From Bacteriovorax sp. (GTDB taxonomy: Bacteria; Bdellovibrionota; Bacteriovoracia; Bacteriovoracales; Bacteriovoracaceae), in contig JACMNL010000038.1 in the NCBI GenBank assembly GCA_014378525.1, positions 1 through 64,000 of the forward strand: DNA of 64,000 bases. Reading direction: 5' to 3'. Made by a program: the position numbers and the translations under genes. Positions 1-64,000 of the stretch are shown in pieces (positions within the stretch are counted from its first letter, which is position 1; each line of letters opens with the position of its first letter). The notes beneath the pieces are model-generated. The model did not search any database and was not told the DNA's origin. It saw only the letters and a program-made list of their open reading frames with translations.

Positions 1-56
1 CTAACATTGCGATTGGCCAATAATTTAGAACGTTGTTTGGGGGTAAATGTGGACAT
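1..56 (-). CDS. Start of a transposase OrfA-like gene (partial)
   Basis: Only the first 18 codons are visible (MSTFTPKQRSKLLANRNV), reading out of the window. A GGAG ribosome binding site lies eight bases before the ATG. The opening, with TPKQR and a charged LLANRNV stretch, resembles the start of the small helix-turn-helix OrfA proteins of IS3-family elements, which bind the element ends and are made into the transposase by frameshifting with OrfB. Its place just inside a terminal-repeat-like sequence supports this. Eighteen residues are too few for a firm call; another small DNA-binding protein is possible. Confidence 0.4.
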   Translation of the reverse strand, partial: MSTFTPKQRSKLLANRNV

Positions 57-78
57 ATTCTGTACTCCATAAACAAGA

Positions 79-113
79 AGCCCCATCATATCACAGATGG
101 GGCTTTTTATTTT
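79..113 (+). terminator. Hairpin with T-run inside the IS end
   Basis: Nine-base arms AGCCCCATC (79-87) and GATGGGGCT (96-104) are followed by TTTTTATTTT, an intrinsic-terminator shape in the plus direction. It lies between the terminal repeat and the OrfA start. No plus-strand gene precedes it. In other insertion sequences, structures at this place limit expression of the transposase from outside transcripts; that role here is inference. Confidence 0.55.
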
Positions 114-139
114 GTGTCCCAATTAAGGGGTACAGATCA
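114..139 (-). repeat. IS3-like terminal inverted repeat
   Basis: On the minus strand this reads TGATCTGTACCCC followed by TTAATTGGGACAC. It marks the probable boundary between the element (bases 1-139) and host DNA. The host gene ending at 158 stops only 18 bases outside it, so the element may have landed in that gene's terminator. The matching repeat at the other end is outside the window. Confidence 0.5.
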
Positions 140-157
140 TTATCAGCGGGCCTTTTT

Positions 158-400
158 TTATGAAAGAATATTTAACTGCTTCCATTTCTCGTTATTAATT
201 TTCATCTGAATTTTTTCTTCGTGAATTATTTTTATATTTTTTTCCTGCAGATCAATCACGATGTATCTTCGTTCAAGTTTATGCTCCTTTCTTATATGAG
301 CAATGCTTCTGTCATGAATTGCCCTAAAGCGGTCTTTGTAGGGTTTTATTTGCTCGGGGATTATGGTTTTGAACTGATTGGTGAAAGGTGAGATTCTCAT
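158..400 (-). CDS. Small charged hypothetical protein (80 aa)
   Basis: I do not recognise this family. The product is about 80 residues, rich in Lys, Arg, Ile and Glu, with no signal peptide or membrane segment and a basic middle part (HIRKEHKLERRY). The start at 400 (MRISPF) is chosen because a perfect TATAAT (413-408) ends seven bases before it, placing the expected transcription start on this ATG. An in-frame ATG three codons earlier overlaps that box. There is no Shine-Dalgarno sequence. The gene ends 18 bases from the IS-like end, so its terminator may have been lost. It could be spurious, but the promoter position argues that it is real. Confidence 0.45.
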   Translation of the reverse strand: MRISPFTNQFKTIIPEQIKPYKDRFRAIHDRSIAHIRKEHKLERRYIVIDLQEKNIKIIHEEKIQMKINNEKWKQLNILS

Positions 401-407
401 AGGAGTC

Positions 408-413
408 ATTATA
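408..413 (-). promoter_or_regulatory. -10 box for a leaderless start
   Basis: Perfect TATAAT on the minus strand. A TTACCT that could be a weak -35 lies 17 bases upstream. Seven bases separate the box from the ATG at 400, so transcription would start on the start codon. Confidence 0.45.
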
Positions 414-500
414 CGACAGGATAGAAACTGAGGTAATCTTAGTGAAGATACACGGACATAGGCCGGATTCTCTCAATGAAGAACCCGTAAATCTGCCTTT

Positions 501-956
501 TTATTGGGCCATATCAGTAATGATCTTGAATTCGTGTTCGGTCACAGGATTGATTGATAGCCTTGATCCTTTTTGCACGAGTGGCATTTTGTCGAGACCT
601 TTGGTCGCCTTTATTGATGTGAGTGTTATCACTTCATCAAATTTTTTTACAAACTCAACTTCAACCATAAACCAGCGCGGAGTTTCCTTTGTGGCCTTTG
701 GATCATAATAATCACTTTTAGCATCGAACTGACTTGGATCGGGATGTGAGGTTTTGGAAACTTTCGCAAGGCCTGCAACACCTGGAACTTCACAACTGGA
801 ATGATAAAAAAGCACCAGGTCACCCAGCTTCATATCATCTCTCATATAATTTCTTGCCTGATAATTTCGGACGCCGTCCCAACCGGATGTTTTCTTTTTC
901 TTCAGGTCATCGATGGAAAACATATCGGGCTCACTTTTCATTAACCAATGATTCAT
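501..956 (-). CDS. EVE domain-containing protein
   Basis: A 151-residue protein that is a single EVE domain (PUA-like fold), the family of thymocyte nuclear protein 1. It opens with the typical WLMKSEP, followed by WDGVRNYQARN and GDLVLFYHS, and later by the PRWFMVEVEF strand. EVE domains bind modified bases in DNA or RNA; the ligand of this one cannot be read from sequence. It is last in an operon: the upstream solute-binding protein gene stops two bases before this ATG, and that gene's last codons supply the GGAG ribosome binding site. The length is usual for stand-alone bacterial EVE proteins. The functional link to its neighbours is unclear. Confidence 0.88.
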   Translation of the reverse strand: MNHWLMKSEPDMFSIDDLKKKKTSGWDGVRNYQARNYMRDDMKLGDLVLFYHSSCEVPGVAGLAKVSKTSHPDPSQFDAKSDYYDPKATKETPRWFMVEVEFVKKFDEVITLTSIKATKGLDKMPLVQKGSRLSINPVTEHEFKIITDMAQ

Positions 957-958
957 TG

Positions 959-1720
959 TCAGGGACTCCAGTCTTTAAGAGAATATTTTGTGATTATCTT
1001 ATCCAGAGTTCCGTCCTTTCTCAAATCTTCTATGCCATCCGCGAGAATTTTGGCAAATTCTTTGGATCGGGGATTCTTTGGAGAGAAACCTATATAGAGG
1101 GGATCACCATTTGTACAACCCGCTTCTTCATACTGATCACGAATTTTTTTTGACTCAGTCGTATAGTTAAAAACAAAAGGGTTTTCAATGATGGTATCGA
1201 TCTTATTTTGTTTCATATTATCGAGATTCATCATGAGGGGTGTCTCACCTTTACTCTTTACAGTCTGATCAGGGTGCTCCAGCAGATAACTCATGAGTTC
1301 AGCCGAGTAAGCGTAACTCTCGACTATACCAAGTTTTCTGTTTTTTAAATTTTCAATTTTCAAAAATTCCCATGGGTCCTTTTTTTTCACATAAAAACAT
1401 TCTTTATTTGAACCCATACTTTTAGTTGGATAAATAAAGTCCGGAGCATCAGGCATGGTTGTCGCTACAATGGCGGTGGCCTTCCCGCTTCTCACGCTCT
1501 CAATAGAGTGTGACCAGGTGTCGACCTGATAATCTATGTTGTGTCCTTTTCTTTCGAAAACAATTTTTGCGACTTCAATAATGTAACCCATTTCTTTTGA
1601 TTGTGAAGAGGTCGGCTCGCAATTGAAGGGGCACCAGCGGTCTGCTTTAAAAATAAGCGTCTCGGCCTTAATAGGTGATGCTAGTGTTAGAATGAATAAT
1701 AAGCTTAGTGATATTTTCAT
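959..1720 (-). CDS. Periplasmic solute-binding protein, family 3-like
   Basis: A 253-residue secreted protein. Residues 1-19 form a clear Sec signal peptide ending in KAE. The rest has the two-lobed layout of amino-acid-type (family 3) solute-binding proteins: an early GYIIEVAKIVFERKG segment, the VRSGKATAIVATTMP strand and loop, and a late LRKDGTLDKIITKY segment that is typical of the family end. No permease or ATPase gene is adjacent, so it may serve an unlinked transporter or act as a sensory ligand binder. The gene begins two bases after the stop of the Lys-rich 95-residue protein and is followed closely by the EVE gene. The substrate is unknown. Confidence 0.8.
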   Translation of the reverse strand: MKISLSLLFILTLASPIKAETLIFKADRWCPFNCEPTSSQSKEMGYIIEVAKIVFERKGHNIDYQVDTWSHSIESVRSGKATAIVATTMPDAPDFIYPTKSMGSNKECFYVKKKDPWEFLKIENLKNRKLGIVESYAYSAELMSYLLEHPDQTVKSKGETPLMMNLDNMKQNKIDTIIENPFVFNYTTESKKIRDQYEEAGCTNGDPLYIGFSPKNPRSKEFAKILADGIEDLRKDGTLDKIITKYSLKDWSP

Positions 1721-1721
1721 A

Positions 1722-2009
1722 TTAAAGTAAATTGAGAAGTTTTAAATTCAGCGCTTTCACTTCAGCTTCACTTTTTACGTTCACATCTTCATTAGCTTTC
1801 TTTTGCAGAAAATCTAGATCTTTTTTCTTTTTCTTTTTAGATTTTTTATCCTGCGACTGTCCGTCATCGCTGTTTAAATTTAAATCGACATTGGCATTTT
1901 CACCGGCAGTCACTGCTGAATGGTCAATCGTCGTTTTCACGCCGGCATTATTGAGTTTATTTTCACTCAAAAAACTTTTGAATTGAGAAAGCTTTGGATC
2001 AATGTTCAT
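1722..2009 (-). CDS. Lys-rich hypothetical protein (95 aa)
   Basis: I do not recognise this protein. It has no signal peptide. The N-terminal half is polar (Asn, Asp, Ser), the middle holds a run of about ten mostly Lys residues (KKSKKKKKKD), and the C-terminal third looks like an amphipathic helix ending LNLKLLNLL. It is probably partly disordered and could bind nucleic acid or acidic surfaces, which is inference. It is first in an operon with a solute-binding protein and an EVE protein. A TATAAT box lies eight bases before the ATG, with no Shine-Dalgarno sequence, so the message may be leaderless. Confidence 0.6.
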   Translation of the reverse strand: MNIDPKLSQFKSFLSENKLNNAGVKTTIDHSAVTAGENANVDLNLNSDDGQSQDKKSKKKKKKDLDFLQKKANEDVNVKSEAEVKALNLKLLNLL

Positions 2010-2027
2010 AGCATATGATTATATGCT
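2010..2027 (-). promoter_or_regulatory. -10 box inside an inverted repeat
   Basis: The arms AGCATA (2010-2015) and TATGCT (2022-2027) flank six bases. The minus-strand TATAAT (2023-2018) sits across this repeat, and the ATG at 2009 follows immediately. The symmetric site could be an operator, or only a by-product of the AT-rich promoter. Confidence 0.4.
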
Positions 2028-2144
2028 TCTTTTTGTTTAATTTATTATTTGTTTATCATGTCTTGAAATCCATGGATTTAGAAGTCCCTGAAAATGGATT
2101 AATCCCAATGGTGAGTGAAAATTATGACAAATATTGGTGGCTTA

Positions 2145-2534
2145 TTATTTTTTAGGAGCGCAAGTTAAAGGTTGTGCATTTTCAATAACCGCAAGATAAC
2201 TTGGTCCTTTTTTGGCCTGTTTAAAACTTACAGTTTTATCGACATGAATTTTATCTTTTTCTTTTTCAAAATAATAATTACAGTTTTTTAATTTTAGCTG
2301 CCAGATAGCATCCTGAATCATTGCACGTGGATCGGCCTTATGACTTTCCGGAGTATTTTCATAAACACATGTTGCAAATTTTGATTTCTTATTAAATAAA
2401 TCGATTGTAGGTGAATTCGAGTCGAGAATGGAAATCTCAACACGTAAATTTTTATCGACCGGACATGTATAGTTAAATACTTCCTTAGAGAAGGCCGGAC
2501 TAGAGATTATTAAAGTTAAAAGTATATATTTCAT
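2145..2534 (-). CDS. Small secreted hypothetical protein beside PAD
   Basis: A 129-residue protein with a Sec signal peptide (residues 1-16, ISSPAFS then KEVF). The mature part is about 113 residues and has four Cys residues (in YTCP, ATCV, KNCN and LTCAP), enough for two disulfide bonds in the periplasm or outside. I recognise no family. It starts five bases after the stop of the protein-arginine deiminase gene, and an AAGGTAA ribosome binding site overlaps that stop, so the two are co-translated. A role as partner, chaperone or inhibitor of the deiminase is possible but only inferred from this spacing. Confidence 0.7.
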   Translation of the reverse strand: MKYILLTLIISSPAFSKEVFNYTCPVDKNLRVEISILDSNSPTIDLFNKKSKFATCVYENTPESHKADPRAMIQDAIWQLKLKNCNYYFEKEKDKIHVDKTVSFKQAKKGPSYLAVIENAQPLTCAPKK

Positions 2535-2539
2535 TGTTA

Positions 2540-4177
2540 TTACCTTGATTCCGTTTTTGGTTTACAGTATGGAATCGAGTGGCTTGAACAGTGAATATTT
2601 CCATGTCCGATGTGAGCATAATCCCATGTTGGAATAAAATCCGCTTTCATGTTTCTTTTACTCAATTCATCTTTCATATAATTATTAAAAAGTTTATTTC
2701 CTGAATCTGAAAAAGTTAAAGTTTTATTCATTAAGACTGAATTGGTAGGATTGGGTAAAAATGAATCTGTAGTCCCGGGTTGTTGCAATTGTAATGTACC
2801 ATCCGCATTTTTAATGGTTTTTCCACCATAGAATAGATCGGGGACATCTATTTCGTTATAATATTTGATACATTGAGGAAGTCGTGAAAGAATTTTTTCC
2901 TTAATACGTGCTTTATCAGCTTCAATCGACTTGTCGATGGCCATCTGAAGGTCCATAAAATCTTTATCGTCTTTCATTACTTCCTGTATTTCAAAGTTAG
3001 TGACTTTCTCAATATTGTTCGAACAGTTTTCCATTTGCTTATCAAAACTAATTCCTGATTCTACAATTCCTGCTGATGCATCTGTGAAAAATAATTTCAG
3101 GAAAACACTTTTGATTGAATTGGGTAAAGATGGCATATTGGGTTTTTTATTCATCGCTAGCTGCATATATTTACAGATACGTGAGTTTCCGGCAAACTGA
3201 CCCTCGACTCTCATTGCTTTAATTTCATTTAAATCGATGTCAGGATTTTTATTATCAATATCATAAAATGGAATATTTCCAGGTCCTGGAGTGGCCATAA
3301 GAGACAATGCCTTTTTAGGACTAGCGGCCATTAATGAAAACTCGCATTCCTTTGGGCGGCCATCATTAAATTGAGTCGGCATAATTTTAAATAATTCATC
3401 TACGTGACCAACAGAAAGCCATGATGTTTGAAGTGTAATGATATTTTTTTCATCACCACAAAATTGTGTAGTAAATTTTTTACCCTGATTATCACCGGCC
3501 AGGCAAAAACCACCCGGAGCACCTTCAATATTTCCACCCATTTCTCCTGAGCCAAATGAGTTTTCACCTTTTCTATTTTGTTCCAGTGTTGAAAATGGAT
3601 TTTCGTTGTATGCTGGCGTGATAGTATCACCATTTGTAAGTGCACACTGGTTACCACTATTCGCAAGCTGCTGGCCGGCACCGGGACTCACACGTTCGTA
3701 GTAACTTTCAATTTGTCTTACAACAGGAGAGCCGGTTTTTAAATCGACAAAAGATTCAAACCAGTCCTGTTGCCAGGTATAACTTTGAGCAGGGCCAGGT
3801 GTAATCTGTCCGATAATTTTTTCTACATCAGCTTCGGGAATTTTTTTCTGTACAAGGGTGTTTCTGATACTGGCCACAAGTTCTTTAAAGTCTTCAGGAT
3901 TAGACATTGGTAAAATAATTTGCGGTACATTTTTATAATCATAGTTAGAAATAACTTTACTAACAAATTTCTGAGTGACTCCACTGGCCTCTTTACTTGG
4001 AACCATCGGCCGGTTTGAAATAACAAATGCCTGCGTGGGGTAAGTTTCATCTAAAAGAGTTGAGCCACTATCGGGGCAATAAGGAACATTACTTTTGTCG
4101 GGGCATTCGAGTGCTATTGCACTGGTCGACGAGATTGTAAGTAGTAATAGTGAACTATAAAATTTCATTCTTTTCAT
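2540..4177 (-). CDS. Secreted protein-arginine deiminase (animal-type PAD) homologue
   Basis: A 545-residue protein with a Sec signal peptide (about residues 1-22). It matches the C-terminal catalytic domain of peptidyl-arginine deiminases, which turn protein arginine into citrulline. All four catalytic positions can be placed: Asp138 (WQQDWFE), His258 and Asp260 (SWLSVGHVDE, nearly the same as in human PADs), and Cys530 (HGNIHCSSH). Other matching blocks are LMAASP after the His/Asp motif, DVPDLFYGG, and FLPNPTN before the last strands. The N-terminal immunoglobulin-like domains of animal PADs are absent, so the protein is essentially signal peptide plus catalytic domain. The start at 4177 is chosen because TAAAAT lies seven bases upstream; an in-frame TTG two codons earlier is less likely. 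It is co-transcribed with a small secreted protein. Confidence 0.85.
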   Translation of the reverse strand: MKRMKFYSSLLLLTISSTSAIALECPDKSNVPYCPDSGSTLLDETYPTQAFVISNRPMVPSKEASGVTQKFVSKVISNYDYKNVPQIILPMSNPEDFKELVASIRNTLVQKKIPEADVEKIIGQITPGPAQSYTWQQDWFESFVDLKTGSPVVRQIESYYERVSPGAGQQLANSGNQCALTNGDTITPAYNENPFSTLEQNRKGENSFGSGEMGGNIEGAPGGFCLAGDNQGKKFTTQFCGDEKNIITLQTSWLSVGHVDELFKIMPTQFNDGRPKECEFSLMAASPKKALSLMATPGPGNIPFYDIDNKNPDIDLNEIKAMRVEGQFAGNSRICKYMQLAMNKKPNMPSLPNSIKSVFLKLFFTDASAGIVESGISFDKQMENCSNNIEKVTNFEIQEVMKDDKDFMDLQMAIDKSIEADKARIKEKILSRLPQCIKYYNEIDVPDLFYGGKTIKNADGTLQLQQPGTTDSFLPNPTNSVLMNKTLTFSDSGNKLFNNYMKDELSKRNMKADFIPTWDYAHIGHGNIHCSSHSIPYCKPKTESR

Positions 4178-4184
4178 AAACAAA

Positions 4185-4190
4185 ATTTTA
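4185..4190 (-). promoter_or_regulatory. -10 box for a leaderless PAD message
   Basis: TAAAAT on the minus strand (five of six to consensus), seven bases before the ATG at 4177. No good -35 and no Shine-Dalgarno sequence are visible. Confidence 0.4.
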
Positions 4191-4252
4191 CCACATGCAA
4201 GGTTTTGGAGAGAAGAATTGTTCGCACGGAAAAAAATTCCGCGAGTTTATAA

Positions 4253-4771
4253 TTAGGAAGCAACTCTGGTTGAGTTCGGAAAAAAATTCCACCATTCATT
4301 CGGATCTTCATCAGATAAACGAAGGCAGAGTTCAGGTGACCAGCGTGGTTTTTTAGCGGGTTTCAATAAAATAAGTCCCGATGCTTTTAAACTCTTCGAT
4401 CCTTTTTTACCATTGCACGGCCTGCAGCATGTGACGACATTCTCCCAGCTGGTAGGTCCTTTTTGTGAAACTGGTATGATGTGATCGAAGGTGAGTTCGT
4501 GGGCAGGAAGTTTATCGGCGCAGTACTGGCATTGGAAATTATCGCGGAAAAAAACATTCATTCGGGTAAATTTAACATTGAGAGAGATCTTATGGTTTTG
4601 AAATAACCGGAGGATCTTGGGGAGACGGTACGCCGTGGAAACGGTCCGTATGAGTTTGTCTTCATACTCATCAACAACTTCGGCCCGGCCCGTAAGAAGG
4701 AGTATCATGGCCTTCTGCCAATTTATTATTTTAACCGGAAAATAGTTGCAGTCTAAAAGCAACGTCCTCAT
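4253..4771 (-). CDS. HNH endonuclease family protein
   Basis: A 172-residue protein of the common chromosomal HNH family. The N-terminal half opens MRTLLLDCNYFPVKIINWQKA, typical of the group. The C-terminal half is the HNH nuclease: CxxC at 81-84, the DH pair at 96-97 (FDHIIPVSQKG), Asn111 (WENVVT), and CRPCN at 116-120 for the second half of the zinc site. It would cut DNA, but the biological target of these stand-alone proteins is unknown. The start at 4771 is chosen because TATACT lies eight bases upstream; a GTG six codons earlier overlaps that box. It is a single gene between PAD and the helicase operon. Confidence 0.88.
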   Translation of the reverse strand: MRTLLLDCNYFPVKIINWQKAMILLLTGRAEVVDEYEDKLIRTVSTAYRLPKILRLFQNHKISLNVKFTRMNVFFRDNFQCQYCADKLPAHELTFDHIIPVSQKGPTSWENVVTCCRPCNGKKGSKSLKASGLILLKPAKKPRWSPELCLRLSDEDPNEWWNFFPNSTRVAS

Positions 4772-4779
4772 TACTAAAT

Positions 4780-4785
4780 AGTATA
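4780..4785 (-). promoter_or_regulatory. -10 box before the HNH gene
   Basis: TATACT on the minus strand, eight bases before the ATG at 4771. No ribosome binding site lies between, so the 5' leader would be zero or one base. Confidence 0.4.
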
Positions 4786-4877
4786 ACACAAAATTAGTTG
4801 GCCCATCACGGCCGCAAGATAATTTAATATTTTTTGCCGGTTGAGGGCCGGATTGACTCTGCTAAGTGCCAGAAACC

Positions 4878-6092
4878 CTAGGTTTCGTCATCGAAGTCGT
4901 CTTTAAAGCTGTCTTCGTATTCGTCCTGGTCACGTCCATCGGACTTATACTTGATCATTCTGAGGTTTCGTTTTTCAATACGGAGTTGATAATTAAATTC
5001 TTTGAATTTTGTGAGCTTTAAAATTTTAGTTTGGTCTTCTAATATCTTTTCAAGATGAGCTTTTTCCTCAAGCATAAAGATCGTTATCGCCATCCCGCCT
5101 TTATCGTGGCGGGCCGTTCTTCCCAGTCTGTGAATGTATGATTCTGCATTGAGAGGTGGATTTAAATTAATGATGTGAGTGACGTGAGGAATGTCGAGTC
5201 CTCGTGCCGCAATGTCCGTGGCCACCATGATGTTGATTGTTTTTTCTTTAAGACCATTCAGCGTTTTTTTTCTCTGGTGAGTGGTCATGTCTCCTTCCAG
5301 TACTGCCGATTTATATTTATCTTCCTGCAGAAGAACATTCAGACTTCGCGCTTCTTCTTTTGTGCGCGTGAAGATCATGCAGGCCTTGATCTTATAATGC
5401 TTAAGTAAAAAACGAATGAAAGGGTATCTGAGCTCTTCTGAGATAGGACAGAATTCTTCTGTCACAATTGCTTTCGCCTTATTGGCCTGGAACTCAACGA
5501 TTGTCGCGTCTGTTAAAAATTCTTCCGTGAGAACTTTCACTTCATCACTCATCGTCGCTGAAAATAGTAATGTTTGCTTGCGGTTTTTAGTCGCATCAAG
5601 TGCAATTTTTAGATGAGGGAGAAACCCCATATCCATAAGTTGATCAGCTTCGTCCAGTACTACTGTGTCGACACCGCTTAAATCAATTGTTGCTTTATCA
5701 ATGTGATCTTTTAAACGTCCCGGGCAGGCAACAATTAAATGAATGCCATTTTTTAATTCACGTTCCTGCTCAGAAAAACTTTTACCACCATACAGGCTGG
5801 TACTGATGATGTTGGTGTATCGTGCGCATTTTTTTGCGACTGCGAGAATCTGTTCAGATAATTCTTTGGTCGGAGTGATGATTAAAACTTTTACCGGTCT
5901 CTTTGGAACACCTATCAGGCGGCCAACCAGTGGCAGAGTGAAGGCCAGAGTTTTTCCGCTTCCTGTTTCAGACAATGCAATGAGATTTTTCCCTTCAAGA
6001 ATGACAGGAATTGCTTTTTCCTGAATAGGCGTGAAGCTGGATATTTTCATATCCACTAAGGCCTTATTAATTTCGTCGGGAAATGAAATCAT
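4878..6092 (-). CDS. DEAD-box ATP-dependent RNA helicase
   Basis: A 404-residue RNA helicase with the full motif set: Q motif (SSFTPIQEKAIP), GSGKT at 44-48, PTKELS, DEAD at 147-150, SAT at 178-180, and the second RecA domain with IFTRTKEEA, ATDIAARGLD and HRLGRTAR. A short acidic tail (DQDEYEDSFKDDFDD) takes the place of the long basic tail found in many ribosome-assembly helicases. It is last in the operon prfC, yecM-like, rlmK-like, helicase, and its ATG overlaps the end of the methyltransferase gene by four bases. That setting suggests work on rRNA or the ribosome. The exact subfamily cannot be set. Confidence 0.93.
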   Translation of the reverse strand: MISFPDEINKALVDMKISSFTPIQEKAIPVILEGKNLIALSETGSGKTLAFTLPLVGRLIGVPKRPVKVLIITPTKELSEQILAVAKKCARYTNIISTSLYGGKSFSEQERELKNGIHLIVACPGRLKDHIDKATIDLSGVDTVVLDEADQLMDMGFLPHLKIALDATKNRKQTLLFSATMSDEVKVLTEEFLTDATIVEFQANKAKAIVTEEFCPISEELRYPFIRFLLKHYKIKACMIFTRTKEEARSLNVLLQEDKYKSAVLEGDMTTHQRKKTLNGLKEKTINIMVATDIAARGLDIPHVTHIINLNPPLNAESYIHRLGRTARHDKGGMAITIFMLEEKAHLEKILEDQTKILKLTKFKEFNYQLRIEKRNLRMIKYKSDGRDQDEYEDSFKDDFDDET

Positions 6093-7027
6093 TTTTTTGC
6101 CTTATGTGTGATCTTAAAGCAGTGGTGAATTTTTGGATTTCGATAATCTTCAGGAATTGTTTTTGCCGTAATGTCCTGAACGTTGGCCATCTCAAGAACA
6201 GCAGGGTCGATTTTAAACGCACGTTTGTTATTCGAGAAATAAAGAACTCCATCCGGTGCCAGCAGTCTCAAACATTGTTTAATGACAGCGACCTGATCTT
6301 TTTCCACTTCAAAATCTTCTTCCATTTTTTTTGAATTGGAAAATGTTGGCGGATCTAAAACAATCAGGTCAAATCTTTGTGACGCCTTTTCAAGATACTC
6401 CAGCGCACTGTCAGTTATGAAGTTATGCTCTTTAAGCGGGATATTGTTATGTTCGAAGTTTTTTCTCGCCCAGTCCTGGTATGTGGCCGACATATCCACA
6501 CTCGTGACCTGACGGGCGCCACCAAGTGCGGCCATGACTGAAATTGATCCAGTATAAGAAAAAAGATTTAAAACTTTTTTTCCTTCAGAAGATTTGAAAA
6601 CAATTTGTCTCAGCGGTCTGTGGTCTAAAAATAAACCAGTGTCGAGATAATCGTGAAGGTTCACGAGATAATGTGCAGCGTATTCTTTTACCGAGATTAG
6701 TTCATTGCGCTCTTCAAGCTTTACGTACTGAGTGTCACCAACCTGTCTTTTTCTTGCCTTGATAACAACTTTTTCTTCCGGGATGTTGAGAATGTTTTTT
6801 ACAGCACTGATGATGTATCCAAAGTGCTCAAATTTTTCTGCATCGATTTCTTCATCGCGTTTTTCATAGATAACAGCATTGTCTTTGTAAACATCAACTA
6901 TGAAAGGGAAGTCTGGAATATCTTTTTCGTAAATACGAAAAGCTTCAAAGCCTTCGCGTTTTGCGATCTTCGCTCTGTGTTTATAGTTTTTTTCAATACG
7001 GTTCTGGATAGTTTTTAAGTCGGTCAT
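6089..7027 (-). CDS. RlmK-like 23S rRNA methyltransferase (stand-alone)
   Basis: A 312-residue class I SAM-dependent methyltransferase that matches the C-terminal RlmK half of the fused E. coli RlmKL, which makes m7G2069 in 23S rRNA. Diagnostic blocks are NLFSYTG at 154-160 with LGGARQVTSVDMS, DPPTFSNSKKM from 225, and FSNNKRAFKID. The N-terminal part with KRQVGDTQY is the usual RlmI/K substrate-binding region. No THUMP-containing RlmL half is present here, so only the m7G activity is implied. It overlaps the helicase by four bases and begins four bases inside the end of the yecM-like gene. Confidence in the family is high; the target nucleotide is by homology. Confidence 0.85.
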   Translation of the reverse strand: MTDLKTIQNRIEKNYKHRAKIAKREGFEAFRIYEKDIPDFPFIVDVYKDNAVIYEKRDEEIDAEKFEHFGYIISAVKNILNIPEEKVVIKARKRQVGDTQYVKLEERNELISVKEYAAHYLVNLHDYLDTGLFLDHRPLRQIVFKSSEGKKVLNLFSYTGSISVMAALGGARQVTSVDMSATYQDWARKNFEHNNIPLKEHNFITDSALEYLEKASQRFDLIVLDPPTFSNSKKMEEDFEVEKDQVAVIKQCLRLLAPDGVLYFSNNKRAFKIDPAVLEMANVQDITAKTIPEDYRNPKIHHCFKITHKAKK

Positions 7028-7530
7028 AATAATTTTTCTGCAGCTATGACATCTTCCAATGTCTGGTTATGAAAACGGATGCACTGGCCTTCGAACTTTA
7101 AAGTGATGTCTGCATTGATCTCTTTATCAATTCCAAAAGTTTCAAATTTTAAAGCAGGGTAGCGGGCCACAATATTTTTTAAAGGTTCTTTCGTCACAAA
7201 TTCAACGTGCTCAAGACCCGAACTGTAACTCGCACCAGGCTTTGGAGCAGGAAGCTCCAGGACGTCGATGATGCGGTTATTGAAGTGAAGCGCAACGTTT
7301 AGTTTATAAGTAGAGATCATTCTTCCATTGACCATTGATTCAATTAAAAGAATTCCATGATCAAGCAGCTCAACTTTTTTTGTCTGATATTCATCATCAG
7401 TCGCAACTCTGTAACAGATGTGATCTAAAAAACAGTCATCAACATTTAAACCAATAGACTCAATTTTAGAAAAAAGGTTTTCCAGATATACATGCGGGTC
7501 CGTGATGATATCGCTTAAAGCTTTTGCCAT
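7024..7530 (-). CDS. YecM-like VOC-fold protein
   Basis: A 168-residue protein of the YecM family, a metal-binding vicinal-oxygen-chelate fold. Matching features are DHICYRVAT after an N-terminal helix, LNVALHFNNRIIDVLELPAPKPG, the SGLEHVEFVT strand and a late LKFEGQCIRFHN. Its reaction is unknown. The start is the ATG at 7530 that shares its A with the prfC stop (TAATG); a longer reading frame into prfC exists but has no support. It sits between prfC and an rRNA methyltransferase, so a role linked to translation is possible but unproven. Confidence 0.82.
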   Translation of the reverse strand: MAKALSDIITDPHVYLENLFSKIESIGLNVDDCFLDHICYRVATDDEYQTKKVELLDHGILLIESMVNGRMISTYKLNVALHFNNRIIDVLELPAPKPGASYSSGLEHVEFVTKEPLKNIVARYPALKFETFGIDKEINADITLKFEGQCIRFHNQTLEDVIAAEKLL

Positions 7531-9140
7531 TATCTGTAGTCCGAGTTTTTGAAGAACTGCACTCTTGGATTTTTTTCCATGACCAGTTTCAAGTCCCATT
7601 CAGATCTGACAGAAAAACAAATTCTCTTTTTATGATCGTAGGCGATGTTTGAACTGTTTGAGGCCATGAAAGCGCCTTCGTCTTTATCGTTTTCAAATTT
7701 TAGCCATCTGATACCAACGAAGTTATATCCTTCATAAGCAGCATTGACGTTGTATTCATCTTCCAGTCTGTATTTTACAACTTCGAACTGTAGAGCACCA
7801 ACTGCACCGAGAATCATTTCTCCAGTGGAATGTCTTTTGAAGAGCTGCACAGTACCTTCTTCAGATAACTGTTGAAGTCCCTTTTCAAGCTGCTTTCCTT
7901 TCATCGGGTCTTTTAAAATAACCTTGTTGAAAATTTCCGGAGCAAAGTTTGGAATTCCTGTGAACATAAACTTTGAGCCTTCAGTAAACGTATCTCCAAT
8001 CTGGAATTTTCCGTTGTCGTGAAGTCCGATGATATCTCCCGGAAATGCTTCTTCAGTGATCTCACGATCCTGTGCCTGGAACATTAGTGGAGTTGCGATC
8101 TTCATTTTTTTATCAGAGCGTACGTGATAAATATTCTGGTTGCGGTTAAACTTTCCAGAGCATACTCTTAGGAATGCAATACGGTCGCGGTGCTTTTTAT
8201 CCATGTTCGCCTGAATCTTAAAAATAAATCCTGTGAACTCTGTCGTCCCCACTGGATCAATCGTCTGCGTTTTTGAATCTGATTCAAAAGGAGCAAGCTT
8301 AACTTCACGTGAACGAGGTCCTGGCGATGAAGATGAAATCATATCCAGAGTTTCTTTAACACCGAAGTTGTTAAGAGCAGAACCAAAAAAGACCGGTGAC
8401 TGGATTCCATGAAGGAACTCTTCTGTGCTGAAATCTCCAATCAGTGTTCCCACTAATTCAAGTTCATCTTTTAGTGTTGCAAGAAGTGGAGCTCCGATAA
8501 AAGCTAAAACTTCGGGAGCATCTAAATTTTCTGCATCTATAATAATCGGATTGAAAGGATCTTTAGCATTTTTAAAACTCATGATCTGTTTTGATCTTAA
8601 ATCGTAAACACCTTTGAAATCTACACCAGAACCAATAGGCCATGTCATCGGTACACATTGAATATTTAAAATCTTCTCTACGTTTTCGATCAGTTCAAAT
8701 GGATCCATCGCTTCTCTGTCGTACTTGTTCATAAAAGTTACGATTGGAGTATCTCTCATACGACATACTTCCATAAGTTTTATCGTCTGTGCCTCAACCC
8801 CTTTAGCAGAGTCGATCATCATGAGAACTGATTCAACAGCAGTTAATGTTCTGTATGTATCTTCAGAGAAATCCTTGTGTCCTGGAGTATCGAGTAAGTG
8901 CATTGCCCGATCGTTGTACGGAAAACTCATCACAGAAGATGAAATCGAAATCCCACGTTCCTTTTCAATTTCCATCCAGTCAGACTTTGCATAATTTCCG
9001 TCTTTTGCTTTTACTTTTCCTGTTTCACGGATGACTTGTCCAAACCATAAAAGTTTTTCGGTCATCGTCGTTTTCCCGGCATCGGGATGGGAAATAATGG
9101 CGAATGTGCAGCGCGGGGCCGTGTTCATTGAGCTCAGCAT
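7530..9140 (-). CDS. prfC: Peptide chain release factor 3
   Basis: A 536-residue translational GTPase that removes RF1 and RF2 from the ribosome after peptide release. Visible motifs are the P-loop region SHPDAGKTT near residue 20, the switch I block with EKERGIS, DTPGHKDFSEDT, and NKYDR. The RF3-type domains II and III follow (FKIQANMDKKHRDRIAF, GEMILGAVGALQFEV). The length matches the family. The ATG at 9140 has an AGGAT ribosome binding site, and a TTATAC lies about 20 bases upstream, so the operon has a conventional short leader. It heads the operon with yecM-like, rlmK-like and helicase genes. Confidence 0.96.
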   Translation of the reverse strand: MLSSMNTAPRCTFAIISHPDAGKTTMTEKLLWFGQVIRETGKVKAKDGNYAKSDWMEIEKERGISISSSVMSFPYNDRAMHLLDTPGHKDFSEDTYRTLTAVESVLMMIDSAKGVEAQTIKLMEVCRMRDTPIVTFMNKYDREAMDPFELIENVEKILNIQCVPMTWPIGSGVDFKGVYDLRSKQIMSFKNAKDPFNPIIIDAENLDAPEVLAFIGAPLLATLKDELELVGTLIGDFSTEEFLHGIQSPVFFGSALNNFGVKETLDMISSSSPGPRSREVKLAPFESDSKTQTIDPVGTTEFTGFIFKIQANMDKKHRDRIAFLRVCSGKFNRNQNIYHVRSDKKMKIATPLMFQAQDREITEEAFPGDIIGLHDNGKFQIGDTFTEGSKFMFTGIPNFAPEIFNKVILKDPMKGKQLEKGLQQLSEEGTVQLFKRHSTGEMILGAVGALQFEVVKYRLEDEYNVNAAYEGYNFVGIRWLKFENDKDEGAFMASNSSNIAYDHKKRICFSVRSEWDLKLVMEKNPRVQFFKNSDYR

Positions 9141-9313
9141 GAAAGATCCTCAAAAGTGGTATAAGTCGTGCATTTTTAACATATTGACGGCGGTGAGGGT
9201 AGCAGTATTTTCCGGATCAAAAAACTCGGGAAGGTGAAACAACAAAGATTCTTTATCAAGTCACCAGAAATCCGAAAAGTCGGACATACAAATAAAAACC
9301 TTATGAGGTCATT

Positions 9314-10882
9314 ATGCTTAGAACAAAAATTGTTGGTACTGCTTTGTGCGCACTTCTGGCAGCGACAACAGCAAATGCACGACTGGTGCAAATCCTTCAC
9401 ACAAACGATACTCACTCCTTTATGGATGGTGCGACTCACGAGACAAATGTCGGTGGTTCTGCAAGGTTATCTGCTCTGATCTCATTCTATAAAGACAAAG
9501 GACAAAAAGATGGAGTGCCAACAGTCACTATGGACGCAGGGGACTTCCTCGAAGGAAATATTTTTTATATGGCCGACAAAGGGATGAAGAGTTTTGAAGT
9601 TCACAATAATGTTGGTTATGACGTCGTCGGACTCGGGAATCATGATTACCTTATGGGAGCAAAAGAGTTAGATAATATGTTGGGGAAAATTGACTTAAAC
9701 TTCTCCTTTTTAGCAGCAAACGTCTGGGTCTCACCAAAGTTTGAAAACATCAGAAATAAAATTAAGCCTTACAGAGAAATTGAAATCGATGGAATCAAGA
9801 TTGCTATCTTAGGATTAACGACCAACGAATTTTACTACAGCTGGAGTCTGGAAGATTCACAGATCACAGATCCTTATCAGTCTGCTTTAGCATATGAAGA
9901 TATTTTAAAGAAAAGAAAAAATGATTTTGTAATCGCTCTTACTCACATGGGAGTAAGTAAAGATCATAAACTTGCGAAAAAAACTTCGAACATCGATCTG
10001 ATTGTCGGAGGCCATTCGCACACGGCGATTTTCAATCCTGAGTATGAAAAAAATAAAGCACAAAAAATGGTTCCTATCGTTCAGGCGGGAATGCACACCG
10101 AATATCTTGGTAGACTTATTCTTGACCTGGAAAAAGGAAAGCCGCTTAAAATTGTTTCTTACGAACTTGTGCCGGTTAAATATCAGGCAGAAAATACTGT
10201 CGTAAAAAATATCGTAGAAGATGCCAATGTAGATCTTGGCAATACCTATGGTGAAGACTGGCTTAACGAAAAAATTGGTTATTCAGACTTAAACGCAGAT
10301 GATCCTTCCGGTTCAAGAAAATGGGCGTATTATATTTCAGACGCTCTTAGAGAAAAATCAGGTGCTGATGTTGCTATCCATGCTCCGCCAATGAACGGAG
10401 AAAATTTTCCAGTCGGAACAATTACCAGAAGATCAATTATCAACTCAATTCCGCGAGTGTTTAATCTGGAAGATACTTATGGATGGTCGATCTATACGGC
10501 GAAAGTAAAAGGCCTGTGGCTTAAAACAGTTTTTGAAACTCTTGCTTCTTTCGGTGAGCCGCTGGCCTACTCTGGAATTGAAATGAAGTTTGTTAAAACT
10601 CCATTTGGTTTAAAAATCGGACATGCATATATCAACGGTAAACCTATCAATCCGTTTAAAACTTATAAAGTTGCCTTTACAGAGGGGATTATTAAAGGTG
10701 CAAGAGAAATTTCTCCGAAAACTTTATTACTACTTCAGCATCCGGAAAAAACTCCGCATAAAATCTGGCAGACACTTCAGGAAAAAGTTCTTCATGAAGG
10801 ACGTTTATTCAGAGGACTGACAAGTAAAATTAATGAAACGAATAGAACTTTTTATATGCCTTCGGAAGTGGAAGGGAAGTAA
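9314..10882 (+). CDS. Secreted 5'-nucleotidase / metallophosphoesterase
   Basis: A 522-residue periplasmic enzyme of the UshA/5'-nucleotidase family that removes phosphate from nucleotides or related esters. Residues 1-22 are a Sec signal peptide. The metallophosphoesterase domain has ILHTNDTHS (Asp32, His34), DAGDF (Asp77), GNHDY (109-112), ALTHMG and GGHSHT. The C-terminal 5'-nucleotidase domain runs from about 330 to the end, with DVAIHAPPMNGENFPVG. Substrate specificity is not clear; some family members act on other phosphoesters. The ATG has an upstream GAGG. It stands alone and ends at a strong bidirectional terminator that it shares with the phosphonate transport operon, which also handles phosphorus compounds. 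Confidence 0.9.
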   Translation: MLRTKIVGTALCALLAATTANARLVQILHTNDTHSFMDGATHETNVGGSARLSALISFYKDKGQKDGVPTVTMDAGDFLEGNIFYMADKGMKSFEVHNNVGYDVVGLGNHDYLMGAKELDNMLGKIDLNFSFLAANVWVSPKFENIRNKIKPYREIEIDGIKIAILGLTTNEFYYSWSLEDSQITDPYQSALAYEDILKKRKNDFVIALTHMGVSKDHKLAKKTSNIDLIVGGHSHTAIFNPEYEKNKAQKMVPIVQAGMHTEYLGRLILDLEKGKPLKIVSYELVPVKYQAENTVVKNIVEDANVDLGNTYGEDWLNEKIGYSDLNADDPSGSRKWAYYISDALREKSGADVAIHAPPMNGENFPVGTITRRSIINSIPRVFNLEDTYGWSIYTAKVKGLWLKTVFETLASFGEPLAYSGIEMKFVKTPFGLKIGHAYINGKPINPFKTYKVAFTEGIIKGAREISPKTLLLLQHPEKTPHKIWQTLQEKVLHEGRLFRGLTSKINETNRTFYMPSEVEGK

Positions 10883-10917
10883 AAAAAAATGGCCCTCGTA
10901 ATGAGGGCCTTTTTTAT
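10882..10917. terminator. Bidirectional intrinsic terminator
   Basis: Arms GGCCCTC (10891-10897) and GAGGGCC (10903-10909) with a five-base loop. A run of nine A lies before and a run of T after, so it works in both directions, ending the nucleotidase gene on plus and the phn operon on minus. Confidence 0.9.
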
Positions 10918-11720
10918 AAACGTTTTTTTATTTTTACTTCTTCAGGCGGAAGTATCGCTGCACAGGTTGTCCATTCGCCAATTATAAGTGACTGGCAGAA
11001 TTCCTCAGGTAAACCTTCTGATCTCATAGCTGCAATCACTTCTTCCGGATTGTAATCCATCGGGCATAATTTAAAATTCAGATTTCCATTTTCATACTCC
11101 GCCGTTGCATAAAAAACCCGCATCAATCCCTCGTGAGCAGGTCTCCCCAAAACTCCGACATTAATCCACTGGCCTTTTGACGTTTTTTTGATCCAGGGAA
11201 TTCCGGAGTGTGTGACACAGATGGCATCTACATTAAATTTTGTGAGCCACAGGTTTATTTTTTCTTCTGTAACTTCTGATTCAAAAACAAACTCATTCAC
11301 TTCATCAGGGGAGCCGTGACATAGAAGAATTTTTTTATTTTTCCATTTTAAAAGTATGTGTTGAGGTAGTGAGCGCAGCCATGCTTTATTTTGATCGCTG
11401 GTATTTTTTAATGTGTAGTCATAACTCACCTGAGCAAATTTTCTGTCGATGGGATCAATGTATCCGCAACCGCAGTCTTCTTCACCTGAACCAACTGTCT
11501 GATCGTAGTTTCCCTGAAGGCATGTGATATTATTTTTTTGAAGCAGTTCAATCGAGCGGTTCGGGTGCGGGCCGAAGCCGCCAATATCTCCCAGACAGAA
11601 TCTGGATTTAAGATTTTGTGTTTCAATGATGAAGGCCTCGAGCGCGGAAAAATTACTGTAAGGCCCGCCACAGATTGCTATTTTTTCATCTGTGAGAGTA
11701 ATTTCCAGAGTGTTCAGCAT
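10914..11720 (-). CDS. Calcineurin-like metallophosphoesterase
   Basis: A 268-residue cytoplasmic metallophosphoesterase of the small YfcE/MJ0936-like class. Motifs are CGGPYSNFSALEAF at the start (with Gly where the family usually has Asp), CLGDIGGFGPHPN, GNYDQT, LCHGSP and VTHSGIPW, followed by WINVGVLGRP. It starts five bases after the stop of the phnC-like ATPase gene, so it is the fourth gene of the phn-type operon. It may release phosphate from an imported phosphoester, which is inference from the operon. The first metal-binding motif looks altered compared with DxH, so activity should not be taken for granted. Confidence 0.82.
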   Translation of the reverse strand: MLNTLEITLTDEKIAICGGPYSNFSALEAFIIETQNLKSRFCLGDIGGFGPHPNRSIELLQKNNITCLQGNYDQTVGSGEEDCGCGYIDPIDRKFAQVSYDYTLKNTSDQNKAWLRSLPQHILLKWKNKKILLCHGSPDEVNEFVFESEVTEEKINLWLTKFNVDAICVTHSGIPWIKKTSKGQWINVGVLGRPAHEGLMRVFYATAEYENGNLNFKLCPMDYNPEEVIAAMRSEGLPEEFCQSLIIGEWTTCAAILPPEEVKIKKRL

Positions 11721-11724
11721 GAAC

Positions 11725-12474
11725 TTATTCCTGATAAAAAGTTTTAAAGATATCTGGAGTTATATTTTTTTGATTTCCATCAAAAAGAATTTCACCTTTT
11801 TTCATTACAACCAGACGCTCTGATATTTTATCCAGAAGTTCGAGAGAATGCACTACGGTGATTAATGCCAGATGTTTTTCTTCAACTAAATTCTTTAAAA
11901 GCCCGGCCACCTCATGCGAGGCACGGGGATCCAGAGCAGCTGTAGGCTCATCCGCGAGAATAAGTGCCGGCGACTGTGCCAGAGCACGGGCAATTGCTGT
12001 TTTCTGACGTTCTCCACCTGACAAGTGATCAGCACGTAGCATGGCCTTATCCTGAAGCTTCACATCTTTCAAGGCCTCATAAGCAATATCGTAATCCGCG
12101 GAATTAAAAATATTAAACCAGGTTTTCACGGACTGATTATGTGCAAGCCTTCCCATAAGAACATTTTCAAGAACCGATTTTCTTCCAACCAGGTGAAGGC
12201 CCTGATGGATAAAACCAATCTGCGATCTCAGTTTTCTCAATGTGTCCTTATCCATCTCTTTTGAAATATTTTGTCCCAGTAGCTGAACAACACCCTGGTC
12301 AGGATGAAGATCGCCCACCAGAAGTTTTAAGAGTGAAGATTTTCCGGCACCATTGTGTCCGATCAAGGTCAGTGAATGATGTGCTTCCAGAAAGAGTGAG
12401 ATGTTATTTAAAACAGGTTTTTTTGAATCCAGAGTTAGTGAAACATTTTTTAATGAGACAATATTTTTATTCAT
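11725..12474 (-). CDS. phnC: Phosphonate-type ABC transporter ATPase
   Basis: A 249-residue ABC ATPase of the PhnC group. It has the Walker A motif GHNGAGKSS near residue 40, the Q-loop IGFIHQGLHLVG typical of PhnC, the LSGGERQ signature, and Walker B ALILADEPTAALDP. It drives import through the PhnE-like permease whose gene overlaps its start by four bases. The substrate class (phosphonate, phosphite, phosphate or a phosphoester) cannot be set from sequence. No C-P lyase genes are present. Confidence 0.9.
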   Translation of the reverse strand: MNKNIVSLKNVSLTLDSKKPVLNNISLFLEAHHSLTLIGHNGAGKSSLLKLLVGDLHPDQGVVQLLGQNISKEMDKDTLRKLRSQIGFIHQGLHLVGRKSVLENVLMGRLAHNQSVKTWFNIFNSADYDIAYEALKDVKLQDKAMLRADHLSGGERQKTAIARALAQSPALILADEPTAALDPRASHEVAGLLKNLVEEKHLALITVVHSLELLDKISERLVVMKKGEILFDGNQKNITPDIFKTFYQE

Positions 12475-13355
12475 GACAGAAGCTCCTGACGGATCTTGCT
12501 GCTTACATAACTAAAACCGCTCACTAATAAGAATAAAAAAAGTAAAAGTGTTGAAAGCCTTTGCCACTGAAAGAGGGCAACGGCATCACTTAAAAGTAAT
12601 CCCAGTCCTCCGGCCCCGACCAGACCAAGCACGGCCGAGTCACGCATATTGAATTCCCAGACATAAAGATGCGTGGACATAAACTGCGGGAGAAGTTCAG
12701 GAAGAATTGCATGGAAAAAAATCTGGATGCGGTTGGCTCCACTAAGTCTCAGTGCATGTGCTTCAACTAAGTCCAGCGAGTCTATGGCCTCTGAAAAAAG
12801 CTTTCCATAACTTCCTGTTGAGTGCAGTGCTAGCGCCAGGATTCCGGCCATAGGTCCAAGTCCCACAATACCCACCAGCAATAGTCCAAAGACCAGCGAG
12901 TGAATAGATCTCAGAAAATTTATAATGATATTGGATGACCAGAAAAAAAATTTCGGAAACTTTAATTTTTTTGAAGCAGGCCATGACAAAAGAAATCCTA
13001 AAATGGCTGCGATCAGAGAACCGAGAGTGGCAATTTTGAACGTCATCCATCCAGATCTTAAAAGCGAGTGAAGAAATGTCTTCTCAAGTTCTTTCTGGTC
13101 TTCTGTGCGCAGGACCACTCCATCGTCACTTTTATACTCCAGGTGCTCATTGCCATTCCATATCCTGACAAAACTTGGCCGTGATAATTCACGCAATGTT
13201 TTTGCAAGATTTTGAAGAGGTCTTCTGCCGAAGTTTAAATCATTTTGCGTGTAAAAACTTTGAGTGCAGAGGATGAGAATGAAAAGATAAAATCCAGAAA
13301 CTAAAAAAGCTCTGGATTTTATTTTTTCTAAAATTGATTTTTTCTTTTGAATCAT
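12471..13355 (-). CDS. phnE: Phosphonate-type ABC transporter permease
   Basis: A 294-residue inner-membrane permease with about six hydrophobic segments, one near residues 15-33 and the rest from about 105 onward. The C-terminal half has the binding-protein-dependent transport coupling region: ALRLSGANRIQIFFHAILPELLPQF, with the EAxxLxGA-like helix that contacts the ATPase, and then VLGLVGAGGLGLLL, a strong PhnE mark. The long loop between segment 1 and segment 2 is also usual for PhnE. It overlaps phnD by one base and phnC by four. Confidence 0.9.
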   Translation of the reverse strand: MIQKKKSILEKIKSRAFLVSGFYLFILILCTQSFYTQNDLNFGRRPLQNLAKTLRELSRPSFVRIWNGNEHLEYKSDDGVVLRTEDQKELEKTFLHSLLRSGWMTFKIATLGSLIAAILGFLLSWPASKKLKFPKFFFWSSNIIINFLRSIHSLVFGLLLVGIVGLGPMAGILALALHSTGSYGKLFSEAIDSLDLVEAHALRLSGANRIQIFFHAILPELLPQFMSTHLYVWEFNMRDSAVLGLVGAGGLGLLLSDAVALFQWQRLSTLLLFLFLLVSGFSYVSSKIRQELLS

Positions 13356-14221
13356 TATTTCGCTGGAGGAGCCAGTTTTCCTGTTGCCAGACCTGCATCT
13401 TTAATTGGTTTATAGAATGAGTTGTCTTTTTTTACAAACCCTGTGTAGTGAGCTGGAAGAAGGTTAGGATTTGCTTTAAGTGCATCACCAACAGAAAGCA
13501 GTGCTTTTTGAATACTTGCTACTAATTTTTTATCTTTAAATATTTCTGAGCTGACACCAACTGCATCATTTGGAAGCGGTTCAGATGTCCAGATGATCAC
13601 AGATTTTTTAGGATCGATTAAACCTGATTCAATCATGGCATTACGGTTTCTATTATAGTCCGCTCCTGCATCCAGTTCACCTGCTGTGACTTGAGTTTCA
13701 ATGGCCTGGTGTTTTGTATAAAGAACTTTTGAGAAAAAAGTTTCAGGCTCCGTGACCTTAAAGTTTTTCATGAAATAATAAAATGGAATTAAGTATCCTG
13801 ACGTTGAACCTTTATCACCAAAAGCAAAACTTTTTCCTTTTAATTGTTCTGGTTTTGTTATTCCTGAATTCGGATGAGTCACCATGATGGCGAAATATTC
13901 CGGTTTTCCATCGTAAAGAATAGTTGCAATTGCTTCTGCTTTAGCGTCATTGTTGGCAAGGACATAACCCCACGGGCCCATCAATGCTACATCGGTTTCA
14001 CCGTTAGCGAGAGATTTCGCCAGGCCTTCCCAAGTATCAACAGTTTTTAATTCAACGGGTCTCTTTAGTTCTTTTGCAAGATAGTCGGCCAGTGGTTTAT
14101 AAGTCGCATCGTTTTTTTCTTTGTCAGGTTGAAATAAACCGATACCAAGTTTTAATGGTGCCACGTCAGTAAATGCGAGTGAACTAAAAAGCATTAGAGC
14201 AATTAAAGAAAGTGATTTCAT
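13355..14221 (-). CDS. phnD: Phosphonate/phosphate-type solute-binding protein
   Basis: A 288-residue periplasmic binding protein with a Sec signal peptide (about 1-18). The mature part has PhnD features: LKLGIGLFQPDKEKNDATYKP-type opening, ADYLAKELKRPVEL, VALMGPWGYVLA, GKSFAFGDKGSTSGYLIP (the oxyanion-binding turn) and PNDAVGVSS. It would deliver an oxyanion of phosphorus to PhnEC. It is first in the operon, with an AGGAAA ribosome binding site and a promoter-like pair upstream. The ligand could be a phosphonate, phosphite or phosphate. Confidence 0.9.
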   Translation of the reverse strand: MKSLSLIALMLFSSLAFTDVAPLKLGIGLFQPDKEKNDATYKPLADYLAKELKRPVELKTVDTWEGLAKSLANGETDVALMGPWGYVLANNDAKAEAIATILYDGKPEYFAIMVTHPNSGITKPEQLKGKSFAFGDKGSTSGYLIPFYYFMKNFKVTEPETFFSKVLYTKHQAIETQVTAGELDAGADYNRNRNAMIESGLIDPKKSVIIWTSEPLPNDAVGVSSEIFKDKKLVASIQKALLSVGDALKANPNLLPAHYTGFVKKDNSFYKPIKDAGLATGKLAPPAK

Positions 14222-14253
14222 GATTATTTCCTGCTTTTTTAATAATAAGAAAA

Positions 14254-14282
14254 AGTATAACCACAGGATTACGTTCCTACAA
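14254..14282 (-). promoter_or_regulatory. Probable promoter of the phn operon
   Basis: On the minus strand TTGTAG (14282-14277) and TATACT (14259-14254) are separated by 17 bases. This gives a leader of about 25 bases with a Shine-Dalgarno sequence before phnD. No obvious Pho box is visible. Confidence 0.45.
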
Positions 14283-14334
14283 TGAAAGACAGTATATTTA
14301 AGATTAGTTTTGCGAGCGTAATTCGTCAGACAAA

Positions 14335-15642
14335 TTACTTTAACAGTTCAGATAAAAGATTCTTTTTGAAGTCATTGATGGTGCTGATTTCCACCACATC
14401 TTTCAGATATTCGATCGTCAGCGTTTCGGCCCCTGCGACTCCGGTATAAATAACTCCTACACCAGGAGATTTTAACATTGTTCCTCTGGCCCAGACACTG
14501 ATGTCAGTCCAGTTGGCAGGAAAAGTATACGAACGAGGCACTCGTCCTGCACTGATTAATAGTGAACTGGTGGCAGACTCTGGATCGCGGTCAAGTTTCT
14601 GGTAAAGACTTTTTAGTGTGGCCGGTTTTAAGACTGATGCGGCCCAAAGTGTTCCAAAAATAAATTTAGCGGCCTTATCCATTTTATGGGAGTTGATGAT
14701 GTGTTTAACCTTTTCCAGAAATTTATCCGAGTGAAGTTCATCTCTTTTGCCAACAATCCATACCGTCGATAGAATATTTTGAAGTGAGTATCTGATTTTA
14801 AGAAGTGGTCTTAGAGTTTTGGGAAGATAAACCATAATGGGGGTTTTATCATCACCGCGGGCCTTGAGGCATTTATCCAGTGCCTTGAAGCATGAGTAAG
14901 TCAGATACTCTGTAATGGAAATATTAAGTTCTTTACATGATACACGGATCTTTTCCTGTTCATCAGAGTTTAATTCAACCGTTTGTGAAGTGACAAAACG
15001 CTGAGGTCTTTCGTGATGATCAACCAGACTGGCCATTTTATACTGGCGTTGTTTTGCCAGCGGGCGAAGTTGAGTGTACACTTGGTTTATAAACCATTTC
15101 CATCCCATAAATCTTAAGAGATCTCTATAACGAAAAGTTTTATCTGTTTTTGCGCCTTCCCTGATATCCTGGCCTTCCATCACTCTGAAAATTTCTTCCA
15201 ATAAATGAAACTGTCCGGCGGCATCGCAAAGAGTGTGGTGAACATTAAAAATAAGAATATTTTTTTGAAGTGCAGTCTTACCGATTAATATTCTGAAAGC
15301 AGGTGACTGTGATAAATTAAATTTTTTCTGGCAGAACTGGTCTATTTCATCCTGATCCAGAATTTTTGATCGCAGTTCGATGACTTCAAAAGAATTAAAG
15401 TCGGCCTCAGATTTATAAAAGCGGTTAAAGTTATAAGCAGTTTCTTCAATGTGTGATCTCAGCAGAGGGATTTCTTTTATGGCCTGGTCCACTGCTGCTC
15501 TCATATCAGCAAGTCTCACATCACCCAAAAATTCCACCATGATCTGGCTGTTGTAGGCTATCTCTTCAGACTCATGAGCGAGCATGAATTTCTCTAGAGA
15601 ATTCATTGGAATTGAGTGTTGTTTTTGCTTAAATGGCCACAT
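14335..15642 (-). CDS. Condensation-domain / acyltransferase-like protein
   Basis: A protein of about 435 residues with the fold of CoA-dependent acyltransferases and NRPS condensation domains. The key motif is HHTLCDA (His135, His136, Asp140), matching HHxxxDA; the second His is the catalytic base in the family. Other marks are LRSHIEE near the start, a DFNxS-like NILSTVWIVG segment, and an SLLISAGRVP strand. It is a stand-alone enzyme without carrier or adenylation domains, so it may esterify an alcohol or lipid, as PapA5 or wax-ester-type enzymes do. The start at 15642 (MWPFKQ) is preferred; an extension upstream would overlap the divergent acyltransferase region. The substrate is unknown. 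Confidence 0.75.
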   Translation of the reverse strand: MWPFKQKQHSIPMNSLEKFMLAHESEEIAYNSQIMVEFLGDVRLADMRAAVDQAIKEIPLLRSHIEETAYNFNRFYKSEADFNSFEVIELRSKILDQDEIDQFCQKKFNLSQSPAFRILIGKTALQKNILIFNVHHTLCDAAGQFHLLEEIFRVMEGQDIREGAKTDKTFRYRDLLRFMGWKWFINQVYTQLRPLAKQRQYKMASLVDHHERPQRFVTSQTVELNSDEQEKIRVSCKELNISITEYLTYSCFKALDKCLKARGDDKTPIMVYLPKTLRPLLKIRYSLQNILSTVWIVGKRDELHSDKFLEKVKHIINSHKMDKAAKFIFGTLWAASVLKPATLKSLYQKLDRDPESATSSLLISAGRVPRSYTFPANWTDISVWARGTMLKSPGVGVIYTGVAGAETLTIEYLKDVVEISTINDFKKNLLSELLK

Positions 15643-15718
15643 GGAATAAGGGTAACATAGGGTGGAAAACCCACCTTCGGGCATGTATTATTTCTATGGG
15701 CCTTTGAAGAAAATCGTA

Positions 15719-15724
15719 TATACT
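15719..15724 (+). promoter_or_regulatory. -10 box for a leaderless start
   Basis: TATACT, six bases before the ATG at 15731. No Shine-Dalgarno sequence is present and no clear -35 is seen. Confidence 0.35.
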
Positions 15725-15730
15725 TTAGAC

Positions 15731-16543
15731 ATGAAAAACGTACTCGAAAAGCGTAGTCCTGCATTTATTGGAATCCTTCACAGGACTCTCTGGCCTGTCA
15801 TGAAAGCAGTTTTTAGTCTTAAGATTGAGGGGGCCCAAAATATCCCTGAAAAAGGGCCGCTACTTTTTATTTCAAACCACAATAGCGGAGCTGTTGTAGA
15901 GAGCCACTCAGTGCTTTTTACCCTTCAGGACGTGAAAGGATCTGACTTTCAAGTTTACGGTTTTACTCATCCAAGTATTTTCAAAATCCCACTCATGAGT
16001 TCTTATTTTTATCTCATTGGCGCAGTACCAGCTTCCTATGAAGTGGCCGAAGTAATTTTTAAAACGGATCGCTCATTGATGATTTTTCCCGGTGGAAACC
16101 GCCAGGCCTTGAGACCTGTATGGGAGTATAAAATAAATCATTTCCGCTGGGCACACGGCTGGGCAAAGATTGCAAAGTCACAAAATGTACCGGTGATACC
16201 TGTTTCATTTAAAGGGTCACATTTTATTAATCCGGTTTTTCTTTGCAATAAATGGATATCAAAACTATTGATTCTTCCTGCAGTCCTGGGAATTAAATAT
16301 GCGCCGGTTTCATTGGGACAAATTCTTTGCGCATGTATTTCTTTTTTTGCATTGAAGTTTTTTCAGGCACCAATGGCACTTAATATCCTGTTAACTTATG
16401 TGATTTTTATTATCAGTCCATTGATGCTGGTGATACCGTTTCCTGTAAAAATGAAAATTTATCCTGCAATCATTCCTTCGCAGTTTTCCACGCAGGAAAG
16501 TCTGGAGCAAGAGATGGGAAATATTATGGACGGGTTGTATTGA
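15731..16543 (+). CDS. PlsC-like acyltransferase, altered active site
   Basis: A protein of about 270 residues of the glycerophospholipid/diacylglycerol acyltransferase superfamily. The first motif is FISNHNSGAVVES: the His is there, but the Asp five positions on in NHxxxxD is replaced by Val. The second block IFPGGNRQALRP matches the FPEG-type motif in the FPGG form used by diacylglycerol acyltransferase-like members, and VPVIPVSFKGSH matches the last block. Hydrophobic segments near 200-250 suggest membrane attachment. It probably transfers an acyl group to a lipid, but the altered motif leaves this open. The start at 15731 is chosen over one 23 codons upstream because that reading begins in the neighbour's start region. 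The 3' end overlaps the convergent gene by 20 bases. Confidence 0.72.
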   Translation: MKNVLEKRSPAFIGILHRTLWPVMKAVFSLKIEGAQNIPEKGPLLFISNHNSGAVVESHSVLFTLQDVKGSDFQVYGFTHPSIFKIPLMSSYFYLIGAVPASYEVAEVIFKTDRSLMIFPGGNRQALRPVWEYKINHFRWAHGWAKIAKSQNVPVIPVSFKGSHFINPVFLCNKWISKLLILPAVLGIKYAPVSLGQILCACISFFALKFFQAPMALNILLTYVIFIISPLMLVIPFPVKMKIYPAIIPSQFSTQESLEQEMGNIMDGLY

Positions 16544-17873
16544 TTTTGGCCCACTCAACAATTTTTTTCTGCTTTGGAAGTAAGTTATCATTTTTTAAAT
16601 CCGAAAGCCTTTTTAAATCTTCAACAAAATCGATATCAAAATTTTTATCCAGAAAAATAAAATTCTCTTTACCCAACGCTGTTTTTAATTCCTCAGATGT
16701 CTGATCAGAGCTATAGGTAATAGAGTTCCAGACTGTACGTTCAATGGGTTTTTTACCACCGAACAAATAGAATCCACCGTCATCAGTTTCTCCAATGATA
16801 AACTGATCGTGAGACATAGCTGTTTGATGTGCTTTTAAGAGAGTATTAAAACCGAGATGGGGAAGATCAGCGCCGATTAAAAAAACACGGTCGTGGTTTT
16901 TAATGAGCTTTGAGTAAACGTGAAAAAGCCTGTCACCGAGATCTCCTGTCCCTTGAGGAATCGTTTGAAAAAAATCCCAAAGTGGATGTTGAAGAGTTTG
17001 TGTTTCGGCCACGGCCCAGAAGGCCTCAATCTCGCCGTGACTTTTTTTCATCGCCTCAATTACAAATTCTTCCGTGGCCTTCAGTGAAAGATGAAAAAAT
17101 TCTTCTGCTTTTTCGACACCTGTTGAAGATGCAAGACGGCTTTTAACAGTCGAGACCCCTGGAGTTTTTACAAAAATAGCAACGGCCGTGGTCGGGCGTT
17201 TTTTATTTTTTAACTTTAAAAGCTTTATCCATTCAGGTGCTGCCTGTTTGTAAGTCAGATAAAGATGTTTAGAAGTGGTTTTCAACCAGCCACTCTTTTT
17301 ATATTTTCTAGCACTTGTTAATAGCCTGTCATGGCATGGAAGAACGGGTATATTTCTTTGATGTGCCTTCCATATAAGAAGATGGTCTTCGCCATATTTC
17401 GCACTCTCATCAAAAGCTCCCATTGAAAAAAAAGTTTTTTTCGCCATAAAAAAACCCTGATCACCAAAAGGCATTTTTAAAATTTGTGAACGCCATTTTA
17501 CACCAAGAGAATTAATGGCCATCAACTGCGGGCCGTCTGATAAAAATTTTAAATCGAAATAGAACATGGCCGCAGGATTTTTCTTGAACAATGAGGCAAT
17601 TGTTGCAAATGAATTCTTTGAAATTTGAGAATCAGCATGTAAAAACCACAGAAATGTTTTAGTAGATTGAAGAACGCCATTATTTTGCTGTCTGGCCCGG
17701 CCTTCTTTTGAATGAATGTATTTTATTCTGGGGTCACTTAAATTAATTGAAAGGTCTTCTTCTGATACGACCAGAATTTCAAACTGAAAAGTATATGATA
17801 AAAGGTCTGTAACAAGGCCCATCCACGCACTGTCACCGCGCTTAACCGGGATGATGATGCTTAAGTTATCCAC
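16524..17873 (-). CDS. Fused two-domain glycosyltransferase (TIGR04283-TIGR04282 type)
   Basis: A 449-residue fusion. Residues 1 to about 225 are a family 2 glycosyltransferase of the kind found beside ArsS (TIGR04283): LSIIIPVKRGD, KEGRARQQNNG, LWFLHADS, FGDQGFF, YGEDHLLIWKAH. Residues from about 230 to the end are a DUF2064 nucleotidyl/glycosyltransferase-like domain (TIGR04282): AVAIFVKTPGVSTVKSRLA, QGTGDLGDRLF, VFLIGADLPHL, GETDDGGFYLFG, DIDFVEDL. The two are usually separate genes in arsenosugar-type clusters. The start is GTG and directly follows the arsS-like stop (TAAGTG), so the two are translationally coupled. Sugar and acceptor are unknown. Confidence 0.85.
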   Translation of the reverse strand: MDNLSIIIPVKRGDSAWMGLVTDLLSYTFQFEILVVSEEDLSINLSDPRIKYIHSKEGRARQQNNGVLQSTKTFLWFLHADSQISKNSFATIASLFKKNPAAMFYFDLKFLSDGPQLMAINSLGVKWRSQILKMPFGDQGFFMAKKTFFSMGAFDESAKYGEDHLLIWKAHQRNIPVLPCHDRLLTSARKYKKSGWLKTTSKHLYLTYKQAAPEWIKLLKLKNKKRPTTAVAIFVKTPGVSTVKSRLASSTGVEKAEEFFHLSLKATEEFVIEAMKKSHGEIEAFWAVAETQTLQHPLWDFFQTIPQGTGDLGDRLFHVYSKLIKNHDRVFLIGADLPHLGFNTLLKAHQTAMSHDQFIIGETDDGGFYLFGGKKPIERTVWNSITYSSDQTSEELKTALGKENFIFLDKNFDIDFVEDLKRLSDLKNDNLLPKQKKIVEWAKINTTRP

Positions 17874-18836
17874 TTAAAGAAGTGCTCCACCGCAAGAGCT
17901 TCCCGCTCCGGCCGTGCATCCGTAACAATGATCTGCCAGCGCAATGGATTTATTTTTAAAATCATTGAAACTTGAAATTTCTGTCAGAGTTATTTTTTTA
18001 TAATCTGCAGGCATCTCCATCATCTGGTTAAAGTCGCAGTCATAAATCTGCCCGTCCCATCCGATGGAGATGAGAGACTTACACATGACTGTGCTTGCAG
18101 CATTTGGATTGAAGTTATTCACCAGTAAAGTCATGTAGTCTTCAAATTTCCCCTGACGGTTTAAATCATCAAGAAATCTTTTAATCGGCATATTGGTTAT
18201 AGTAAAAAGATTATTAAATTCCAGATTGAAGTATTGTTTTAGCTCACGCTTGTAATCGGCCTCAAGTTTAACCTGTGACCCGGGAAGATAGGCTCCCACC
18301 GGATTGTAAACCAGATCCAGCATCAGACCGCTTCCTGAAATTCCAAACCCAAGTGAATTTAATTTTTTCAGGCCTTCGATACTTTTATCAAATACACCCC
18401 GGCCTCTTTGCTGGTCCACATTGTCCTTTGTGTAACAGGGAAGGGAGGCGATAACATGAACTTTTTGTTCCTTTAAAAATTCCGGGATGTCTTCAAACCC
18501 TTTTTCATAAAAGATTGTCAGATTACATCTGTCGATGACTTCCAGGTTCATGGACCTCGCGGCACAGACCAGTTTTTTAAAATGCGGGTTCATTTCAGGA
18601 GCACCACCAGTGAGGTCGATAGTTTTTAATCCGGGAGTCGCTTTCATCAATTCAATAATTCTATCAACTGTCGCTTCAGTCATGATTTCTTTTCTGAGTG
18701 GCCCGGCCTCAACATGGCAGTGATGGCAGGCCTGATTGCAAAGTTTCCCGACATTGATCTGTAAAGTATCAACAGTCGTTCTCACCAGTTGAATCTGGTG
18801 TTCCTGAAGTTTTTTATTGAAAGCTAAAACGCCCAT
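17874..18836 (-). CDS. arsS: ArsS-like radical SAM protein
   Basis: A 320-residue radical SAM enzyme. Cys33, Cys37 and Cys40 (CNQACHHC) bind the iron-sulfur cluster, and DLTGGAPEMNP matches the SAM-binding region. The C-terminal domain ends HCYGCTAGAGSSCGG, the Cys-rich end typical of the arsenosugar biosynthesis protein ArsS (TIGR04167, formerly the rSAM/selenodomain family). The codon at the SSCGG position is TGC, so it is Cys here. ArsS makes an adenosylated arsenical from dimethylarsenite in known pathways; no arsM methyltransferase lies in this window. AGGA precedes the ATG by about nine bases, and a TATAAT lies about 38 bases upstream. Confidence 0.88.
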   Translation of the reverse strand: MGVLAFNKKLQEHQIQLVRTTVDTLQINVGKLCNQACHHCHVEAGPLRKEIMTEATVDRIIELMKATPGLKTIDLTGGAPEMNPHFKKLVCAARSMNLEVIDRCNLTIFYEKGFEDIPEFLKEQKVHVIASLPCYTKDNVDQQRGRGVFDKSIEGLKKLNSLGFGISGSGLMLDLVYNPVGAYLPGSQVKLEADYKRELKQYFNLEFNNLFTITNMPIKRFLDDLNRQGKFEDYMTLLVNNFNPNAASTVMCKSLISIGWDGQIYDCDFNQMMEMPADYKKITLTEISSFNDFKNKSIALADHCYGCTAGAGSSCGGALL

Positions 18837-18911
18837 GTGTGCGGTCCTGACTAATTGATTGTTACAGTTATATTATAGTGAAAAAATCCTTATTATGAAT
18901 TAAAATCAGTC

Positions 18912-19946
18912 ATGGAAAAAAGAGTCGACCATCAGGTCATTATCATTGGAGCGGGCCCCGCTGGACTTATTTTGGGTTACTACCTGAAAAGTCTCGGTAT
19001 TAATTATTTGATCCTCGATAAAAATATGACGGCAGGAAGCTCGTGGACTCAAATGCCGGATCAACTTCGTCTGATATCTCACTGGCAATCGAACTGCCTT
19101 CTGCCAGAAGACCTGAAACTTTTTCCCCGAGATACTGTCCACAAGGCGAAGGATTTTGCAGAATATCTTATACAATTTTCAAAACGTCATGCACTCACCA
19201 TTGAATTTCAAAAAGACGTAGTGGATTTTTTGAAGGACGATGATCGTTTTATAATCAACACTCCGGATAAGACTTATCATTCAGATTTCCTGATTGACTG
19301 CCGCGGGCATTTTAACTTTCCATTCATTCCCCCACTGGATATTTCTGGAAATCCACCGTTTATGCTGCACTTTAAAGATTATAAAAATGCTGAACAGTTC
19401 AAAAACTATAAAAAAATTCTTATCGTTGGAAAAAGGCTTTCAGCGGGACAGATTTTAAATGAGCTGGCCGCTAGTGACGATCACGAGCTTTTTATCTCGG
19501 CAAGAAGCGAAGTGAAATTCAGTTCACACCCTGTAATATATAATTATTTTTTGTCCCATCTCGATTTCATAGAAAGTGTTATCAAAAAAATAAAGTCTAA
19601 TTTAAAGAATGAAGTTGAAGTGCCAATGCATTTTAATGCCAGAAAAGTTTTTGAAACCAGAACTGTATTAAAAAAAGATATTAAAAAAATTGTCAATCAT
19701 GATGTGACTTTTCAGGACAGCTCAACTGAAAAAATTGACGCCATTATTTATACAACCGGGTTCAAACCACCTAAGGCCGTTTTAAAAAATGATTTTGAAT
19801 CAGTTGACGAAGATGGACTTTTTTATCTTGGTAGAAACTCCCAAAGAACATTCACCAGCCGTTTTCTCAGAGGGATAAGGGAAGATGCTCAGGTGCTCTC
19901 AGGTATTCTTTTAAGCAGGCTCGCATCCAGAAATAAACGCCAGTAA
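18912..19946 (+). CDS. FAD-dependent oxidoreductase (flavin monooxygenase-like)
   Basis: A 344-residue flavoprotein. The N-terminal FAD site is VIIIGAGPAGLILGYYL with an acidic end (LILDK). The following GSSWTQMPDQLRLIS block resembles the FMO/thioredoxin-reductase-like group in which GxSW precedes the substrate region. A second nucleotide site is weaker (KILIVGKRLSAGQILNEL), and IIYTTGFKPP is the usual ATG-type motif before the last FAD contact. The reaction is unknown. It is divergent from arsS across 75 bases, which may be chance or shared control. Its 3' end overlaps the convergent YbhN-type gene by 58 bases. Confidence 0.78.
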   Translation: MEKRVDHQVIIIGAGPAGLILGYYLKSLGINYLILDKNMTAGSSWTQMPDQLRLISHWQSNCLLPEDLKLFPRDTVHKAKDFAEYLIQFSKRHALTIEFQKDVVDFLKDDDRFIINTPDKTYHSDFLIDCRGHFNFPFIPPLDISGNPPFMLHFKDYKNAEQFKNYKKILIVGKRLSAGQILNELAASDDHELFISARSEVKFSSHPVIYNYFLSHLDFIESVIKKIKSNLKNEVEVPMHFNARKVFETRTVLKKDIKKIVNHDVTFQDSSTEKIDAIIYTTGFKPPKAVLKNDFESVDEDGLFYLGRNSQRTFTSRFLRGIREDAQVLSGILLSRLASRNKRQ

Positions 19947-20830
19947 AAATAAGCTCCAAACGGAAATAAGAATAATAAGAGGATCGCTCTGTCCACAAGA
20001 CTGGCCAGTAATGCTGTTTCAAACTGGATTCCATATTGCTGGGATATGTAGGCCGTCACCAGTTCTTTTACTCCCACATTACCGGGCAGAACCTGGAAAA
20101 AAGCTGATGCTAGAAGTATAAGACTAATTTCATAAGACTGACTCAGAGGAATGTCTACACCAATGGCCTTAAAAGATAGATAAACTTTTACCGGATGAAT
20201 GAGAAACATTCCCACATAACATAAAAGAGAGTTTAAAAATATTTTCCTGTCGAAAAAATATTTTTTAATATCAAACGATTTTTTTAGTTTAAATAACTTC
20301 ACAAGAAATCGCGATCCAAAAATAAAAATACTTGTACCGACAGTCAAACCTATGAAAAATATTTTCAAAATGTTAAAGACCGGAGACAACGGCCCCATGA
20401 AAAACTGAGTGTATAGACTTCCCGTTACACCCAGAAGTAAAACACCTGGAAGAAAAACTGATAAACTCATCGAGAGGACTACACTCATCGGTATATGTTT
20501 TTTCTTATTGATGTACATAAACCTGATCGCAGTTCCTCCACTAGCTGGAAGCAATAAATTGTAAAGATCGGCCACCGTACACAACCCGTACCACTCGTTG
20601 AATTTCAAAAAGACATTATCTTTTTTCAGAGGATAGCGGTGAGTGAGGCCTAAGAAACAATAATTGATAATGTGCATACTTATCAACATCAGGATAATGC
20701 CGATATGGATATGCTTGATTTTTTCAAATGTTTCCTGATTTTTGTGAACATAAAGGCCCAGACCGATGAGAAGCGCCACTGACAGGGAAATTAAAAATGT
20801 ATGGATGATAATTTTTTGTCTGCTGGTCAT
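19889..20830 (-). CDS. YbhN/lysylphosphatidylglycerol synthase TM-domain protein
   Basis: A 313-residue integral membrane protein with about eight hydrophobic segments. It fits the UPF0104/YbhN family, which corresponds to the membrane flippase domain of MprF. The key family mark is LPGNVGVKELV (usual form PGGxGxxE) after [25 protein letters not shown] is another conserved block. It may move a lipid or glycolipid, which is inference. It is last in an operon with two unknown proteins whose start-stop gaps are one and two bases. Its C-terminal end overlaps the oppositely directed flavoprotein gene. Confidence 0.8.
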   Translation of the reverse strand: MTSRQKIIIHTFLISLSVALLIGLGLYVHKNQETFEKIKHIHIGIILMLISMHIINYCFLGLTHRYPLKKDNVFLKFNEWYGLCTVADLYNLLLPASGGTAIRFMYINKKKHIPMSVVLSMSLSVFLPGVLLLGVTGSLYTQFFMGPLSPVFNILKIFFIGLTVGTSIFIFGSRFLVKLFKLKKSFDIKKYFFDRKIFLNSLLCYVGMFLIHPVKVYLSFKAIGVDIPLSQSYEISLILLASAFFQVLPGNVGVKELVTAYISQQYGIQFETALLASLVDRAILLLFLFPFGAYFYWRLFLDASLLKRIPEST

Positions 20831-20832
20831 AT

Positions 20833-21456
20833 TCAGCGAACCAGAATTTCGGGCCTGAACAATCTTAAAATCCTGAAGTACATGTTACTCAATTTAAAAA
20901 TCCAGCCGAATTTTAAATTCACAAGAGCAATGTCTTTATAGATCATGTCCAGAGGTTTATTTCTGATGGAGTACACTTCAAGCTCGAGTGAGTTTTTATT
21001 AATGTCTACGATACCACGTTCCATGACTCCTGTTAAAAAGGATTTTGGAGTTGTCTTAAAAATTGAGTGTTGTGGAATCTTAAGTCCGATTCCTCTGTCG
21101 AGAATCTGCAGAAGTCCCGTGTGACATGTCGGAGTTCTTTTTCCTTTGATGTCTTCCATGTATATCTGGAATTTCAGGATATCGTTTTTCGGTATATTTT
21201 TAATCCTGATGAAAAAAGCGGCCCTGATATTATTTTTTCTTGATGGCCCTAGTTTGCAATTGTTGATGCTGAATCGCGGGTGAAATTCATAGTCACCGCA
21301 GATAATAAAACAGTGGTAATTAGTCGGGGAGAATCCAATGATAAGTTCATCTTCAATATTTAGTCTGTTACCGAAAAACCAGATGCCGTCATTCGTCCCG
21401 TCAGCTTTTGTGACTTCATGTGAGACATTAATAATGGCATCCTGAGTGATTTTCAT
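20833..21456 (-). CDS. Hypothetical protein (207 aa), middle gene of YbhN operon
   Basis: I do not recognise this family. The 207-residue protein has no signal peptide or clear membrane segment. Its first half has alternating strands (DELIIGFSP, HCFIICGDYEFHPRFSI, NIRAAFFIRI, LKFQIYMED), suggesting a beta-sandwich. The C-terminal end has a short amphipathic, aromatic-rich helix (NMYFRILRLFRPEIL). It starts one base after the stop of the 326-residue protein and ends two bases before the YbhN-type gene, so the three are one unit. A role in making or moving a surface lipid or polysaccharide is only suggested by the YbhN partner. Confidence 0.65.
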   Translation of the reverse strand: MKITQDAIINVSHEVTKADGTNDGIWFFGNRLNIEDELIIGFSPTNYHCFIICGDYEFHPRFSINNCKLGPSRKNNIRAAFFIRIKNIPKNDILKFQIYMEDIKGKRTPTCHTGLLQILDRGIGLKIPQHSIFKTTPKSFLTGVMERGIVDINKNSLELEVYSIRNKPLDMIYKDIALVNLKFGWIFKLSNMYFRILRLFRPEILVR

Positions 21457-21457
21457 T

Positions 21458-22438
21458 TTAAGTTTTACCTACGTGAAAAAAGCGCTCAAGAACCCTGTCA
21501 CCGATATGCGGAAGCTTTTTATTCGGATCGAATTTGTAACCTTTAGATAATTTTCTCAGGTCCACGAAAAACATATTCCCTTTTTCACCACGTGCAATAA
21601 CCCTTTCATTGGTAAAATGAGCAAGGAACTTTTCTTCCGGTTTTACAGTGGCACGTTCACCTACATAGACAGCTTCTGTAAAATATTTTTTAGTAACAGC
21701 AGGTCTGCAAACTGATTGTCTCCCTTTTTCCGAATAAATTTTATAAGTGTCAGTCATCCAGTGGCCGGTAATCGTATTCACTGAAGCGTATGGAGCAGGG
21801 TTACCCCAGCCGATTCTTTTTTTGTTGCCGTTAGTATTTGAGAACCATGGAAAAATTGTTCTTAAAAAGCAGACAAATTCCAGGTACTCCATGCGGTCGT
21901 AGTTTTTATTTCTAAAGATCGTCACTGGTTCACGTTTTTCTTCATTTACAAAACGTTTGAATGAATTCTGGAAATCCACGTTGCTGAAATGTGAAATCGC
22001 ATCTTTAAAATCATTGAAGATTAAAAATCCACCGTTGTAGTGAACGCATCCATGAATGTAGTTAATGGCCGGAGGCATACGGTCCGGTTTCCCTTTAGGG
22101 TATTGTTCTGATGAAGCAGATGCTTCAACCATTTTTCTCATATGGTTTCCAACATCACAGACGATGTCTTCATCACTTGCCGTATTTTGATACTCGCTAC
22201 TTCTGATTGATTGAAAAAGAATATTCTGTTTCCAGATTTTTTCGCCGTTGTCAGGATTGATCCCTGTCACCATCGGGTGGTCACTCTTTAAAAGTCCGCC
22301 TTTCATAGGTCTAATCCAGACTATATTAAAGACATTGATAATTCCCCAAGTATTGTGAACTGTCAGGTGTGTCCATGTGTAGGCAGCTTTAATTAAGTCA
22401 CTTAATTTGGTTAAAGTTTTCATGGATGCCTCTAGCAT
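21458..22438 (-). CDS. Hypothetical protein (326 aa), first gene of YbhN operon
   Basis: I do not recognise this family. The 326-residue protein is hydrophilic and rich in aromatic residues, with no convincing signal peptide. A possible peripheral segment is near the N-terminus (AAYTWTHLTVHNTWGIINVFNIVW). It contains clusters of His, Asp and Cys (EDIVCDVGNH, YIHGCVHYNGG) that could bind metal, but no known motif. Two starts compete: the ATG at 22438 has TATAAT seven bases upstream (leaderless), while the ATG at 22423 has AGAGG before it. I give the longer form. It heads an operon with a 207-residue unknown and a YbhN-type protein. Confidence 0.62.
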   Translation of the reverse strand: MLEASMKTLTKLSDLIKAAYTWTHLTVHNTWGIINVFNIVWIRPMKGGLLKSDHPMVTGINPDNGEKIWKQNILFQSIRSSEYQNTASDEDIVCDVGNHMRKMVEASASSEQYPKGKPDRMPPAINYIHGCVHYNGGFLIFNDFKDAISHFSNVDFQNSFKRFVNEEKREPVTIFRNKNYDRMEYLEFVCFLRTIFPWFSNTNGNKKRIGWGNPAPYASVNTITGHWMTDTYKIYSEKGRQSVCRPAVTKKYFTEAVYVGERATVKPEEKFLAHFTNERVIARGEKGNMFFVDLRKLSKGYKFDPNKKLPHIGDRVLERFFHVGKT

Positions 22439-22445
22439 TATAAAA

Positions 22446-22451
22446 ATTATA
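22446..22451 (-). promoter_or_regulatory. -10 box for a leaderless start
   Basis: Perfect TATAAT on the minus strand, seven bases before the ATG at 22438. A second, overlapping TATAAT further down would serve the internal ATG at 22423 poorly, because its start point would remove that ATG's AGAGG. Confidence 0.4.
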
Positions 22452-22552
22452 TTTACAATTATAGTTATTTTAGGAGGGAGCAGGCGGAAGTTGTAATGTT
22501 TACACAGCGGTTGTTTGGCCTCAATACAGGCACCGCATTTTCAGGGTTTTAA

Positions 22553-22584
22553 CCAAAAAAAAGGCCTTCAAAATGAAGGCCTTT
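22553..22584 (-). terminator. Intrinsic terminator of gcvP
   Basis: Ten-base arms AAAGGCCTTC (22560-22569) and GAAGGCCTTT (22575-22584), then a T-run on the minus strand. It lies eight bases after the gcvP stop. Confidence 0.88.
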
Positions 22585-22591
22585 AGGATGT

Positions 22592-25500
22592 TTAGTTATG
22601 TGCGTGAGCTTCGGCCTTCTGGTGGGCCTTAATGATATCCATTGTGACTTCCTTGATATCCATCTTGGAAAGTTTCACGGGATCAATCACGTTCTGATAG
22701 ATGTGGGGGAATCCTTTTAAGTTATCCATGAAACTAAGGTTTTTATTCGCTTCAACTTCATCAACTTTTTTAATAGGAGTAAAGTGAGGAACAGTCGTCA
22801 GTACATTTGGTGTTTCATTGATAATGTTGTTGATGGCCATAACAACTTCAACAAAACGATCCAGTTCAACTTTGCTGTACGATTCAGTCGGCTCAATCAT
22901 TAATCCATAAGCTTCCGGGAAAGCTACTGTCGGAGCGTGAAGTCCGAAATCCAGAAATAGTTTTCCGATTCTTGCAATCGCCTGTGCTTTTGGTGTTCCA
23001 CCAAGAGCAATGCGGTCAAAAGTTTCTTTTGAAATTGTAAGAATGAATTCGTGCATACGAGTTTCATTTTCACAGTTCTCAGGAAGGGAAGGATAAACAG
23101 GTTTTAATTTTTCGTATAAATATCTTGCTGCTAAAACTGCAACACCAGACATCTGCTGAACACCGTTTCCGCCTAAAGCTTTGATGTAAGTGTAAGCGCG
23201 TACTTTATGAGCAAAGTTTCCAACGTGACGGTGAAATGATCCGATAGATTTTGGAGCTTTTGTCACATCAAATTTATCGCCAACTTTTACCACCTGGATT
23301 CCCGGAAGATAATCAACCAGACGGTGAGAAACTGCAACGATCCCGTCGCCTGGTCCGCCACCACCATGTGGGATTGTCCAGGTCTTATGAAGATTATTGT
23401 GAACAGCATCGACACCCATTTTATTCAGGTCGATCCATCCGGCAATAGCATTCATGTTAGCGCCGTCCATATAAACCAGACCACCAACACCGTGAATCAG
23501 GTCTGCCATTTCTTTAAATGATTTTTCGAATAGTCCTGATGTATTTGGATTCGTCACCATGACACCGGCAATGCGCTTATTGTATTTCTCAACTTCAGCT
23601 TTCATCTGAGTCATGTTGATGTGGCCAGTATTGTCCGCTTCGATGATTACGATTCCATATTGAACGCCATCAACTGTTTTCGTTTCAAAACCTGCCATTG
23701 TGGCCGTCGCTGGATTTGTACCGTGAGCAGAGCGAGGGATAAGAAGAATATTTCTTGTATCCGCTTCACCGTTGTTTCTATGGTAACCCTGGAAAAGTTT
23801 TAATCCAACAAGTTCACCCTGAGCTCCCGCTACCGGTTGAGTTGTGACTGCTGGAAGACCGGTGATTGATTTAAACATTTCCTGAATTCCGTAAAGGATT
23901 TCAAGACAGCCTTGTACATCTTCGATCGGGGCCTGAGGGTGAACGTCTGTAAAACCTTTTAGTCCAGCTGCCCAGTCATTGATGTAAGGATTGTATTTCA
24001 TTGTACATGAACCAAGCGGGTAAATGTTGTCATCCGGACTTACGTTCAGGTCAGCGAGTTTTTTGTAATATGCTTTTACTTCTTCAAGCTCAAAAGTTGG
24101 CAGACCAACTGGAGTTGTACGAATGAAATCTTCCGGTATTTCAGGAAGGAATTCATCATTTTCTAAAGCTTCAAAATTTTGTGTGAAAAAGTTTTCCAGC
24201 TTTTCTAAATCTTCATCCGTGTGAACATCGAAAAAAGATAGAAGAACTAAATTTCTTCCGTCATGAATTCTGTTTGAAACATCTATACCCAGTTGAATAT
24301 TGGCCTTTGAAGCTTTTGCCTGCAGTTCTTTTACTTTTACCGGAAGTTCTAAAACAAATTCATTGAAAAACGGAGTTGAAGGGAAAGCAAGGTTTACATC
24401 TTTAAACTGTGTCAGTACTTGCGCCATTTGAAGAGCGTAGTCACGTCCCGCAAGCGCCGCTTCTGTCATTCCTTCTTCTCCTTTTGCAAGGATTGAAGCG
24501 CCGGCAGCAGAGGCCACGAAAGACTGATTAGAACAAATGTTCGACGTCGCTTTTTCACGACGAATGTGTTGCTCTCTTGTTGAGAGAACCATGCATAGTG
24601 CTTCTTTTCCGTCTTTATCTTTTGCACGTCCGACGAATCGTCCAGCTGTTTGTCTGATATCATTTTTGTTGGCGTCGTTATAACGAATACCAAAAATTCC
24701 TAAACCTGGTCCGCCAAAGTTTGGCCCGATGGCAAGATGCTGTCCTTCTCCTACAATCATATTACAGCCTTGTTTCTGGCCGCCGAATAATGAAGGTGGA
24801 ACAAGGGCATCTGTTGAAAGCAGCATTGGATCTATGACAGCAATGGATTGCACCTGAAGCTGTGAGCACAGATCTGTCAACGAGTGAACATCTTCCAGAT
24901 TTCCATAAGAGTTTACTTGAGGAAAAATAATGGCCGCAAGATCAGATCCAAGTTCAGTTGCCATTTTATGAACAACATCAACATTGGTAATCCCTGTTTC
25001 TTTATCAGTAGGAACAGTAATAATTTTTAAACCGGTTTCTTTTGCCTGCGTTTTTAAAACTTCAATGTCGCCTGGAAATAATGATTCACACACAAGTGCT
25101 GTATTGGCATTTTTTTGTATTCTGGTGGCCGTCATGATGGCCTCGTATAAAGCAGTTGATCTGTCATAAAGAGAAGCGTTGACAGCTTCAAATCCTGTCA
25201 GCATAGAAAGTGTCGAAGAATAGATCCAAAGAGTCTGTAATGTTCCCTGAGATCTTTCAGGCTGGTAAGGAGTATAGGCCGTCGTTAAACCTCGAAGGTT
25301 ACAAACGTATGGTACAACTTCGTTCACTTTATAATTTTTTAATCCATCGCCGATGAAGCACGTTTTTAAATTATTTTTTTGAGCGATCCCTTCCATGTGA
25401 TTGATCAGGTCATCGTATGCAAGCTCTTCTGTTACGAATGGTTGTTTGTCAAATTTCACATTGTCCGGAATGTGAGTGAAAAGTTCTTTCAACTCTTTCA

Positions 25501-25630
25501 GGTTAAGTGCTTTTAACATTTCCACCTGCTCATCTTTTGTCGATGAGATGTAGTATTTCGTCAGCTCTCTTGGGAGCTTTTTCGGGTCATAAGGAAGTTT
25601 CTTGAAGTTCGAATCCGTGAGAATCGTCAT
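22592..25630 (-). CDS. gcvP: Glycine dehydrogenase (decarboxylating), fused PA-PB type
   Basis: A 1012-residue P-protein of the glycine cleavage system, which decarboxylates glycine and passes the aminomethyl group to the lipoyl H-protein. The first half (to about 490) matches subunit 1 (GcvPA): TAYTPYQPERSQGTLQ, GLGIFGIRY. The second half matches subunit 2 (GcvPB): YPLGSCTMKYNP, HGTNPATATMAG, MDGANMNA, and the PLP lysine Lys749 in NNLHKTWTIPHGGGGPG. The wording of both halves is that of the two-subunit type rather than E. coli-type single-chain GcvP. The start at 25630 has AAGGA upstream; a longer frame would overlap the divergent rsmJ. gcvT and gcvH are not nearby. Confidence 0.93.
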   Translation of the reverse strand: MTILTDSNFKKLPYDPKKLPRELTKYYISSTKDEQVEMLKALNLKELKELFTHIPDNVKFDKQPFVTEELAYDDLINHMEGIAQKNNLKTCFIGDGLKNYKVNEVVPYVCNLRGLTTAYTPYQPERSQGTLQTLWIYSSTLSMLTGFEAVNASLYDRSTALYEAIMTATRIQKNANTALVCESLFPGDIEVLKTQAKETGLKIITVPTDKETGITNVDVVHKMATELGSDLAAIIFPQVNSYGNLEDVHSLTDLCSQLQVQSIAVIDPMLLSTDALVPPSLFGGQKQGCNMIVGEGQHLAIGPNFGGPGLGIFGIRYNDANKNDIRQTAGRFVGRAKDKDGKEALCMVLSTREQHIRREKATSNICSNQSFVASAAGASILAKGEEGMTEAALAGRDYALQMAQVLTQFKDVNLAFPSTPFFNEFVLELPVKVKELQAKASKANIQLGIDVSNRIHDGRNLVLLSFFDVHTDEDLEKLENFFTQNFEALENDEFLPEIPEDFIRTTPVGLPTFELEEVKAYYKKLADLNVSPDDNIYPLGSCTMKYNPYINDWAAGLKGFTDVHPQAPIEDVQGCLEILYGIQEMFKSITGLPAVTTQPVAGAQGELVGLKLFQGYHRNNGEADTRNILLIPRSAHGTNPATATMAGFETKTVDGVQYGIVIIEADNTGHINMTQMKAEVEKYNKRIAGVMVTNPNTSGLFEKSFKEMADLIHGVGGLVYMDGANMNAIAGWIDLNKMGVDAVHNNLHKTWTIPHGGGGPGDGIVAVSHRLVDYLPGIQVVKVGDKFDVTKAPKSIGSFHRHVGNFAHKVRAYTYIKALGGNGVQQMSGVAVLAARYLYEKLKPVYPSLPENCENETRMHEFILTISKETFDRIALGGTPKAQAIARIGKLFLDFGLHAPTVAFPEAYGLMIEPTESYSKVELDRFVEVVMAINNIINETPNVLTTVPHFTPIKKVDEVEANKNLSFMDNLKGFPHIYQNVIDPVKLSKMDIKEVTMDIIKAHQKAEAHAHN

Positions 25631-25655
25631 TGTATTATCCTTGTGGGGTATTACT

Positions 25656-25684
25656 TTTAAAAGGTGTGAATTTATGATTATAAT
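25656..25684 (+). promoter_or_regulatory. Promoter of rsmJ (leaderless type)
   Basis: TTTAAA (25656-25661) and TATAAT (25679-25684) lie 17 bases apart. Eight bases separate the -10 from the rsmJ ATG, and there is no Shine-Dalgarno sequence. The same stretch also carries the gcvP leader on the minus strand. Confidence 0.5.
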
Positions 25685-25692
25685 AGCCAACA

Positions 25693-26433
25693 ATGAATAG
25701 CTTAATAAAGATAAAAATGAGTGATGCCAATCTTTCAGATTGGCCAACGTCTCTACAAGAATCTGTAGCTGATAAAAATCAGTTTAATTTAGAAGTTGAG
25801 TCAGAGCGTAAGCTTTGTGAACTTTGCGATTATCTCTATTTTTCAGAGGGAGAATTACATTTTCATTCCAATGAGCTGGGTGAAATGTCTTTTAACTTCG
25901 AAGAACTCTATCAATATCATCAGAGACAGAACTACGCACTTTCCAAGGAGCCACTGGCAAAAGCTCTGGCGATTAAGGGAACCGCAGAAAAAAGAATGAT
26001 ATGGGATACTACTTGCGGTACAGGTAAAGACTCTTTATTGATTCAATTTTTCGGAGCAAGACTCACATCTTTTGAAAGAAACCCTGCGATCTATCTGCTG
26101 CTTAAAGACGCTTTGCGAAGATTTCCACTGGATTTCAACTTAGTTTTTGGAGACGCAAGTAAACTCGATATTATTGTTCGCCCTGAAGTTATTTATTACG
26201 ATCCGATGTATCCTTCAAAAAAGAAATCGGCACTTGCACGAAAAGAAATGCGCATCTTTAAAGATATGGTCGGTGAAGACCTGGACTCTAATGAATTTTT
26301 AGAATGGGCGATGAAGACTGCAACAGAAAGAGTGGTGGTAAAGCGTCCTCTCGAAGCTAATCCAATAAAGGAAAAACCATCGGCTTCCTATGTTGGCAAA
26401 AGCACCCGCTATGATATGTATAAAATTTTTTAA
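25693..26433 (+). CDS. rsmJ: 16S rRNA (guanine1516-N2)-methyltransferase
   Basis: A 246-residue SAM-dependent methyltransferase of the RsmJ family, which makes m2G1516 in 16S rRNA. The family blocks are clear: WDTTCGTGKDS (SAM site), FERNPAIYLLLKDAL, YYDPMYPSKKKSALARKEMRIFKDMVG-type active-site region (with DPMYP), and RVVVKRP near the end. The first 60 residues are divergent and acidic. The start follows a TATAAT by eight bases. The stop overlaps the end of the convergent SUI1-type gene by four bases, with no terminator between. Confidence 0.9.
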   Translation: MNSLIKIKMSDANLSDWPTSLQESVADKNQFNLEVESERKLCELCDYLYFSEGELHFHSNELGEMSFNFEELYQYHQRQNYALSKEPLAKALAIKGTAEKRMIWDTTCGTGKDSLLIQFFGARLTSFERNPAIYLLLKDALRRFPLDFNLVFGDASKLDIIVRPEVIYYDPMYPSKKKSALARKEMRIFKDMVGEDLDSNEFLEWAMKTATERVVVKRPLEANPIKEKPSASYVGKSTRYDMYKIF

Positions 26434-26825
26434 CCGCCGGATCTTTTGGTTTTAAAACCTAACTTCGATAAAAGTGCTTCGGCCTTCTCGCGCTGATCAC
26501 CTTGAAGTTCTATCTGAGGCTTCGCTTCTTTTTTATATGTTCCACCGGTTCCACAATGATTCTTAAGTTTTTTGGCCAGGTCTTCAAAGAAGTCGGGATT
26601 GAAAGGAAAGTCATGAATGACTGTCACAAGTTTTCCACCGCGTTGGTTTTTTTCAAGTTTTATTTTTAAAGTTGTCTTAACCGGATCAATCAATACAACG
26701 TTAGCAGGTGAGTCAGTGCAAATACACGGGTCTTCCCCGCACTTTTTGCAAAGCTTTAAGTGCGAGCCATCGCTGGAGTAAACGAGTCGTGTAGAGCTTT
26801 CTTTCGATGGTTTATTTTGTTTCAT
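26430..26825 (-). CDS. SUI1/eIF1-like (YciH) translation factor
   Basis: A 131-residue protein of the bacterial YciH group, homologous to eukaryotic eIF1 (SUI1). The SUI1 domain covers about 50-131: RGGKLVTVIHDF, KLKNHCGTGGTYK, IELQGDQREKAEALLSKLGF. Residues 26-36 hold CKKCGEDPCIC, a Cys cluster that could bind zinc and is often present in this family. YciH affects start-site fidelity on the small ribosomal subunit. If leaderless messages are common here (see findings), such a factor is of interest, although no direct link is shown. The ATG at 26825 has no clear Shine-Dalgarno sequence. Confidence 0.9.
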   Translation of the reverse strand: MKQNKPSKESSTRLVYSSDGSHLKLCKKCGEDPCICTDSPANVVLIDPVKTTLKIKLEKNQRGGKLVTVIHDFPFNPDFFEDLAKKLKNHCGTGGTYKKEAKPQIELQGDQREKAEALLSKLGFKTKRSGG

Positions 26826-26894
26826 TTTTAGGTGTTTTTCATTATTCTATTTCAATCTAAAATTTTAATTCATCATAAAAGGAATAAGTAGGTT

Positions 26895-27890
26895 ATGGCA
26901 AAGAAATTTGACGTTTACGGAATCGGAAATGCTCTTGTTGATATGGAATTTGAAGTCACACCAGAATTCTTAACAGCTGCAAAAATCGAAAAAGGTCTGA
27001 TGACTTTAGTTGATGAAGAAAGACAAAACGAAATCACGAGCACGTTAAGCTCGCTGAACCATAAACGCTCATGTGGTGGATCTGCTGCCAATACAATGAT
27101 TGCTATTTCTCAGTTCGGTGGAAAAAGTTTTTACTCATGTAAAGTTGCAAGCGACGAAACAGGGGATTTTTATTTTAAAGATTTAATGGATAACGGAGTT
27201 GAAACAAATCTTTCAACAAGCTCGCTTGAGTCAGGTATTACAGGAAAGTGTATCGTATTAATCACTCCTGATGCCGACAGAACAATGAATACATTTTTAG
27301 GTATTACAGCAAACTTTTCAGCAAAGGAATTAATTGAAGAGCATATCAAGAACTCTAATTACCTTTACATCGAAGGATACCTTGTAGCGAGCCCTACAGG
27401 TAAAGAAGCTTCTGTTAAGGCCCGTAAAATTGCTGAAACTCACGGTGTAAAAACAGCATTAACTTTTTCTGACGTGAACATGGTTAATTTTTTCGGCGAC
27501 GGTCTGAAAGATATGATCGGTGACGGTGTTGATCTACTATTTTGTAACGAAGCAGAAGCTCATGCCTATACGAAATCAAATGAGCTAAGTGTTGCAGTCG
27601 CAGCTCTTAAAAAAATCGCAAAAACTTTTGCCATAACGTTAGGACCTAAAGGTGCATTGGTTTACGACGGCAAGGAAGAAATCCACATCGAAACAAAACA
27701 AGTGAAGCCTGTTGATACAAACGGGGCCGGAGATTTATTTGCTGGGGCAATGCTTTTTGGTCTCAACAACGGAATGTCGTTTAAAGAAGCAGGAAAACTT
27801 GGATGTATGGCCTCTTCAACTCTAGTGACTCAATTCGGGCCAAGACTACGTCGCGAGCAGGCACAACAAATTAAAACTGAACTAGCATAA
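26895..27890 (+). CDS. PfkB-family (adenosine kinase-like) sugar kinase
   Basis: A 331-residue kinase of the ribokinase/PfkB family. Marks are YGIGNALVDMEFEV at the start, CGGSAANTMIAISQFGG (the GGSxxNT sugar-binding motif), and VDTNGAGDLFAGAMLFGL, which holds the catalytic Asp and the anion hole. The closest described group is adenosine kinase-like enzymes of bacteria, which share the GNALVD opening; the substrate is not fixed by sequence alone. It has AAGGA and AGG upstream of the ATG. It is followed 23 bases later by asnS on the same strand, so they may share a message. Confidence 0.87.
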   Translation: MAKKFDVYGIGNALVDMEFEVTPEFLTAAKIEKGLMTLVDEERQNEITSTLSSLNHKRSCGGSAANTMIAISQFGGKSFYSCKVASDETGDFYFKDLMDNGVETNLSTSSLESGITGKCIVLITPDADRTMNTFLGITANFSAKELIEEHIKNSNYLYIEGYLVASPTGKEASVKARKIAETHGVKTALTFSDVNMVNFFGDGLKDMIGDGVDLLFCNEAEAHAYTKSNELSVAVAALKKIAKTFAITLGPKGALVYDGKEEIHIETKQVKPVDTNGAGDLFAGAMLFGLNNGMSFKEAGKLGCMASSTLVTQFGPRLRREQAQQIKTELA

Positions 27891-27913
27891 ATAAAAAAGA
27901 CAAAGGACAATCC

Positions 27914-29326
27914 ATGACTAGAACAAGTATCAAGAAAATTGTAAATGATAAAATCGTCGATACCGACGTAACTGTAAAAGGCTGGATCCGATCAGTTAGA
28001 AATTCGAAAAAATTCTCATTCGTTGTTTTGAATGACGGGTCTTCTCAGGATAATTTACAAATCATCGTTGATGAAGTTCTGCCAAACTACGCTGAAGTGG
28101 CAGCATTACTTTCAGGTTCGGCCGTTTCTATCACTGGGCGTTTAGTTCAAGGTGGCGGAAAAGTTCCTCAAATTGAAATGCAAGGTAAAGTTGTAGAGAT
28201 TATCGGCAAGACTGATGAATCTTATCCTTTACAAAAGAAAGCAACATCACTGGAGTTTCTAAGAGAGCAAGCTCATCTTCGAATCAGAACAAATACTTTT
28301 GGTGCAATCATGCGCGTTCGTCATCATATGGCAATGGCGACTCATAAATTTTTCTCTGACAAAGGGTTTTTCTATTTAAACTCACCAATTGTTTCTGGTG
28401 TAGATGCTGAAGGTGCCGGAGAAATGTTTACCATTTCTACAATGGCCTCTGACATTACAAAAGCTCCAAAGACAAAAGACGGGAAACTTGATTTTACCCG
28501 CGACTACTTTGGAAAAGAAACTTTCCTTGCAGTAACCGGCCAGCTTGAAGGTGAGTGTTACGCGATGGGATTGGGATCTATCTATACTTTCGGACCTACG
28601 TTCAGATCAGAAAACTCAAATACAACCCGTCACCTTTCAGAATTCTGGATGATCGAGCCGGAAGTTGCTTTTGCTGATTTAGATGAGATTGCTGAACTTG
28701 CCACAGACTATATTAAATATTTAATCTCATACGCTCTTGAGCACGCATCTAAGGAGCTTGAGTTTTTATACAATAGAGAAGATGCAACCGTTGATAAAAA
28801 CCACATGGAAACACTTAAGCACGTTCGTGATTCGAAATTCACACGTGTGACTTATACTGAAGCTTTAGAAATTTTAGCTAAAGTAGACCCCGCTGTTAAA
28901 AAATTCGAATACCCGACCACATGGGGTTCAGAACTTCAAACTGAACACGAAAGATACCTGGCCGAAGTGCATTTCAAAATGCCTGTGATCGTTACTGATT
29001 ATCCAAAAGAGTTTAAAGCTTTCTACATGAAACTTAATCCGGATGGAAAAACTGTTCGTGCGATGGATATCCTTGTTCCGGGAATCGGGGAGATTATCGG
29101 TGGATCTCAACGTGAAGATTCGTTGGAAAAACTGGAAAAGAGAATGGATGATATGGGAATGCAGAAAGAACCGCTTTGGTGGTACCTGGATCTTCGCCGT
29201 TATGGTTCAGTTCCTCACGCAGGATTTGGTCTAGGTTTTGAACGTGCTCTAATGTATGTGACAGGAATGAACAACATCAGAGACGTTATTCCGTTTCCTC
29301 GTACTCCAAAGAACTGTGACTTCTAA
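27914..29326 (+). CDS. asnS: Asparaginyl-tRNA synthetase
   Basis: A 470-residue class IIb aminoacyl-tRNA synthetase. The N-terminal OB-fold anticodon-binding domain spans about 18-110 (VTVKGWIRSVRNSKKFSFVVLNDGSS). Motif 2 (FGPTFRSENSNTTRHLSEFWMIEPE) and motif 3 (HAGFGLGFERAL) lie in the catalytic domain, and the end PFPRTPKNCDF is typical of AsnRS. The closest alternative is AspRS, but the FRSENSNTTRHLSEF block and the C-terminal ending favour AsnRS. It starts 23 bases after the PfkB-type kinase gene with AAAGGA upstream. It overlaps the next small gene by 11 bases. Confidence 0.95.
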   Translation: MTRTSIKKIVNDKIVDTDVTVKGWIRSVRNSKKFSFVVLNDGSSQDNLQIIVDEVLPNYAEVAALLSGSAVSITGRLVQGGGKVPQIEMQGKVVEIIGKTDESYPLQKKATSLEFLREQAHLRIRTNTFGAIMRVRHHMAMATHKFFSDKGFFYLNSPIVSGVDAEGAGEMFTISTMASDITKAPKTKDGKLDFTRDYFGKETFLAVTGQLEGECYAMGLGSIYTFGPTFRSENSNTTRHLSEFWMIEPEVAFADLDEIAELATDYIKYLISYALEHASKELEFLYNREDATVDKNHMETLKHVRDSKFTRVTYTEALEILAKVDPAVKKFEYPTTWGSELQTEHERYLAEVHFKMPVIVTDYPKEFKAFYMKLNPDGKTVRAMDILVPGIGEIIGGSQREDSLEKLEKRMDDMGMQKEPLWWYLDLRRYGSVPHAGFGLGFERALMYVTGMNNIRDVIPFPRTPKNCDF

Positions 29327-29510
29327 AAATAATTACATCATTGTAATTCTGATTATGGCGGTAGCTCTATGCTACCTCATAATCGATAACAGCAAAGCTT
29401 GGGACAGAGTTCATCTTCAGGAAAAATTCCTTAAAGACACTTACACTGCCGCTCGTGGAATTTCTGCTGAATTAAAAAACTGCCAGAAGAAATTAACCAG
29501 ACGAAATTAA
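29316..29510 (+). CDS. Small single-pass membrane protein (64 aa)
   Basis: A 64-residue protein with one hydrophobic segment (about residues 7-24, IIVILIMAVALCYLIID) and a short basic helical tail. I do not recognise a family. It starts with GTG inside the last codons of asnS (11-base overlap, different frame), so translation would depend on asnS. The size and layout are common for small membrane proteins of unknown role. It could be spurious, but the clear membrane segment and basic tail support it. Confidence 0.5.
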   Translation: MTSKNNYIIVILIMAVALCYLIIDNSKAWDRVHLQEKFLKDTYTAARGISAELKNCQKKLTRRN

Positions 29511-29519
29511 GAAGCTAAA

Positions 29520-30008
29520 TTAATGTGTGGCAGGCGGAGCAGGTTTTGGTTCAAGCTCATTTGACCTGAAAAACTCTGCCTTAAACTGATCACCCTGCCA
29601 CGAGTACTCGTGATGGCCGCATTTGGTTTTATCTTCCTTTAAACAACCTGTCATAACCAGAAGACTGCTTTCCTGCTGGTACTGAAGAATATCACCTCTG
29701 ATCCAGTCACCGGAACCATCGATATAAAGACCAGTCTGATAGATTTTTCCTTTTTCCATGTTGATCACTGCAACTTCAGTGCATGATGATCCACATCCAA
29801 TGCGAACAAGGCGATAGTTACTATCGAAGTTTGGGCCTTTTTTAAATTCATCTGTCATGAGTTTTTTATATTTTTTTGCAAATGGTGTATCGATGTAAAG
29901 TTTTTTTGAAACTCTTACGTTTGAAACTTTTACCCTGAATGAAGCGAGTGCACTGTCGTCAGCGGCAAATAGAACATTTGAAAATAAAAATAAAAAAATG
30001 ATCTTCAT
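29520..30008 (-). CDS. Secreted hypothetical protein (162 aa)
   Basis: A 162-residue protein with a Sec signal peptide (MKIIFLFLFSNVLFA). The mature part has four Cys residues (GCGSSC, TGC, KCGHH) and a strand-rich centre (RLVRIGCGSSCTEVAVINMEKG, YIDGSGDWIRGDILQY). I do not recognise a family. The tail is Pro-rich (EPKPAPPATH). The start at 30008 is chosen because a longer frame would run into the upstream terminator hairpin. No good ribosome binding site is visible. It ends ten bases from the convergent small membrane gene. Confidence 0.65.
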   Translation of the reverse strand: MKIIFLFLFSNVLFAADDSALASFRVKVSNVRVSKKLYIDTPFAKKYKKLMTDEFKKGPNFDSNYRLVRIGCGSSCTEVAVINMEKGKIYQTGLYIDGSGDWIRGDILQYQQESSLLVMTGCLKEDKTKCGHHEYSWQGDQFKAEFFRSNELEPKPAPPATH

Positions 30009-30018
30009 AAAAATCCCG

Positions 30019-30049
30019 AAAAAAAAGGCCCGCATTTCTGCGGGCCTTT
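30019..30049 (-). terminator. Intrinsic terminator
   Basis: Stem GGCCCGCA (30027-30034) with TGCGGGCC (30039-30046), four-base loop, and eight T on the minus strand. It ends transcription from the Hydin-like gene before the next secreted-protein gene. Confidence 0.88.
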
Positions 30050-30067
30050 AAAATAAAATTTAATTCA

Positions 30068-30481
30068 TTAGTAACGTACAGCTTGTCCTGCAAGATCCAC
30101 GATTACAGAATAATTTGGATCAAATGACATCATAAATTGTCCTGAAGAATATCCCTGGAAATAAGGTCTGAACTCAATTGTGAATCCACAACGCATACCC
30201 GGATAAAGTACCACATTACAATTCGTGCGAGCATAGTAACCAGGGCCTGCAATACGTGCTTGTCTGAACGCCAGAGGCTGATTCCCAACGTTTGTCACTG
30301 TGTAGCTTGCATAGCTGACAGCATTTACGGGAATCGTTCCGAAATTATAATAAAGACGGTCGATGTTTTTATCAGCATTGTCAGCTGATACTTGAATGTC
30401 AGTAGTAGTTGTTTGAACAGAATCTTGTGCGATTAGTGCGCTCGATAAAAGAAGCGAGCAAGCGATAAGTAAAAGTTTCAT
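30068..30481 (-). CDS. Secreted protein with a Hydin/ASH-like domain
   Basis: A 137-residue secreted protein (signal peptide about 1-18). Residues 45-135 look like an ASH/HYDIN-type immunoglobulin-like domain: YYNFGTIPVNAVSYASYTVTN, VGNQPLAF, CNVVLYPGMRCGFTIEFRP, then DLAGQAVRY, the order found in choice-of-anchor D domains. Such domains usually mediate binding; the partner is unknown. It has an excellent AGGAGG ribosome binding site. It lies 21 bases after the PSP1-type gene, so it may be the last gene of the tmk-holB-PSP1 operon, and it ends at a strong terminator. Confidence 0.7.
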   Translation of the reverse strand: MKLLLIACSLLLSSALIAQDSVQTTTTDIQVSADNADKNIDRLYYNFGTIPVNAVSYASYTVTNVGNQPLAFRQARIAGPGYYARTNCNVVLYPGMRCGFTIEFRPYFQGYSSGQFMMSFDPNYSVIVDLAGQAVRY

Positions 30482-30502
30482 AACGGCCTCCTTGAATTCT
30501 TC

Positions 30503-31963
30503 TTAGCTCTGTGGTGGTTTCGGTTTATTACTATTGTCCGGTCCTTGGGCATTCGTATTTGGTCCGCCTTCGCGATTTTTATTTCTATTGCGGTTTCTAT
30601 TTCTATTTCTATTGCGTCCCTGGCCCGGAGGACTTGGTTCACCCGGAACACGTGGGGCCTGAGATGCTTGTCCCGGAAGGCCTGCTTGTTGTTGCGGACG
30701 AGGAGTTCTTGGCCGATTGTCTTGTTGAGGTTTAACTGCAACGGGTGCCACTAAATTTTCTTCTTCATCAACAAACTCATCGATCTCATCATTGTTGGCA
30801 GCAACGTTTAGTTCCGCACCTTCAATATTTTTATCCATTGTTTTATAGATATTGCTTTCCATGAACAGATCAGCTTTTACTTTTTCTTCAACTGTTAATC
30901 CGATTACAGTCGAAGTCTCATTCGTGATGTGTTCAAACGTTTCAGGGAAACGATAATCAGGGCCAAGCTCAGAGTCCTTTGCGTGGTATTGGTTCACAGC
31001 GTACGTTCGTTTGATTCCTGTATCAGTCAGCATTTCAAACTGCTCGACAAGGATGTGAAGTTTTAAAACTTTTCCACAGTCGCCGTTTCTGGTAGCGATG
31101 AATGATCCTTCACGTGGAAGATTTTTTCTCTTATCTGTGTAAACATCGTCTTCGTATTTAATACAGCATTTAATTTGTCCGCATACACCATTTAGTTTAC
31201 TTGGAATTAAAGCGAGGTTCTGGTTTTTTGCCATCTTGATCGAGACGTTTCCGTAGTTCTTTAAGAACGACGAACAACATGTCTGAAGGCCGCAGGCACC
31301 TATGGCCCCAATGGCAGCAGCTCTGTCGCGGACAGAAATCTGACGAAGTTCAATTCTCATTTTCAGTTCGTATACTAAATCCTTCACCAGGTCCCTGAAG
31401 TCTACGCGTGCCGGAGCATTGAAATAGAACACGGCCTTTTTTCCGAATTGAGTGAACTCAACGTGAGTTAAAATCATGTCTAGTTTATATTTTTCAATCA
31501 GGTTGATGCAGATAACTTCTGCTTTTTTTTCTGACTCTCTGAATTCAATCTGCAGGCGAATGTCTTCAGCACTTGCAACTTTTGCAATTGAGCGGATAGG
31601 TAACATTGATTTGTTGAAAGTGACATCGTAAGGAAACGAGTTCACATATCCAACCGACATTCCCCGGTCACTCATGGCAATAACTTTCTGGCCGTAGGCA
31701 AATCTTCTTTTACCAACGAGAAATGGAAATGATCTGGCGTTGCCGGGAAAACGAACACGAATCATCGTTATCGTTTCACCATCTTTAAAACGCGAGTTTT
31801 CTTTTTCATCGCGGTCGTTATAGCTGTTTGAATCGTCATCACCGGAACTTTGATTGGTTTCTTCAATAATAATATTTAAAGAATCATCAGTCGGGATTTC
31901 TTCGGTCAGAGTATCGGCGTCTTCAATCGTAGTTGTAGACATATTTTCAGTCGTGGGTTGCAT
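30503..31963 (-). CDS. ricT: PSP1 / RicT-like protein
   Basis: A 486-residue protein with the PSP1 domain of RicT (YaaT) at about 80-345. The Cys-rich core is clear: GACGLQTCCSSFL, SIKMAKNQNLAL, NPSK-type IPSKLNGVCGQIKCC. In Bacillus, RicT joins RicA and RicF in a complex with iron-sulfur clusters that supports mRNA processing. Here the acidic N-terminal extension (1-75) and a long low-complexity C-terminal tail are added. The tail is rich in Pro and Gln and holds five to six Arg-Asn pairs (nucleotides about 30575-30617), which suggests RNA binding. The order tmk, holB, ricT is the same as in Bacillus. RicA/RicF genes are not here. Confidence 0.87.
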   Translation of the reverse strand: MQPTTENMSTTTIEDADTLTEEIPTDDSLNIIIEETNQSSGDDDSNSYNDRDEKENSRFKDGETITMIRVRFPGNARSFPFLVGKRRFAYGQKVIAMSDRGMSVGYVNSFPYDVTFNKSMLPIRSIAKVASAEDIRLQIEFRESEKKAEVICINLIEKYKLDMILTHVEFTQFGKKAVFYFNAPARVDFRDLVKDLVYELKMRIELRQISVRDRAAAIGAIGACGLQTCCSSFLKNYGNVSIKMAKNQNLALIPSKLNGVCGQIKCCIKYEDDVYTDKRKNLPREGSFIATRNGDCGKVLKLHILVEQFEMLTDTGIKRTYAVNQYHAKDSELGPDYRFPETFEHITNETSTVIGLTVEEKVKADLFMESNIYKTMDKNIEGAELNVAANNDEIDEFVDEEENLVAPVAVKPQQDNRPRTPRPQQQAGLPGQASQAPRVPGEPSPPGQGRNRNRNRNRNRNKNREGGPNTNAQGPDNSNKPKPPQS

Positions 31964-32063
31964 TTAAAATTCCATAAATTTAGGACGAGGTTCTACTCGT
32001 CTATTTTTAGGGATTAAGACCTTGAAGTCACTGCTCATAGCAGTAAGTCATTTGCTTATTTAT

Positions 32064-32753
32064 TTAATTGAAAAAGAGACTTAAACGAGAAACTTTTGAA
32101 TTGTTGAAATTGTCACTAACTGAGTAGTGTTTAAGATTTTCTAAGGCCACTTCTAGCTCTTTGAAATTACCTTTTTTCATGGTTTTTAAAAGGCTTTCCT
32201 CAATAAATTTTTTTTCCTCCAGCATCTGATGCTCGGAAGCCTTGAGTTGGGCCACTAAATCGATGGCCGAATTATAATGGGGAAGGTTCACAGCATCAAT
32301 CACATCGTGCTGTGTCTGAGGAAGTAAAATATTAATTGCGCGGCTTTCTACAGTGGGCAGTAAGTTTTCTTCCTGAGGTGCAAAAAGAAACAGACAGAAA
32401 TTTTCCGGCAGCTCTTCAAAAACTTTGAGTAATTTATTGGATACAATAGTGCTCAAAAGATGAGCATCATTGATCATGATAAATTTCTTTTTTAAATGAA
32501 ACGCGCGGTAGTTAAGAAATTTTAAAAGGGCCGCAATTCCAGCTGAGTCTACCTTGTATTCATTTTCTTTTTCACCACGGTTAACCCATAAAACATCCGG
32601 GTCATCTTCAAGGTGAGTGATTGATTTTAAAAAATCTTTTGCCCAGACTTCCGGTTCAGTGCTCTCTGGATATTTTGCAAGATAAACCTGCGCCAGCTGA
32701 TTGCTGTCGTATTTCTTTAAAAGATTTTTTTTGAGATCGCCTAAACTGCTCAT
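32064..32753 (-). CDS. holB: DNA polymerase III delta'-like subunit
   Basis: A 229-residue protein. Its position between tmk and ricT is that of holB. It contains the end of a clamp-loader AAA+ fold: KFIMINDAHLLSTIVSNKLLKVFEELPENFCLFLFA (equivalent to the DEA-type Walker B and sensor 1 region) and TVESRAINILLP. A P-loop is missing and the protein is short (holB products are usually about 300 residues), so it cannot bind ATP by the usual site. The usual C-terminal collar domain looks reduced. It shares one base with the tmk stop. It may be a structural clamp-loader subunit. Confidence 0.75.
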   Translation of the reverse strand: MSSLGDLKKNLLKKYDSNQLAQVYLAKYPESTEPEVWAKDFLKSITHLEDDPDVLWVNRGEKENEYKVDSAGIAALLKFLNYRAFHLKKKFIMINDAHLLSTIVSNKLLKVFEELPENFCLFLFAPQEENLLPTVESRAINILLPQTQHDVIDAVNLPHYNSAIDLVAQLKASEHQMLEEKKFIEESLLKTMKKGNFKELEVALENLKHYSVSDNFNNSKVSRLSLFFN

Positions 32754-33460
32754 TAAATATCTTCTTCCAGGTCGCTATTTTTATTTTGGTTGATGAGTTT
32801 ATTGACCGCTTCAGTGATCGTCATTGTCATGGCATCCATTGTGACGTCAGCATTTAATTTCAAAATTCTATTGGGGAAAAGCTCGGCCATCAGGTCGTAG
32901 CCGACAACAAGTTTTTTATAGAACTCAATTCCTTTTGCTTCGAAGTAATCCTTCGGAGCATTTCTGATCTTTTGTCGTTTTTCAGAAGTCTCAGCATCGA
33001 TTCTTAAATAAAAAGTTAAATGCGGAACCAGATTTAACGGAAACGTATTGTGAATATTTAAGACTTCAGCAACTCCCAGACCACGTGAATGACCCTGGTA
33101 AACCAGAGAGCTGTCGATATATCGGTCGCAGATAACAACCGTATTTGGTACGGCCAGCTCCTTTAAAACAACTTCAGATAAAAGCTGCGCACGTGAAGAA
33201 GCAAATAAATAAGCTTCAGCTAGGGGAGTAATTTCGTTTTTAGTTTCGAGAATTGCCTGACGCATTTTTTCGCCAAACTGTGTTCCACCCGGTTCACGTA
33301 AAATGAGAACGCGGAAATTTTTATCTTCTAAATATTTTTGTAGTTTTAGTATTTGAGTGGATTTTCCAGCGCCTTCGATGCCCTCGAAGGATAAGAAAAA
33401 TGAGCCGGGAAATGCCGGGGCCCTGAATGAATTAAGTAATTCTTGTGTGATTTCTTTCAT
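32753..33460 (-). CDS. tmk: Thymidylate kinase
   Basis: A 235-residue dTMP kinase, which makes dTDP for DNA synthesis. The P-loop is GIEGAGKS at 27-34, followed by LREPGGTQFGEKMR (the DR/EPGG substrate motif) and VICDRYIDSSLVYQG. The first 20 residues are an extension compared with most family members. The ATG at 33460 has a strong GGGAGG ribosome binding site nine bases upstream; a longer reading frame has none. It is first in the operon with holB and ricT. Confidence 0.93.
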   Translation of the reverse strand: MKEITQELLNSFRAPAFPGSFFLSFEGIEGAGKSTQILKLQKYLEDKNFRVLILREPGGTQFGEKMRQAILETKNEITPLAEAYLFASSRAQLLSEVVLKELAVPNTVVICDRYIDSSLVYQGHSRGLGVAEVLNIHNTFPLNLVPHLTFYLRIDAETSEKRQKIRNAPKDYFEAKGIEFYKKLVVGYDLMAELFPNRILKLNADVTMDAMTMTITEAVNKLINQNKNSDLEEDI

Positions 33461-33552
33461 GTGATTTTTCCTCCCTAAAAGGGTACAAAAAAACATGAAG
33501 TTAGGCTAGGTGGAAGTTTTAGATTACTTAAAATGCTTCGCATTTTTTCGGG

Positions 33553-34731
33553 TCAGTTATTGATCTCGCTGTCGAAGAGCACATCACTCGAAGGAATCGG
33601 CCCTTCAGAATTAGCTCCACCGTCATTGTAATTTTCTTTTGAGACCTGCGCTCTTACCGGATCAAGTTCCATGGCACTTGTATTGTCATAAAAATAATTC
33701 GCATCTTCTTCGCCACCAGCGTTAGTTCCTTTAATGGCCTGGTATTTACTAGTTTCCATAAAAGATTTTCTTCCCAGCGGACGAATTGGTTGAAGGACAC
33801 GAGCTTCAAATTTTCCATCAGCACGATTTTGATTATTGATTTGATTTACACCCTTTTGTTCACCAATCTGGCGAAGTACACTTGGGTTGGTATGAGGGGC
33901 CGTTGGATCTCCCATTTCAACCGGAGTCAGCATCGGAGCAGACTGCTCACCAATCGTTGATCCGGCCGGTTTAAACGGCGACATCAACTGGTTTTTGATA
34001 TGGAAAAGAAAGTAACCGATCCCGATTATGGAAGCGACCAGAAGCCATTTGTACATTGAGCTTGAATTGGATTTTAAATTAGTATCAGCTTCATAAACCT
34101 GAATTTTTTCTCTTTCAATTGTTTTCCCGCGCTTCACGTTTGAAAGATAAGCAAGACTTGAAATAGCATCTGTCACAGGTCCTAATGTTGTCACACTTTC
34201 ATTTGGTTGAGCAATTACACTTGTAGGAACTCCAGGCAGCTGGTCTGATTCCTTTAAAACTCTGCGGTCAAAATTTTCTACCTGATAAAGCTTCATCCAC
34301 GTATGTCCCGCATTGAATGAAACCATATCAGTTAATAAGATTTCTTTTTCTTCGAGCATTGTCACCAGTTCAAATTTTTCGAAAGGACCGGTTTTTTGTC
34401 CATGCTTTAAAATAAAAAATTCAAGGTCACTTTCCGGATCAAGAGTATTGAGAGAAACCAGTTGTGGTTTTCTACGTTGAAAAAACGGATGTTCAAATAC
34501 ACCAAGCCATTCATCTGAATCAATGTTTCGGACGCAGTATCCGGCAGCTTCATCTTCATGTTCAAAAACGTAGGCCTTTAAATCATAGAGTGAAATAAAA
34601 CCAAGGGATGTTTCATCTGAGTCTTTCATTTCAAAAATATGCTCGCGCAATTCCACGTTGACAGTAATGTCAGCTTCACTAAAAAGAATATCTTTTAGAT
34701 ACGTGATAAGTACGGCCTGGTTGTTTGACAT
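33553..34731 (-). CDS. GYF-like domain membrane protein
   Basis: A 392-residue protein. Residues about 105-155 form a GYF_2-like domain (FFILKHGQKTGPFEKFEL, VSFNAGHTWMKLYQ), a small domain that binds Pro-rich sequences. A single membrane segment lies near 235-252 (YKWLLVASIIGIGYFLFH). The C-terminal 140 residues are polar, with few charged clusters, and probably face the periplasm; the N-terminal half would be cytoplasmic. No signal peptide is present. Similar GYF-domain proteins are common in Bdellovibrionota and Myxococcota, with unknown roles. GGATC lies before the ATG. It may be linked to gliding, division or secretion machinery, but nothing here shows it. Confidence 0.68.
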   Translation of the reverse strand: MSNNQAVLITYLKDILFSEADITVNVELREHIFEMKDSDETSLGFISLYDLKAYVFEHEDEAAGYCVRNIDSDEWLGVFEHPFFQRRKPQLVSLNTLDPESDLEFFILKHGQKTGPFEKFELVTMLEEKEILLTDMVSFNAGHTWMKLYQVENFDRRVLKESDQLPGVPTSVIAQPNESVTTLGPVTDAISSLAYLSNVKRGKTIEREKIQVYEADTNLKSNSSSMYKWLLVASIIGIGYFLFHIKNQLMSPFKPAGSTIGEQSAPMLTPVEMGDPTAPHTNPSVLRQIGEQKGVNQINNQNRADGKFEARVLQPIRPLGRKSFMETSKYQAIKGTNAGGEEDANYFYDNTSAMELDPVRAQVSKENYNDGGANSEGPIPSSDVLFDSEINN

Positions 34732-34849
34732 GACTTTGATCCGGTTTTATTGCGCTTAAAAAACGCAGTTAATCTCATAAGATTTATCGGATAAAGAATG
34801 GGGATTATTTAGGAGAAAAGCGCAGGGAAAAAGATGGATTTGAGAGAGC

Positions 34850-34890
34850 AATGGAGTCGGTTATTATGTCCGACTCCATTGGTTTTTTTT
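34850..34890 (+). terminator. Strong hairpin with T-run, plus orientation
   Basis: Eleven-base perfect arms (AATGGAGTCGG and CCGACTCCATT) with a nine-base loop, then GG and eight T in the plus direction. Both neighbouring genes are on the minus strand, so no annotated plus-strand gene uses it. It may end an antisense transcript, or act as a minus-strand terminator with a poor T-run. Confidence 0.6.
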
Positions 34891-34893
34891 AAA

Positions 34894-36027
34894 TTATAGT
34901 GCCCAATCAAGGTAAAGTGCGAATTCCGGGTAAGCGATTTCTTTTGCAAAGAAAGATCTTTGGTCATGAGCTGCGAAAATTTTTGAACCAACTTCGGCCG
35001 TTAAGCTTAACTTTGGTGTGAAAGAGTGAGTTTCACCGATGTAGTATTCGAACCAGTCAGTTACTGCAGGTGCGGCCTGGAATGGAGCATCTGAAGTATG
35101 AAGGTATTTAAACTGGAAATAAGCGCTGTTTTTATCGTTAAACTGGTAAGAAACAACCCCGATGTTCATCTCGTGAGAGAAATCGAAATCTTTAGCATTA
35201 TCTTTTTGCCAAGGAGTATTTAAAATAAAGTCATCATTGAAGAAATAAGAAAGTTTATCAGTAATTTGAAAAGTGAATGATGGAATTAACTCTAAGCTGT
35301 GTCTCCAAGTATTTGGAGTAATTTTAGCTTTTACTGGATCGTTACCTAAGTACTGAACTAAAAGTGAACTAGAAAGTTTATCACCAAATTTTTTACTTAA
35401 ACTTGTATTGATTCGATTGTTACCATATGAGCCTGCTGCACCATGGTTGCGGTCAAATATACGGCGTCCAATAGCTGCATCCATTTTAATTCCGTTTTCT
35501 TTTTCAGTTAAGATATTTTCACGGTTGATTAAAATTAAAGATCTGTAATGACGGTTGATATATGAACCTCTGGTTGCTGCAGATGCATCAGTATATTTAA
35601 ATTCTGAAGTTGCAAGGATGTTCCAGTTTTTGAACGGTCTGTAAATGATAGTAGGGTTGTGCATGATTTTTAAATCTTGCAGGTCGCGGTCATTTTCATC
35701 AGCGCTTAAGGCGTCTTTTCTTACGAAATAATATTCACCGTGGTAAGAAGCATTGAAGTGAGATTTAAGGTATCCGAAAACACCTGACTGATCTTCAGCT
35801 TTTGCTTTTTCGGAAGCAAGCTTAGCTTCAGCTTCTCTTTGTTCCTGAGCGGCCTTTTCTTCAGCAGCTTTTTTATCAGCAAGAGCGCGAGCTTCTTCGG
35901 CCTTTTTTGCTTCAAGTGCTTTAGCGTCAGTTGCTTTTTTTGAATCAGCTTTTTTAGTTGATTGTGCGAACGCGTTGCTCGTTAGCATCAAGCTGATTGT
36001 CATGATTAAAGTAAGTTTAGAAAACAT
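34894..36027 (-). CDS. Outer-membrane beta-barrel protein with helical N-terminus
   Basis: A 377-residue protein with a Sec signal peptide (1-21). Residues about 22-80 are an Ala/Lys/Glu-rich charged helix, likely a coiled coil in the periplasm. Residues 85-377 have alternating strands with aromatic ends (YHGEYYFVRK, RSLILINREN, SLSKKFGDKLSSSLLVQYLG, SAYFQFKYLHTS), fitting a porin-like or phospholipase-like barrel; the last residues DWAL end with a non-aromatic residue. I do not recognise the family. GAGGAG precedes the ATG. A palindrome and a TATAAT are upstream. It may be an abundant envelope protein. Confidence 0.7.
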   Translation of the reverse strand: MFSKLTLIMTISLMLTSNAFAQSTKKADSKKATDAKALEAKKAEEARALADKKAAEEKAAQEQREAEAKLASEKAKAEDQSGVFGYLKSHFNASYHGEYYFVRKDALSADENDRDLQDLKIMHNPTIIYRPFKNWNILATSEFKYTDASAATRGSYINRHYRSLILINRENILTEKENGIKMDAAIGRRIFDRNHGAAGSYGNNRINTSLSKKFGDKLSSSLLVQYLGNDPVKAKITPNTWRHSLELIPSFTFQITDKLSYFFNDDFILNTPWQKDNAKDFDFSHEMNIGVVSYQFNDKNSAYFQFKYLHTSDAPFQAAPAVTDWFEYYIGETHSFTPKLSLTAEVGSKIFAAHDQRSFFAKEIAYPEFALYLDWAL

Positions 36028-36051
36028 TTTTGTAGCTCCTCATTAGATAGT

Positions 36052-36063
36052 TACTTCGAAGTA
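36052..36063. promoter_or_regulatory. Perfect 12-base palindrome upstream of the barrel gene
   Basis: TACTTCGAAGTA is perfectly symmetric and lies 25-36 bases before the ATG, downstream of a TATAAT (36110-36105, minus). It would lie in the 5' leader, so it may be a repressor site or an mRNA stem. Confidence 0.3.
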
Positions 36064-36248
36064 CCGTTGCAATCGAGAAAATCTATTCTTAATTATTTTA
36101 CTCAATTATACAATGGCATTTTAAGTAGTTGCCGCGAAAAGTGTGCATAGTAAGAAAAAGTAAGAAACTATACAGAGAATTGTACGTAACTCTTTGCTGG
36201 CCACAATATTAGTGACAAGCTGGCACTGGTTTGAGATTCTGACAGCGA

Positions 36249-37541
36249 ATGTCACAGCTTTTTTTTGTAATTTTATTAATTCTCCTTTCAATTATCCGGA
36301 TTCCACTTTCATTTATTGTGATTATTCTGCGTCCTTTAGTGCCATTTTTTAAAGATAGATTGAACTTTGAAAGAAAAAACCTCGGTAATGAGTCATCCTT
36401 ACCTTTTGAGAGTGCGCATTACTGTTTTGAAGTTTCATCAGAAGGTGAACTTGAACAGGTAAGACCATTAATTGAAAAAGTTTTATCAAATCATAAAAAA
36501 ATCGAGATCATTTACTCATCTCCTTCTGTTGAAAACAAAGTTAACAATTTTTATAAGCAGTATCCGGAACAGGTGAGAGTACTGCGAATGCCTCTTTTAT
36601 CAGGATCTATAATATCATTTCTCTACTTTCAAAGTGTGTGGAGTTGGGTGAGTGCACCGGTTATTGTTTTCTGTCGCTATGATTTTTTTCCAGAACTTTT
36701 GCTTTTTAAGCTCTTTAGAAAAAGATTCATTTTAGTCTCCGGAGCTTTTAAAAAAACATCGTGGTATAAAATTTCGAGTTTTAAATTATTTGATGTAGTG
36801 ATTGCGGCCACTGATACGGAAAAAAAGAATTTTGAAAATCTTCTGGGTGATAAAGCTACAGTTTATTCATGTGACTTCAGGATTCCAAGAATCACAGAGC
36901 GTTTTATAAAATCTGAAGAGACACTGGCGACGAAAACATCTTTGCAAAACTATCTGCAAAAATTAAAATCAATTCCTGCTAAAGAAAAAATAATTCTCGG
37001 CAGTGCCTGGAAGTCAGATCTCGCCATCCTTAATAGTGCAAAACTTATTGATGACGTTAAAGCGGGAAGAATGCATCTTTTACTTGCTCCTCATAAACTT
37101 GATGAACAATCCATTGCCTCACTTAAAGATGAGTGTGAGAGGCTTTTTGGGAGTTCACTGGTTGAAGTTGTAAGCGACAGTACTCCTTATCAAAAATCAC
37201 CGGTTGTTATTCTAAAGATGAGCGGTATTCTATGCGAACTCTATAGTTTCTTCAGCATGACTTATGTCGGTGGTGGGTATGAGCGATCAATTCACTCGGT
37301 TTTGGAGCCGTTTTTCTCCAATAACCTGGTTATAACCGGGCCTTTGATATCCCGCTCGACTGAGTATGACCTTGCACATGAAATTGCTCCCGATGAAATA
37401 CATGTTCTAAATAACCCGGAATCCTTTTATACTATTATTGAATCTAGTGATTTACTTAAATTGAAGCTAAAAGACCGCGAAGAATTTCGTGCCAGGTCTC
37501 AGGTGGAAATGAATCTCATTATCAGTGAAATACTGAGTTGA
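36249..37541 (+). CDS. WaaA/KdtA-like Kdo transferase homologue
   Basis: A 430-residue membrane-anchored glycosyltransferase. An N-terminal hydrophobic segment (about 3-30) is followed by a region that matches the N-terminal domain of 3-deoxy-manno-octulosonic acid transferases (WaaA), then LGSAWKSDLAIL, LLLAPHKLDE and YVGGGYERSIHSVLEP, the WaaA-type donor-binding loop near the end. WaaA adds Kdo to lipid A. This copy diverges in the acceptor part; it could be a paralogue that modifies another lipid or LPS core. It heads a set of three tightly spaced genes. The ATG at 36249 has no clear ribosome binding site. Confidence 0.75.
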   Translation: MSQLFFVILLILLSIIRIPLSFIVIILRPLVPFFKDRLNFERKNLGNESSLPFESAHYCFEVSSEGELEQVRPLIEKVLSNHKKIEIIYSSPSVENKVNNFYKQYPEQVRVLRMPLLSGSIISFLYFQSVWSWVSAPVIVFCRYDFFPELLLFKLFRKRFILVSGAFKKTSWYKISSFKLFDVVIAATDTEKKNFENLLGDKATVYSCDFRIPRITERFIKSEETLATKTSLQNYLQKLKSIPAKEKIILGSAWKSDLAILNSAKLIDDVKAGRMHLLLAPHKLDEQSIASLKDECERLFGSSLVEVVSDSTPYQKSPVVILKMSGILCELYSFFSMTYVGGGYERSIHSVLEPFFSNNLVITGPLISRSTEYDLAHEIAPDEIHVLNNPESFYTIIESSDLLKLKLKDREEFRARSQVEMNLIISEILS

Positions 37542-37553
37542 GTTTTAAGCAGG

Positions 37554-38960
37554 ATGAAGATGCAGACCAGGAATTTAGACTTCGCTTTAGTCGGCCATAA
37601 TTTTTTTGCTTTTTTATTATCGATCGGTCTATTGAACCGCGGTAAAAAAGTACTGGTGCTCGACGACGATCGTTTTAATTACGGCGATTTTTTCACCAAC
37701 TCCCTGACAAGTCTCGATGTTGAATTTTTAAAGGCCTGGGGAGAAGATGGAAAACTTAAACCGCTGATCAATATCCAGGACTATCTCGTACCTTCGAAAG
37801 TATATTTTTTCGTAGGTAAAAAACAAGTGGCCCTGGGAGATGTTCCGCACAGAAACTACCGCGAACTCTGCCGCAAATTTCCCGAATTGTTTTTGCAGAG
37901 TGATTCGGACATGGGGGTGTTCTCCCACGAAAATGAGATCATTAATTTCGACAATATCTACAATGATTTCTGCCAGAAGGTAAGTGTGCTGCTTTTCAAT
38001 GAGAAGAGTTCATCGAAACTTTCAATGCTGTTTGAAACATCGATACCAAAAGATCTGCAGACCAAATTCCTGCATTTTTTTTCCAATTTCTCAAACAAAG
38101 ATAACCTTCTTGAAAATGAGCGCTACGATTTCAATGCGCTTACGTATATGACCAGAGGTTTTTTCCAGAACCGCCTGAGTGTGACAGGAAGCAAGTCGGA
38201 GATCATGCATCTTTTCTTTTCACTTATCTCTCCTTATTACAAGCTCGATCATGAAAGACTGATTAATGATCTTCTTCAGGAGCATTTGGATAAAGGTGGA
38301 GAGTTTAAAAAATTAAATCTAGCTGACTTAAAATTCCAGAAAGGGTTAGTGCAGAGTTTTGAACTCGAAAGTTTTGATGGTCTCATAAGGCCTGATAAGA
38401 TGGCCTTCATCGGCGGATACCCTGTTGGTCTTCCGATTAAACTTAAAACTTCCAGGTCAGCTTCCTATAACTGTCTCAATGTAGAATTTACTTTTAATGA
38501 GTCAGTTCCCAGACTTTTAAATGATAAAAAATGTGTCTTCACCAGTCCTATGAAAATCGGTACTGACAGACCTTTCTGGGAAGTTAATTTTAGCGGCAAA
38601 AAGGCCGTCTTTAATATCATTATGGCCAAAAAAGAAGGGACAAAGATTGATTTTATTTTTGAAAGAGTTAAAGAACTTTTATTAGAAGATATGTTCTACT
38701 TATTTCCTGAATATAAATTTTCACTCGCTGACTGCAAAATGAAATTCACCCTGGATGTCTTTATAGAAGATAAGGACTACAACGCTCATAAAAGAGTTGA
38801 GGCCACATTCAAAAAGAAACTGGTCGAAGTTCTGGAAGACAGTGCTCCACTTTTAATTTCCAGGCTTAAAAACGTGCTCTATTTTGGCCCTTATAATGAA
38901 GACTCTTTGGGGACATTTTCGTCTCTGGTGGAGATTAAAAGGTGGCGAGAGTCACTATGA
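37554..38960 (+). CDS. Flavoprotein-like hypothetical protein (468 aa)
   Basis: A 468-residue protein. The start resembles a degenerate dinucleotide-binding fold of FAD-dependent amine oxidases or phytoene dehydrogenases (DFALVGHNFFAFLLSIGLLNRGKKVLVLDDD): the glycines of GxGxxG are mostly replaced, and the acidic end is kept. GYPVGLPIKL and the strand-rich C-terminal half have no known motif. It may have lost FAD binding. The start at 37554 has AGG directly before it; an ATG at 37560 has better spacing. It is 12 bases after the WaaA-like gene and overlaps the next gene by four bases. I cannot name its function. Confidence 0.62.
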   Translation: MKMQTRNLDFALVGHNFFAFLLSIGLLNRGKKVLVLDDDRFNYGDFFTNSLTSLDVEFLKAWGEDGKLKPLINIQDYLVPSKVYFFVGKKQVALGDVPHRNYRELCRKFPELFLQSDSDMGVFSHENEIINFDNIYNDFCQKVSVLLFNEKSSSKLSMLFETSIPKDLQTKFLHFFSNFSNKDNLLENERYDFNALTYMTRGFFQNRLSVTGSKSEIMHLFFSLISPYYKLDHERLINDLLQEHLDKGGEFKKLNLADLKFQKGLVQSFELESFDGLIRPDKMAFIGGYPVGLPIKLKTSRSASYNCLNVEFTFNESVPRLLNDKKCVFTSPMKIGTDRPFWEVNFSGKKAVFNIIMAKKEGTKIDFIFERVKELLLEDMFYLFPEYKFSLADCKMKFTLDVFIEDKDYNAHKRVEATFKKKLVEVLEDSAPLLISRLKNVLYFGPYNEDSLGTFSSLVEIKRWRESL

Positions 38961-39205
38961 TTAAGTGGTTTTTCCCTCAACATTTAAGTCAAAAAGGGCA
39001 GACAGCGGTCGAGTATATTCTGCTTCTTCTGGTGATGGTCTCCATTATTACTTCTCTTTTAAGTGTCATAAAAAACAAATACTTAGGAGACCCTAAGGCC
39101 TGTGAATCGACCCAAAATAGGGCCAAAATCCTCTGTAAAATCAGTAGTTATCTAGAGCCCCGCGATGGTTCTAAGCATTTCCAGTACTATCCCTTCAAAA
39201 AGTAA
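38957..39205 (+). CDS. Prepilin-like small protein
   Basis: An 82-residue protein with a class III/IV-type prepilin signal: the cleavage-site pattern SQKG then QTAVEYILLLLVM has Gly at -1 and Glu at +5, followed by a 20-residue hydrophobic segment. The basic leader before it is about 18 residues long. The mature part is short and has two Cys (KACES, ILCK). It fits a Flp/TadE-like minor pilin or pseudopilin that a prepilin peptidase would process. Its ATG overlaps the stop of the flavoprotein-like gene (ATGA). No other pilus gene is in the window. Confidence 0.7.
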   Translation: MIKWFFPQHLSQKGQTAVEYILLLLVMVSIITSLLSVIKNKYLGDPKACESTQNRAKILCKISSYLEPRDGSKHFQYYPFKK

Positions 39206-39355
39206 ACATCCACTTGTAATTATTTCATGCTCTGCATAATTTTAATGTGAAAAATTCTGCAACTGTTATGCTCGGCTTAATTATAGTGTGCATTTTAATG
39301 ATTAAGGCCGCCAGTTTTACCCCTAAAACTTGGTCTTTATATCGAGGAGAAAAGT

Positions 39356-40465
39356 ATGAAATTTTCAATGGAAAACAAAAGAGTAACTTTTATGAGTTTA
39401 TTTTTGGCAACTGCTCTAATTGCAGCAACAGCTGGAATGGCACCAAAAGCTTCTGCTCAGGATGACGTTCTTGACGATGCTCAGGATGCATTATCGAATT
39501 CAGATACATTAGACATGGATCAAATCCAGATCGACGGTAAACTTTCTGCTTCTGAGTTAATGAAAAAGAGAAGAGAGAAATTAGAAGAAAGAAATAAAGT
39601 TATGGTTGAAAAGAAAATTGAAGATATTCGTGTAAAGCAGGAAATGGCGTTAACGAACAAACTTCAGGGAGCATTCAATGCTTCTCTTAACAATCTTAAT
39701 GAAGACAAAGTTCAAGTCGCTCAAGCTGCTCCGGCACCAGCTCCGGTTGCGCCAGCGCCAGTGATTGAAACAAGAATCGTTGAAGTGCCTGCACCAGTGG
39801 TTCATGTTGAAAAGAAATCAAAAATTATCCCAATGTTTGGAACACAAAACATTAAGGGTGACAAAATTGACCTAGATTCAAACGTTACTTTCGGAATTCA
39901 AGCTGAAACAGCTGTTCTTCCTCAATTAACTGTTGGTCTTGGACTTGGATACACTACAGTTGACTTAACTGATGTTGCTAACAATTTCGTAAACAACGGG
40001 TACGGTAGTTATTATAACAATACTTCATACACTAACACTTACGGAACAAATGGAAGAGCAATGACTCTTAAGAAGTTTACACTTGAAGGGAACGCGAAGT
40101 TCTTCTTCATTGAAGACGCGATGATTAAACCATATGTTGGTGGAGCAATCGCTTTCAACCGTTCAACTCTTAAGTATGAAAACCAGAACGCAACTGTTTA
40201 CCAAAACGTTAACTTTGGTAACGAAGACTACGGGTCAACAGCGGTTTCTGGACAAGCGAAGTTAGGAGCAGAAGCTTCTTTCACAGATACAATTGGTCTC
40301 AACGTAGAATTCTCTTATGCTAAAAACATTAGTTCAGGGATTTCTAAAACAGCTCAGGTATCTTCTACAACTAACCCTGACCAGGGTCGTCTTGAAAATA
40401 TCCAGAAAGATATTGATGACGGATCTGTTACAGCTATCCAGGCCGGTCTGGTTATTAAGTTCTAA
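39356..40465 (+). CDS. Outer-membrane beta-barrel protein
   Basis: A 369-residue protein. A signal peptide (cleaved after ASA near residue 35) is followed by an acidic and then a charged helical region (about 40-115), a Pro-rich linker with APAPAPVAPAPV, and a strand-rich barrel domain from about 155 to the end (VTFGIQAETAVLPQLTVGLGLGY, KFTLEGNAKFFFIED, PYVGGAIAFNRS). The last residue is Phe (LVIKF), the usual signal for barrel assembly. It matches the general outer-membrane protein beta-barrel class; its role is unknown. It has a strong AGGAG site seven bases from the ATG and its own terminator, as expected for a highly expressed gene. Confidence 0.8.
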   Translation: MKFSMENKRVTFMSLFLATALIAATAGMAPKASAQDDVLDDAQDALSNSDTLDMDQIQIDGKLSASELMKKRREKLEERNKVMVEKKIEDIRVKQEMALTNKLQGAFNASLNNLNEDKVQVAQAAPAPAPVAPAPVIETRIVEVPAPVVHVEKKSKIIPMFGTQNIKGDKIDLDSNVTFGIQAETAVLPQLTVGLGLGYTTVDLTDVANNFVNNGYGSYYNNTSYTNTYGTNGRAMTLKKFTLEGNAKFFFIEDAMIKPYVGGAIAFNRSTLKYENQNATVYQNVNFGNEDYGSTAVSGQAKLGAEASFTDTIGLNVEFSYAKNISSGISKTAQVSSTTNPDQGRLENIQKDIDDGSVTAIQAGLVIKF

Positions 40466-40494
40466 TTTAAAGCATTCAATCAATTAAAAAAATG

Positions 40495-40522
40495 CGGGCT
40501 TCTTTTGAAGCCCGTTTTTTTT
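40495..40522 (+). terminator. Intrinsic terminator
   Basis: Arms CGGGCTTC (40495-40502) and GAAGCCCG (40507-40514), loop TTTT, then eight T. It ends the barrel gene. Confidence 0.9.
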
Positions 40523-40654
40523 GCTCCAGTATTGTTTTTAATTCGTGTTAGTTTAATTTTGCCACTCAAACATCCCTTTCTAAAACACACAACTCACTAT
40601 AGAATTTAAGTATATTACAACTTAAAAATGGCCTCGCATTCTATGGAGAGAATT

Positions 40655-41950
40655 ATGTCAATGAGAGATGTCTATATCGTCGATGGAAAAAGAACACCGC
40701 AAGCAAAATCAGGACTGGATTTAAAGGATGTTCAGGCACCTTATCTTGGAGCTTATTTAGTAAAACATTTAATCGACAACACTGACATTCCGACGGATGC
40801 AGTTGATGAAGTAATATTTGGTAACACAGGTTCTCCTGCGAAATATCCAAACGTCGGACGAGTCATTGCTCTTGAAGCTGGACTTGATAAAAAAACTTCC
40901 GGATACACAGTTCATAGAAACTGCGCTTCTGGAATGGAAGCTGTGTCTCAGGCATACATCAAAATTGCAAGCGGACGCTGTGATGTTATCGTCGCTGGTG
41001 GTGTTGAATCAATGTCACAGATGCCGTTAATTTATAACAAAGAGATGACGGATCTTTTTGCAAAACTTATGAAAGCAAAATCAGTTGGTGAAAAACTTTC
41101 TGCGATGTCTGCATTTCGCCCGCACTTCTTAACTCCAATCGTAGCGATAGAACAGGGACTTACAGATCCTTTCTGTGGACTCAACATGGGGCAGACGGCA
41201 GAACTGCTTGCACGCGAATTAAAAATCACCCGTCAGCAACAGGATGAGTACGCCAATAAATCACATGCAAAAGCAGTTGCTGCAACTAAAGAAGGAAGAT
41301 TCAAGGATGAAGTTCTTCCGATCACTGTTGGTGGAACTTTAAATAAACTTTTATCTGATGACGTAGGCCCACGCGAGAATTCAACTGTTGAAGGTCTTGC
41401 GAAAATGAAACCATACTTCGATAAAAAATCCGGAACAGTCACTGTAGGTAACAGCTGTCCGATTACTGATGGTGGTTCTGCTCTTTTATTTGTGTCGGAA
41501 GAAGCTGTTAAAAAATATAATTTAAAACCAATCGCAAAACTTACTGATTATCACTTTCATGGATTAGAGCCTGAGAGAATGGGAATGGGGCCGCTGCTCG
41601 CTATGGACGGCGTAATGAAGAGAACGAATTTAAAACTTACTGATTTTGATTTGTTTGAATTGAACGAAGCATTCGCTGCTCAGATCTTAGCAGTAGGAAT
41701 TGGTTTAAAAGATAAAGAAGTTGCTGCACGTTTTGGTTTAGATCATACGTGGGGAGAGTTAGACTGGTCTAAAGTAAACGTTAACGGTGGTGGTATCGCT
41801 CTTGGACACCCGGTTGGATCAACAGGTTCCCGCTTAATCGTGACTCTCATTCATGAATTAAGAAGAAGAAAAGGCAAGTACGGACTAGCTTCACTGTGTA
41901 TCGGTGGCGGCCAGGGTGGTGCTGTTGTTGTTGAGAACCTTGTTCGTTAA
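40655..41950 (+). CDS. Acetyl-CoA acyltransferase (thiolase)
   Basis: A 431-residue thiolase that cleaves 3-ketoacyl-CoA with CoA in fatty-acid beta-oxidation. The acylated Cys is Cys90 (HRNCASGM), and the C-terminal motifs are NVNGGGIALGHPVGSTGSR (His) and CIGGGQGGA (second Cys). NEAFAA is also present. The start at 40655 (MSMRDVY) has GGAGAG five bases upstream. The next gene, 21 bases later, encodes the matching hydratase/dehydrogenase, so this pair forms the usual fadI/fadJ-type unit. Confidence 0.94.
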   Translation: MSMRDVYIVDGKRTPQAKSGLDLKDVQAPYLGAYLVKHLIDNTDIPTDAVDEVIFGNTGSPAKYPNVGRVIALEAGLDKKTSGYTVHRNCASGMEAVSQAYIKIASGRCDVIVAGGVESMSQMPLIYNKEMTDLFAKLMKAKSVGEKLSAMSAFRPHFLTPIVAIEQGLTDPFCGLNMGQTAELLARELKITRQQQDEYANKSHAKAVAATKEGRFKDEVLPITVGGTLNKLLSDDVGPRENSTVEGLAKMKPYFDKKSGTVTVGNSCPITDGGSALLFVSEEAVKKYNLKPIAKLTDYHFHGLEPERMGMGPLLAMDGVMKRTNLKLTDFDLFELNEAFAAQILAVGIGLKDKEVAARFGLDHTWGELDWSKVNVNGGGIALGHPVGSTGSRLIVTLIHELRRRKGKYGLASLCIGGGQGGAVVVENLVR

Positions 41951-41971
41951 TATTTTAAAAGAGAGAAGATC

Positions 41972-44101
41972 ATGTCTAATAATAAAATAAGTCTCGAGTA
42001 TAAAAATAAAATCGCTTACGTAGGTTTTGGATACAATTCTACAAAGTCTATGACTGCTCTCGATATTGAAACGATGACAGAGTTAAATGAAATTGTAGAA
42101 GAACTGCATACAAAATCAGGTGAGATTTCCGGAGTCATCTTCTGGACTCATAAAGAAAATTGTTTTCTTGCAGGTGCTGACATAAATTTAATCGCCGGAA
42201 TGAAAACAGAAGCAGACGCTGCAGATGGGTCTGAGCGCGGGCAGATGATTTACAACCGCATTGAAGATTTACCAGTTCCTACAATTGCGTGTGTGGATGG
42301 TATCTGTCTTGGTGGTGGTCTTGAGCTTGCTCTGTCATGTAAAACAATTTTAGCGAGTAATTCTCCTAAAACTTCCATGGGACTTCCCGAAGTAAAACTG
42401 GGAATCATTCCGGGGTTCGGCGGAACTTACAGACTTCCAAAAAAAATCGGACTTCCGAATGCCCTTGATATGATTTTGACAGGAAAAACTCTTCGCGCCG
42501 ATAAAGCAAAAAGAATCGGACTGGTTGAAGAAGTATACCCGCGTGAAAATTTAGTTGCGATGGCACCGAATTTTTTCAAGAAAAAGGCTAAAGCAAAAGG
42601 CATACAGGAATCAATGAAAGAGCTTGCGACGGAAAACTTCGTTACAAGAAAAATTATTTTCCAGAAAGTCCGTGAATCTGTTCTTAAAAAGACAAATGGC
42701 TTTTACCAGGCCCCATTAAAAATTCTCGACGTCATGGACTCGGGAATGATGAAAGGAAGAACGTCTTATTTAGCTGGAGAAGCACAGGCCTTCGGTGAGC
42801 TTGCTATTTCAGAGCAGTCAAAAAATCTTCAGCATATTTACTTCATGTCAGAAAACGTAAAAAAATATGCAGGACCGAAGTCTACAAAACCACTTCCGGT
42901 TTTAGCTCGTGGAGCAGCTCTTGGTGCCGGGACAATGGGAGGCGGGATCGCATGGCTGATGGCCGATGCGGGAATGCAGCCGATCATGAAAGATTTAACG
43001 ACTGAAGCACTCAATATCGGTTTAAAGCAGTCTTCTCAAAATTTTGCGGGTGCACTTAAACGCAAAAAAATTACTCCTGATGAATTTGAAAGAAAACAAA
43101 GATCGATCACAGCACAACTTGATTACAGTGGTTTCAAAAAAACCGATTTAGTGATTGAAGCTGTTGTTGAAATCATGGATGTGAAGAAAAAAGTTTTCGC
43201 TGAAACAGAAAAGTATGTTCACCGTGATACTCTTTTAACGAGTAATACTTCATCACTATCAGTTCAGGAAATGTCGACAGCACTGGAGTACCCTGATCGT
43301 TTTGCTGGTCTGCACTTTTTTAACCCTGTTCACTTGATGCCACTGGTGGAAATTATCATCCACGATAAAATCGCTCCTGAAACAATCGAAGCACTTCATA
43401 AATGGGTTTTACGTGTTAAGAAAACTCCGGTTATTGTAAAAGACGGTCCGGGATTTTTAGTTAACAGAATTCTTGTTCCTTATTTAAATGAAGCTGCCTA
43501 CCTTCTGGAAGAAGGAATCAGTATTAAAGATCTTGATCAGGCCGCACTTAATTTCGGTATGCCGATGGGCCCTGCCCGCCTTATAGATGAAGTTGGTATT
43601 GATGTCGCAGTTAAAGTTGGAAAGATTCTTCACGCGGGGCTTGGAGAGCGTGCTCATCCTTCAAAACTTTCAAGTGTGCTTGTGGAAAAAGGAATGCTTG
43701 GTAAGAAAAATGCGAAAGGTTTTTATCTTTATGATGAAAAAGGAAAACCTACAGGATTAAATCCTGAAGCAGAAGAGCTGCTTCCAAAAGAAAAAAAGAA
43801 AATGAGTGAAGCTGACCTGCAGATGAGAATGTTTCTTCCAATGATTAATGAGGCCGCTGCTATTTTAAGAGACGGTATTGTAAACACTGCAAGTGACGTT
43901 GATATGGGTCTTATTTTTGGTATCGGATTCCCTCCGTTCCGCGGTGGTCTTCTAAGATACGCTGACAGTCAAGGCCTGGATAAAATCCATAATGCCTTGA
44001 AGAAATTTAGTGTTACAGTAGATAAAGCACGTTATACTCCGGATGAATATTTAACCAACCTGGTAGAGACGAAAACGACTTTCTACGAGAAGACGAAGTA
44101 A
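41972..44101 (+). CDS. fadJ: Multifunctional 3-hydroxyacyl-CoA dehydrogenase / enoyl-CoA hydratase
   Basis: A 709-residue beta-oxidation enzyme. Residues about 1-190 are an enoyl-CoA hydratase domain (AGADINLIAGM and GGGLELALS oxyanion-hole motifs, with Glu in PEVKLGIIPGFGG). From about 310 the NAD-binding hydroxyacyl-CoA dehydrogenase domain begins (GAGTMGGGIAWLMADAG), and FFNPVHLMPLVEII and PGFLVNRIL follow. It converts enoyl-CoA to ketoacyl-CoA for the thiolase encoded just before it. It has an AGAGAGAAG site upstream. The order and length fit FadJ/FadB-type enzymes. Confidence 0.94.
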   Translation: MSNNKISLEYKNKIAYVGFGYNSTKSMTALDIETMTELNEIVEELHTKSGEISGVIFWTHKENCFLAGADINLIAGMKTEADAADGSERGQMIYNRIEDLPVPTIACVDGICLGGGLELALSCKTILASNSPKTSMGLPEVKLGIIPGFGGTYRLPKKIGLPNALDMILTGKTLRADKAKRIGLVEEVYPRENLVAMAPNFFKKKAKAKGIQESMKELATENFVTRKIIFQKVRESVLKKTNGFYQAPLKILDVMDSGMMKGRTSYLAGEAQAFGELAISEQSKNLQHIYFMSENVKKYAGPKSTKPLPVLARGAALGAGTMGGGIAWLMADAGMQPIMKDLTTEALNIGLKQSSQNFAGALKRKKITPDEFERKQRSITAQLDYSGFKKTDLVIEAVVEIMDVKKKVFAETEKYVHRDTLLTSNTSSLSVQEMSTALEYPDRFAGLHFFNPVHLMPLVEIIIHDKIAPETIEALHKWVLRVKKTPVIVKDGPGFLVNRILVPYLNEAAYLLEEGISIKDLDQAALNFGMPMGPARLIDEVGIDVAVKVGKILHAGLGERAHPSKLSSVLVEKGMLGKKNAKGFYLYDEKGKPTGLNPEAEELLPKEKKKMSEADLQMRMFLPMINEAAAILRDGIVNTASDVDMGLIFGIGFPPFRGGLLRYADSQGLDKIHNALKKFSVTVDKARYTPDEYLTNLVETKTTFYEKTK

Positions 44102-44110
44102 GACTGGACT

Positions 44111-45286
44111 GTGTTTAAAACTTATCTAAAGTATTTTTTTGTCTATATTATCTCAGCTAAAAATCGCCAGCGTCTGCTAATCTTAGCGGTCGTTGGCCTT
44201 TTTTTATCGTCGTTTGCTCTGATTGTTCTTCAAAGCACGATGGGTGGATTGCAGAATAAATTAATGGAGAGATCAAAGGCCGTGCTCGGAAAGGCGACTC
44301 TTTTTTACAAGATGAATCCGGCAGACGCTAGTTATAAAAAACTTTTTAAGATCCTCGATGACAAACATGTCAGCTATTCCAAAGAATATGAAATTGAACT
44401 TCTCCTTCGTTACCAGACATTCATTACACCGGTAGTAGTTCACGGAATTGACCAGAATGGTTTTGTTCCGGATCTTTTGAGGAATGATCTGCAGTCTAAA
44501 AACAACCAGAAAAAAGTTGATGCTATCATGCCCCTAGAGCTGGCCTATAAAGTCGGCGTAGCACCTCCTGAGACGTTACAGATTATAAGTCCTGCCCATG
44601 TTGATGATCTGATGGGAGAAATTCCAAGAAGCCAGTCGATAAAAATTGAGAGAACTATTTCCAGTGATGTTCCAGAAATCGATTTATTTCATTTGTGGGT
44701 GAGACTTCCCTTAATTCAAAACCTGATTCAGGATCATCTAATTAACCGGGTCCGCATTTATAGCGATATGGATTTTGAAGAATTGAGATCGATGATACCA
44801 CCTGAAATTCAGTTAAAGACGTGGGAGCAGGAAAATGCGACTTTAGTCTGGGCACTTCGCCTTGAAAGCAGTGTCATGATTTTTCTTTTTGCGGCCATGA
44901 GTCTTTTGGTTTCGTTATGCATTTCTTCGGGACTTTTGATTTTCTTCAACAAAATTAAATCAGACCTGGCGAGCTTCTGGATTCTTGGTGCTTCATTTTC
45001 ACAAATTAATCGCGCTACAAAATATTTTTTACACCTGATGAGTCTAATCTCTATTCTTTCGGGAGTTATCAGTGGAGTAGTGTTCCTGTGGATTTTTGAT
45101 CATTACGCACCCGAAATCATGCCTGATGTTTTTGTAGATAGAAAAATTCCAATTTTAATCACAATGAAAGGACTCTCGATTTCTTTTATCGTGCCTTATG
45201 TGATCTCTTCAATCTTTGTGAGTTTTGCGCTTGCTCAGTTTAAACGCGAACATGATCTTCTGGACCATGTCCGCTCAGTATCTTAA
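44111..45286 (+). CDS. LolC/FtsX-like ABC transporter permease
   Basis: A 391-residue membrane protein with the layout of LolC/LolE: one N-terminal membrane segment (about 20-42), a large periplasmic domain (about 43-250), and three membrane segments near 255-280, 300-330 and 350-380. The C-terminal FtsX-type region includes ESSVMIFLFAAMSLLVSLC and FWILGASFSQINRATKYF, which fits the coupling helix that contacts the ATPase. LolCDE moves lipoproteins out of the inner membrane. No lolD ATPase is adjacent. It starts with GTG nine bases after fadJ, so it is probably co-transcribed. Confidence 0.8.
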   Translation: MFKTYLKYFFVYIISAKNRQRLLILAVVGLFLSSFALIVLQSTMGGLQNKLMERSKAVLGKATLFYKMNPADASYKKLFKILDDKHVSYSKEYEIELLLRYQTFITPVVVHGIDQNGFVPDLLRNDLQSKNNQKKVDAIMPLELAYKVGVAPPETLQIISPAHVDDLMGEIPRSQSIKIERTISSDVPEIDLFHLWVRLPLIQNLIQDHLINRVRIYSDMDFEELRSMIPPEIQLKTWEQENATLVWALRLESSVMIFLFAAMSLLVSLCISSGLLIFFNKIKSDLASFWILGASFSQINRATKYFLHLMSLISILSGVISGVVFLWIFDHYAPEIMPDVFVDRKIPILITMKGLSISFIVPYVISSIFVSFALAQFKREHDLLDHVRSVS

Positions 45287-45295
45287 AAATTAATT

Positions 45296-47017
45296 TTAAA
45301 CGTCTTCGAATCTTGGGTCATCGTAAGTAGGAGTTGAGTTGCTGGACTTTACTTTTGGAGCTGGTGTTTCAGCTACAACGGCAGGAGCTCTTTTGACTTC
45401 TTTTTTGGCCACCATTGGAATGACATTGCTTTTTTCAGCTACTACTTTCTTAGTTTCAGATTTTTTTGTCTCAACTTTTTTTGCTTCAACTTTTTTAACT
45501 TCAACATGTTTTACAGGAGCTGGTTGTGGAGGTGTATATGATTTTTTAACACCTGCCTGATAATTTTGCTCTCCACCAAAAATTTCTTTTTCCAGATCAA
45601 CAATAGTGACCTGAAGTGAAGAAGAGTGCTGGGATAAACGTTTAGCGTTTTCAGACGACATCGCTGCCGATTTGTTATTACTTAAAGTGGCCTGATCCAG
45701 CTGGTTCATGGCCGCTGCAATATTTCGTACACCTTCGGCCTGCTCTTTACTCGCCACCGAAATTTCGTTCATCATATTTTTTACGATAGTCGCGTTTGTA
45801 ACGATATCTTCAAGGACGCTTCCACAACGGTCAGCAATCTTCATACCATTGCTAACTTTATCTGCACCAACGTCTGTAAGCTGTTTTACGTTGCGGTTTG
45901 TTTCTTCAATAACAGAGTTAACTTTTACGATACTGTCGTTCAGGATTGTAGCGATTTCTGTTGATGCTGTCCCTGACATCTGGGCCAGCTTACCAACTTC
46001 TTCCGCAACAACTGCGAATCCTTTTCCATGTACACCAGCTCTCGCTGCCTCAACTGAAGCATTGAACGATAAAAGTTTAGTCTGGAAAACGATATCGTTG
46101 ATGACTGCTGTCTTTTGAGATATTTCATTGATGATTTTAACGATTCCGCCAATGCGCTCATTTCCACGGGCGATCTCTTCCATAATATCTTTATTACTTT
46201 GACCGATGGCCTCCATTGAACTGATCATGTCCGTAACAACGGCCTTACCTTCTGTGGCATGCCCCAGAGACTCTTCTGATTTTTTAGTAGAGTTGGTTAC
46301 GCTGTCTGCAGTTGACGTTACCTGAGAGGTAATCTCATCTAGAGTTGCCACTGTTTCCTGAATGCTTGCTGCCTGCTCGCTTGCTGAACTTGAAACTTCT
46401 TCTGAAATTCCTTCAAGTTCTTTTGAACTTTCACTTGTTGCAGCTGATAGCTCGCGAAGTTTATCTGTAGTAAGGTTAATTGACTTGATACTTTGTTTAA
46501 GGGCAAACCACATTACGAAAGCAAGTAAAAGCTGAGAGGCCACAATTGAAATGGCACCAATAACTTCAAAGTCCCACTTGATCACTTCTATTTCATTGTG
46601 GTTGTACTTTACGTCGACATAACCGACCGGACCAGCTTTCGCGTCGCCAAGTTTAGTAATATCTTTTTTATTCGTGTAAAGTTTTTTTGTAGCATCGAGA
46701 ATTTTCTGGTTTTTATTCTTTTCATGAACAATAAGTTTTTTATCTTTATCGTAAATATAAACTTCATTGATAGCGTCATCATCTACAATATCTTTTGCAA
46801 GTTTTTCGAGATTAGCATGATCTGCATTAGTCATGTAATCAGCGAGCGTATATTGAAGAGAACCAACCAGTGCTTCGGCCGCATCATCAATTTGTTTTTC
46901 AGCGACAGATTCAGTTTTTATTAAAATAAAAGAAACCATCGTAACTAAAATTATTAAGGCAGACACGTTGACAGCAGTCATAAGTCTGAACATTAATGAA
47001 CGTTTTTTCTGGGCCAT
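45296..47017 (-). CDS. Methyl-accepting chemotaxis protein
   Basis: A 573-residue chemoreceptor. Membrane segments are near residues 12-35 and 160-185, with a periplasmic sensor domain of about 120 residues between. No HAMP domain is evident after the second segment. The signalling domain covers about 200-465, with the hairpin tip region EISQKTAVINDIVFQTKLLSFNASVEAARAGVHGKGFAVVAEEVGKLA. The tail has repeated VKKVEAKK/VETKK units and Pro-rich sequence. The ATG at 47017 has GGAG six bases upstream. A sigma-28-like promoter lies about 50 bases upstream. The signal sensed is unknown. Confidence 0.92.
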   Translation of the reverse strand: MAQKKRSLMFRLMTAVNVSALIILVTMVSFILIKTESVAEKQIDDAAEALVGSLQYTLADYMTNADHANLEKLAKDIVDDDAINEVYIYDKDKKLIVHEKNKNQKILDATKKLYTNKKDITKLGDAKAGPVGYVDVKYNHNEIEVIKWDFEVIGAISIVASQLLLAFVMWFALKQSIKSINLTTDKLRELSAATSESSKELEGISEEVSSSASEQAASIQETVATLDEITSQVTSTADSVTNSTKKSEESLGHATEGKAVVTDMISSMEAIGQSNKDIMEEIARGNERIGGIVKIINEISQKTAVINDIVFQTKLLSFNASVEAARAGVHGKGFAVVAEEVGKLAQMSGTASTEIATILNDSIVKVNSVIEETNRNVKQLTDVGADKVSNGMKIADRCGSVLEDIVTNATIVKNMMNEISVASKEQAEGVRNIAAAMNQLDQATLSNNKSAAMSSENAKRLSQHSSSLQVTIVDLEKEIFGGEQNYQAGVKKSYTPPQPAPVKHVEVKKVEAKKVETKKSETKKVVAEKSNVIPMVAKKEVKRAPAVVAETPAPKVKSSNSTPTYDDPRFEDV

Positions 47018-47063
47018 GAAATACTCCAACAGGTAGTGAGAACTTAAAAGTTTTACATCTATT

Positions 47064-47090
47064 TAATCGGTATAATTGAGAGTATTTATA
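47064..47090 (-). promoter_or_regulatory. Sigma-28 (FliA)-like promoter of the chemoreceptor
   Basis: On the minus strand TATAAATA (47090-47083), then 11 bases, then ACCGATTA (47071-47064). The spacing and the CCGAT core match the flagellar sigma-28 consensus (TAAAGTTT, 11, GCCGATAA). It lies upstream of a chemotaxis gene, as expected. Confidence 0.5.
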
Positions 47091-47128
47091 AGGAAGATTT
47101 TTAAAAACTAATGCCTGATATATTTAGT

Positions 47129-47968
47129 TTAGTTGCCTTTTATGCTGAGTTTTTTAATGCCACCGAATTTAAACCAGTCATCTTCAATCATAAAAGCGTG
47201 AATTATCAGCATTACAACAGAAAGTGCACCAAATTTAAGAACGATTAATATTCCTAAATGCATGAGAGTGTTGGTCATCCATGTCCATTTTCTTAATGTA
47301 GGATTAAGGAAGGCCAGGAAAAAAAGCGACTCAGAGGCCAGCACAATCCAACAAATTATCTTTTGAAACAAAAGTGGAATGGCATTGTACAATTGCCCGA
47401 TAAATACACTTCTTGAGGCCGGATAATCGAGAATATAAACAAACGCACGTCCTTCGCGCCATAAAGGAGAGAATAATAATTTATGAACGCCGCTCGCGGA
47501 ATAACCAAGAACTACAATAAGCCATAGCCCCCAGAATAATATTTTAGGGAATGAAAAATCTGGAAATTTATTTTCCCAGAAGAATCTTTCTTCCATCTCC
47601 GGAACCAGACTCAAGGCAAGCAGCATCCATCCTACATAAGGCACACCAGGATTATATGAAAGCAGATCCTGATGAAATATAAAGACCCAGCATAAAAAAA
47701 GAAAAAAAGAATTTAATGAGCGTTTAATTCTTAGAGTGAATAATATTGATGAAATAGCTGCAAGACTCAAGAGAATTGTAATTCCTGCAGGTGAGCGAAG
47801 TCCCGATAAAGCAGTCTTTAAATATAGTGCTCCACCGGCCACTTTCATTCCTTCAGAACTAAAAAGTTCACGTCCACTGGGGATCAAAAAAAGAAAATGC
47901 TGAAGCAGCCACAATCCAAAGAAAGTGCGAATCAAAGAAAAAAATTGTGAGTGATTTAAATGGCGCAT
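47129..47968 (-). CDS. HTTM-domain membrane protein
   Basis: A protein of about 279 residues with several membrane segments. It fits the HTTM family, the membrane part shared with vitamin K-dependent gamma-carboxylase. Marks are the N-terminal RTFFGLWLLQHFLFL, LCWVFIFHQDLLSYNPGVPY, YSASGVHKLLFSPLWREGRA (with HKL), and ASESLFFLAF. The reaction of stand-alone bacterial HTTM proteins is unknown. The start at 47968 overlaps the preceding gene by 13 bases; an ATG six codons earlier is also possible. It follows a small partner gene and tex in one operon. Confidence 0.75.
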   Translation of the reverse strand: MRHLNHSQFFSLIRTFFGLWLLQHFLFLIPSGRELFSSEGMKVAGGALYLKTALSGLRSPAGITILLSLAAISSILFTLRIKRSLNSFFLFLCWVFIFHQDLLSYNPGVPYVGWMLLALSLVPEMEERFFWENKFPDFSFPKILFWGLWLIVVLGYSASGVHKLLFSPLWREGRAFVYILDYPASRSVFIGQLYNAIPLLFQKIICWIVLASESLFFLAFLNPTLRKWTWMTNTLMHLGILIVLKFGALSVVMLIIHAFMIEDDWFKFGGIKKLSIKGN

Positions 47969-48447
47969 TCTAATTTCTGCCCCCATGTTAAATAATTTTT
48001 TTCCAGATGAGTGATGCGGATTTCTACAGATTTAATTAATTCATTTTCATTCATCGTGCGGGCAAGAGTTCCGTGATTGCAGAATCCATAAACCAGTGCC
48101 GGTTTCCAAAGCATTTCAGGAAATCTGGGTGAATAAGCAATCGCCACAGCATAAGTCCCGACCATTGACAGTGCACCCGGGATACTTGAATAAAATTTTT
48201 GATCAAAGTCCACTGACTTGTGTATTCCGCTAACTGTAACGTAATTAATTTTCATGATATGAGCAAAATCTTCGATGCCTTCGCGGTCTGAAAAAACCAG
48301 AGGCAAGGGAGAAAAACCGGATGCAAATCCGATCTGATCTAGTTTTTTAATTCTGAATGTGTCACCTGCAAACCTGAGAAGACCCATGGCCACAATTACC
48401 AGTTGCAGCCCGAGAATAAGAGTTTTTTTATGGCGGTTAGATTCCAT
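47956..48447 (-). CDS. Hypothetical protein paired with HTTM
   Basis: A 163-residue protein with one N-terminal hydrophobic segment (about 8-26), which may anchor it in the inner membrane. The rest contains GIEDFAHIMKINYVTVSGIHKSVDF and FCNHGTLAR; I recognise no family. It is coupled on both sides: its ATG shares a base with the tex stop, and its end overlaps the HTTM gene. The repeated pairing of an HTTM protein with a small membrane-anchored partner suggests they work together, which is inference. Confidence 0.65.
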   Translation of the reverse strand: MESNRHKKTLILGLQLVIVAMGLLRFAGDTFRIKKLDQIGFASGFSPLPLVFSDREGIEDFAHIMKINYVTVSGIHKSVDFDQKFYSSIPGALSMVGTYAVAIAYSPRFPEMLWKPALVYGFCNHGTLARTMNENELIKSVEIRITHLEKNYLTWGQKLECAI

Positions 48448-50759
48448 TAAAGTTTTAAGTTTTTTAATCCGGCGAATGCATTATTTTTTAATGATGGTGC
48501 CGGTGCTGGAGCAGCTTGTGGTTTCGAGTTTGACCTCTGCCCTTGAGGAGCACCAGCGGCTGGTCTTGCAACCTGTGCACCGGTTTTGGCCGTTAGTGAA
48601 ATTCTTCCACGGTCGTAATCGATATCAAGAACCTGAACTTTAACTTCCTGGCCGACTTTAAGTGCAGTCATTGCATCAGCAACGAAGGTGTCAGAAATTT
48701 GTGAGACGTGAAGCAATCCATTTTCCTTGATCCCGATATCAACAAAGGCTCCGAATTGAGTGATGTTTGTCACTTGTCCCGGGTACCATTCACCGATTTT
48801 CAGGTCGCCAATTTTAGAAATATCTTTTCTGTATTCGAAAGATTTAAATTCAGTGCGCGGATCCTGAGAAGGGGACTTAAGCGCCTTCACCATGTCGTTA
48901 AAAGTAAACTCACCAACTTCTTTTTTGAAGTCGCTGTCGCGCTCAAGTTTAGAAACCATTTCTTTATCAGCGATTAAATCTTTTACCTGTACAGAATTTT
49001 TCTTCGCCCATGCTGACAATACATCATATCGTTCAGGGTGAATGAAAGTCGCATCCAGTGGTTCTTTGCCATTATAGATACGAAGAAATCCTGCCGCCTG
49101 TTCAAAAACTTTCGGAGAAAATCTTGTCACTTTTAAAATTTCTTTTCTGTCCTTGAATCCACCGTTCGTTTCTCTGAACTTTACAACGTTTGCAGCAAGT
49201 CCCGGCCCGATTCCTGAAACATAAGCAAGTAGAGGAGCTGAAGCTGTATTCAAGTCTACTCCAACGAAGTTTACACATGATTCTACTACACCTTCGAGTG
49301 ATTTTTTTAATCTCGCCTGGTTTACATCATGCTGGTACTGGCCGACACCTATAGATTTTGGATCTATTTTTACCAGTTCAGCTAATGGATCCTGGAAACG
49401 TCTTGCGATTGAAACCGCACCTCTCACAGTGACGTCTTTATCCGGAAATTCACTCGCAGCTAATTCACTGGCAGAATAAACCGAAGCACCTGCTTCAGAA
49501 ATAAGTGTCGCATTGGTTTTACCTGCTTTTACATGCGGAACATTTTCCTGGATGAAGGTCAAAGTCTCGCGGCCGTAAGTTCCGCTTCCAATAGCTATAT
49601 GGTGAACATTGAATTGTTCAATGATCGCCTGTAGTACTGTTGCTGATTCTTTAACCTGCATACGTGGTTCATGGGGATAGATTACACAGTCACCAAGAAG
49701 TTTTCCCGTATTGTCGATAATAACAATTTTACAACCTGTACGAACCCCTGGGTCGACACCGATAACTGATTTTGGCCCGAGGTAAGGCTGCAACAGAAGA
49801 TTTTTTAAGTTGATACCAAAAACATTGATGGCCCCTTCATCAGATACTCTTTTTAGTTCTGATTTTATTTCGAGATCAAGACTTGGGTAGATGTAGTTCA
49901 TGTATGCTTTTTTAGCAGCGAGTTCCAGGTCAGTCATACAGCCAAGATTTCCTTTATCAAAAAATCTTTTCTTTAATAATCCCAATGCAATTTCTTCCGG
50001 GAATACAACATCTACTTTTAACGTCTTTGAAGTCATTCCTCTTCTCATCGCCAGGAACCTGTGGCCTGCTTTTGGCTCTTTTAGCTCAGAAGCTTTTTGT
50101 GAGAACTCGAAATAGTCTTTATACTTCATCCAGTCTTTGTCTTCCTGTTCTGCTTTATCTCTTTTTGTCGACTTAACGAGAGCATCACTCCAGAAATCTT
50201 TACGAAGAATTTCTTTTGTTTCCGGATCGTGTGCCATCATTTCAACGATGATATCAAGGGCGCCCGAATAACATTCTTCAAACGTCGTAAATTTTAATTC
50301 CGGTTTGTTGAATTTATCACCGTGCTCAGCTTTTAACTGTTCTTTGGTTTTTGGCGTTGATAAAATAAGATCAGCGAGTACTTGAAGACCGGCCTCAATC
50401 GCGACCATACCTTTTGATTTCTTTTTAGCTTTGTAAGGAGCGTATAAATCTTCCAGCTGATTGATAGTATCAGCAGCTTTAATTTTCTTTTCAAGTTCCG
50501 GAGTCATCTGCTCCATCTTTTTTATAGCATCAAGTATATACTCGCGGCGTTTTTCTCTTTCGATATAATTTTCATATGATTCGTGGATTGCTCTGATTTG
50601 AACTTCATCCATTCCACCTGTAACTTCTTTTCTATAACGTGCAACAAAGGGAACAGTACATTGCTCTGTGATCATCAGGTTTAACACGCTTAAAACATTT
50701 CTGGCGTTGATGTTGGTTTCCTGAGCAGCAAAGATGACAGCGTTTTGTTCTAATGACAT
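48447..50759 (-). CDS. tex: Tex-family RNA-binding transcription accessory protein
   Basis: A 770-residue Tex protein. The N-terminal helical domain has VPFVARYRKEVTGGMDEVQIR, the YqgF-like domain has VIGVDPGVRTGCKIVIID, the helix-hairpin-helix region has NTASAPLLAYVSGIGPGLAANVVKFRETNGGF, and the C-terminal S1 domain has GQVTNITQFGAFVDIGIKENGLLHVSQIS. A low-complexity tail follows (GAQVARPAAGAPQGQ). Tex binds nucleic acids and affects transcription and RNA turnover. Its ATG has a GGAG site. It heads a set with the two membrane-protein genes downstream. Confidence 0.95.
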   Translation of the reverse strand: MSLEQNAVIFAAQETNINARNVLSVLNLMITEQCTVPFVARYRKEVTGGMDEVQIRAIHESYENYIEREKRREYILDAIKKMEQMTPELEKKIKAADTINQLEDLYAPYKAKKKSKGMVAIEAGLQVLADLILSTPKTKEQLKAEHGDKFNKPELKFTTFEECYSGALDIIVEMMAHDPETKEILRKDFWSDALVKSTKRDKAEQEDKDWMKYKDYFEFSQKASELKEPKAGHRFLAMRRGMTSKTLKVDVVFPEEIALGLLKKRFFDKGNLGCMTDLELAAKKAYMNYIYPSLDLEIKSELKRVSDEGAINVFGINLKNLLLQPYLGPKSVIGVDPGVRTGCKIVIIDNTGKLLGDCVIYPHEPRMQVKESATVLQAIIEQFNVHHIAIGSGTYGRETLTFIQENVPHVKAGKTNATLISEAGASVYSASELAASEFPDKDVTVRGAVSIARRFQDPLAELVKIDPKSIGVGQYQHDVNQARLKKSLEGVVESCVNFVGVDLNTASAPLLAYVSGIGPGLAANVVKFRETNGGFKDRKEILKVTRFSPKVFEQAAGFLRIYNGKEPLDATFIHPERYDVLSAWAKKNSVQVKDLIADKEMVSKLERDSDFKKEVGEFTFNDMVKALKSPSQDPRTEFKSFEYRKDISKIGDLKIGEWYPGQVTNITQFGAFVDIGIKENGLLHVSQISDTFVADAMTALKVGQEVKVQVLDIDYDRGRISLTAKTGAQVARPAAGAPQGQRSNSKPQAAPAPAPSLKNNAFAGLKNLKL

Positions 50760-50848
50760 TCTTAATTTCTCCGTAAGATTTGTGAACTAAAACGATAATC
50801 ATAAAGAAAAGTGTTGGCAAATGAATAGTCTTTTTCATAGAGTAAACT

Positions 50849-51904
50849 ATGGATTCAAACTCACAAAAAAATATTTATGACCTTGTTGTCATCGGCAATG
50901 GCATAGCGGCACAGTATTTTTTATGGAATCTCTCCAATACAGATAGCAAAAGTCAGAATTTTTCTATTGCTCATATCTATTCAAAGGAAATCGCTCCACC
51001 CTGCTCATTGAGATCAAGTGCGACTGTTTCGTTGAATGGAATTGAAGAAGATGTCAGCCAGCTTGGCAATGATATGCGCGAAGCTTTTTTTCTTTTTGAT
51101 GATCTTTATAAAAATCACCGGCCAGAAGGCGTTGAAGAGATTACCAGAACAGTTGTTTCCACCAATGAAAATGACACTAAAAAACTTACCAGAAGATATA
51201 AAGTCCTAAAAACCGTCACCTCGGAGAAATTAAAAAACCACTATCCCGGCGCTGAGTATAACTCCTATGTTATTACGCCTGAAGTTTTTTCAAACTGGAT
51301 GAGTAAAAAAATCTCAATAAAAAAAACCGACTATCCATTTTTTGTAAAAGATATGACTGAAGTGGAAAACCTCTTTCATTTAAAACTTCAAAACGGTGAA
51401 GTCGTGGTGGCAAAAAAAATTCTGTTTGCTATTGGTGCTTTTGCCAAAATATTTGAAAAATTCTACTCACCTCCGGATTCAGAATCGATTGAATTAAAAA
51501 ATATGATCAAAGCTGGAAGTTACCTCGAGAGAAACATAAATCTCGGAGATAAATCATTTTATCTTTCGATCGATGGCCATCAGGTCCTCTATAGAACTAA
51601 TTCTTTTGAACAGAAACTTATTATCGGAAGTGCAACGACTGTTGGTGCTTTCGAAGCTACTGATGTTGCTTTATTGAGCGAATTGTTTTTAAAGTTAAAA
51701 GATCTGTTAACTTTTGATATCGGTATTATTTCAGATTTTAAAGTCGTTACGGGACTTCGCCATAAAGGCCCTAAGAGATTAGTGATTTGTTCTGCGATTG
51801 ATAGTGAGAAGAGATTGTTTAGAATCAACGGTCTTTATAAGAATGGTTATACGCTTGGTCTTCTGGCGGCCAAGCGTATGGAAAAATTAATTTTTACTTC
51901 TTAG
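50849..51904 (+). CDS. FAD-dependent oxidoreductase (DAO-like)
   Basis: A 351-residue flavoprotein of the D-amino-acid oxidase/glycine oxidase-like class. The FAD site is VVIGNGIAAQYFLWNLS near residues 12-28 with variation in the last Gly of GxGxxG. A late FAD contact is NGLYKNGYTLGLLAAKRM, where family members have GHxxxG-type sequence. The middle part is divergent. The substrate is unknown. It is divergent from tex and overlaps the end of the convergent Kazal gene by 11 bases. TAGAGT lies five bases before the ATG, and no ribosome binding site is visible. Confidence 0.7.
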   Translation: MDSNSQKNIYDLVVIGNGIAAQYFLWNLSNTDSKSQNFSIAHIYSKEIAPPCSLRSSATVSLNGIEEDVSQLGNDMREAFFLFDDLYKNHRPEGVEEITRTVVSTNENDTKKLTRRYKVLKTVTSEKLKNHYPGAEYNSYVITPEVFSNWMSKKISIKKTDYPFFVKDMTEVENLFHLKLQNGEVVVAKKILFAIGAFAKIFEKFYSPPDSESIELKNMIKAGSYLERNINLGDKSFYLSIDGHQVLYRTNSFEQKLIIGSATTVGAFEATDVALLSELFLKLKDLLTFDIGIISDFKVVTGLRHKGPKRLVICSAIDSEKRLFRINGLYKNGYTLGLLAAKRMEKLIFTS

Positions 51905-52253
51905 CTGCGCATTCGCCCTGAGTATATTTCACTTGGGCACAATCTGCTTCACATGAGTTACCGTATGTTTTGTTATTAGCTCCACAAACTGGCATCCACA
52001 TTTTAACGCATATACAATTTTTTGCAGCTTGAGCTGGAGACGTCTTTTTTCCTTTAGGTTTAACCACTGGTGGGTTTTCAGCACGAGCTTCAGTAGCTTT
52101 TTGAGCTTTATCATTTTCTGCTGCATCATTTGATTTTGGTGTAGACGATGATCCTTGAGATTCATTTTTTGTTTTATCTGCAGGAGTTGAAGTAGGAGCT
52201 GCTGTGCAACTTGTTAAAGCAAGTACTAAAAGTGACAGGACAAGTGTTTTCAT
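51894..52253 (-). CDS. Lipoprotein with a Kazal-type inhibitor domain
   Basis: A 119-residue lipoprotein. The signal peptide ends in a lipobox, LALTSC, with Cys16 as the lipidated residue. A low-complexity polar linker (about 17-80) follows, then a Kazal-like domain with CICVKMWMPVCGANNKTYGNSCEADC and the last Cys in QGEC. The VCGxxxxTYxNxC pattern is diagnostic. Kazal domains inhibit serine proteases by presenting a loop before the second Cys; here the loop residues are MWMP. It may protect the cell from its own or prey-derived proteases, which is inference. It lies 46 bases downstream of a tRNA gene on the same strand, without a visible terminator between. Confidence 0.85.
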   Translation of the reverse strand: MKTLVLSLLVLALTSCTAAPTSTPADKTKNESQGSSSTPKSNDAAENDKAQKATEARAENPPVVKPKGKKTSPAQAAKNCICVKMWMPVCGANNKTYGNSCEADCAQVKYTQGECAAKK

Positions 52254-52298
52254 TGGTGTTTTCCCAGGTTAGGGTTGTGATTTTGAGTAACTTTTTTT

Positions 52299-52375
52299 TG
52301 GTGGCTTGGGGCAGAATCGAACTGCCCACCTATGGGTTATGAATCCATCGCTCTAACCAACTGAGCTACCAAGCC
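52299..52375 (-). tRNA. tRNA with CAT anticodon (probably elongator Met)
   Basis: A 77-base cloverleaf with encoded CCA. The acceptor stem is GGCTTGG/CCAAGCC, the D-arm GCTC/GAGC, the T-arm GGCAG/CTGCC with loop TTCGATT, and the anticodon CAT is at 52341-52339. Position 31-39 is an A-C mismatch in the anticodon stem. The lack of initiator features argues for elongator Met, but a CAT tRNA that becomes tRNA-Ile2 after lysidine modification cannot be excluded, given that tilS is the neighbour. Genome-wide comparison of CAT tRNAs would settle it. Confidence 0.9.
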
Positions 52376-52395
52376 ATTCAAAAAAAGTTTCGCTC

Positions 52396-52424
52396 ATCCT
52401 AAATTCTAGGCGTTTATCTGTCAA
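52396..52424 (-). promoter_or_regulatory. Promoter of the tRNA gene
   Basis: Perfect TTGACA (52424-52419), 17 bases, then TAGGAT (52401-52396) on the minus strand. The start point would be about a dozen bases before the mature tRNA 5' end at 52375. Confidence 0.6.
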
Positions 52425-52453
52425 GAATCCTATCAAAAAAAGATCATTCAGTT

Positions 52454-52459
52454 TAGAAT
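52454..52459 (+). promoter_or_regulatory. -10 box for a leaderless tilS message
   Basis: TAGAAT, seven bases before the tilS ATG at 52467. No Shine-Dalgarno sequence lies between. Confidence 0.35.
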
Positions 52460-52466
52460 CTCTGTC

Positions 52467-53747
52467 ATGAATGACTACCGCTCAAAAAAGCACCATCTTT
52501 TTTGTCTTAACTTTAAAGAACATGTTCGCACTTTTATTAAAGAGCACGATCTTATCCATCCCGATAAAAAAATAATTCTATCTGTCTCAGGTGGTGTTGA
52601 TTCAATTGTCATGGCCGATATTTTTGCAAGCCTTGGAGTCTATTTTGAGCTTCTGCACTTTAATCACGGTACAAGGCCGGAAGAAAATTTAAAAGAAGAA
52701 AAACTAGTTTTGGCCCTCGGTGAAAAGCTCGGCGTGAAAGTAAATGTTTTTCATTTTAATTTTTCACTCGATCAAAAAAATTTTGAAAAAACGGCGAGAC
52801 TAAAGCGACGTGAAATTTACACTCAGTTTATCAAAGATCATTCATGGGTCTATACCGCTCACCACATAGATGACTCATTTGAATGGTCGTTGATGCAGTC
52901 TTTTAAGCAGTCTTCTTTGAAATCAACACTGGGAATTCCGGTTTTTAGTAACGGCATTGTACGCCCTTTCATGTGCGTAACTAAAAAGCAGTTGAGAAGA
53001 TACTCGCACGCAAAAGATTTAAAATGGATTGAAGACAGCAGTAATCAGAATGATAAATTCGAAAGAAATTATCTACGTTTGCACATGACCAGAGATATTT
53101 TAAAAAAATACCCAAAAACTCTAAGGCATTACGTTTCCCGTCAGAATCAACTGGCCCAATTGCAAAATATTCACCGAACAAAAAGAAATTCTGATCTATC
53201 AATAATCAAAGAAGAGTCGGGAAGTGTAATTCTGATTTCAGATCATCTTGAAAATCATAAAAATGAAATCAGGGATATCATTCACCAGAAATCTGAAAGC
53301 GCTCGTGGTGAAATCGATGTTGAACTGGAAAAATTATTATCTGCTCACAAAAGTATTATGAGTGATCCAAAAAGTTTCCCTTATAAAGGCCCGATGAATT
53401 TTTCGGGAGGAGTTGTAGCGTATTTAATAAAAAATACTTTGCTCTTAACCTGCACACACGATTTAACTTTTTATAAAACACTGGACCATAAGCTTCAAAG
53501 ATTTTTAGCCGTGTCGCCGCAGATTCCTGCCCGCTGTTTTTCACTTCCATTTCCGCAAATCGTGATCTCCGGTTCAAAAAAACTTACAAAAACTTCAAAA
53601 ATTATTCATCCACTGCTCCCGGTTACCTGCTCGTTCCTAAAGAATCAGGGAATCTCCTACGCATTCGCTCCGTTAATGAGCGACAAAGATAGACAAATGT
53701 TAGTTCACGATGCTGTCATACTTGATTCTTCTGTCGTGGGTTTATAG
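52467..53747 (+). CDS. tilS: tRNA(Ile)-lysidine synthase
   Basis: A 426-residue enzyme that turns C34 of the CAU anticodon of tRNA-Ile2 into lysidine, changing it from Met to Ile decoding. The N-type ATP-pyrophosphatase motif is SGGVDS at 41-46, followed by LLHFNHGTRPEEN, TAHHIDDSFEWSLMQ and IVRPFMCVTKKQLRRYS and WIEDSSNQNDKFERNYLR, all TilS-specific. The C-terminal domain is divergent. It is followed by ftsH and folP, an order common in bacteria. A CAT-anticodon tRNA is divergent 91 bases upstream. Confidence 0.93.
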   Translation: MNDYRSKKHHLFCLNFKEHVRTFIKEHDLIHPDKKIILSVSGGVDSIVMADIFASLGVYFELLHFNHGTRPEENLKEEKLVLALGEKLGVKVNVFHFNFSLDQKNFEKTARLKRREIYTQFIKDHSWVYTAHHIDDSFEWSLMQSFKQSSLKSTLGIPVFSNGIVRPFMCVTKKQLRRYSHAKDLKWIEDSSNQNDKFERNYLRLHMTRDILKKYPKTLRHYVSRQNQLAQLQNIHRTKRNSDLSIIKEESGSVILISDHLENHKNEIRDIIHQKSESARGEIDVELEKLLSAHKSIMSDPKSFPYKGPMNFSGGVVAYLIKNTLLLTCTHDLTFYKTLDHKLQRFLAVSPQIPARCFSLPFPQIVISGSKKLTKTSKIIHPLLPVTCSFLKNQGISYAFAPLMSDKDRQMLVHDAVILDSSVVGL

Positions 53748-53806
53748 AATAAAGAGTCCTGATTCAATTAAGAATTAGGATTTCAGAAATAGAAGGAATT
53801 TATTAA

Positions 53807-55702
53807 ATGAAACCTCAGCAAAAAACTCTTACGTTATGGATTGTCGTAATCCTTCTCATGGCCTTAGTTGCAAAACTAGCGACCGTTGCAAAGACCGACA
53901 TCAAAACAATTAAGTACCCGGCCTTTGTTACGGCAGTACAGGAAAAGAATGTTGAAGAAGTTATTTTCAAAGGCAAAGACACCATCATGGGTAAGTTCAA
54001 GCCGACTTATGAAAATGGAGCGCGTTTTACTTTAACTGGTAACACAGGCGACGCTACTTTTAACATCCTTCGCGAAAACCAAATTATCCCTCAGTACGAA
54101 GAAGAAGAAAAACAGACGTTTTTCACGTCTCTTCTTTTGAATTGGGGACCAATGATTCTTCTGATCGTTATTTTTTATTTTTTCCTCAGACAAATTCAGG
54201 CCGGTGGTGGCAAAGCAATGAGCTTTGGAAAATCGCGCGCAAGAATGTTAAACCCGCATGACAAAAAAATCACTTTTGGTGATGTATCAGGTGTGCAGGA
54301 AGCAAAAGAAGAACTTGAAGAAGTTGTCGACTTCTTAAAAGATCCAAAAAAATACACAGCACTAGGCGGAAAAATTCCTAAAGGGGTTATCCTTGTAGGT
54401 CCTCCAGGAACTGGTAAAACTTTATTAGCAAGAGCTGTTGCCGGTGAAGCAGATGTTCCATTCTTTTCAATCTCTGGTTCGGACTTCGTTGAAATGTTCG
54501 TAGGGGTTGGGGCGTCTCGTGTACGTGACTTATTCGAGCAAGGAAAAAAACACGCACCATGTATCATCTTCATCGATGAGATCGATGCAGTTGGACGTCA
54601 TAGAGGTCAGGGGATGGGCGGCGGTCACGACGAACGTGAGCAAACTCTTAACCAGCTTCTTGTTGAGATGGATGGATTCGAATCGAATGAAGGTGTAATC
54701 TTAATTGCTGCAACAAACAGAATCGACGTTCTCGATCCAGCTCTGCTTCGCCCGGGTCGTTTCGACAGACGTGTAATGGTTGGTGCTCCGGATGTTCGCG
54801 GACGCCTTGGAATTTTAAAAGTTCACACGAAAAAAACTCCGCTTGAAGACAACATCGATTTAGAAATTATCGCAAAAGGAACTCCGGGATTTACGGGAGC
54901 TGACCTTGCGAACCTTGTTAACGAAGCTGCACTAAACGCTGCCAGACTTAACAAGAAAAAACTTTCTAATGAAGATTTTGAATCGGCGAAAGATAAAGTT
55001 TTAATGGGACCTGAAAGAAAATCATTGATCATTTCTGACAAAGAAAAATTAATGACAGCGTACCATGAAGCAGGTCACACACTGGTTGGTATGAACCTTC
55101 CACACACTGACCCTATTCATAAAGTTTCTATCATGCCTCGTGGTGGTGCTTTAGGTGTTACTCAAACGCTTCCTCAGGAAGATTTATTGTCTCTTACAAA
55201 CGACAGAGCAGAAAACTTCATTGCATTTTTGATGGGTGGACGTTGTGCTGAAGAAATTGTTTATGGACAAATGACTTCAGGTGCTTCAAATGATATCGAA
55301 AGAGCAACTGGACTAGCGCGCTCAATGGTTTGTAAATGGGGTATGTCTGAAAAGATGGGACCTATCAATTACCAGAAGTCAGGCCCGTCAGCATTCACTG
55401 GAATGGGCGACAGTACTGATTACTCTGAAAAAACTGCGCAGGAAATTGATGAAGAAATCAATCGCATTGTTGAAAAGAACTACAAGCAGGCAATCAATAT
55501 TCTAAAATCAAACCGCGATGGTCTTGAACGTCTGGCACATGCCCTTATGGCATGGGAGACAATTGACTTCCAACAGGTCAAAGATCTTTTAGCTGGTGTT
55601 GATATCGGTCTTCCACTGAAGCCGGAAAAAAAGAATCCTGACGAGAAAAAAGATGATGCTCCAAAAATTACGAGCAAAGGTCTTGATCCGATTTTAGCTT
55701 AA
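53807..55702 (+). CDS. ftsH: ATP-dependent zinc metalloprotease FtsH
   Basis: A 631-residue inner-membrane AAA+ protease that degrades membrane and regulatory proteins. Two membrane segments flank a periplasmic domain (about 8-25 and 110-127). The AAA module has GPPGTGKT at 198-205, [13 protein letters not shown] and [10 protein letters not shown]. The zinc site is HEAGH at 420-424. The C-terminal tail is charged and Lys-rich. The ATG has AAGGAA upstream. It shares its last base with the start of folP (TAATG). Confidence 0.97.
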
Positions 55703-56550
55703 TGAATTTATCGAATTATAGAATCATGGGGGTCATTAACCGGACCCCCGATTCTTTTTCAGACAAAGGCATCTCCCTCAATCCTGATTTTTTTCAAAAA
55801 CAATTATCTTCATTTTTAGCAGACCCGAAAATCATCATCGATGTTGGTTTTGAATCAACTGCGCCGATGAATAATCCAATCACACACGTTGAAGAACTGG
55901 CCCGTTTCGAAAATTTTCTCGAGGCCTCAAAACAATTTTCTTTCGTTGACCGCTTCATTTCTTTTGATACTTACAAAGTAAAAAACTTTAAACACATGGC
56001 CCATGAATTTAAAAAAGTTCATCCCAAAGCTCATTTTATTTTTAATGATGTCTCAGGTTGCCTCGACGTTGAACTCAATGAGGCCTTAATAGAATTCCGC
56101 GGGCATAATTTTTATTATATCTACACATCAGCGCATATTCCTGAGCGTTCTAAAACTTTAGAGCATATGAAATTTATCGATGAGAAAACTGAGATCATCG
56201 AAAGCACGGCCACAAGCTTTAAAGCGGCCTATGACTGGTTTAAAACCTTTGGGATGGAACATCAGTTGATTCTCGATCCGGGTTTTGGTTTTTCTAAAAC
56301 TTACGAACAAAACTGGCGACTGGTTGAGCACTTCAATGAACTTGAAGAACGTTTATTGGAAATGAAAATCACCAACCCGATATTGATTGGACTCTCGAAA
56401 AAATCCTTCCTAAAAAAGGCCGTCAACACCTCCGATGTAGCGGCCACTGAAGCTCTTCATCAGGAATGTATTAAGAAAATTTCTAAAAACTCCATCATGA
56501 ACCTTTTATTTAGAGTCCATGACCCGAAAATCCTCTCATCATCCTTGTAA
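55702..56550 (+). CDS. folP: Divergent dihydropteroate synthase
   Basis: A 282-residue TIM-barrel protein of the dihydropteroate synthase family, which joins pterin pyrophosphate and p-aminobenzoate for folate synthesis. Family blocks are GVINRTPDSFSDKG, IDVGFESTAP, NDVSG, LDPGFGFSKT, GLSKKSFL and FRVHDP. Two key residues differ: the Arg of ESTRP is Ala (ESTAP), and the Arg of SRKS is Lys (SKKS). The normal location directly after ftsH, with a shared base, supports folP. It may be an active but divergent enzyme, or have a changed substrate. Confidence 0.82.
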   Translation: MNLSNYRIMGVINRTPDSFSDKGISLNPDFFQKQLSSFLADPKIIIDVGFESTAPMNNPITHVEELARFENFLEASKQFSFVDRFISFDTYKVKNFKHMAHEFKKVHPKAHFIFNDVSGCLDVELNEALIEFRGHNFYYIYTSAHIPERSKTLEHMKFIDEKTEIIESTATSFKAAYDWFKTFGMEHQLILDPGFGFSKTYEQNWRLVEHFNELEERLLEMKITNPILIGLSKKSFLKKAVNTSDVAATEALHQECIKKISKNSIMNLLFRVHDPKILSSSL

Positions 56551-56597
56551 AAAATACCTGACCGGCCGGAATCACCTTATCAATGCCTGCCGGATTC

Positions 56598-56603
56598 TAT
56601 AAA
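56598..56603 (+). promoter_or_regulatory. -10 box for a leaderless protease message
   Basis: TATAAA, eight bases before the ATG at 56612, without a Shine-Dalgarno sequence. Confidence 0.35.
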
Positions 56604-56611
56604 ACACGCTC

Positions 56612-57505
56612 ATGAAAATTTTTTTATCTTTACCATTATTATTGATCCTCGCTCAACCGGGCAACCTTCATGCCTTTGAAGATAAGGTTATTTACGGCGA
56701 AGATAACAGGACTCTGATAAGTGAACTTAAGAGTGAAGATGATAGTTTTGCCATTACTGCTTCTAAATCAATTCTCGCGCAAATTCCCAACTGGCGCATC
56801 TCAGACGACAACAAAAAAACATTCTCTGTAAAAACCAAAGACCTTGAGTCCGGACTAAATTTTTGTGCCGGCGAAAGATTTCTGGACCAGCCGCTGGTTG
56901 CTGCCTGCACGGCCTTTTTAGTAGCACCGGATGTGATTGTAACAGCTGGCCACTGTGTTAAAGACAAATACGATTGCAAGAAAAATACATGGGTTCTGGA
57001 TTATGACGACAAGATGGGGTTCACCTCACCTGATGGTTCGGCCGTTTTTCAGAAGGAAAAAACCTATGCCTGCACTGAGCTTCTTTCGTGGTCACAAAAT
57101 GCCAAGCTCGACTATGCAGTGATCCGTCTCGACAGAAAAATTACCGACAGAGCACCGTTAAAAGTCCGTCGCGATGGTAAAACATCTTCCAACGAATCCC
57201 TTATAGTTTTAGGACATCCACTGGGGATGCCTAAAATGCTGGCATCAAATGTTCTAATCAGGGACAATTCACTGGATTTTATTTTTAAAACTAATGCAGA
57301 TACATTTTCAGGCAACTCAGGTTCACCGGTCATCGGTATCGATTCCAAAATGGTGGAAGGAATTCTGGTTCGCGGAGACGATGACTTTGAAACGGACCTG
57401 GATCTCGATTGTCAGAGGCCTGCAAAGTTCGGGGACAAAGAAGGCAGAGGCGAGAGCGTTCAAAGGTCAACATATTTGCCTTTTAAATATATTCCCAAAA
57501 TCTAG
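56612..57505 (+). CDS. Secreted trypsin-like serine protease
   Basis: A 297-residue secreted protease with a Sec signal peptide (about 1-21). The catalytic triad is His114 (TAGHC), Asp167 (LDYAVIRLD) and Ser236 (SGNSGSPV), in the S1-type order. GHPLGMP and NADTFSGNSGSPV are typical of the V8/glutamyl endopeptidase-like branch. A pro-region of about 60 residues lies between the signal peptide and the mature start. Cys pairs (CAGE, ACTAF, HC, DC) suggest disulfides. It is a paralogue of the protease at 59298, sharing VIYGEDxR near the mature N-terminus. Confidence 0.9.
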   Translation: MKIFLSLPLLLILAQPGNLHAFEDKVIYGEDNRTLISELKSEDDSFAITASKSILAQIPNWRISDDNKKTFSVKTKDLESGLNFCAGERFLDQPLVAACTAFLVAPDVIVTAGHCVKDKYDCKKNTWVLDYDDKMGFTSPDGSAVFQKEKTYACTELLSWSQNAKLDYAVIRLDRKITDRAPLKVRRDGKTSSNESLIVLGHPLGMPKMLASNVLIRDNSLDFIFKTNADTFSGNSGSPVIGIDSKMVEGILVRGDDDFETDLDLDCQRPAKFGDKEGRGESVQRSTYLPFKYIPKI

Positions 57506-57526
57506 AATCTATCGCAACATAGTTCT

Positions 57527-57907
57527 ATGGACTATGTTTCCGGCCCCATCATTCTTTACAGTCAGGATAAAATTCGCATGATGGATTTTCTCTCCGACGT
57601 ATTTGAATTTGATGTGGACCCTGAGCAGGACCTGGTTACAAGTGGAGCACTCAACATTAAACTGGTCGAACTTCACCAGGACGAAAAAAAAGGTTTTCAC
57701 ACTACCGGTGTGACTTTTGCCTTTAAATTAAAAAATATTGATGACATCAAAGAGATCGTGAACAAATACAATTTTTTTCTCTACAGAAAAGAAGACAAAA
57801 CTTATTCGGAAGAAATCTGCAACATGGACCAACCGAATGAAAAAAGCCTTTCCATTAAAGACATCGATGGGAGAGTCTGGCAGTTTGATGTCGAGACTAT
57901 GCAATGA
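57527..57907 (+). CDS. VOC/glyoxalase-fold protein
   Basis: A 126-residue protein of the vicinal oxygen chelate superfamily. The fold shows as MMDFLSDVFEFDV, LNIKLVELHQD, TGVTFAFKLKNIDDIKEIV, and the final LSIKDIDGRVWQFDV. Metal-binding positions are not all obvious, so the activity is unknown. It starts 21 bases after the protease gene with no visible ribosome binding site, and it overlaps the dihydroorotase-type gene by four bases (ATGA), so these two are a unit. Confidence 0.75.
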   Translation: MDYVSGPIILYSQDKIRMMDFLSDVFEFDVDPEQDLVTSGALNIKLVELHQDEKKGFHTTGVTFAFKLKNIDDIKEIVNKYNFFLYRKEDKTYSEEICNMDQPNEKSLSIKDIDGRVWQFDVETMQ

Positions 57908-59193
57908 GCACACAAAAAATTATCCAGGCCAACTGTGCAACCAGCACTAAAACCTCAAGACTCGACATTACTTTTGATGAATCAACCGGGCTCATTTTAA
58001 AAGTTGAAGATGCCTCCAGAAATCAGGACACGGTCGATTATTTTTACGACGATGACTGTCTGTTATTTGCAGGAATGGGCGATATCCATATTCATGCCAG
58101 AGAAGATGTTTCGCAAAAAAACACCTACAAAGAAGATTTTAAAACAACTTGTTGTGCGGCCATCAATGGCGGAGTTGTTCACGTTGCCGATATGCCGAAC
58201 AATCCTATTCCTCCCGTCGATGATGAATCTTACTTAAGTAAATTTAAACTCACAGAAAACATTAGGGTTCCTATTCTGCTTTACGCTGGCATTGGACCTG
58301 CTACACGTCCGCTTACATTCAGCGTTCCTTACAAAGTTTACATGGGGCCTTCCATTGGCGAATTGTTTTTTAAGGACAATGAAAGTCTCGACGAAGTCCT
58401 GGTTCATTACAAAAAACAATGGGTGAGTTTTCACTGCGAAGATCCAATCATACTCGAAGAAAATAAAACTCAACCGACTCATGAAACCAGAAGACCGGTG
58501 AGCGCAGAAATTATGGCCACAGATGTCGCTCTAAAGCTTATAAAAAAATATGATCTGAAAGGAAAACTTTGTCACTACAGCGCTGGGGAAGGATTAAAAG
58601 CAATCATTGCTTCTAAAAAAAGTGGCGTGAACGTCACTTGTGAAGTGACTCCTCAACATCTTTATTACTCACTGGAAAAACTTGCAAAAAAATCCGAGAG
58701 AGAGCAAAAGTTTTTTCAGATGAATCCACCGATTCGTCATGAAAGTGATCGTCTCGCTTTAATCAATGCAATTAATGAAGGGCACATTGATTATCTCGCT
58801 ACTGATCATGCTCCTCATAGTCAGGAAGAAAAAGAAAAAGGAATGAGTGGTCTCCCAGGTCTTGATACCTACGGAGCTTTTGTCACATGGCTTATTCTCG
58901 ATCAGAATATCGATACAAAAACCGTCGCGAAAATCGTCAGCGAAGGCCCGGGTATTTTCTTTAACCAGTTCTTACCTGATTTAAATAAAAAATCTTCGAT
59001 CTTTAAAAAATGGGGCAAGGGATTTGGATTTTTGGAAGAAGGTTATTCTGCGTCATTTTCTATTCTCAATCTTCATTCTCCAATGAAAATTGAACTCTCT
59101 CATCTCAAAACAAAAGCTGCGTGGTCGCCATTTTTAGGCGAGACATTTCCCGGCAGAGTGGAAAATGTCTTCTTAAGCGGTAAGAAAATGTAA
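57904..59193 (+). CDS. Dihydroorotase-type amidohydrolase
   Basis: A 429-residue amidohydrolase of the dihydroorotase/allantoinase group. Metal ligands are His62 and His64 (GDIHIHARED), a likely carboxylated Lys near 144 (YKVYMGPS), His177 (SFHCED), His224 (LCHYSAGEG) and Asp301 (ATDHAPHS). GLPGLDTYGAF near 316 is also typical. In the standard enzyme the first motif reads DxHxHxR, kept here with Arg at 66. It probably acts as a dihydroorotase in pyrimidine synthesis, but other cyclic-amide hydrolases are possible. No other pyr gene is in the window. Confidence 0.85.
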   Translation: MSTQKIIQANCATSTKTSRLDITFDESTGLILKVEDASRNQDTVDYFYDDDCLLFAGMGDIHIHAREDVSQKNTYKEDFKTTCCAAINGGVVHVADMPNNPIPPVDDESYLSKFKLTENIRVPILLYAGIGPATRPLTFSVPYKVYMGPSIGELFFKDNESLDEVLVHYKKQWVSFHCEDPIILEENKTQPTHETRRPVSAEIMATDVALKLIKKYDLKGKLCHYSAGEGLKAIIASKKSGVNVTCEVTPQHLYYSLEKLAKKSEREQKFFQMNPPIRHESDRLALINAINEGHIDYLATDHAPHSQEEKEKGMSGLPGLDTYGAFVTWLILDQNIDTKTVAKIVSEGPGIFFNQFLPDLNKKSSIFKKWGKGFGFLEEGYSASFSILNLHSPMKIELSHLKTKAAWSPFLGETFPGRVENVFLSGKKM

Positions 59194-59259
59194 GACATAT
59201 CTGAGCAGAATCGTCGGTTTGTAAGTTTTTGTAAGTGTAAAACTTTCATTCGTTAGCAG

Positions 59260-59265
59260 TATAGT
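59260..59265 (+). promoter_or_regulatory. -10 box of the second trypsin-like protease
   Basis: TATAGT with a leader of about 26 bases to the ATG, which has AAAGGACG. The -35 is weak (TGTAAA). Confidence 0.35.
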
Positions 59266-59297
59266 TCTGGGACGCAAAAAATCCCCAAAGGACGATC

Positions 59298-60170
59298 ATG
59301 AAATTTTTTACACTCGCTCTACTTTCTCTTGCAACTGTTTCTGCATTTGCAGTAACACCAATTAAGATCGTTCCAAAAGTTATATACGGCGAAGACGATC
59401 GTCTGGATATTTTCGAATCAAACGATAACCTGATGAAAGAAATTGCTCTTTCAACTGCAGCACAAATTTTAAACAGAAATTTAATTGAAGATAACGGCGT
59501 GTTCACTGTTAAATCAGAAACACTTGCTGAATCTGGTATGTGTAAAAGCGAAAGATTTGCCAATCAGCCTGCAGCTGCAAACTGCTCGGGATTTTTAGTT
59601 GCTCCTGACGTTTTAGTTACAGCAGGCCACTGTATCAACAGCGACATGGATTGCCAGGGACACTCTTGGGTTTTCGACTTCGCCAATAAAACAGAAGAAC
59701 AAAAAACTTTCACATTCAACAAAGACCAGGTTTACCGTTGTTCAAAAATTATTGAACGCAAAAAAGATCAGTCAACAATGGCAGACTACACAGTTTTAAA
59801 ACTTGAGCGTGCTGTAGTTGGACGTGCACCACTTAAATTCAGAACAGAAGGGAAACCTGCTGACGATGCTGTCTTCACAGTAATCGGTCACCCGACAGGA
59901 TTACCGACAAAAATTACAGCTGCAGCTGATATGAGAAACAACACGAACCCGGTTTTCTTCGTTACGAACGCTGATACATACGGCGGAAATTCAGGATCAG
60001 CAGTTGTTGATTCGAGAACTGGAATTGTAGAAGGAATCCTTGTGAGAGGAGATACTGACTATACAAGTACAGAAGAAGGCTGCCTTGGTTCAGTTCACCG
60101 TCCACAAGACGGCGGACGCGGTGAAGACGTGACTAGAATCACGATCATCGAAGCTCTGAAAAAACATTAA
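59298..60170 (+). CDS. Secreted trypsin-like serine protease (paralogue)
   Basis: A 290-residue secreted protease with a Sec signal peptide (1-17, SAFA). The triad is His111 (TAGHC), Asp163 (MADYTVLKLE) and Ser232 (GGNSGSAV). It shares the pro-region phrase KVIYGEDDR, the FLVAPDVxVTAGHC block, VIGHPTGLPTKI, and NADTYGGNSGS with the protease at 56612, so the two arose by duplication. AGGAC lies before the ATG. It has its own promoter and a terminator downstream, so it is a separate transcription unit. Confidence 0.9.
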   Translation: MKFFTLALLSLATVSAFAVTPIKIVPKVIYGEDDRLDIFESNDNLMKEIALSTAAQILNRNLIEDNGVFTVKSETLAESGMCKSERFANQPAAANCSGFLVAPDVLVTAGHCINSDMDCQGHSWVFDFANKTEEQKTFTFNKDQVYRCSKIIERKKDQSTMADYTVLKLERAVVGRAPLKFRTEGKPADDAVFTVIGHPTGLPTKITAAADMRNNTNPVFFVTNADTYGGNSGSAVVDSRTGIVEGILVRGDTDYTSTEEGCLGSVHRPQDGGRGEDVTRITIIEALKKH

Positions 60171-60184
60171 TTTAAAAAACACTT

Positions 60185-60208
60185 AAAGGCCTCTCGGGGC
60201 CTTTTTTT
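60185..60208 (+). terminator. Intrinsic terminator
   Basis: Arms AAAGGCC (60185-60191) and GGCCTTT (60198-60204) with T-run to 60208. It ends the second trypsin-like gene. Confidence 0.85.
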
Positions 60209-60269
60209 GTTTTGATGCGTTTACGTATCGGCCTCTAGGGAAGGAGGTTTTTTTTACAGACTTACTTTC

Positions 60270-61292
60270 TCACGGTTTTGTAATCCAGGTAATGTTCTGA
60301 TAACTCTGAAGAGAATTAGAACTATGAACCAGTTCTTTTAAATCCAGCCATCCATCGTTATTTTTTTTCTGCCAGCCCATCCCGTAACTATTTTTTACCT
60401 TCACCATTTTTCTGCACTCACCGGACTTGTTGCAAACTTCCTTGATTCCGAATAAAGAAATCGAATGGCCTTCTTTATCTTCACAGTTAGGAGTGTAGGA
60501 TTTATCAGCACAGATACCGATCTCAAGAGGGATTTTATTATTCAACAGCTCTTCGATTTTTCCCTGAAGCATTTCATCCGATGTATCGTGAAGCCCATCC
60601 GGATAAAACTCAGCTTTAAATGCCGGCATTGGAGCGCGGTTTTTTTCTTCCAGACATTCTTTTGGAAGAATTGTTTTATATAAAAAATCTTCTACATCTG
60701 TGGCCGTTGAAAACGCATCTGCAATCTGATCGGCAGGGGTTTTTAAATTACCCAGAGTTGTTTTTATATCTTTAGCGAGACAGGCCACACAGTCGCTTGA
60801 TTTTGGACCGTTGCCTTTATACTCTTTCCATTTCGAAATCAGGTAATCCCATCCTTTTCCTTCATTTCGCTTCATCGTTTTTTTCTTGTCGATGATCTGG
60901 TGGGCGAGCGAAGAAAAGGGAATACACTCTTCGCGTGCAATGGATAACGGAGCAAGTTTCGCTAATTTTTTTAAGATGGGATAGGCGTTACCACCTTCAG
61001 TTAAAGTGTTTCCTTTGTCTCCATAGAATGAAGTGACGTCAAAAGTTGAAAGCATTTCTTTCGGGTCAGAGCAATCCAGACTTAATTCACGGCAACGGTA
61101 ACTTTCAAGCAAGCTAGTCGTGCTAAAGCCGTAACAAAATCCAATACCATCCTGGGTTTTTATAGGTGTTGTATCTTTGATTTCAACAATGCTCTCAGCT
61201 TTATCAGAATAAGATTTATCGAGCGGGTTATAGGGATACTCATAGGCCTGAGCAGTCGTTATTAATGACAGCGCAATTAATAATATTTTCAC
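60270..61292 (-). CDS. Secreted papain-like (C1) cysteine protease
   Basis: A 340-residue secreted protease with a signal peptide (1-16). The active site is Gln47 with Cys53 (QDGIGFCYGFS), His276 (EGHSISLFGI) and Asn301 (VKNSYGMGW), in papain order. There is almost no pro-region: the Cys lies only about 35 residues after the signal peptide. A large insert (about 90-240) with many Cys residues lies between Cys and His. It may be regulated by the small co-transcribed protein, whose stop overlaps this start by four bases. Target and location are unknown. Confidence 0.87.
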   Translation of the reverse strand: MKILLIALSLITTAQAYEYPYNPLDKSYSDKAESIVEIKDTTPIKTQDGIGFCYGFSTTSLLESYRCRELSLDCSDPKEMLSTFDVTSFYGDKGNTLTEGGNAYPILKKLAKLAPLSIAREECIPFSSLAHQIIDKKKTMKRNEGKGWDYLISKWKEYKGNGPKSSDCVACLAKDIKTTLGNLKTPADQIADAFSTATDVEDFLYKTILPKECLEEKNRAPMPAFKAEFYPDGLHDTSDEMLQGKIEELLNNKIPLEIGICADKSYTPNCEDKEGHSISLFGIKEVCNKSGECRKMVKVKNSYGMGWQKKNNDGWLDLKELVHSSNSLQSYQNITWITKP

Positions 61293-61657
61293 TTTTTTGA
61301 ACTCTCATATAGATCCCAGGAATCTATTAAAAAGTTTCCATCAAACCTGCAGTAGTCATATTCATTATTTTTTTTATCTTTTAAAATGATGGAGTCACCA
61401 TCAGCTGAAATACAGTACGAAGAAGCGGGGTTGCCTTTAAAAGGTCCTTCTTTTTTTGTCTTCTCGATTTTTTTGTTAATGAAAGTAAGACACTCATTTT
61501 TTCTGGCGAAACAATTATCGTTCACACGAAGTTTGTTTAAAACTTTGATCGAAATATTTTCAGATGAGTTTTTTCTGGCCTGATATGTCAGCTCCTTCAG
61601 AGGGGCATCGGCAGCGATTAAAGAAAATGAAATGAGAAATAAGCATAGGGTTTTCAT
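61289..61657 (-). CDS. Small secreted protein coupled to the C1 protease
   Basis: A 122-residue protein with a signal peptide (about 1-16). The mature part is basic and has four Cys (DNCFARKNEC, SSYC, DYCRF). I recognise no family. It overlaps the papain-like protease gene by four bases (ATGA), so the products are made together. Because the protease lacks a normal pro-peptide, this protein could be its chaperone or inhibitor, but no family evidence supports that. GATAAA lies six bases before the ATG, so it too may be leaderless. Confidence 0.68.
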   Translation of the reverse strand: MKTLCLFLISFSLIAADAPLKELTYQARKNSSENISIKVLNKLRVNDNCFARKNECLTFINKKIEKTKKEGPFKGNPASSYCISADGDSIILKDKKNNEYDYCRFDGNFLIDSWDLYESSKK

Positions 61658-61688
61658 AACGGATTTATCGACTGAAAACCCTTCCGAC

Positions 61689-62591
61689 TTAATCGATCAA
61701 GAAAGCATTTATGATATTTTCAGCAGATAAAATCGACATGGCCCGTCTCGCTTCATAAGTGGCCGACCCGATATGAGGAAGAATGATCACATTTGGCAGA
61801 TTATAAAGAGGATGAGTCGGAACCAGTGGCTCAGGAGTGGTTACATCCAGGCCCGCTGAAAAGATTGCCCCCGATTTAAGTGCTTCATAAAGAGCGTCCT
61901 GATCAATAACATCACCACGTGCTGTGTTCACGATAATTGCAGTTTTTTTCATTGCCGCAATTTCTTTAATGCCAACGATATGTTTCGTCTCAGGTGTCAG
62001 TGGAACATGAATAGAGAGAACATCGAGGTCTTTTAAAAATTCATTCATATCGTCGCCGCGCTTGTAACCTCGAACTTCCATTTTAAAAGCTCCATGGGCC
62101 ATTTCACCAAGGCGCTGACCAATGCGTCCATATCCAATCACTCCCAGTTTTTTACCCAGTAGAGCGTGCCCCAGATGCCCAAGTGGCTCGAAGTGTTTCC
62201 ACTCACCACGTTCTGCTGTCTGCATGGCCGATCTGAAATTTCTTGCGGCCGCAATCATGAGACCAAAAGCAATTTCAGCTGTGGCCTCTGTGAGAACGTC
62301 CGGAGTATTTCCGATTTTTATTCCCAGTTTAGCTGCCGTTTCCATATCTGTATTGTTGGTTCCGACAGCGTAGTTGGTAATGATCTTTAGATGAGTGTTT
62401 TTTTCTAGGAATTCTTTGTTTATTGAATCGGCCATCGTGCAGATTATGGCATCTACATTTTTTGCTTTTTCCATTAATTCGGCCGGAGTTAAGGGTTCAT
62501 CCTTGCTTGAAACTAAAACTTCGAAGCCTTTATTTCGAAGGAGCTCAATTCCGTCAGGGAGTATTTTTCGGGTAACAAATACTTTTTTCAT
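61689..62591 (-). CDS. D-isomer-specific 2-hydroxyacid dehydrogenase
   Basis: A 300-residue NAD(P)-dependent dehydrogenase of the glyoxylate/hydroxypyruvate reductase group. It has NYAVGTNNTDMETAAKLGI, the nucleotide site KLGVIGYGRIGQRLGE, STxxxP-type VLSIHVPLTPET, IVNTARGDVIDQDAL, GLDVTTPEP, and the active-site His in ILPHIGSAT. It may reduce glyoxylate or hydroxypyruvate. The start at 62591 (MKKVFVTRK) is the conserved one; a TTG ten codons earlier is less likely. It appears to be a single gene. Confidence 0.92.
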   Translation of the reverse strand: MKKVFVTRKILPDGIELLRNKGFEVLVSSKDEPLTPAELMEKAKNVDAIICTMADSINKEFLEKNTHLKIITNYAVGTNNTDMETAAKLGIKIGNTPDVLTEATAEIAFGLMIAAARNFRSAMQTAERGEWKHFEPLGHLGHALLGKKLGVIGYGRIGQRLGEMAHGAFKMEVRGYKRGDDMNEFLKDLDVLSIHVPLTPETKHIVGIKEIAAMKKTAIIVNTARGDVIDQDALYEALKSGAIFSAGLDVTTPEPLVPTHPLYNLPNVIILPHIGSATYEARRAMSILSAENIINAFLID

Positions 62592-62758
62592 ATGTTTATG
62601 GTTCCTTAAATTTCTTACCAAATCTTACATCACCTATTAGGTCTATAAAAATGAACACAGTCAACTATTTTGTAGGAATAACGTATGTTTGGTGCTATTT
62701 TGCGCAGGATTGTGATCAAAGGTCGCATCGGTCTTACATCTGTTTATTGGAGAATTTG

Positions 62759-64000
62759 ATGAAAAAATTAATTACTTTAGCAACACTTCTACAGTTGGGT
62801 ACAGCTAGTGCTTCTGTTGTTGCGATCATGGACACAGGAACTGATTTATCTCACAAAGACCTTGCTCCAAAAGCATGGACTAACGTAGGTGAAAAAGAAG
62901 GAAGCTTAACAGACCTAGACGGTGACGGACTTCCAGGTGACGTACACGGATGGGATTTTACTGCTGAAGGCGGTGGATCTGCAAAAGCTTATAACGATAA
63001 ATACAATTATTTAATTACTGCTGATGCAGTTAAGTTTTATACTCTATACGCAAAGTACGAAACAAAAACGATTAACCAACTTGAGTTCTCTTGGTTAAAA
63101 GATAAAGTTAACGATAAAAACTTTATGAACGCTGTTAACTTTGTTGGTGGTTATGTTCACGGAACTCACGTTGGTGGTATCTCTGCTCTTAACAATGCAA
63201 ACGCAAAAGTAATGTCTCTAAAAATTCTTCCAACTGTTTATGAAGAACTTGCAGCTCCAGCAGCTCCGGGTGTTGAAAAATCTGTTGAACCTGTTCAATT
63301 AGAATTCGATTTTTCTCCAGCTAAAATGACTCTTGATGAGTACAATGCTGAAATCGTAAAATCTGCTCAACAACAAATTGATCAAATGACTCCGCTTCAC
63401 GCATTTTTAGATTTCCACCACGTTGACGTTGTTAACCAGTCATTCGGAATTGGACACGAAGCTGCTATCGGATTTATTAAGTCAGGATTTCAAGACAATA
63501 TTAAACGCGACCCAACTCAAGCCGAACTAGACGCTTTAGTAAAACTTTACTTCGATACACTTCGTGAGAAAGGCCCTGAAATGTTCGCTGCTGCTCCGAA
63601 AACTCTTTTCGTTATCGCTGCTGGTAACGACACTTCAGACAACGACGCTCTTGCCGATTACCCTGCTGATATCCCAGCTGCTAACAAGATCGTTGTTGCT
63701 GCTACAAACGGATACACAGAGATCGCAGACTTCTCTAACTTCGGTGCAACTAAAGTTGACGTAGCAGCTCCAGGTGTTGCTATTTTATCAACAGCTCCAA
63801 CTCAAACTTACCTTCCACTTTCAGGAACGTCTCAGGCAGCTCCATTCGTAACGAATGCCATTGCTCAAGCTAAAGATATGAACCCAGCTCTAGCGGCCGC
63901 AGATATCAAAGCAATCATCCTTGGTACGGTTGATGTAAAAGCATTCTTAAAAGGTAAAGTAGCGACTTCGGGAATTGTTAATAAGGCACGCGTTTTAAGA
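62759..64000 (+). CDS. Secreted subtilisin-like serine protease (runs off window)
   Basis: At least 414 residues, with no stop before the window ends. A signal peptide (1-18) is followed at once by the catalytic domain: Asp25 (IMDTGTDLSHKD), His137 (HGTHVGGIS), Asn290 (IAAGND, oxyanion hole) and Ser358 (SGTSQAAPFV). The family (S8) normally has a pro-peptide of about 70-100 residues; here there is none. An insert of about 90 residues between His and the oxyanion Asn contains an Ala/Pro stretch and a helical region. GGAG lies before the ATG. It may be activated or folded with help in trans, or use a C-terminal extension beyond the window. Confidence 0.92.
   Translation, partial: MKKLITLATLLQLGTASASVVAIMDTGTDLSHKDLAPKAWTNVGEKEGSLTDLDGDGLPGDVHGWDFTAEGGGSAKAYNDKYNYLITADAVKFYTLYAKYETKTINQLEFSWLKDKVNDKNFMNAVNFVGGYVHGTHVGGISALNNANAKVMSLKILPTVYEELAAPAAPGVEKSVEPVQLEFDFSPAKMTLDEYNAEIVKSAQQQIDQMTPLHAFLDFHHVDVVNQSFGIGHEAAIGFIKSGFQDNIKRDPTQAELDALVKLYFDTLREKGPEMFAAAPKTLFVIAAGNDTSDNDALADYPADIPAANKIVVAATNGYTEIADFSNFGATKVDVAAPGVAILSTAPTQTYLPLSGTSQAAPFVTNAIAQAKDMNPALAAADIKAIILGTVDVKAFLKGKVATSGIVNKARVLR

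Follow-up and report, generated by a model that had tools for sequence, protein, structure and literature searches.

The window, that is the whole stretch of 64,000 nucleotides of Bacteriovorax sp. DNA that was analysed, carries an open reading frame (ORF) on its minus strand, with an ATG at 4177 and a stop codon at 2542-2540; the plus strand is riddled with stops over this interval. The ORF encodes a member of the protein-arginine deiminase (PAD) family, and next to it lies a gene for a small exported protein, called here the partner. The features of the locus are:

4256..4771, minus strand: HNH endonuclease gene, the conserved upstream flank of an indel site (Pfam, relatives' loci)
2540..4177, minus strand: exported protein-arginine deiminase homologue of the PAD family (PF03068), P0001, 545 aa (ORF, Pfam, profile, alignment)
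4112..4177, minus strand: predicted Sec signal peptide of P0001, MKRMKFYSSLLLLTISSTSAIA (sequence pattern and hydropathy)
3764..3766, minus strand: codon of D138, equivalent to D350 of PAD4 (profile and alignment)
3404..3406, minus strand: codon of H258, equivalent to H471 of PAD4 (profile and alignment)
3398..3400, minus strand: codon of D260, equivalent to D473 of PAD4 (profile and alignment)
2588..2590, minus strand: codon of the nucleophile C530, equivalent to C645 of PAD4 (profile and alignment)
2540..2550, minus strand: the partner's likely ribosome-binding site (AAGG), within the final PAD codons (sequence)
2145..2534, minus strand: exported partner, 129 aa, with signal peptide MKYILLTLIISSPAFS, beginning 5 nt past the PAD stop codon
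1722..2009, minus strand: 95-aa ORF, the conserved downstream flank of the indel site (relatives' loci)

P0001 matches PF03068 at 3.1e-15 (56.5 bits, for a cut-off of 25). Its N-terminus consists of MKRMKFYSSLLLLTISSTSAIA followed by LEC, a sequence pattern with a likely type I cleavage site after A22 and no lipobox, and the motif SWLSVGHVDE occupies residues 252-261. The signal peptide, the assignment to the PAD family, the set D138/H258/D260/C530 and the motif had all been proposed in the original prediction, and all are borne out by the sequence, the PF03068 match and the alignment with PAD4. It had been right, too, that the extra N-terminal domains of animal PADs are missing: PF03068 is the sole Pfam match of P0001, with neither PAD_N nor PAD_M detected by Pfam, and the stretch between the signal peptide and the catalytic domain is, at about 65 aa, too short for PAD_M. 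The enzyme is not of the Porphyromonas type either, as PF04371 matches neither P0001 nor the host genome, and the suspicion of a Bdellovibrio-like host agrees with the closest named relatives, which come from Bdellovibrionota, namely MAGs of a Bacteriovorax sp. and of a Bacteriovoracaceae member, at 78% and 40% identity respectively. The P0001 gene is the sole PF03068 gene found when the host genome was searched with this profile, and contamination is unlikely because the order of genes around the PAD gene is conserved in close relatives. No relatives of P0001 were found in viral contigs, phages or plasmids. A pentein fold is implied by homology, as a prediction from sequence; the AlphaFold model, computed from a 3-sequence alignment (window, L031 and L032), had a pLDDT of 32.7.

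A search of 369 genomes of the phylum with PF03068 gave matches in 61, and a profile built from 49 relatives of P0001 (A1) gave matches in 78. The A1 profile recognizes human PAD4 at 2.5e-33, in an alignment that spans both halves and includes the four catalytic residues, and at E<=0.01 it matched PADs only, without any non-PAD protein. In an alignment of 69 Bdellovibrionota homologues the catalytic residues are kept (D in 69/69, H in 68/69, D in 68/69 and C in 67/69, with one gap), and therefore the match is not due to chance; family identities go down to about 20% with these residues still kept in at least 67/69 sequences. The maximum-likelihood (ML) tree, made from the 69 sequences with PAD4 and a Streptomyces PAD as the sole sequences from other phyla, contains a clade of 38 rows (clade I) that includes P0001, with a median length of 541 aa and mostly type I signal peptides, and a clade of 14 rows whose members measure about 445 aa and bear lipoboxes or N-terminal anchors. 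Two further groups are smaller. One genome (G060) has four PAD genes on separate contigs (L002, L033, L034 and L035), which form a clade of their own together with one relative from G059; the Bdellovibrionota sequences nearest to PAD4 (28-31% identity) belong to this clade. A PAD relative with a lipobox in genome G235 (L054:4754-6262, minus strand) has lost the catalytic H, D and C, showing GMVNE and QSTS instead, and judging from these replacements should be a natural pseudoenzyme.

Nearly all of the 69 PADs begin with a signal peptide or carry a lipoprotein box or a membrane anchor at the N-terminus, export signals being judged here by hydropathy and motif rather than by a dedicated predictor, with a few start sites uncertain. 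The secreted form singled out in the original prediction is thus real in so far as the signal peptide is present, but it is not unusual, the PAD of a Streptomyces plasmid having a signal-like N-terminus as well. Most clade-I PADs have 11 cysteines, i.e. the nucleophile plus ten. C278 and C436 are invariant in the PADs, and the pairs C225/C240 and C335/C385 are each kept or lost jointly, with only 2-3 independent changes. This pattern fits disulfides that would be made outside the cytoplasm, the pairing deduced from joint loss being suggestive only.

The description of P0001 as animal-type is not supported. Within the core, P0001 and PAD4 are 22.6% identical, compared with 27.8% for the Streptomyces PAD and PAD4 and 20.9% for P0001 and the Streptomyces PAD, and a branch of the ML tree with 98/93 support has PAD4 and the Streptomyces PAD on one side and the 69 Bdellovibrionota sequences on the other. 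The clade of animal and late cyanobacterial enzymes is described as having PAD_N, the switch aspartate and calcium sites 2 and 4 as its specific features (PMC8826395). In the proposed check of calcium-site residues, the side-chain ligands of site 1 are present in P0001 (Q137, E141 and E218); the site-2 ligand E351 of PAD4 is replaced in the homologues, mostly by an aromatic residue, which is W139 in P0001. D388 of PAD4 corresponds to Q177, over a stretch where the alignment is uncertain, and the equivalent of R374 is ambiguous (R162 or R154), while that of W347 is W135, found in 67/69 homologues. It is because of these clade marks, and because its identity to PAD4 is lower than that of the Streptomyces PAD, that we do not regard P0001 as animal-type. 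The catalytic set and a GHVDE-type motif also occur in the Streptomyces PAD and in nearly all PF03068 proteins examined, and so they are not markers of the animal type.

Compared with known systems, P0001 shares with the vertebrate PADI (human PAD4) the D/H/D/C set, the GHVDE and HC motifs and the calcium-site-1 side-chain ligands, but it differs in being exported and cysteine-rich, in having a dedicated partner gene, and in lacking PAD_N, PAD_M and E351; in addition, a long region around residues 295-400 has little counterpart in PAD4. The three-domain PADI of Cyanothece sp. 8801, like P0001 a bacterial PF03068 protein, is a proven calcium-dependent PAD (PMC8826395). Its clade is described as having PAD_N, PAD_M and PAD_C with calcium sites 2 and 4, whereas P0001 has no extra domains and, by sequence, no site-2 ligand. 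The PAD encoded by a plasmid of Streptomyces sp. NBC_00984 (L081), of the actinobacterial/fungal two-domain type, resembles P0001 by its PF03068 match, its four catalytic residues and its signal-like N-terminus; unlike in P0001, a long region precedes the catalytic domain and PF03068 is matched over almost the full length (2.4e-69), and no small exported partner gene was found adjoining it. The survey of PADIs counted 69 Proteobacterial species with such genes, and its main text is silent on signal peptides and secretion (PMC8826395). The Porphyromonas enzyme, PPAD, is likewise a secreted bacterial citrullinating enzyme, but of another family (PF04371). Bdellovibrionota used to be classified within Proteobacteria, so the Proteobacterial set of the above survey presumably includes PADs of the Bdellovibrionota type.

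The earlier reading of the locus overlooked the adjoining partner gene. Its likely ribosome-binding site is inside the end of the PAD gene, which suggests coupled translation. The partner family, as seen in 24 aligned proteins with identities as low as 8%, has four invariant cysteines (Cys24, Cys56, Cys85 and Cys125 in the window). The window partner has no Pfam match and other members of the family have only single weak ones; the family profile matched no PDB chain. Modelled with AlphaFold (pLDDT 64.6, for one of five models), the partner had no PDB fold match at E<=0.001, and we take this model as uninformative.

A partner lies beside most clade-I PADs, the arrangement being most often an ATGA overlap. 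When neighbours were scored by a simple rule (an ORF of 110-215 aa with a signal-like N-terminus, starting -8 to +25 nt from the end of the preceding gene), 30/49 PAD genes had one, versus 10/260 control genes (Fisher 2e-20, with rows that are not independent, the genomes being related). Whole genomes searched with the partner profile contained 32 clear matches, spread over 31 genomes. Of these matches, 30 adjoin a PAD, counting one (G102) whose contig accommodates no more than the final 49 residues of the PAD. The two others are orphans with no PAD adjoining (L099:5012-5485 (+) and L097:1083-1586 (+), from genomes G101 and G207), and conversely 7 clade-I PADs have no recognized partner. In G311 the partner is found upstream of the PAD instead, so the pairing has outlived a rearrangement. 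The same search revealed PADs of the Bdellovibrio bacteriovorus HD100 group that had been unseen in the initial PF03068 pass, and the PAD and partner pair is present in genomes matching HD100 and Tiberius (PMC3539863). A second type of exported partner, in which only the two middle cysteines are conserved, was observed beside a separate PAD clade (L073, L021, L017, L010, L080 and L043) and is possibly related to the four-cysteine family. We also considered a depletion of arginine in the partner as protection from citrullination, an idea that fails across the family.

Within the genus, both genes are present in 5 genomes and both are missing from 8, one further genome being cut by a contig end. 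In G005, G007 and G016 the HNH gene and the 95-aa ORF are about 100-150 bp apart, with PAD and partner both absent between them, and in G010, G011 and G015 the PAD is on a different contig from the conserved flanking genes. PAD and partner are present or absent jointly, and therefore the two genes behave as one unit. The interval around the 95-aa ORF is an indel hot spot. A gene for a family-3 solute-binding protein (window 959-1720, minus strand) also varies in presence among genus members, its position being between the 95-aa ORF and the EVE gene; it is absent in L031, G005, G007 and G016.

On this basis we consider it probable that P0001 is an extracytoplasmic protein-arginine deiminase and that a dedicated exported partner controls or assists it. 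P0001 would be an active PAD-type enzyme of a divergent Bdellovibrionota branch, exported by Sec and acquiring its disulfides outside the cytoplasm, and it might act either outside the cell or in the periplasm. By homology, D138 and D260 would hold the arginine residue while C530 attacks its guanidinium carbon and H258 serves as the acid/base; the product would be citrulline, with removal of the positive charge. The partner, presumably coupled to the PAD in translation and with its four invariant cysteines in two probable disulfides, would most likely bind the PAD so as to regulate, fold or position it. Its role is the weakest step of the explanation: an inhibitor or activator comes first, then a chaperone or substrate adaptor. 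A wider proposal is that Bdellovibrio-like bacteria, HD100 included, possess a dedicated extracytoplasmic citrullination system, made of a disulfide-stabilized exported PAD and a four-cysteine partner co-evolving with it, which would act as its inhibitor or activator until prey or the bacterium's own envelope is reached, the two-gene unit having been spread and lost; this we put forward tentatively, as the less likely outcome. Any part played by P0001 in predation is speculation based on the lineage.

Other explanations have to be weighed. The small protein could be an independent co-transcribed neighbour without any action on the PAD, the two genes moving together in a short segment that is mobile or selfish. 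Its fast evolution (identity as low as 8%), the two orphan genes in G101 and G207, and a weak model with no PDB fold match would all suit such a neighbour. We nevertheless find this improbable, because the pairing persists in numerous genera and families across the phylum in which the remaining neighbours vary, and was kept in G311 despite the reversed order; moreover, the four invariant cysteines show selection, and the two-cysteine partner type of a separate PAD clade may be related. Slightly less probable still is an exported deiminase that would serve nutrition by scavenging free arginine, agmatine or short peptides rather than acting on intact proteins. The pentein superfamily includes free-arginine and agmatine deiminases, and the arginine by which PAD4 binds the peptide backbone is not clearly conserved. 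Against this stand the specificity of the A1 profile for PADs, the conservation of the W347 equivalent and the gene content of the host, in which profile searches found no ADI (PF02274) or PPAD (PF04371) gene and one carbamoyltransferase-family gene: there is no obvious route of citrulline catabolism, which argues mildly against a nutritional arginine pathway.

That P0001 is a non-catalytic binding or structural protein retaining the PAD fold seems very unlikely: pseudoenzymes do exist in the family, as exemplified by the G235 protein (L054) without H, D and C, but the four catalytic residues are intact in P0001 and in nearly all its relatives. Hardly credible at all is the idea that P0001 was acquired recently, whether from an animal or from a cyanobacterium of the animal-type clade. 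The near-identity of the SWLSVGHVDE motif could be invoked for it; the core identity to PAD4 of 22.6%, the lost calcium-site-2 ligand, the lack of PAD_N and PAD_M and the grouping of PAD4 with the Streptomyces sequence all speak against it.

If our preferred reading, a PAD working outside the cytoplasm with its own partner, is true, it would provide a system for studying how PAD activity is regulated extracellularly, and for asking if predators alter the charge of proteins in their prey or in their own envelope. PADs have been studied almost only in animals, where calcium is needed, and we know of no dedicated partner gene for animal PADs; the partner family is a candidate natural PAD regulator. 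PADs in bacteria were already known (PMC8826395), but the open literature searched yielded no publication on either PADs or citrullination in Bdellovibrio-like bacteria. What appears to be new is the exported PAD branch taken as a whole, together with the four-cysteine partner family and the joint mobility of PAD and partner. The system would also be at hand in a tractable predator, B. bacteriovorus HD100, for asking what bacterial protein citrullination serves. An absence of PAD from HD100, as the lack of a match in the initial genome search had indicated, was rejected: in the matching genome (L092) the PAD gene is at 1,847,308-1,848,969 on the minus strand, and its protein scores 44 bits against PF03068, above the Pfam cut-off, so that databases can label it as a PAD.
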